NCBI GenBank assembly: GCA_003557545.1
Contig: PWOD01000076.1
Coordinates: 1-18,579, forward strand
Origin: a bacterium
Lineage (GTDB): Bacteria > T1Sed10-126
Direction: 5' to 3'
Length of the DNA stretch: 18,579 nucleotides
A model generated the notes under the pieces. It was not told the origin of the DNA. It searched no databases and saw nothing but the letters and a program-made list of their open reading frames with translations. The translations under genes were made by a program, and so were the position numbers. Within the stretch, counting starts at the first letter, position 1, and each line of letters opens with the position of its first letter. Below are positions 1-18,579 of this stretch, piece after piece.

Positions 1-35
1 CGACGTCGTAACGTGCTTTTTTTAGTTCGAGCCAT
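1..35 (-). CDS. rplT: 50S ribosomal protein L20, N-terminal fragment (cut by window edge)
   Basis: Only the first eleven codons are inside the window, reading MARTKKSTLRR. The basic start beginning MAR is compatible with L20, which binds 23S rRNA early in assembly of the large subunit and in many bacteria also represses its own operon. The identification rests mainly on gene order, because rplT almost always follows infC and rpmI. A strong GGAGG ribosome binding site lies at about 43-49 on the minus strand, seven or so bases before the ATG. The gap to rpmI is unusually long (199 bases). Confidence 0.8.
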   Translation of the reverse strand, partial: MARTKKSTLRR

Positions 36-206
36 AATTTTTCCTCCTTTGCAGATTATTCATAATACAAAACAAACAACTTTCCATTTTATCAACCTGC
101 TCCAGATAAAACCAACAACCGCCCAATCAACCATCTAAGCAGTTAAATGGCCAACCGATAGTTTTCAACCTTATACCTATCTGAAAGACTGACCATCTGG
201 AGAGTT

Positions 207-225
207 TGACCGGATAAACCGGTCA
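207..225 (-). promoter_or_regulatory. Perfect stem-loop in the rpmI-rplT spacer
   Basis: A perfect 7-base-pair inverted repeat (TGACCGG / CCGGTCA, 5-base loop) begins nine bases after the rpmI stop codon. It is not followed by a run of T on the minus strand, so it does not look like a standard intrinsic terminator. It could be an mRNA processing or stability element, or part of an L20 or translational control structure. That role is inference; the sequence shows only the stem. Confidence 0.5.
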
Positions 226-234
226 TTTGCAACT

Positions 235-426
235 TTACGGCAACATCTTTTTCAGACGTTTAACATCACAGTTTTTAACAGTTTTATCCCCGCGCAACTG
301 CCGTTTTGACTTCGAAGACATCTTCGATAGCAAGTGGCTTTTACGCGCTCTGTGATGTTTCAGTTTACCCGTTGCTGTAACCTTAAACCGCTTGGCCACA
401 GCTTTTCTGGTCTTCATTTTAGCCAT
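235..426 (-). CDS. rpmI: 50S ribosomal protein L35
   Basis: The 63-residue, very basic protein reads MAKMKTRKAVAKRFKVTATG and continues with the HHRARKSHLLSKMSSKSKRQLR segment (interrupted only for length), which is diagnostic of L35. Its length is typical of the family. L35 is a small structural protein of the large ribosomal subunit. I chose the ATG at 424-426, not an upstream in-frame alternative, because GGAGG at 436-440 is spaced nine bases from it and the family starts with MPKMKT or MAKMKT. It is the third gene of the thrS-infC-rpmI-rplT group, 93 bases after infC. Confidence 0.96.
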   Translation of the reverse strand: MAKMKTRKAVAKRFKVTATGKLKHHRARKSHLLSKMSSKSKRQLRGDKTVKNCDVKRLKKMLP

Positions 427-519
427 TTTAAAAAACCTCCACTTTATTATCAATCATACTAAAACACAGTTTAGACTCTTCCCACCAGATTATATTTTTA
501 ATGGAAGAAAAAATTGGTT

Positions 520-1035
520 CTACGTGGGTTCCACGATCATAATCATCGTGTGGCCTTCCATCTTTGGCTGTTTGGTTACCTTGCATTCACCTGCAAGTTC
601 ATCACGTATCTGCTCGAGAACCTCGCGACCAAGCTCCGGTTTTGTTATCTGACGCCCTCGGAAAAAAACCTGGAACTTCACCTTGTTGTTATTTTCCAGA
701 AATCTCCGCGCATCATTTATTTTGAAATCCAGATCATGCTCAGCAATCTGAGGTTTTAACCGAAGCTGTTTCAGCTTCATCGTATCCTGGGCCTGACGGG
801 CCTTCTGCCGTGCTTTCTGCTGTTCATACTTATATTTGCCATAATCCATCATTTTAACAACAGGGGGCTTGGCATTAGGCGCAACCTCAACCAGATCTTT
901 GCCACGCTCACGGGCCTCACTCAGGGCTTTTTCTAGTGGAACCACACCTATCTGTTCACTACCCTCAGTTACTAACCTAACCTCTTTTTCTTTGATTGCT
1001 TCATTAACTCGAACTCTTTCTTCCCGTTTACCTAT
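520..1035 (-). CDS. infC: Translation initiation factor IF-3 (probable AUA start)
   Basis: IF-3 binds the 30S subunit, checks the start codon-initiator tRNA pairing and prevents premature 50S joining. The typical N-domain reads RVNEAIKEKEVRLVTEG, then VVPLEKALSEARERGKDLVEV, then the linker KMMDYGKYKYEQQKARQKAR and a C-domain ending in MIMIVEPT. The N-domain runs upstream of any ATG, GTG or TTG at a sensible position. The frame is open only back to a TAA at about 1060-1062. The best start is ATA at 1033-1035, nine bases after GGAGGT (1045-1050), giving 171 residues, the normal family length. The GTG at 943-945 would delete the conserved N-terminus. Rare start codons (AUU in E. coli infC) let IF-3 repress its own synthesis, and AUA would be a variant of this. 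Identity is certain; the start codon is inferred. Confidence 0.93.
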   Translation of the reverse strand: MGKREERVRVNEAIKEKEVRLVTEGSEQIGVVPLEKALSEARERGKDLVEVAPNAKPPVVKMMDYGKYKYEQQKARQKARQAQDTMKLKQLRLKPQIAEHDLDFKINDARRFLENNNKVKFQVFFRGRQITKPELGREVLEQIRDELAGECKVTKQPKMEGHTMIMIVEPT

Positions 1036-1044
1036 ATTAACAGC

Positions 1045-1050
1045 ACCTCC
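1045..1050 (-). promoter_or_regulatory. Shine-Dalgarno site deciding the infC start
   Basis: GGAGGT on the minus strand, nine bases before an in-frame ATA and with no ATG, GTG or TTG at usable spacing. The in-frame ATT upstream overlaps or precedes this site and cannot use it. The site therefore supports AUA initiation at 1033-1035. Confidence 0.7.
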
Positions 1051-1098
1051 AGAATAAATTTAATCAGATTACTAAATTTCACACAAACTCTCCCCCGG

Positions 1099-1122
1099 CA
1101 AACTGCATTACTTGACAGTTTG
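1099..1122 (-). promoter_or_regulatory. Stem-loop in the infC 5' leader
   Basis: CAAACTG and CAGTTTG form a perfect 7-base-pair stem with a 10-base loop, about 60 bases upstream of the infC start, in the 177-base thrS-infC gap. In several Firmicutes this position holds an L20-responsive leader that controls infC-rpmI-rplT. I cannot match the full known L20 leader fold by eye, so the regulatory role is inference from position. Confidence 0.35.
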
Positions 1123-1158
1123 ACCATTATGGAAGAGATAATAATAGCTTATTTTTGT

Positions 1159-1175
1159 AAAAAAACTAATAGTTT
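1159..1175 (-). terminator. Weak hairpin with T tract after thrS
   Basis: On the minus strand AAACT-ATT-AGTTT is followed directly by a run of T (seven in all), 38 or more bases after the thrS stop. The stem is short and purely A/T apart from one G-C pair, so it would be a weak terminator at best and may only attenuate transcription into infC. Confidence 0.25.
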
Positions 1176-1212
1176 CCCTCTCTGACCAGGCCAAATAACG
1201 GTTTTTTTAGCT

Positions 1213-3141
1213 TTAAACCGGTTTAATTGGAGCCCGATCTGCAATTATCTGTGAAATTTTTTCAACTGCTATCTCTAATTCTAAACTGTTACTGCTGGTT
1301 TCTCCATAAGTTCGCAGTTCAATTTTACCAGACTCTTCCTCGTCACTACCAACAATCACAGCATAAGGGATCTTCTGCGTAATTGCCAGCCGCAAACGTT
1401 TGCCCAGACTATCCGTGGCCGGTTCAATCCGGCTGTTAATCCCGGCTTCAGCAAATTTATCCGCCACTTTCTGCGCGTATTCCTGATTGGCAGAATCTAT
1501 CGGTAAAATCCAGATCGGTGTCGGGGCAAGCCAGGGGGGAAAGGCGCCACCATAATGTTCGACCAGACAACCAAAAAATCGTTCCAGGGAACCAAAGAGT
1601 GCCCGGTGAATCATAATCGGTCTTTTTTCTTCACCATCATTATCAACATAAGCCACATCAAACCGCTCAGGTATGTTGAAATCAACCTGAATAGTACTAC
1701 ACTGCCACTCGCGATCCAGCGAATCACGGATCTTAAGATCTATCTTAGGACCGTAATAAACACCTTCACCAGGATCGATCTTATAATCAAGTCCCGCCGT
1801 TTCAAGCGCTTTTTTGAGCGATTCTGTTGCCAGCTCCCAGCGGTCCTCAGTTCCTACATAATCATCTGGTCGGGTACTGACAAATATTTCATAATCGTTA
1901 AATCCAAAGGTCGCCAGCATTTCAGTTGTGAACTCCAACAGGGAGATAAGCTCACCTTCCAACTGCTCGGGCTGACAAAAAATATGAGCATCATCCTGGG
2001 TAAAACCACGCACACGAAGAAGTCCATGCAGCACTCCTGATTTTTCATACCGGTAAACAGTTCCCAGCTCAGCATAGCGCAGGGGCAAATCCCGATAACT
2101 TCGAGTTTGAGAGTTAAAAATCTTCATATGGAACGGACAGTTCATCGGCTTTACCCGGTAATTTGTATCATCCAGTTCCATTCGCGGAAACATATTTTCC
2201 TCATAATGATCCAGATGACCACTGATTTTCCATAACTCCTCCTGGGCCAGATGGGGTGTCATAACCGTCCTGTATCCCTCTGCCCTGTGACGCCTTCTCC
2301 AGTGGTCTTCAATCGTCTGGCGAATTTCAGCACCTCGGGGATGCCAGATTATCAAGCCCGGCCCCACAGAGTCATCAACCTGAAACAAATCAAGCTCCTG
2401 GCCGAGCTTTCGATGATCACGCTTTTTAGCCTCCGCAAGCCGCTCTTCATAAAGGTCTAACTCCTCTTCTGTTTTAAAAGCAATCCCATAAACCCGCTGG
2501 AGCATGGGACCATTCTCATCCCCGCGCCAGTATGCTCCGGCCAGTTTGGTTAGTTTCACAACCCCCAGCTGACCGGTTGATAGCAGATGCGGACCACTAC
2601 ATAGATCCTCAAAATCAGCCTGTCTATAAAACGTGGGTTCACCCTCAATATCATCTAATAATTCCAATTTGTAACTGGCGGAGTTTTCTTTGAACTTAGC
2701 AGTCGCTTCGGCCTTTGAACAACTATAACGCTCAATCGATATGTCGCGCTGAATTATCTGCTTAATAATAGCTTCCAGTCTCTCCAGTTCCGATTCTGAT
2801 AATGTCCGGGGTAGCTCAAAATCATAATAAAAACCTTCGCCGGTGGCAGGTCCTATGGCCAGCTTTAAATCCCCATCCATATAATATTTCATCGCGTGAG
2901 CCAGAACATGAGAGGCGGTATGCCAGTAAACATGCTTTCCTGCCTCATCCTCATAATCAACAAACTCTATCTCCTCACCACCGACAGGACAATCACGCAG
3001 ATCGACCAGTTCTCCATCGACCAGCACACCACAACTCTCTTCAATACCGGCTTTTTCAGCCAATTCAATAAAAGTTTCTCCGGCTTTAAAAGGAAGTTCA
3101 CAACTTTTTTCGGAAAGTTTCAACTTTACTATCTCACCCAT
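1213..3141 (-). CDS. thrS: Threonyl-tRNA synthetase
   Basis: Charges tRNA-Thr with threonine in the cytoplasm. The 642 residues match the bacterial family length and show all domains in order: an N-terminal TGS domain (about 1-62); the editing domain with HTASH (His74, His78) and CSGPH (Cys181, His185); the class II catalytic core from about 245 to 535, with the zinc ligands Cys335 (in KPMNCPFH), His386 (in DDAHIF) and His512 (in IMIHRALFGSLERF); and a C-terminal anticodon-binding domain (about 540-642). The start at ATG 3139-3141 matches the TGS domain beginning; the preceding Shine-Dalgarno is weak. Bacterial thrS is often T-box regulated, but no T-box motif is visible in the 94 bases between the start and the transposase-associated repeats. 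It is unclear whether the mobile element has displaced its original leader. Confidence 0.98.
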   Translation of the reverse strand: MGEIVKLKLSEKSCELPFKAGETFIELAEKAGIEESCGVLVDGELVDLRDCPVGGEEIEFVDYEDEAGKHVYWHTASHVLAHAMKYYMDGDLKLAIGPATGEGFYYDFELPRTLSESELERLEAIIKQIIQRDISIERYSCSKAEATAKFKENSASYKLELLDDIEGEPTFYRQADFEDLCSGPHLLSTGQLGVVKLTKLAGAYWRGDENGPMLQRVYGIAFKTEEELDLYEERLAEAKKRDHRKLGQELDLFQVDDSVGPGLIIWHPRGAEIRQTIEDHWRRRHRAEGYRTVMTPHLAQEELWKISGHLDHYEENMFPRMELDDTNYRVKPMNCPFHMKIFNSQTRSYRDLPLRYAELGTVYRYEKSGVLHGLLRVRGFTQDDAHIFCQPEQLEGELISLLEFTTEMLATFGFNDYEIFVSTRPDDYVGTEDRWELATESLKKALETAGLDYKIDPGEGVYYGPKIDLKIRDSLDREWQCSTIQVDFNIPERFDVAYVDNDGEEKRPIMIHRALFGSLERFFGCLVEHYGGAFPPWLAPTPIWILPIDSANQEYAQKVADKFAEAGINSRIEPATDSLGKRLRLAITQKIPYAVIVGSDEEESGKIELRTYGETSSNSLELEIAVEKISQIIADRAPIKPV

Positions 3142-3217
3142 ATTAACTCACATTCCTAACAATGACCCCGCTCGGGGAAAATTTAAACTAAACCAACCCC
3201 CAAAGAATACCAAATAT

Positions 3218-3226
3218 CCCCCCCCC
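3218..3226. repeat. Nine-base C homopolymer upstream of thrS
   Basis: A run of nine C on the plus strand (G on the thrS coding strand) lies about 77 bases upstream of the thrS start, between that gene and the RAYT repeats. Such runs are prone to slippage and may also be a sequencing or assembly weak spot. Confidence 0.7.
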
Positions 3227-3235
3227 GGTAAAGCT

Positions 3236-3301
3236 CAAAACGGGGTCAGACACTACGTTTTACGATTTCAAAACAGGGTCAGACACTACGTTTTACGATT
3301 T
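3236..3301. repeat. Tandem pair of RAYT-associated repeats, left end
   Basis: Two direct copies of a 33-base unit lie head to tail at 3236-3268 and 3269-3301, differing at one base (G versus A at unit position 7). The core GTCAGACACTACGTTTTACG is at 3245-3264 and 3278-3297. The same core occurs twice in inverted orientation on the other side of the transposase. The transposase stop codon (3293-3295) falls inside the second copy. Confidence 0.9.
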
Positions 3302-4237
3302 TCCCGACTGAATCCACAGATCCCATTCCATCCTGATCTTTTTAAGTTGTTCTATCGTTTTCCTTATCATTCTTGATACTGTGGCAGTTGATACTCCTAA
3401 TTTTAATGAAATTTCTGTTGTTGACTTATGTCCATAACGACGTGCTGCATAAGCTAAACCTGCACGAACGTCGACAAGTTTTCGTTTTTTTGTGGGTTTC
3501 AGAACGAGCTCAACCTCATAGCCGTATAACTGTCTAACTCCCTGCAATAATTTACTCCAGGAAACGGGACTTTCCTCCCGTTGACCACTTCTTACCTTTT
3601 TCTTCCGAATCTGCATATATTTTTCCACATATTGATCGGAGGCAATAAAATGCTGTTGACGCTGGCAACGAACGGGAAGTTTTTCCGGGCTCTCCATTTT
3701 GTTCATCTGCTCTGCTAGTTTACAAACCGACTGCTCCACTGGAAGATTCATTATTTTTAATGCTTCACGCCAATCAATCCAGTCATATTCATCACTCAAG
3801 CCGGCATACAACCCAGCTGTTGACCCTGGATCCTCTACTGCCGTCTGATAAATTCCAGCCTTAACTCCCTGATTTTGAACATAATGCCAGACCATCTGAA
3901 AGTAGCTGTCAACCTCGACAATCGAACTAAAATATCTGCCATCATAAGCTGTTCCAGTTCGTCCATATCTCTTGTTATACCAGATCGTATAGCGAGCTTT
4001 TACTGTCTGAAAAAAACGGGACATTTCAATCCCCACGCGACGGACCAGAGCATGCCAGTGGTCATCCATGAAGCCAAAAGCATAAATTTTTAAATCATGA
4101 GACTGGCGGGTTTCACGGATTATCTCCAGAAATTTTTGACGTTTCTCAGGTGTGTCAAATAAGGGCAGACCATCAACACCACGAATAACAACATGATGAT
4201 ATGTATTAACAAAGTCGGGACGTAACGAACGTACCAT
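3293..4237 (-). CDS. REP-associated tyrosine transposase (Y1/HUH) with C-terminal helix-turn-helix
   Basis: This is a single-strand DNA transposase of the IS200/IS605-like Y1 superfamily, RAYT branch. The HUH motif is H60-W61-H62 in DDHWHALV, and the likely nucleophile is Tyr119 in HYVQNQGVKAG, which corresponds to the family motif YIxxNPVRAG. The N-terminus has the usual DFVNTYHHVVIRG with its conserved paired histidines. The C-terminal part (about 225-300) has a DnaA-C-like or helix-turn-helix segment, including STTEISLKLGVSTATVSRM, found in longer RAYT proteins and likely to contact repeat DNA. Its 314 residues appear intact with no frameshift. A GGGGAA ribosome binding site lies five bases before the ATG. 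The flanking repeats are the probable substrate. Activity is inferred. Confidence 0.93.
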   Translation of the reverse strand: MVRSLRPDFVNTYHHVVIRGVDGLPLFDTPEKRQKFLEIIRETRQSHDLKIYAFGFMDDHWHALVRRVGIEMSRFFQTVKARYTIWYNKRYGRTGTAYDGRYFSSIVEVDSYFQMVWHYVQNQGVKAGIYQTAVEDPGSTAGLYAGLSDEYDWIDWREALKIMNLPVEQSVCKLAEQMNKMESPEKLPVRCQRQQHFIASDQYVEKYMQIRKKKVRSGQREESPVSWSKLLQGVRQLYGYEVELVLKPTKKRKLVDVRAGLAYAARRYGHKSTTEISLKLGVSTATVSRMIRKTIEQLKKIRMEWDLWIQSGKS

Positions 4238-4278
4238 ATCAATTCCCCGCTTACCAGTTCTGAATAATCAGTTAGAAA

Positions 4279-4332
4279 CGTAAAACGTAGTGTCTGACCC
4301 CTATATAAAACGTAAAACGTAGTGTCTGACCC
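4279..4332. repeat. Pair of RAYT-associated repeats, right end (inverted relative to left)
   Basis: CGTAAAACGTAGTGTCTGAC occurs at 4279-4298 and 4311-4330, each followed by CCC, with a period of 32 bases. Both are exact reverse complements of the left-end core. The intervening spacer (CTATATAAAA) differs from the left-end spacer. Confidence 0.9.
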
Positions 4333-4342
4333 TCAGATGGAA

Positions 4343-4414
4343 TAGGCGCGGGCGGTTTCGAACCGCCGGCCTCTACCGTGTCAAGGTAGCGCTCTGCCCC
4401 TGAGCTACGCGCCT
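4343..4414 (-). tRNA. tRNA-Val (anticodon GAC)
   Basis: The complete cloverleaf on the minus strand has acceptor AGGCGCG/CGCGCCT, D stem GCTC/GAGC, anticodon stem CTACC/GGTAG with loop TTGACAC (anticodon GAC), T stem GGCGG/CCGCC with loop TTCGAAA, and discriminator A. It is 72 nt. CCA is not encoded; TTCC follows. It reads GUC/GUU valine codons. It has its own promoter just upstream, and the RAYT element lies directly downstream of its 3' end. Confidence 0.95.
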
Positions 4415-4426
4415 GATGAGCTACAT

Positions 4427-4455
4427 ATTATAAGGTTTTTTTTCCAGGTAAACAA
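4427..4455 (-). promoter_or_regulatory. Sigma-70 type promoter for tRNA-Val
   Basis: On the minus strand TTGTTT (4455-4450), a 17-base spacer and a perfect TATAAT (4432-4427) place the start of transcription about 5-7 bases before the tRNA 5' end. Confidence 0.7.
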
Positions 4456-4519
4456 GGGGGTGAATCAATTAAATCTGATTTTTGGATAACTGCCTCGACC
4501 GGCGGTTCCAATAAGCCGC

Positions 4520-4548
4520 TGTTTAACTGACGGTTTTGACGATATAAT
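4520..4548 (+). promoter_or_regulatory. Probable promoter for ddh
   Basis: A perfect TATAAT at 4543-4548 lies 35 bases before the ddh start. The -35 at 17-base spacing (TGTTTA, 4520-4525) is poor, so the promoter is called mainly on the -10. The 169 bases between tRNA-Val and ddh hold this and the divergent tRNA promoter. Confidence 0.45.
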
Positions 4549-4583
4549 TTATTCAACCAAATCTACTTGAGGAGCGAACAACT

Positions 4584-5582
4584 ATGAGTTCAAGGAAAAT
4601 TGTAATTGTTGGCTATGGAAATCTTGGACAGGGTGTCCATGCTGCAATAGAAAAAAATCGAGATATGGAGCTAAGCGGGATAATTTCCCGGGACCCCGAC
4701 CGTGTCCGCCAGACCCTGGCCGCGCGGCAGTTAACGGTTAAGACGGTGTTGGATGCCAACCAGAAGATCGACTTTAGCGAACAGCTGCCGGCAGAGGTGG
4801 CAATACTCTGTGGTGGTTCAAAGAGCGACCTGACCGAACAGGGGCCAAAATTTGCCCGCCATTATAACGTAGTCGACAGTTTTGATACTCACGACCGGAT
4901 CCCCGATTATTTCCAACAGATGGATAAAGTGGGCAAACGGCAAAAAAAACTAGCCTTGATTTCAGCCGGATGGGATCCGGGGATTTTTTCTGTGGAGCGG
5001 GTTCAGGCCGCCGCCTTTTTTCCCGAGTCAGAGATTTACAGTTTCTGGGGTCCGGGGGTCAGCCAGGGTCATTCTGACGCTGTCAGACAGATTCCAGGAG
5101 TACAGGACGCCCGACAATACACTATTCCCCTGGAGGCTGCCCTGACGGCGATTCGCCAGGGGAAAAACCCGGACTTTGAGCCGGGTGAAAAACATTTTCG
5201 AAAAGTTTATGTGGTCGCCGATGAGAAGGCCAACCGGGAGGAGATCAGCCGACAGATAAAAACCATGCCGGATTATTTTGAACCCTATCAAACAGAAGTG
5301 ATCTTCATCACACAGAAAGAGCTGGAGGAAGAGCACCATGAAATGTCGCACGGCGGGACAGTATTATGCACAGGGAAAACAGGTGCGGCAAAAATAAACA
5401 CAGAGTACAGTTGTAACTGGGGCAGCAATCCAGGGGCAACCGGTTCAATACTGGTGGCTTATGCGCGGGCGGTCCACCGGCTGGCCCGGCGGGGTGAAAC
5501 AGGGGCCCGAACTGTCCTGGACATATGTGCGGCAGATATCAGCCCGTTATCACGCCGGGAGCTGCGCGAGAGCTTTGTTTAA
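4584..5582 (+). CDS. ddh: meso-Diaminopimelate D-dehydrogenase
   Basis: An NADP-dependent enzyme converting L-tetrahydrodipicolinate plus ammonia directly to meso-diaminopimelate, the one-step branch of the lysine and peptidoglycan precursor pathway. It is 332 residues. An N-terminal Rossmann motif IVIVGYGNLGQG (about 6-17) is followed by family blocks that align along the whole length with the Corynebacterium glutamicum enzyme: EQGPKFARHYNVVDSFDTHD, LISAGWDPGIFSVERV, FWGPGVSQGHSDAVRQIPGV and TMPDYFEPYQTEV. The ATG follows GAGGAG at nine bases. It appears to be transcribed alone from its own promoter; a weak hairpin and another promoter follow. The cell wall is therefore probably meso-DAP type. 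Nothing looks truncated. Confidence 0.96.
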   Translation: MSSRKIVIVGYGNLGQGVHAAIEKNRDMELSGIISRDPDRVRQTLAARQLTVKTVLDANQKIDFSEQLPAEVAILCGGSKSDLTEQGPKFARHYNVVDSFDTHDRIPDYFQQMDKVGKRQKKLALISAGWDPGIFSVERVQAAAFFPESEIYSFWGPGVSQGHSDAVRQIPGVQDARQYTIPLEAALTAIRQGKNPDFEPGEKHFRKVYVVADEKANREEISRQIKTMPDYFEPYQTEVIFITQKELEEEHHEMSHGGTVLCTGKTGAAKINTEYSCNWGSNPGATGSILVAYARAVHRLARRGETGARTVLDICAADISPLSRRELRESFV

Positions 5583-5596
5583 TTTAAGAGATTATC

Positions 5597-5613
5597 ACTG
5601 TTAAATAAACAGT
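5597..5613 (+). terminator. Small hairpin after ddh, possible weak terminator
   Basis: ACTGTT-AAATA-AACAGT forms a perfect 6-base-pair stem 15 bases after the ddh stop codon. It is followed by TGTTAATAACGG, not a continuous T run, so termination would be inefficient. Confidence 0.25.
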
Positions 5614-5630
5614 TGTTAATAACGGTAAAA

Positions 5631-5658
5631 TTGACAGGTAGAACTGGTTTGATATGAT
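5631..5658 (+). promoter_or_regulatory. Sigma-70 type promoter upstream of the tRNA-binding protein and eno
   Basis: A perfect -35 TTGACA (5631-5636), a 16-base spacer and TATGAT (5653-5658), about 50 bases before the next start codon. It may drive the following gene and, by read-through, eno and the dehydroquinate pair, because no terminator is evident among them. Confidence 0.65.
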
Positions 5659-5709
5659 TTTCCGTGGATAAAATTTTTACTGATTAAATCATCTCAGGAG
5701 GAAACTAAT

Positions 5710-6036
5710 ATGAGTATTTCATTTGAAGAGTTTCAAAAACTCAAAATCAAGGTAGGAACTGTGGTTGATTGTAAACCCCATCCTAATGCTAAAAACCTGC
5801 TACTACTGCAGACCGATATCGGTGACGAAGAACCGATACAGCTGGTGGCCGGACTGCGAAACGATTATTCGTCAGAGCAGTTAATTGAGAGCCAGATAGT
5901 AGTGATAACCAATCTGGAGCCGGCGAAGATCAGGGGAGAAAAAAGTGAGGGTATGCTGCTGGCAGCAGATGCCGAGGACTGCATTTCTTTGCTTGAGCCG
6001 GACAGAAAAGTAGCACCAGGCACATCTGTCAGGTAA
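5710..6036 (+). CDS. Free-standing tRNA-binding OB-fold protein (MetRS C-terminal / CsaA-like)
   Basis: The 108 residues form a single tRNA-binding domain of the EMAPII/Arc1p type, as found fused at the C-terminus of methionyl-tRNA synthetase and alone in CsaA-like proteins. The signatures are FEEFQKLKIKVGTVVDCKPH, NAKNLLLLQTDIGDE, QLVAGLRNDYSSEQLI, VVITNLEPAKIRGEKSEGM and LLAAD. The family role is binding structured RNA, mainly tRNA elbows; a chaperone role is proposed for CsaA. AGGAGG lies eight bases before the ATG. It is followed by eno after 82 bases without a visible terminator. The exact cellular partner cannot be read from sequence. Confidence 0.88.
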   Translation: MSISFEEFQKLKIKVGTVVDCKPHPNAKNLLLLQTDIGDEEPIQLVAGLRNDYSSEQLIESQIVVITNLEPAKIRGEKSEGMLLAADAEDCISLLEPDRKVAPGTSVR

Positions 6037-6112
6037 AATAAGCAGCGGCAACTTTTTGGGTCAAATCAGAAATAAATTAGAGAGCACGAGGAATAATATT
6101 TTCAGGAGGTAA

Positions 6113-7399
<1,287 letters not shown>

Positions 7400-7447
7400 G
7401 CTATTGTTAGTAAATCTTGTTAATTTTTATGGGGTGAAACAGGACAG

Positions 7448-8242
7448 ATGATAGGCAAAAAGATTCGTATGGAACGTTTAATAAACCGCCAGTCGGGAAA
7501 CACCGTGATTGTTCCAATGGACCATGGTGTAACGATCGGACCGGTTCCAGGTTTAGAGAATATGGCAGAAGCGATTGACCGGGTGGTCAGTGGTGGTGCA
7601 ACAGCGGTTTTAATGCACAAAGGTATGGTTGTCCACGGCCACCGGGGCGGCGGAAAGGATGTCGGACTTATCATCCACATGTCGGCCAGCACAGCTCTGT
7701 CGCTAAAACCGAACAATAAAATTCAGAGTTGTTCTGTCGAAGAGGCTCTACGGCTGGGTGCCGACGCCGTTTCGATCCATATCAACCTGGGAGCTGAAAA
7801 CGAAGACCTGATGTTAAAAAAGTTCGGCGAAATCGGTAACAGCTGCCAGGAATGGGGAATTCCCCTGATAGCAATGATGTATACTCGGGGGCCCCGGATA
7901 GAGAATGAATATGCTCCCGAAGTAGTCGCTCATGCCGCCCGGGTCGGCGCGGAGCTGGGAGCAGATATCGTAAAATGTAATTACACTGGGGATCCCGAAA
8001 GTTTTTCCCGAGTGATAGAAGGTTGTCCGGTGCCGGTAGTAATTGCCGGTGGAGAAAAGATGGAAGATGAGATCAGCATTTTACAGATGGTCAGTGAAGC
8101 CCACGAGGCCGGTGGACGAGGAGTTTCTATTGGCCGAAATGTTTTTCAGGCTCGCAAGCCGGACAGAATGGTCCGGGCGATCTCTTCAATAGTACATGAA
8201 AACCGCACGCCCGAAGAAGCGGAGGAGATCCTTCATGAGTAA
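7448..8242 (+). CDS. 2-Amino-3,7-dideoxy-D-threo-hept-6-ulosonate synthase (archaeal-type AroA')
   Basis: A DhnA/class I aldolase-type TIM barrel of 264 residues. In archaea this enzyme joins L-aspartate semialdehyde to a ketosugar phosphate (6-deoxy-5-ketofructose 1-phosphate) to start a DAHP-independent route to 3-dehydroquinate. The motifs seen are [11 protein letters not shown] (Asp25), [20 protein letters not shown] (Tyr145), [10 protein letters not shown] (probable Schiff-base Lys176) and the phosphate loops VIAGGEK and [10 protein letters not shown]. Its stop overlaps the start of the DHQ synthase II gene (ATGAGTAA), which fixes its function better than sequence alone, since class I FBP aldolases are close relatives. 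In Streptomyces griseus the relative GriI uses dihydroxyacetone phosphate to make 3-amino-4-hydroxybenzoate, a possible alternative role. The ATG is preceded by GGGGTG and AGGA, neither ideally spaced. Confidence 0.9.
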
Positions 8243-9248
8243 AGAAAAGATTATCTGGGTTAAGGTAGACAGTTATGACAGACAGTTTATTACAGGCTGC
8301 CTGGAAGCTGGAGTTGATGGAATCTATTCAACCGAACCAATAGGTAAAAAAATCGAGCAACTGGGTGTTGTTGATACTATAACCCCGGACGGCAAGATAG
8401 TTCCCGGTGAAGATGTAGTCACTGTAACGATACAGAGTAAAGAGGATGAAGAAAAAGCGCTGGTGGAAGCCGGCCACCGTTATGTTGTGGTAGAGACTGC
8501 TGACTGGATGATCATTCCGCTGGAAAATTTGATCGCCCGGACCAACAACCTGGTTGCCCTGGTCAACTCAGCCGAGGATGGCCGAACAGCCCTGGAGACT
8601 CTGGAAAAAGGGGTTGACGGTGTTTTGCTGGAGACTGACGAGTTACAGGAGGTTCAAAAAACTGTAAAGCTTGTAAAACAACCTCCGATCAATTACCCGC
8701 TGCATCCAGCAACGATCAAGACAATTGAGAAGTTGGGATTAGGAGACAGAGTTTGTGTTGACACATGCACAATGATGAAACCAGGCGAGGGAATGCTGGT
8801 CGGAGATTCCAGCGCCGGAATGTTCCTCGTATCAGCCGAGGTCAAAGAGGCTGAATATGTGGCTTCCCGACCGTTCCGAGTAAATGCCGGTGGAGTCCAT
8901 GCTTATATTCAGGTGCCGGGAGATAGAACCCGTTATCTGGCCGAACTGGAAGCAGGTGATGAGGTAACAGTGATCAATCACCAGGGAGAGGGTAAGAGCT
9001 CAATAGTCGGACGGGCCAAACTGGAAAGCAGACCTCTAATGAAGGTGACAGCCACGGTCGAGACGGAGAGCGGGGCCAAAGAGTTCTCCCTGGTTTTACA
9101 GAATGCTGAAACGATCAACCTGGTCAGTCCGGAGGGTGAACCGGTATCGATTGTCGAGCTGAGCCCGGGCGACAAAGTACTGAGCTATTATGAAGAGGCC
9201 GGACGGCATTTTGGAATCAAGGTAGAAGAGACAATATCGGAAAAATAG
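8235..9248 (+). CDS. 3-Dehydroquinate synthase II (archaeal-type AroB')
   Basis: In archaea this NAD-dependent enzyme oxidatively deaminates and cyclises the ADH product to 3-dehydroquinate. It is unrelated to the classic AroB. The 337 residues show the family blocks throughout: [98 protein letters not shown] and the ending [15 protein letters not shown] chose the ATG at 8235, which overlaps the preceding stop by eight bases and follows GGAGGAG (8221-8227) by seven bases; an in-frame upstream ATG at 8196 would add 13 basic residues without family support. The overlap implies translational coupling with the ADH synthase. The homologue GriH acts in 3-amino-4-hydroxybenzoate formation, so a secondary-metabolite role cannot be excluded. 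Confidence 0.95.
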
Positions 9249-9254
9249 GCTGGA

Positions 9255-10475
9255 TTAATTAGTCGCCTGCAAACAGCGATAACAGTCGCGGGCGATCATC
9301 AGCTCCTCATTGGTCGGAATAACAAACAGTGCAGTCGAACTATCCGGTGTACTGAATCGACCTTCAGTAACAACAAGTTCGGTATTCAATGAACAATCAG
9401 GAATAATTCCAAGCTGATCAAGGTTTTCTATGGCCCGGCGCCGTACTTCGTATGAATTTGAGCCAATTCCACCGCTAAATACTATGGCGTCGGCACCATT
9501 CAACAGACCATAGTAGGCACAGATATATTTTTTCAACCGCTGACAGAAGACATCCAGAGCAAGTTCGGCTCGCTCATCACCCTGCCCCATCAGCTTAAGC
9601 AGGGTCCGCATATCGTTAGTTTTTCCGGAAAGACCCAGCAGACCACTCTGTTGATTTAAAACACAGTCAATTTCTTCCCGTGAAAAATTTTCCAGCGACA
9701 TGATATAGGTAACAACCGCCGGATCGATATCACCGGATCGAGTTCCCATAACCAGACCTTCCAGCGGAGTGAACCCCATAGAAGTATCGATTACTGTTTT
9801 CCCATCAAAAGCTGCCAGGCTAGCTCCATTCCCAAGATGACAGGTAACAACTTTAATATCAGAGGTGGACTTATCCATCAGTTGAGCACAGCGCATCCTA
9901 AGATACCGATGGCTGAGACCATGAAAGCCGTACCGACGAATTCCATGTTGCTCATAATAATGCCAGGGGATAGCATACATATAGGATTTAACCGGAAGAG
10001 TCTGATGAACACCAGTATCAAATGCAGCTATCTGGGGAAGCTCGGGGAAATGCTCCCGGGCGGCCCTGATCCCCTCAAGATTATGGGGGTTATGGAGCGG
10101 AGCAAATTGAATACACTCCTCTATCTGATCTTCCACTTCCTGATCAATAACTAGCGACTCACTCAACAGCTCTCCACCATGAACGACCCGATGACCGATA
10201 CCACTCAGTTCATCCATTTTGATAGCTTTATCGGTGGCAGTTTCAAATAGCTGCATAGCTTTTTCCAGAGCTTCATGATGATTTTTAATCTCTATCTGTT
10301 CACTGCGCTGGATCCCATCGGTTTTCAGATGTAGTTTTGAGTATGACTGGCCAATCTGTTCAACTTCCCCGGAAGCGACAATTTTGTCAGTATTATTTTC
10401 AATCTGCTCCCAGGATGTTTCAACCAGTTTAAATTTAAGAGATGAACTACCACAATTAATCACTAAAAAAAGCAT
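9255..10475 (-). CDS. ackA: Acetate kinase
   Basis: Interconverts acetate plus ATP with acetyl phosphate plus ADP in the cytoplasm. In fermenters it is the ATP-yielding last step of acetate formation. The 406 residues show both family signatures, FLVINCGSSSLKF at the N-terminus and GFHGLSHRYLR near 180, along with RVVHGGE, CHLGNGASLAAFDG, DTSMGFTPLEGLVMGTRSGD and the ATP-site GGIGSNS. The ATG at 10473-10475 follows GGAGG at six bases; an upstream in-frame TTG lies inside the Shine-Dalgarno spacing and is unlikely. It is convergent with the DHQ synthase gene, with only six bases between the stop codons and no bidirectional terminator. No pta gene is adjacent. Confidence 0.97.
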   Translation of the reverse strand: MLFLVINCGSSSLKFKLVETSWEQIENNTDKIVASGEVEQIGQSYSKLHLKTDGIQRSEQIEIKNHHEALEKAMQLFETATDKAIKMDELSGIGHRVVHGGELLSESLVIDQEVEDQIEECIQFAPLHNPHNLEGIRAAREHFPELPQIAAFDTGVHQTLPVKSYMYAIPWHYYEQHGIRRYGFHGLSHRYLRMRCAQLMDKSTSDIKVVTCHLGNGASLAAFDGKTVIDTSMGFTPLEGLVMGTRSGDIDPAVVTYIMSLENFSREEIDCVLNQQSGLLGLSGKTNDMRTLLKLMGQGDERAELALDVFCQRLKKYICAYYGLLNGADAIVFSGGIGSNSYEVRRRAIENLDQLGIIPDCSLNTELVVTEGRFSTPDSSTALFVIPTNEELMIARDCYRCLQATN

Positions 10476-10784
10476 TAACAACCTCCTGAAAAATAACGAT
10501 GTTCGATCGTCCGCATAAATACTGAGCTTTTTACAATAAGAGACAAAAATTTTTTATCATCCGGCCGGCCAGATTAAATGACACTGGCAGCAGATTACCT
10601 ACCGACGAATCTTTTATTTAAATAAATTTGAGGTAAAATCTATAGTCAGCTACAAAAGCCCATTAATTTTGCCATATAAAGAGCTATAACGCAAACCCGA
10701 CCAGCGCTATTCGGGTGGGTTTCTTACTAATAACTTTTATAACTGCATAGAACAGAGTGCAGGGTTTAAAGAAAGGATTTTAAA
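10476..10784. other. Divergent intergenic region between ackA and folK
   Basis: These 309 bases must carry the ackA promoter (minus strand) and the folK promoter (plus strand). For ackA a poor TTGTCT/TATTTA pair with a 19-base spacer can be seen; for folK a TATAAC at 10685-10690 has only a weak -35 (TTAATT). A GC-rich hairpin precedes folK. No ORF or tRNA is supported, and no folate riboswitch consensus could be matched. Confidence 0.5.
10693..10722 (+). promoter_or_regulatory. GC-rich stem-loop in the folK leader
   Basis: AAACCC (10693-10698) pairs with GGGTTT (10717-10722) and the stem can extend inward through a G-U and CC/GG pairs. An alternative pairing CCCGA/TCGGG (10696-10700 with 10711-10715) uses the same C run, so two registers compete. 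No T run follows, so it is not a normal intrinsic terminator. It lies about 60 bases before the folK start. Confidence 0.4.
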
Positions 10785-11264
10785 ATGTCAGGAGAAACCC
10801 CCAAAAAACTGTTTGTCGGGCTCGGTACCAATATGGGTAATCGACGGAAAAACCTGGCCCGCGCCAGGCAAAAACTCAAGTTGGACTGCAAACGAATACT
10901 CGCCTCTTCAACAATGGAAACAGAACCGGTGGGAATCAACTCCAGCAAAAAGTTTTTAAACCAGGTTGTATTAATGGAAAACCATCGATTCGAAACGGCA
11001 GTTTCAGCCCTTAAGCGGCTGCTATCAGTGGAAGTTATGATGGGACGTGACAGGGCCAAAAACAAACCGGATCGAATTATCGATCTTGATCTACTTTATT
11101 TTGGAGAGGTTATACGGAAAGGTCATCCTACCGTTCCTCATCCCCGGCTTCACCAGCGGCGGTTTGTGCTTGAACCACTGACTGAAATAGCCCCCTCATT
11201 TATTCATCCAATTAAAAAAAAATCACAGCAGGAACTGCTCAAATTACTGCTGGAGAAAAGTTAA
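10785..11264 (+). CDS. folK: 2-Amino-4-hydroxy-6-hydroxymethyldihydropteridine pyrophosphokinase (HPPK)
   Basis: Transfers pyrophosphate from ATP to 6-hydroxymethyl-7,8-dihydropterin in folate synthesis. The 159 residues match HPPK length. GLGTNMGNR (about 13-21) is the nucleotide/pterin loop; ETEPVGINSSKKFLNQVV, RAKNKPDRIIDLDLLYFG (two metal-binding Asp) and HPRLHQRRFVLEPLTEIAP are the family signatures. AAAGGA lies about nine bases before the ATG. It stands alone: no folP, folB or folE is nearby, which is unusual because folK is often clustered with them. Confidence 0.95.
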   Translation: MSGETPKKLFVGLGTNMGNRRKNLARARQKLKLDCKRILASSTMETEPVGINSSKKFLNQVVLMENHRFETAVSALKRLLSVEVMMGRDRAKNKPDRIIDLDLLYFGEVIRKGHPTVPHPRLHQRRFVLEPLTEIAPSFIHPIKKKSQQELLKLLLEKS

Positions 11265-11419
11265 AGAGGCCCCACCAGTGGTTAGCCAACAGATTAAACC
11301 AGTACTACTGTTGCAATCAATAAAAACTAATCTAAACTAATAAATGATCGGAAACAGGTCGCGCGTGAGATAAAGCTGCGTCAACCAGATAAAACAGCTC
11401 AATTTTCTGAAGTTAGCTG

Positions 11420-11448
11420 TCGACTTTAATCACTGGTATTGATAAAAT
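11420..11448 (+). promoter_or_regulatory. Probable promoter for the MerR-like gene and MurI-like gene
   Basis: TCGACT (11420-11425), a 17-base spacer and TAAAAT (11443-11448), about 60 bases before the start codon. The rest of the 245-base folK/MerR gap shows nothing recognisable. Confidence 0.45.
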
Positions 11449-11509
11449 CAAAATTAAACTACAGTTGAACTGGCTAAAAGCTGATTAAAAGTTAGCGGAG
11501 GCGATTGAA

Positions 11510-11932
11510 ATGACTGACGGATTGTATCTTGACGAAGTTGTTGAACAAACAGGTATTTCCCAGAGAAATATAAAGTACTGGTGCAACAAATACCAGATAC
11601 CGGTAGAGAAAGATGGGCGCAGCAACCTCTATTCCTCAACAGCAATCAATGCACTCAAACTGGTAAAATTACTCTCAAATTCAAAACTTTTCAACCATCA
11701 TTTCATACGACTACAGGTACAGCGAGCAGTTGGTGATCGAATGGAAGATCTAGAGTTTAGAACAGAGTATGAGCAGGTCAGAATCGAGGGAAAAGAACTA
11801 CTTGGCCGGTTTCCTCAGTTGACCGGCACCAGGGAACTTCTACCTGCACTTGAGAATGAGCTTACCAGCCCGCCAATAATTCAGAGTAAAACTGTTAAAA
11901 AAACGGAGAAACTTGATGACGTTTTACTGTAA
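11510..11932 (+). CDS. MerR-type helix-turn-helix protein
   Basis: The 140 residues begin with a MerR-like winged helix-turn-helix (about 5-60): LYLDEVVEQTGISQRNIKYW, then a wing with GRSNLYSSTAINALKLVKLL. The rest is not recognisable as an effector domain; it has no cysteine cluster as in metal sensors, and the C-terminal third is charged and Pro/Glu-rich. It could be a DNA-binding regulator, or a chaperone modulator or other MerR-fold protein. Its 3' end overlaps the start of the MurI-like gene by 17 bases, so the two are co-transcribed and probably translationally coupled, which suggests it controls or works with that enzyme. GGAGG-like AGCGGAGG lies about eight bases before the ATG. Confidence 0.75.
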   Translation: MTDGLYLDEVVEQTGISQRNIKYWCNKYQIPVEKDGRSNLYSSTAINALKLVKLLSNSKLFNHHFIRLQVQRAVGDRMEDLEFRTEYEQVRIEGKELLGRFPQLTGTRELLPALENELTSPPIIQSKTVKKTEKLDDVLL

Positions 11933-12725
11933 AAAAACTCCAATCGGTTTTTTTCATTCGGGAGTTGGCGGACTAACGGTATTACGTGCTTTTCTCACCG
12001 AAATGGGTAGTTTTCCCTTCCATTATCTGGCCGACAGTGCCCACTGTCCCTATGGTGACCGGCCGCTGGAGGAAGTTAAAAGATTTGCTCTTGAGGCGAC
12101 CGATTACCTGATAGAGCAGGGCTGTAAAACAGTGATTATGGCCTGTAACATAAGCTCCAGCATAGCGCTTGAAGAAGCAGAAAAAAACTATCCTGATGTC
12201 GCTGTTCTGGGCTTAATAAACAGCTTCCTGGGTGAAACTGTAAAACAGCTCAGTACAACCGGAAGGGTCGGCGTGCTGGCCACAACCGGCACGGTTAACA
12301 GCCAGCGCTACCCGGAAGTTTTGTCCCGTTATGGACTGGAAGTTTATCAGCAACCCTGCCCCCCGCTGGTTCCACTGGTCGAGGCTGAACTGACAACTGG
12401 TCCAGAGGTGGAAAAGGTGCTAAAGGAATTATTGGAAAATCTCCTGAAAGAGGGCCCCGATACGATTATTTTAGGCTGCACTCATTACCCGTTTCTGTCG
12501 AGCTCATTAAAAAAAGTTTTACCGGCCGGAATAAAACTATTAGACCCGGGCCAAATACTGGCCAAAAAACTGGCCGGGACGGTCAAAAGCAACGGTAAAA
12601 AAGCAGATTTCAGGATCAGCTCAACAGCCACCAATCCTACCCTCCAGAAACTATTAAACCAGCTTCCCGGCATGAAAAATTCAACAGTAACTCTGGCAGA
12701 GACCAAACCAATACAGATCAATTGA
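11916..12725 (+). CDS. Glutamate racemase-like protein (atypical MurI / Asp-Glu racemase family)
   Basis: The 269 residues have the MurI fold signatures: GFFHSGVGGLTVLRAF (about 11-27), CPYGDRP (44-50), VIMACNISSSIALE (Cys77), TTGTVNSQRY, and DTIILGCTHYPFL (Cys188, His190). Both catalytic cysteines are kept. However, the conserved Asp of the FDSGVGG motif is His14, the conserved Thr of ACNT is Ile79, and DSG near the C-terminus reads DPG. In typical MurI these residues support catalysis and bind the substrate carboxylate and amino groups. The protein may therefore be a racemase with altered activity or substrate, or a non-canonical D-glutamate supplier for the cell wall. I chose the ATG at 11916 (GGAG seven bases upstream) over TTG at 11913. 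It overlaps the MerR-like gene by 17 bases. Confidence 0.8.
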   Translation: MTFYCKKTPIGFFHSGVGGLTVLRAFLTEMGSFPFHYLADSAHCPYGDRPLEEVKRFALEATDYLIEQGCKTVIMACNISSSIALEEAEKNYPDVAVLGLINSFLGETVKQLSTTGRVGVLATTGTVNSQRYPEVLSRYGLEVYQQPCPPLVPLVEAELTTGPEVEKVLKELLENLLKEGPDTIILGCTHYPFLSSSLKKVLPAGIKLLDPGQILAKKLAGTVKSNGKKADFRISSTATNPTLQKLLNQLPGMKNSTVTLAETKPIQIN

Positions 12726-12836
12726 ACTCACCTTGCAGCTTTCGAGGGATTACAGCCGTGAGATAGTCAGCCAGCTTTTTTGAAAAATAAAACCCCGAAC
12801 TAAAACAACCATCAAAACTGTCAGAAAAATTAAACT

Positions 12837-12864
12837 TTCACCGAAAAGATGTCGAAACTATAAA
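12837..12864 (+). promoter_or_regulatory. Probable promoter upstream of the DUF5610-like gene
   Basis: TTCACC (12837-12842), a 16-base spacer and TATAAA (12859-12864). A sigma-28-like reading of the same stretch (TAAA, about 16 bases, GTCGAAAC) is also possible but imperfect. Confidence 0.4.
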
Positions 12865-12925
12865 TCAATAAGAAAATAGTATGGTTATTTTAAGGCTAAA
12901 TCCCCTGACAGCTGGAGTGGTTATA

Positions 12926-13615
12926 ATGGCAGTTGATCCAATTCACCAGGCCCCATCACAGATACAACCTAACAAAGACAAACCCGGAGCAGAGGTTGAT
13001 TCAAAGCAATCAATCAAAGATTTAGGGGGGCTTATTTCATCTAAAAAGCAGGCAGGGCAGGGATTAGCAAAACATTATGGCAGCAGTGTACAACTGGAGA
13101 TTTCACAAAATGTCAGCATGGGGGTCAATAAAAATGCGGCGCAGATGCTGGTCGAAACCGAAGTCCGAACCTCACTGGCTGCTAAAATTTCAAACAGCCA
13201 ACTGCCTGCCCAACGCCCTTCCTTAACTCCGGAAGATAAAAATCTTACACCGGAAAAAATAGCCGATAGATTGGTTGATTATGCTTTAAACCTACTGGAG
13301 GATAGCAACCCCGGCGGAGAGATAAGCAGAGCGGAAGTCGACCAGCTGCGGGAAGCAGCCGGACAGGGGTTTGAAACTGCCAGCAAAATACTGGGGGAAA
13401 CCCCTTCCAATGAGTTGAAATCACTCGTTGGTGATATTCGAACAATATTTTTGGAGCGGCTGGAAGAGTTGACCGATCAATCAGTTGAACGGGCCGCGGA
13501 AAATCCAGCCGGTGCCGGGGGAGAACTTTTCGAACAGATCGCCATGGAAAATTCCCGGGCGCTGGAGGAAACCGAAGGTGGGATCGACCTATCGGGGTGG
13601 GCGGACAGGGAATAG
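12926..13615 (+). CDS. Uncharacterised protein with DUF5610-like helical domain
   Basis: The 229 residues have no signal peptide or membrane segment. The first 100 are polar and low-complexity; residues about 105-185 (LTPEKIADRLVDYALNLLED, then QLREAAGQGFETASKILGE) resemble the helical DUF5610 domain found in many bacterial proteins of unknown role, including ones near motility and envelope genes. I start at ATG 12926 (MAVDPIHQ), with GGAG eight bases upstream; the ATG at 12881 has no Shine-Dalgarno. The C-terminus is acidic. It is convergent with the sigma-H-like gene, with only 21 bases between stops. The function is unknown; the domain match is by eye only. Confidence 0.65.
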   Translation: MAVDPIHQAPSQIQPNKDKPGAEVDSKQSIKDLGGLISSKKQAGQGLAKHYGSSVQLEISQNVSMGVNKNAAQMLVETEVRTSLAAKISNSQLPAQRPSLTPEDKNLTPEKIADRLVDYALNLLEDSNPGGEISRAEVDQLREAAGQGFETASKILGETPSNELKSLVGDIRTIFLERLEELTDQSVERAAENPAGAGGELFEQIAMENSRALEETEGGIDLSGWADRE

Positions 13616-13636
13616 AGTTAATCTAACGCAATAGAG

Positions 13637-14221
13637 CTATTTCAAAAAACTAAATGAATTAAGAGAGAGCTGATTTTCCTGCAGTTCACGGGCAATCTTT
13701 CCCCGTATCCTGGACAATGCATTATCGACCGATTTTTCGGTACAATCCAACTTTTCAGCAATAACCTTATAAGTTTCACCGGCCAGATACCCTTCCAGAA
13801 CATCTCTTTCAAACTCAGAAAGGGTTTCACGGGCAATTTTTTGCAAAGCTGCCAGAGACTCCTGAGCCAGCAGTTCAGTCTCGGGATCCGGTTCTCGGGC
13901 GGGTGGCCGATATCTTGCCTGCTCCAGTGAATCAGACTGATTCAGCAGCTGATGTTTTTCGCGCAGTTGTTTTTTAACATGATCGCCCAGCTGACGCCGG
14001 ATACAGAGCGCGGCATAGGCTACAAAGGGTACACCGTGGCTGGTTTCATAACTATCATGGGCCCGTGTAAGTGCAATTCTAGCCTCCTGCAGCAGATCCT
14101 CACGGTTTCCCGCCGGAAGATAATAATCTGAAGCAATTTTATACATCAGACCCTCATATTGTTTAATAAGTTTATTGTATCGTTTTTCCTGGTGAAGATC
14201 AGACTGATAACTTTTAATCAC
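13637..14221 (-). CDS. RNA polymerase sigma factor, Spo0H (sigma-H)-like
   Basis: The 194 residues carry sigma-70 region 2 (about 18-90) with the block DYYLPAGNREDLLQEARIAL followed by a core matching B. subtilis sigma-H, FVAYAALCIRRQLGDHVKKQ, then a variable linker and region 4 (about 130-180) with LSEFERDVLEGYLAGETYKV and a recognition helix near TEKSVDNALSRIRGKI. Region 1.1 is absent. In Firmicutes this sigma drives stationary phase, competence or early sporulation genes. The start is GTG (14219-14221), seven bases after GGGAGGT. Family identity is solid; orthology to sigH is likely but not proved, and no rlmB or secE/nusG neighbours are present as often found by sigH. Confidence 0.9.
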   Translation of the reverse strand: MIKSYQSDLHQEKRYNKLIKQYEGLMYKIASDYYLPAGNREDLLQEARIALTRAHDSYETSHGVPFVAYAALCIRRQLGDHVKKQLREKHQLLNQSDSLEQARYRPPAREPDPETELLAQESLAALQKIARETLSEFERDVLEGYLAGETYKVIAEKLDCTEKSVDNALSRIRGKIARELQENQLSLNSFSFLK

Positions 14222-14306
14222 TTGCTTACCTCCCGGTTTTTTGAAAAAAGCTGATAAAATAACCTGTATGCCAGCAACAGGTCAGAAGGGATTCCCCACC
14301 CTGTTT

Positions 14307-14334
14307 ATTATAATTCGATTGGCTAAACAGTACA
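14307..14334 (-). promoter_or_regulatory. Probable promoter for the sigma factor gene
   Basis: A perfect TATAAT (14312-14307 on the minus strand) is preceded at 16 bases by a weak -35, TGTACT (14334-14329). The resulting leader of about 80 bases contains a CCTGT/ACAGG hairpin. Confidence 0.4.
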
Positions 14335-14460
14335 TTTATAAGCCATTTAGTGAAGATAATCAAGTTTTATTTTTGATTGAAGAACTACATCTATCCCGGA
14401 TAAAGATCTATCAGCGGTTCAAAATTACCCGGCGACAGGAGCTCCCCCGTTAAATTTAAA

Positions 14461-14494
14461 CTGTTATGAAGAAAAACTCTAAGATTTTTAACAG
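14461..14494. repeat. Inverted repeat CTGTTA/TAACAG
   Basis: Two perfect 6-base arms (14461-14466 and 14489-14494) with a 22-base loop, about 180 bases upstream of the lipoprotein gene. Possibly an operator or mRNA stem; weak evidence alone. Confidence 0.3.
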
Positions 14495-14501
14495 AGCCCA
14501 A

Positions 14502-14538
14502 CCAATTAGAAAAACAGTTCTGGGTAAGAGCTAATTGG
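14502..14538. repeat. Inverted repeat CCAATTAG/CTAATTGG
   Basis: Two perfect 8-base arms (14502-14509 and 14531-14538) separated by 21 bases and immediately upstream of the -35 of the lipoprotein gene. The arms are one helical repeat apart in multiples (centres 29 bases), compatible with binding of a dimeric regulator. Plus-strand sequence after the second arm is A-rich, so it is not a plus-strand terminator. Confidence 0.4.
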
Positions 14539-14556
14539 AAAAAAGTCAAAAACTGA

Positions 14557-14585
14557 TTGATTTATAGCAAAAACAACCTTATAGT
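14557..14585 (+). promoter_or_regulatory. Sigma-70 type promoter for the OmpA-like lipoprotein gene
   Basis: TTGATT (14557-14562), a 17-base spacer and TATAGT (14580-14585). The leader is about 100 bases long and includes AAAGGAG not followed by a start codon. Confidence 0.6.
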
Positions 14586-14690
14586 AATAATCAGCTAAGT
14601 AAAAAGTGCCGCCTAATATAAAGGAGCTCTATAGATAGCAGGTGGCGAGAAAGATAATAGCCCGAAAATTTACCGATGGAGTTGATAAGA

Positions 14691-15374
14691 TTGAAAAAGT
14701 CCAGTTTCCTGATAATGCTAATTATTGTAGCTCTCACAATAACCGGTTGTGCTCGATTTGAAAGCCCGGCTGAAACTGATTATCCCTTTGAAGATTCACC
14801 CTTCATCACTCGAACCATACGGGCTGAAGAGGCCCGGGAAGCCGAAGAAGAGGCAGAGGATGAAGTTATTGAAAGAGCTGTTGAAGAAGAAACAGCAGTT
14901 GTTGATGATGCTGATGAAATAATGGAAGCAGCAGATAAAATTACCGCTGTGGAGGCTGAAATCAAAGGGGAAAATGTTGTTTTAACGATCCAGGAAAGTA
15001 TTCTATTTGAAACTCTCAGTGCCGAAGTAAAACGAACAGCCCATCCTGTTCTGGACGAAATTGCCAAGCTAATTCAGGAGTTTCCTGACCGGATGGCGCT
15101 GGTTGCCGGCCATGCTGATGATCGGCCAACACGAACCGAGCAGTTTCCGTCCAACTGGGACCTCTCAGCCCAGCGGGCAGTAAATGTTGTTAAATATATA
15201 AGACATCTTCCCGAGCTTGATCGGTCCCGATTGATTGCTGCCGGTTTCAGTAGATTTCATCCGGTAGCACCGAATGACACTCCCGAAAATCGTCGATTAA
15301 ACCGGAGAGTCGAGATTATTTTACTCCCTCCGTGGGGAGATACTAAAGAGATTAGCTTACCAGAAAAACTTTAG
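14691..15374 (+). CDS. Lipoprotein with OmpA/MotB-type peptidoglycan-binding domain
   Basis: From the TTG start the 227 residues begin LKKSSFLIMLIIVALTITGC, a classic lipoprotein signal with lipobox ending at Cys20. A strongly acidic Glu/Ala-rich linker (about 45-90) follows, then an OmpA C-like domain (about 96-212) with LVAGHADDRPTRTEQFPSNW, then DLSAQRAVNVVKYI and PENRRLNRRVEIIL; these match MotB and Pal peptidoglycan-binding motifs. The likely role is to tether membrane to peptidoglycan, Pal-like. I favour TTG 14691 because GGAG lies nine bases upstream and the signal then starts with Lys-Lys; the alternative ATG at 14676 adds MELIR and has no Shine-Dalgarno. No MotA or Tol genes are adjacent. 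The presence of the protein suggests an outer membrane. Confidence 0.88.
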   Translation: MKKSSFLIMLIIVALTITGCARFESPAETDYPFEDSPFITRTIRAEEAREAEEEAEDEVIERAVEEETAVVDDADEIMEAADKITAVEAEIKGENVVLTIQESILFETLSAEVKRTAHPVLDEIAKLIQEFPDRMALVAGHADDRPTRTEQFPSNWDLSAQRAVNVVKYIRHLPELDRSRLIAAGFSRFHPVAPNDTPENRRLNRRVEIILLPPWGDTKEISLPEKL

Positions 15375-15473
15375 TAAATTAGTTCGAGTAAAAGGACTAA
15401 ACAGTTCAACAGGAGAAAGTTAATCGGCAGATAAAATCATACTAACAGAGCTGCAATATTTTTTTCTGACCCT

Positions 15474-15502
15474 TTGACATCTAACAGGTACTCAGCTATA
15501 AT
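15474..15502 (+). promoter_or_regulatory. Perfect-consensus sigma-70 promoter for the tRNA-Gly/tRNA-Cys pair
   Basis: TTGACA (15474-15479), exactly 17 bases, then TATAAT (15497-15502). The tRNA-Gly 5' end is about 20 bases downstream. Such an exact match fits a strong stable-RNA promoter. Confidence 0.9.
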
Positions 15503-15522
15503 CTTATCAGGTTGGTCGGTTT

Positions 15523-15594
15523 GCGGGTGTAGCTCAGGGGTAGAGCGTCTCGTTGCCAACGAGAAGGCCGTGGGTTCAAATCCCATCACCCGCT
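15523..15594 (+). tRNA. tRNA-Gly (anticodon GCC)
   Basis: Cloverleaf: acceptor GCGGGTG/CACCCGC, D stem GCTC/GAGC, anticodon stem TCTCG/CGAGA with loop TTGCCAA (anticodon GCC), T stem GTGGG/CCCAT with loop TTCAAAT, discriminator T. 72 nt, CCA not encoded. Reads GGC/GGU. Confidence 0.95.
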
Positions 15595-15642
15595 CTTAGC
15601 TTTTGATAATCCTGCAATATTTTTCTCTCCTTTAGATAAAAT

Positions 15643-15716
15643 GGAGGCGTAGCCAAGTCCGGTCAGGCGAAGGCCTGCAAAGCCTTTATACGTCGGTTCA
15701 AATCCGACCGCCTCCT
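15643..15716 (+). tRNA. tRNA-Cys (anticodon GCA)
   Basis: Cloverleaf: acceptor GGAGGCG/CGCCTCC, short D stem GCC/GGC typical of Cys, anticodon stem AAGGC/GCCTT with loop CTGCAAA (anticodon GCA), T stem GTCGG/CCGAC with loop TTCAAAT, discriminator T. 74 nt, CCA not encoded. Lies 48 bases after tRNA-Gly and is probably co-transcribed; a CTTTTT run follows directly and may end the transcript. Confidence 0.95.
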
Positions 15717-15969
15717 CTTTTTACAGAGCAGCCCAAAAGTTTTATCAGCAAAGTTCACAGCGAACCCACATCCTCAGAATAGCTCGATTTAATCCTTTAA
15801 AATCAACCCTATCAGGAACAACAGTTCATCAGCCGAAAGCTATATGTAGCTGTATATTTTACCGCTGAATGATATACTTTTTTCCAATTATTAAATAAAA
15901 TGCTAATTGTCTTATAACTGAACTAATGCAAATTGAGCTAAACCATTCTTTCTACCCAGGGTGATTTAA
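15717..15969. other. Intergenic region before the 5'-nucleotidase gene
   Basis: 253 bases without a recognisable gene. It contains a short perfect inverted repeat AGCTA-TATG-TAGCT near 15838-15851 and A/T-rich promoter-like sequence with TATAAC at about 15914, but no convincing -35. Nothing else is seen. Confidence 0.4.
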
Positions 15970-17589
15970 ATGGCGGCAGCAAAACCGGTCAAAAAAGCTA
16001 TCTTACTGGCGGCTCTAATAGTCTTAGTGGCAGTTTTTTTATTTCCACTAATTGAACAATCTGGTGTAACGGATAATAGAGTTCCCAGGGGATTGACTGA
16101 GCTATCGATCCTTCACACAAACGATATTCACGGCCAGGTGATCCCTGGAACTGTTGACTGGTCCAGCAGTTACGCCAACCAGCAAGCGGGGGGCATGGGA
16201 GCCCTGGGACGATTTCTCAAAGAGGAAAGAAAAGCAGCTCATCGGACCGGACGAGAAGTGCTGTATATCGATGCCGGAGACTGGTTCTCTGGAACCCCGG
16301 AATCGGATCTATTGAATGGCAAACCGATGATTGAAGGTTTCAACGCAGTAAAGCTGGATTATAGTACGATCGGCAACCACGAGTTTAATATCGACCTGAG
16401 CAGTTTAAAAAAACGGCTGGAAGAGTTGAAGGCTACGGTGATCAGTTCAAATCTCCGCTATGGCGATGAAGATACAGCCTTCCCCGGCACCAAAACTTCA
16501 AAAATTGCCGACCACGGAGGAATTAAGATCGGTTTTTTTGGGCTGGTCGAATTAAGTTACATAGCTGATCTTCCTGGTTTTGACGAAGTAATCTTCCTGG
16601 ACGAAATTACTGCTGCCCGGGACACGGTAAAACAGCTGCAACAGGAGGAGCCTGACCTGATAATAGGTATAACCCATATTGGGCTGGAGGCTGACAAACA
16701 GCTGGCCCGGGAGGTTGAGGGGATCGATCTGATAGTCGGCGGACATTCCCACAGCCGGCTGGACTCTCCCCTGAAAATTAACAACACATTAATTGTGCAG
16801 GCCGGAGGCAACCTCAGCTCAGTCGGACGGCTTGATCTAAGCCTCGATCAAAAAAACCATGAAATAGTCAGTTACAGGGGGAATTTAATCACGCTTTACA
16901 CCGATCTATATCCCCCGCTGGAAGCTGTAGAGGATAGAATTGATCGACTGATCGGTCAACTCCAGGGAAAACTCAGCAAGGTGATCGGAACTGCTGGTGA
17001 ACCGATAACCAGACGTTCAGGACCGGGGTCTGAGCTGGGCAACCTTGTAACCGATGCAATGCGAGCGGCCACCGGAGCCGACCTGGCCTTGCAAAATGCC
17101 TTCGGTATTCGGAACAATCTTCCGGAGGGAGAGATAACCAGGCGAGATGTTTTCAGCGTACTACCGTTCCAGAACCATCTTGTAGAATTAAAATTTACCG
17201 GAGAGCAGATCAAACAGTTGCTGAAAGATGATCTACAAAATCCGAACGTTTTAATGCAACTGAGCGGAGCTCGGGTTAAAACTGAACCCGGAACCAACAG
17301 GTTAAAACAGATCTATATAGGAGAAGACAGACTGGATCGGGAAAAAGAATACCGGGTTGTCACCTCGAACTTTCTGGCTGAAACCCGAAATGATTTTCAG
17401 GCAGTAAAAGAAAGTTTCAAGGTGCATGAGGATCTGATTCTCTGGAAACTACTGGAGGATAAAATAGAACGTCGTACACCCCTGACTCCCACCAACGAAA
17501 ATCGCCATCCTGGATTAGATCATCTACTCCAAAACAACTCCACCAATAACTATTCCCGGCTGCAGCTTAACCGCTTACAGGCAGCTTAA
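15970..17589 (+). CDS. 5'-Nucleotidase / UshA-family metallophosphoesterase, membrane-anchored or secreted
   Basis: The 539 residues begin with a basic stretch and a hydrophobic segment (about 10-27, AILLAALIVLVAVFLFPLI), an uncleaved anchor or signal peptide. The metallophosphoesterase core follows: SILHTNDIHGQ (metal ligands Asp52, His54), YIDAGDWFSGTP (Asp104), IGNHEFN (Asn136, His137), GITHIG and VGGHSHS. The C-terminal 5'-nucleotidase domain (about 355-500) has SELGNLVTDAMRAATGADLA, NAFGIRN and VFSVLPFQNHLVELKFTG. The family hydrolyses nucleotides, UDP-sugars or related phosphoesters outside the cytoplasmic membrane for phosphate and nucleoside recovery. The ATG follows AGGGTGA. A TauE/SafE permease gene starts 14 bases after the stop. 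The exact substrate cannot be read from sequence. Confidence 0.95.
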   Translation: MAAAKPVKKAILLAALIVLVAVFLFPLIEQSGVTDNRVPRGLTELSILHTNDIHGQVIPGTVDWSSSYANQQAGGMGALGRFLKEERKAAHRTGREVLYIDAGDWFSGTPESDLLNGKPMIEGFNAVKLDYSTIGNHEFNIDLSSLKKRLEELKATVISSNLRYGDEDTAFPGTKTSKIADHGGIKIGFFGLVELSYIADLPGFDEVIFLDEITAARDTVKQLQQEEPDLIIGITHIGLEADKQLAREVEGIDLIVGGHSHSRLDSPLKINNTLIVQAGGNLSSVGRLDLSLDQKNHEIVSYRGNLITLYTDLYPPLEAVEDRIDRLIGQLQGKLSKVIGTAGEPITRRSGPGSELGNLVTDAMRAATGADLALQNAFGIRNNLPEGEITRRDVFSVLPFQNHLVELKFTGEQIKQLLKDDLQNPNVLMQLSGARVKTEPGTNRLKQIYIGEDRLDREKEYRVVTSNFLAETRNDFQAVKESFKVHEDLILWKLLEDKIERRTPLTPTNENRHPGLDHLLQNNSTNNYSRLQLNRLQAA

Positions 17590-17603
17590 GATGGTCTACT
17601 AAA

Positions 17604-18341
17604 ATGTCGGAATGGCTGATTTACCCAATATTTTTTCTGGTCGCCCTACTCTACAGCAGCGTTGGGCTGGGTGGAGGTACAGGCTACCTGGCTATTCTTG
17701 CGCTGTTTGGAATTACCGCCCCCTACATTGCTCCGGCCGTGTTATTTTTAAATCTTTTCGTAGCCGGACTAAGTTTTCACTCATTCTATAGGGCCGGACA
17801 TTTCAACAAACAGTATTTTATCCCTTTCATCATCAGTTCAATTCCGGCCGCATTCATCGGTGGAAGAATACCGATCGGGGAGGATTTTTTCAGCCTGATG
17901 CTGGGGCTGGTATTAACTATAGCCGGAATCAAAACTCTGCTTTTTCCACGGGTCCAGATCAAAGCCAGAAGCAAACTGCGGGGAACAGCCCACTGGCTAA
18001 GTAGCCTGGGAGTCGGTGGACTGATTGGACTGCTGGGTGGGATCACCGGATGTGGTGGTGGTTTTTTATTGATTCCGACAATTATCTTCATCTTCAAACT
18101 CCCGACGAAAACCGCAGCCGCTTCCGGCGCAGGATTTGTTTTTTTAAACTCCCTTAGCGCTCTCAGCGGACATCTTCTGCGGGGAAATTTTAATTTTGGA
18201 TTCAGTTTTCCATTTGTCATTTTTGTTCTGGCCGGTGGCCTCCTCGGGGCTAACCTGGGGGCCAGTAAACTATCCCACACTAAAGTGGAAAGAATTTTAG
18301 GTCTAGTTCTACTGGCCGGAGCAATAAGACTATTGATTTGA
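17604..18341 (+). CDS. TauE/SafE (TSUP) family permease
   Basis: A 245-residue, strongly hydrophobic protein with about seven or eight predicted membrane spans and a two-fold repeat. The N-half motif is YSSVGLGGGTGYLAILALFG; the C-half motif is GLLGGITGCGGGFLLIPTII followed by KTAAASGAGFVFLNS. These are TSUP signatures; members export sulfite or sulfoacetate or move other small organic anions, and the substrate here is unknown. The start ATG at 17604 has only a weak ribosome binding site and lies 14 bases after the 5'-nucleotidase stop, implying an operon and translation in part by coupling. Confidence 0.92.
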   Translation: MSEWLIYPIFFLVALLYSSVGLGGGTGYLAILALFGITAPYIAPAVLFLNLFVAGLSFHSFYRAGHFNKQYFIPFIISSIPAAFIGGRIPIGEDFFSLMLGLVLTIAGIKTLLFPRVQIKARSKLRGTAHWLSSLGVGGLIGLLGGITGCGGGFLLIPTIIFIFKLPTKTAAASGAGFVFLNSLSALSGHLLRGNFNFGFSFPFVIFVLAGGLLGANLGASKLSHTKVERILGLVLLAGAIRLLI

Positions 18342-18493
18342 CTAAGCTGACCGGCCCGACAGAAAGAATTAATAAAGTTCGGGGGTTTAAGGCGCCAGGA
18401 TCGTTTATTATAGATCAGGAGAAAATATGGTCATATAAAATTTAACCGACAGCCGCAACAGTTTCTCCGGGCTGTTCTGAAGGGAGTCAAAAT
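18342..18493 (+). promoter_or_regulatory. Leader region with stem-loop and possible three-codon ORF before the last gene
   Basis: After the permease stop the region holds AGGAG followed five bases later by ATGGTCATATAA (Met-Val-Ile-stop), then ACAGCC and GGCTGT arms (6 base pairs, about 18450-18476) just before the GGGAG of the next gene. This layout could be a leader minigene plus hairpin, but the evidence is weak and no known riboswitch was matched. Confidence 0.25.
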
Positions 18494-18579
18494 TTGAAAA
18501 AAATATTTACTCTATTAATCGTACTGATTGTTATTGGCGGGAGTAGCTGGTATTACCTGAGAAACTCCAACACTCCAGC
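18494..18579 (+). CDS. Start of a secreted or membrane-anchored protein (cut by window edge)
   Basis: The first 28 codons read from TTG: KKIFTLLIVLIVIGGSSWYY after the initiator, then LRNSNTP. Two lysines and a hydrophobic stretch indicate a signal peptide or N-terminal anchor. The TTG start follows GGGAG (18482-18486) at seven bases. It lacks a lipobox cysteine in the visible part. The rest lies outside the window, so the function cannot be given. Confidence 0.7.
   Translation, partial: MKKIFTLLIVLIVIGGSSWYYLRNSNTP

Follow-up and report, generated by a model that had tools for sequence, protein, structure and literature searches.

An ADH synthase and 3-dehydroquinate synthase II gene pair as the most likely entry to the shikimate pathway of a bacterium, with a predicted intein-like fold in the second enzyme

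The closest characterized relatives of the gene pair analyzed here come from archaea, where this substitute for the two textbook opening steps of aromatic amino acid synthesis was first discovered. In M. jannaschii, MJ0400 and MJ1249 produce 3-dehydroquinate from aspartate semialdehyde and 6-deoxy-5-ketofructose 1-phosphate (DKFP) with NAD; a transfer from DKFP to aspartate semialdehyde comes first, and NAD-dependent oxidative deamination and cyclisation follow (PMC4162585). MJ0400 has almost no fructose-bisphosphate (FBP) aldolase activity, and OE1472F of Halobacterium salinarum cleaves fructose 1,6-bisphosphate, the donor proposed for that organism (PMC4162585). A transcriptome paper on Desulfovibrio hydrothermalis described an aldolase and a 3-dehydroquinate synthase clustered with pheA, aroA, tyrA, and trp genes (PMC4162548). 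A second use of these protein families is known from GriI/GriH, which form a route to 3-amino-4-hydroxybenzoate (3,4-AHBA; PMC10179220).

The window, meaning the whole stretch of DNA analyzed here, comprises 18,579 nucleotides of a bacterial contig (PWOD01000076.1). It contains an ADH synthase gene followed by a 3-dehydroquinate synthase II (DHQS II) gene, with the following features:

6119 to 7399, forward strand: enolase, 48 bases upstream of the pair on the same strand (open reading frame list, named from its sequence)
7448 to 8242, forward strand: ADH synthase (2-amino-3,7-dideoxy-D-threo-hept-6-ulosonate synthase), 264 amino acids, with the putative Schiff-base Lys176 and with Asp25 and Tyr145
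8221 to 8227, forward strand: GGAGGAG, ribosome-binding site of the DHQS II gene, within the 3' end of the ADH synthase gene (sequence)
8235 to 8242, forward strand: 8-base gene overlap (reading frame coordinates and sequence), the same in the sister-family genome G001
8235 to 9248, forward strand: DHQS II, 337 amino acids (NF002627, PF01959)

The pair belongs to the same two enzyme families as MJ0400/MJ1249 and OE1472F/OE1475F, and in all three hosts the later shikimate steps are of the usual kind. It differs from the archaeal pairs in residing in a bacterium and in the overlap of its genes. The later enzymes of the host are also bacterial, such as the type II dehydroquinase AroQ, whereas M. 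jannaschii and H. salinarum have a type I enzyme.

The preliminary description of this DNA had recognized an ADH synthase-like aldolase by Lys176, Tyr145, and Asp25. These residues lie at those positions, and the 264-residue protein scored above the cut-off of the curated equivalog model TIGR01949 ADH_synth (349.8 bits, cut-off 299.45) and of NF005556 (403 bits, cut-off 241). The top PDB match was MJ0400 (2qjg; E 8e-93, 56% identity), which shares the active-site residues: D25, Y145, and K176 correspond to D33, Y153, and K184 in a gap-free alignment with an offset of 8. We rejected this triad as proof of an ADH synthase, because it is common to FBP aldolase; each of the 44 aldolases in the tree carries the three residues, one FBP aldolase included. 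The catalytic residues are thus not diagnostic by themselves and support a class I aldolase rather than its substrate, whereas the profile scores and the tree diagnose the ADH synthase.

The shared residues, together with the FBP cleavage by the H. salinarum homologue OE1472F (PMC4162585), could be read as signs of a mainly glycolytic FBP aldolase with a DHQS II gene as its neighbor by chance. We consider this highly improbable, since the protein reached 350 bits with the ADH synthase model against 219 bits with the archaeal FBP aldolase profile, far under the cut-off of 430 of the latter. In the aldolase tree, MJ0400, itself almost devoid of FBP aldolase activity (PMC4162585), fell inside the clade of the window protein, and the FBP aldolase, represented by one T. 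tenax row on a very long branch, fell far outside. The overlap with the DHQS II gene also argues against a chance association. MJ0400 branched inside bacterial aldolases in this tree.

The downstream protein was correctly named a full-length DHQS II, with 442 bits against NF002627 (cut-off 392) and 402 bits against PF01959 in a full-length match (model positions 1-344). An alternative in-frame ATG lies at 8196 and was the start used by the mechanical open reading frame list. However, GGAGGAG precedes the ATG at 8235, and the pair of G001 also overlaps by eight bases (8282-8289), so the start at 8235 and the eight-base overlap stand. The arrangement suggests that translation of the two genes is coupled.

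By homology with the archaeal enzymes, Lys176 of ADH synthase would form a Schiff base with a ketose phosphate, either DKFP or possibly fructose 1,6-bisphosphate. A three-carbon fragment would leave, and the remainder would be joined to L-aspartate semialdehyde. DHQS II with NAD would then carry out oxidative deamination and cyclisation of this product to 3-dehydroquinate, which AroQ, AroE, AroK, AroA, and AroC would convert to chorismate. The reactions, the donor sugar, and the NAD dependence are thus those expected from the relatives. Methylglyoxal synthase was considered as a general supplier of the sugar donor, which was unsupported, as it was found in G001 but not in the host, and in only one of nine genomes with DHQS II. 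Separately, a near-complete single-contig genome has a match to methylglyoxal synthase (G036:C1:166500-166907) that contains a single in-frame TAG, either a pseudogene or a recoded stop.

We searched the rest of the host genome, a 2.15-Mb draft of 239 contigs with 92% completeness, for the remaining shikimate genes. Profile searches found no AroB in the host draft or in G001 (93% complete), and no type II DAHP synthase in the host draft. The single DAHP-synthase-like (PF00793) protein of the host is KdsA, with 364 bits for KDO8P synthase, above the cut-off, and 106 bits for DAHP synthase, far below it. Its gene adjoins an apparent sugar-phosphate isomerase, a phosphatase, and lipopolysaccharide glycosyltransferases, all named by eye from their sequences. 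G001 likewise has only KdsA. The genes aroQ, aroE, aroK, aroA, and aroC were all present in the host; aroE, aroK, and aroQ are clustered on contig C213, aroA is split between the ends of contigs C93 and C237, and contig C98 ends within aroC. A type I dehydroquinase was not found in the host genome.

Since AroB and DAHP synthase are missing and the later genes are present, the pair most likely is the sole host route to 3-dehydroquinate and feeds an ordinary bacterial shikimate pathway. The earlier proposal that it bypasses DAHP synthase and classic AroB agrees with both genomes. The absences are not final in a draft of 92% completeness, yet the two genomes agree. Fragmentation into 239 contigs, whose ends break aroA and aroC too, leaves room for a classic AroB and DAHP synthase hidden in assembly gaps, with the pair as a mere accessory. 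This is very unlikely, as two separate genes would have to be missing from the assemblies of both the host and G001, and the group of aroE, aroK, and aroQ has no aroB between or beside its members. We therefore hold with high confidence that the pair is the route of the host to 3-dehydroquinate, and the alternative entry is real and probably essential in this bacterium.

A 102-kb contig of G001 has the same gene order, infC, thrS ... enolase, pair, ackA, folK. Because the neighborhood is conserved, the pair is no assembly accident. The surrounding genes are housekeeping genes, and no adenylate-forming enzyme, oxygenase, NRPS, or transporter gene was found beside the window pair, unlike the plasmid loci considered below. 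A primary role had been favored beforehand from the location behind enolase in a housekeeping context without tailoring genes, and this context was borne out. Pfam placed a diaminopimelate dehydrogenase at 4584-5582, which, as part of the lysine pathway, would agree with a pool of aspartate semialdehyde.

Some further observations concern the window and its host. At 3293-4237, with thrS on one side and the gene for diaminopimelate dehydrogenase on the other, lies a Y1 (IS200-like) transposase domain with a weak match to the DnaA C-terminal helix-turn-helix; it does not occur at that place in G001. An OmpA-domain protein at 14676-15374 and KDO/lipopolysaccharide-type genes (L022:1669-6157) point to an outer membrane in the host. 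The promoter and terminator scan gave counts close to the shuffle mean.

The pair was also compared with the specialized-metabolite type. Streptomyces and Klebsiella plasmid records carry the pair, and Sinorhizobium plasmids carry DHQS II. These plasmid-borne relatives adjoin adenylate-forming enzymes, oxygenases, NRPS genes, or transporters, and such loci with tailoring genes fit the GriI/GriH route to 3-amino-4-hydroxybenzoate. The Streptomyces 3,4-AHBA synthases GriI/GriH, BagB/BagC, and FevI/FevH resemble the window pair in protein families and gene order, whereas they differ in their own signature residues, a long distance in the tree, and specialized-metabolite surroundings. One such signature was found in DHQS II:

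9099 to 9113, forward strand: QNAET motif, DHQS II residues 289-293, marker of the primary versus the 3,4-AHBA type

QNAET occurs in the window and in 80 of 80 genome loci, whereas seven of seven plasmid-borne relatives examined have Q[DN]DWH. Seven aldolase positions also split the primary and plasmid types, and at these the window protein has the primary letters, as does MJ0400. In the DHQS II tree, a long, supported branch divides the plasmid-borne relatives from the window-type sequences. Additionally, the strict exception models stayed below their cut-offs, with 226 bits for BagB/FevI (cut-off 500) and 162 bits for BagC/FevH (cut-off 750). From the tree, the motif, the seven aldolase positions, and these scores, we assign the window pair to the primary kind. 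A GriI/GriH-type role, with production of 3-amino-4-hydroxybenzoate for a specialized metabolite, is extremely improbable, even though the two protein families are the same and the BagB/FevI and BagC/FevH models match weakly, far under the cut-off. Besides the motif, the aldolase letters, the branch, and the lack of tailoring genes at the pair, such a role would leave the genome without a known source of 3-dehydroquinate.

The preliminary description had preferred primary aromatic biosynthesis over the GriI/GriH type, and the trees and diagnostic residues support that choice. Both proteins grouped in phylogenies with primary-metabolism enzymes, apart from the GriI/GriH-like plasmid pairs. It had also named findings that would speak against it and a whole-genome search for the shikimate genes. 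The profile scores and tree do not place the aldolase among FBP aldolases, and the search for a DAHP synthase and AroB in the draft genome and for tailoring genes beside the pair found none of them; the genome holds aroQ, aroE, aroK, aroA, and aroC with no aroB and no DAHP synthase.

Its statement that the route is rare in bacteria did not hold. At least 584 stretches of GTDB species genomes encode relatives of DHQS II. The best 80 of these come almost entirely from records named bacterial, including Thermodesulfobacteriota, Aquificota, Armatimonadota, Planctomycetota, Omnitrophota, and others. Among these best 80 loci, 65 contain an ADH synthase, located at most 500 bases upstream in 62, whereas 15 have none in the locus, 13 of them Aquificota. 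Of the 80 loci, 33 contain aroE, aroA, or aroC. Such pairs have thus been described before and are widespread among bacteria, and the window pair is ordinary in kind. The Desulfovibrio cluster (DESAMv2_21548-21557; PMC4162548) and other bacteria have the same pair, apparently for aromatic amino acids. It differs from the window pair in that the latter lies behind enolase, with the other aro genes of the host on other contigs.

In a sample of 41 genomes from around the host, nine had DHQS II and 26 had AroB above the cut-off. Both occurred in two genomes, DHQS II only in seven, AroB only in 24, and neither in eight (Fisher p 0.006, kinship ignored). AroB and DHQS II therefore tend toward mutual exclusion in this sample.

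Three loci (L052, L055, and L070) whose records bear the names Nanohalarchaeota or Aenigmatarchaeota have a DHQS II that the tree places with bacterial proteins, and two of these loci also have aroC, aroA, and aroE matches nearby; they may be misbinned contigs or transfers. A Phycisphaerales genome has two tandem ADH synthase-like genes (L111:996-2753) about 4 kb from DHQS II. Another genome has a second, partial DHQS II match (G038:C77:1130-1834), with a longer copy on another contig.

The added interest of this ordinary pair would lie in the predicted fold of DHQS II. No solved chain resembling DHQS II by sequence was found, and the full-length protein was modeled with AlphaFold2 from 52 aligned sequences (pLDDT 85.5, pTM 0.65). 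Residues 1-150 of the model form part of a beta/alpha barrel, with TrpF as the best match (Z 14.3). The C-terminal part was predicted as follows:

8706 to 9194, forward strand: predicted circularly permuted HINT-like domain, DHQS II residues 158-320 (AlphaFold2, VIA-align)

In the full-length model, residues 158-320 matched SICLOPPS inteins with Z 13.5, and the C-terminal domain was also modeled alone (pLDDT 85.8, pTM 0.84). With VIA-align, ranks 1-27 for this predicted domain were all inteins or intein-like, the first non-HINT fold had Z 3.2, and the best HINT match, aligned in permuted order across 134 residues, reached Z 13.5. The SICLOPPS (permuted DnaE) inteins 5ol7, 5ol5, 5ol1, and 5ol6 gave Z 13.0-13.5 with rmsd 2.5-3.1 over 133-138 residues; in these chains the C-intein stands before the N-intein, an order seen in 5ol6 and 5ol7. 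Natural-order inteins, in contrast, aligned over about 95 residues with Z 5-7. The higher Z and greater length with SICLOPPS chains are as expected for a HINT fold in circular permutation. Likewise, the C-intein-like part appears to precede the N-intein-like part in the DHQS II domain. DHQS II differs from the SICLOPPS and Npu inteins in that identity is about 10%, no Npu sequence match is supported, and there is no sign of splicing.

When aligned ranges were interpolated rather than superposed, intein residue 1 fell at DHQS II residue 217-218, which belongs to the invariant RVNA..H stretch. Intein block B fell close to residues 290-293 of the QNAET motif. Pfam Hint gave weak matches in 32 of 56 DHQS II members, all sub-cut-off and among other weak matches (best E 6e-4), and was the commonest second family among these members. 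When DHQS II was aligned to a permuted Npu intein with hhalign, the result was no better than shuffles, and Foldseek with the C-terminal domain gave no significant match, the best intein having E 0.065. The HINT claim comes from VIA-align and describes a resemblance of the predicted fold, not membership. The literature search returned no paper joining dehydroquinate synthase with intein and hint. We consider it an evenly balanced question whether DHQS II combines a barrel-like N-terminal half with a permuted-HINT C-terminal domain, its catalytic machinery being partly built on an intein-like scaffold.

If the HINT fold holds, it would give the first structural view of the DHQS II family and would tie a protein-splicing fold to central metabolism; the alternative motifs QNAET and Q[DN]DWH near block B would then be a candidate switch of reaction type. 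The survey also yields simple residues that separate primary DHQS II and ADH synthase from their specialized-metabolite relatives. For the organism, the results indicate that a thinly sampled bacterial family depends on the alternative way into the shikimate pathway, and that an annotation relying on AroB would mistake this family for an aromatic auxotroph.
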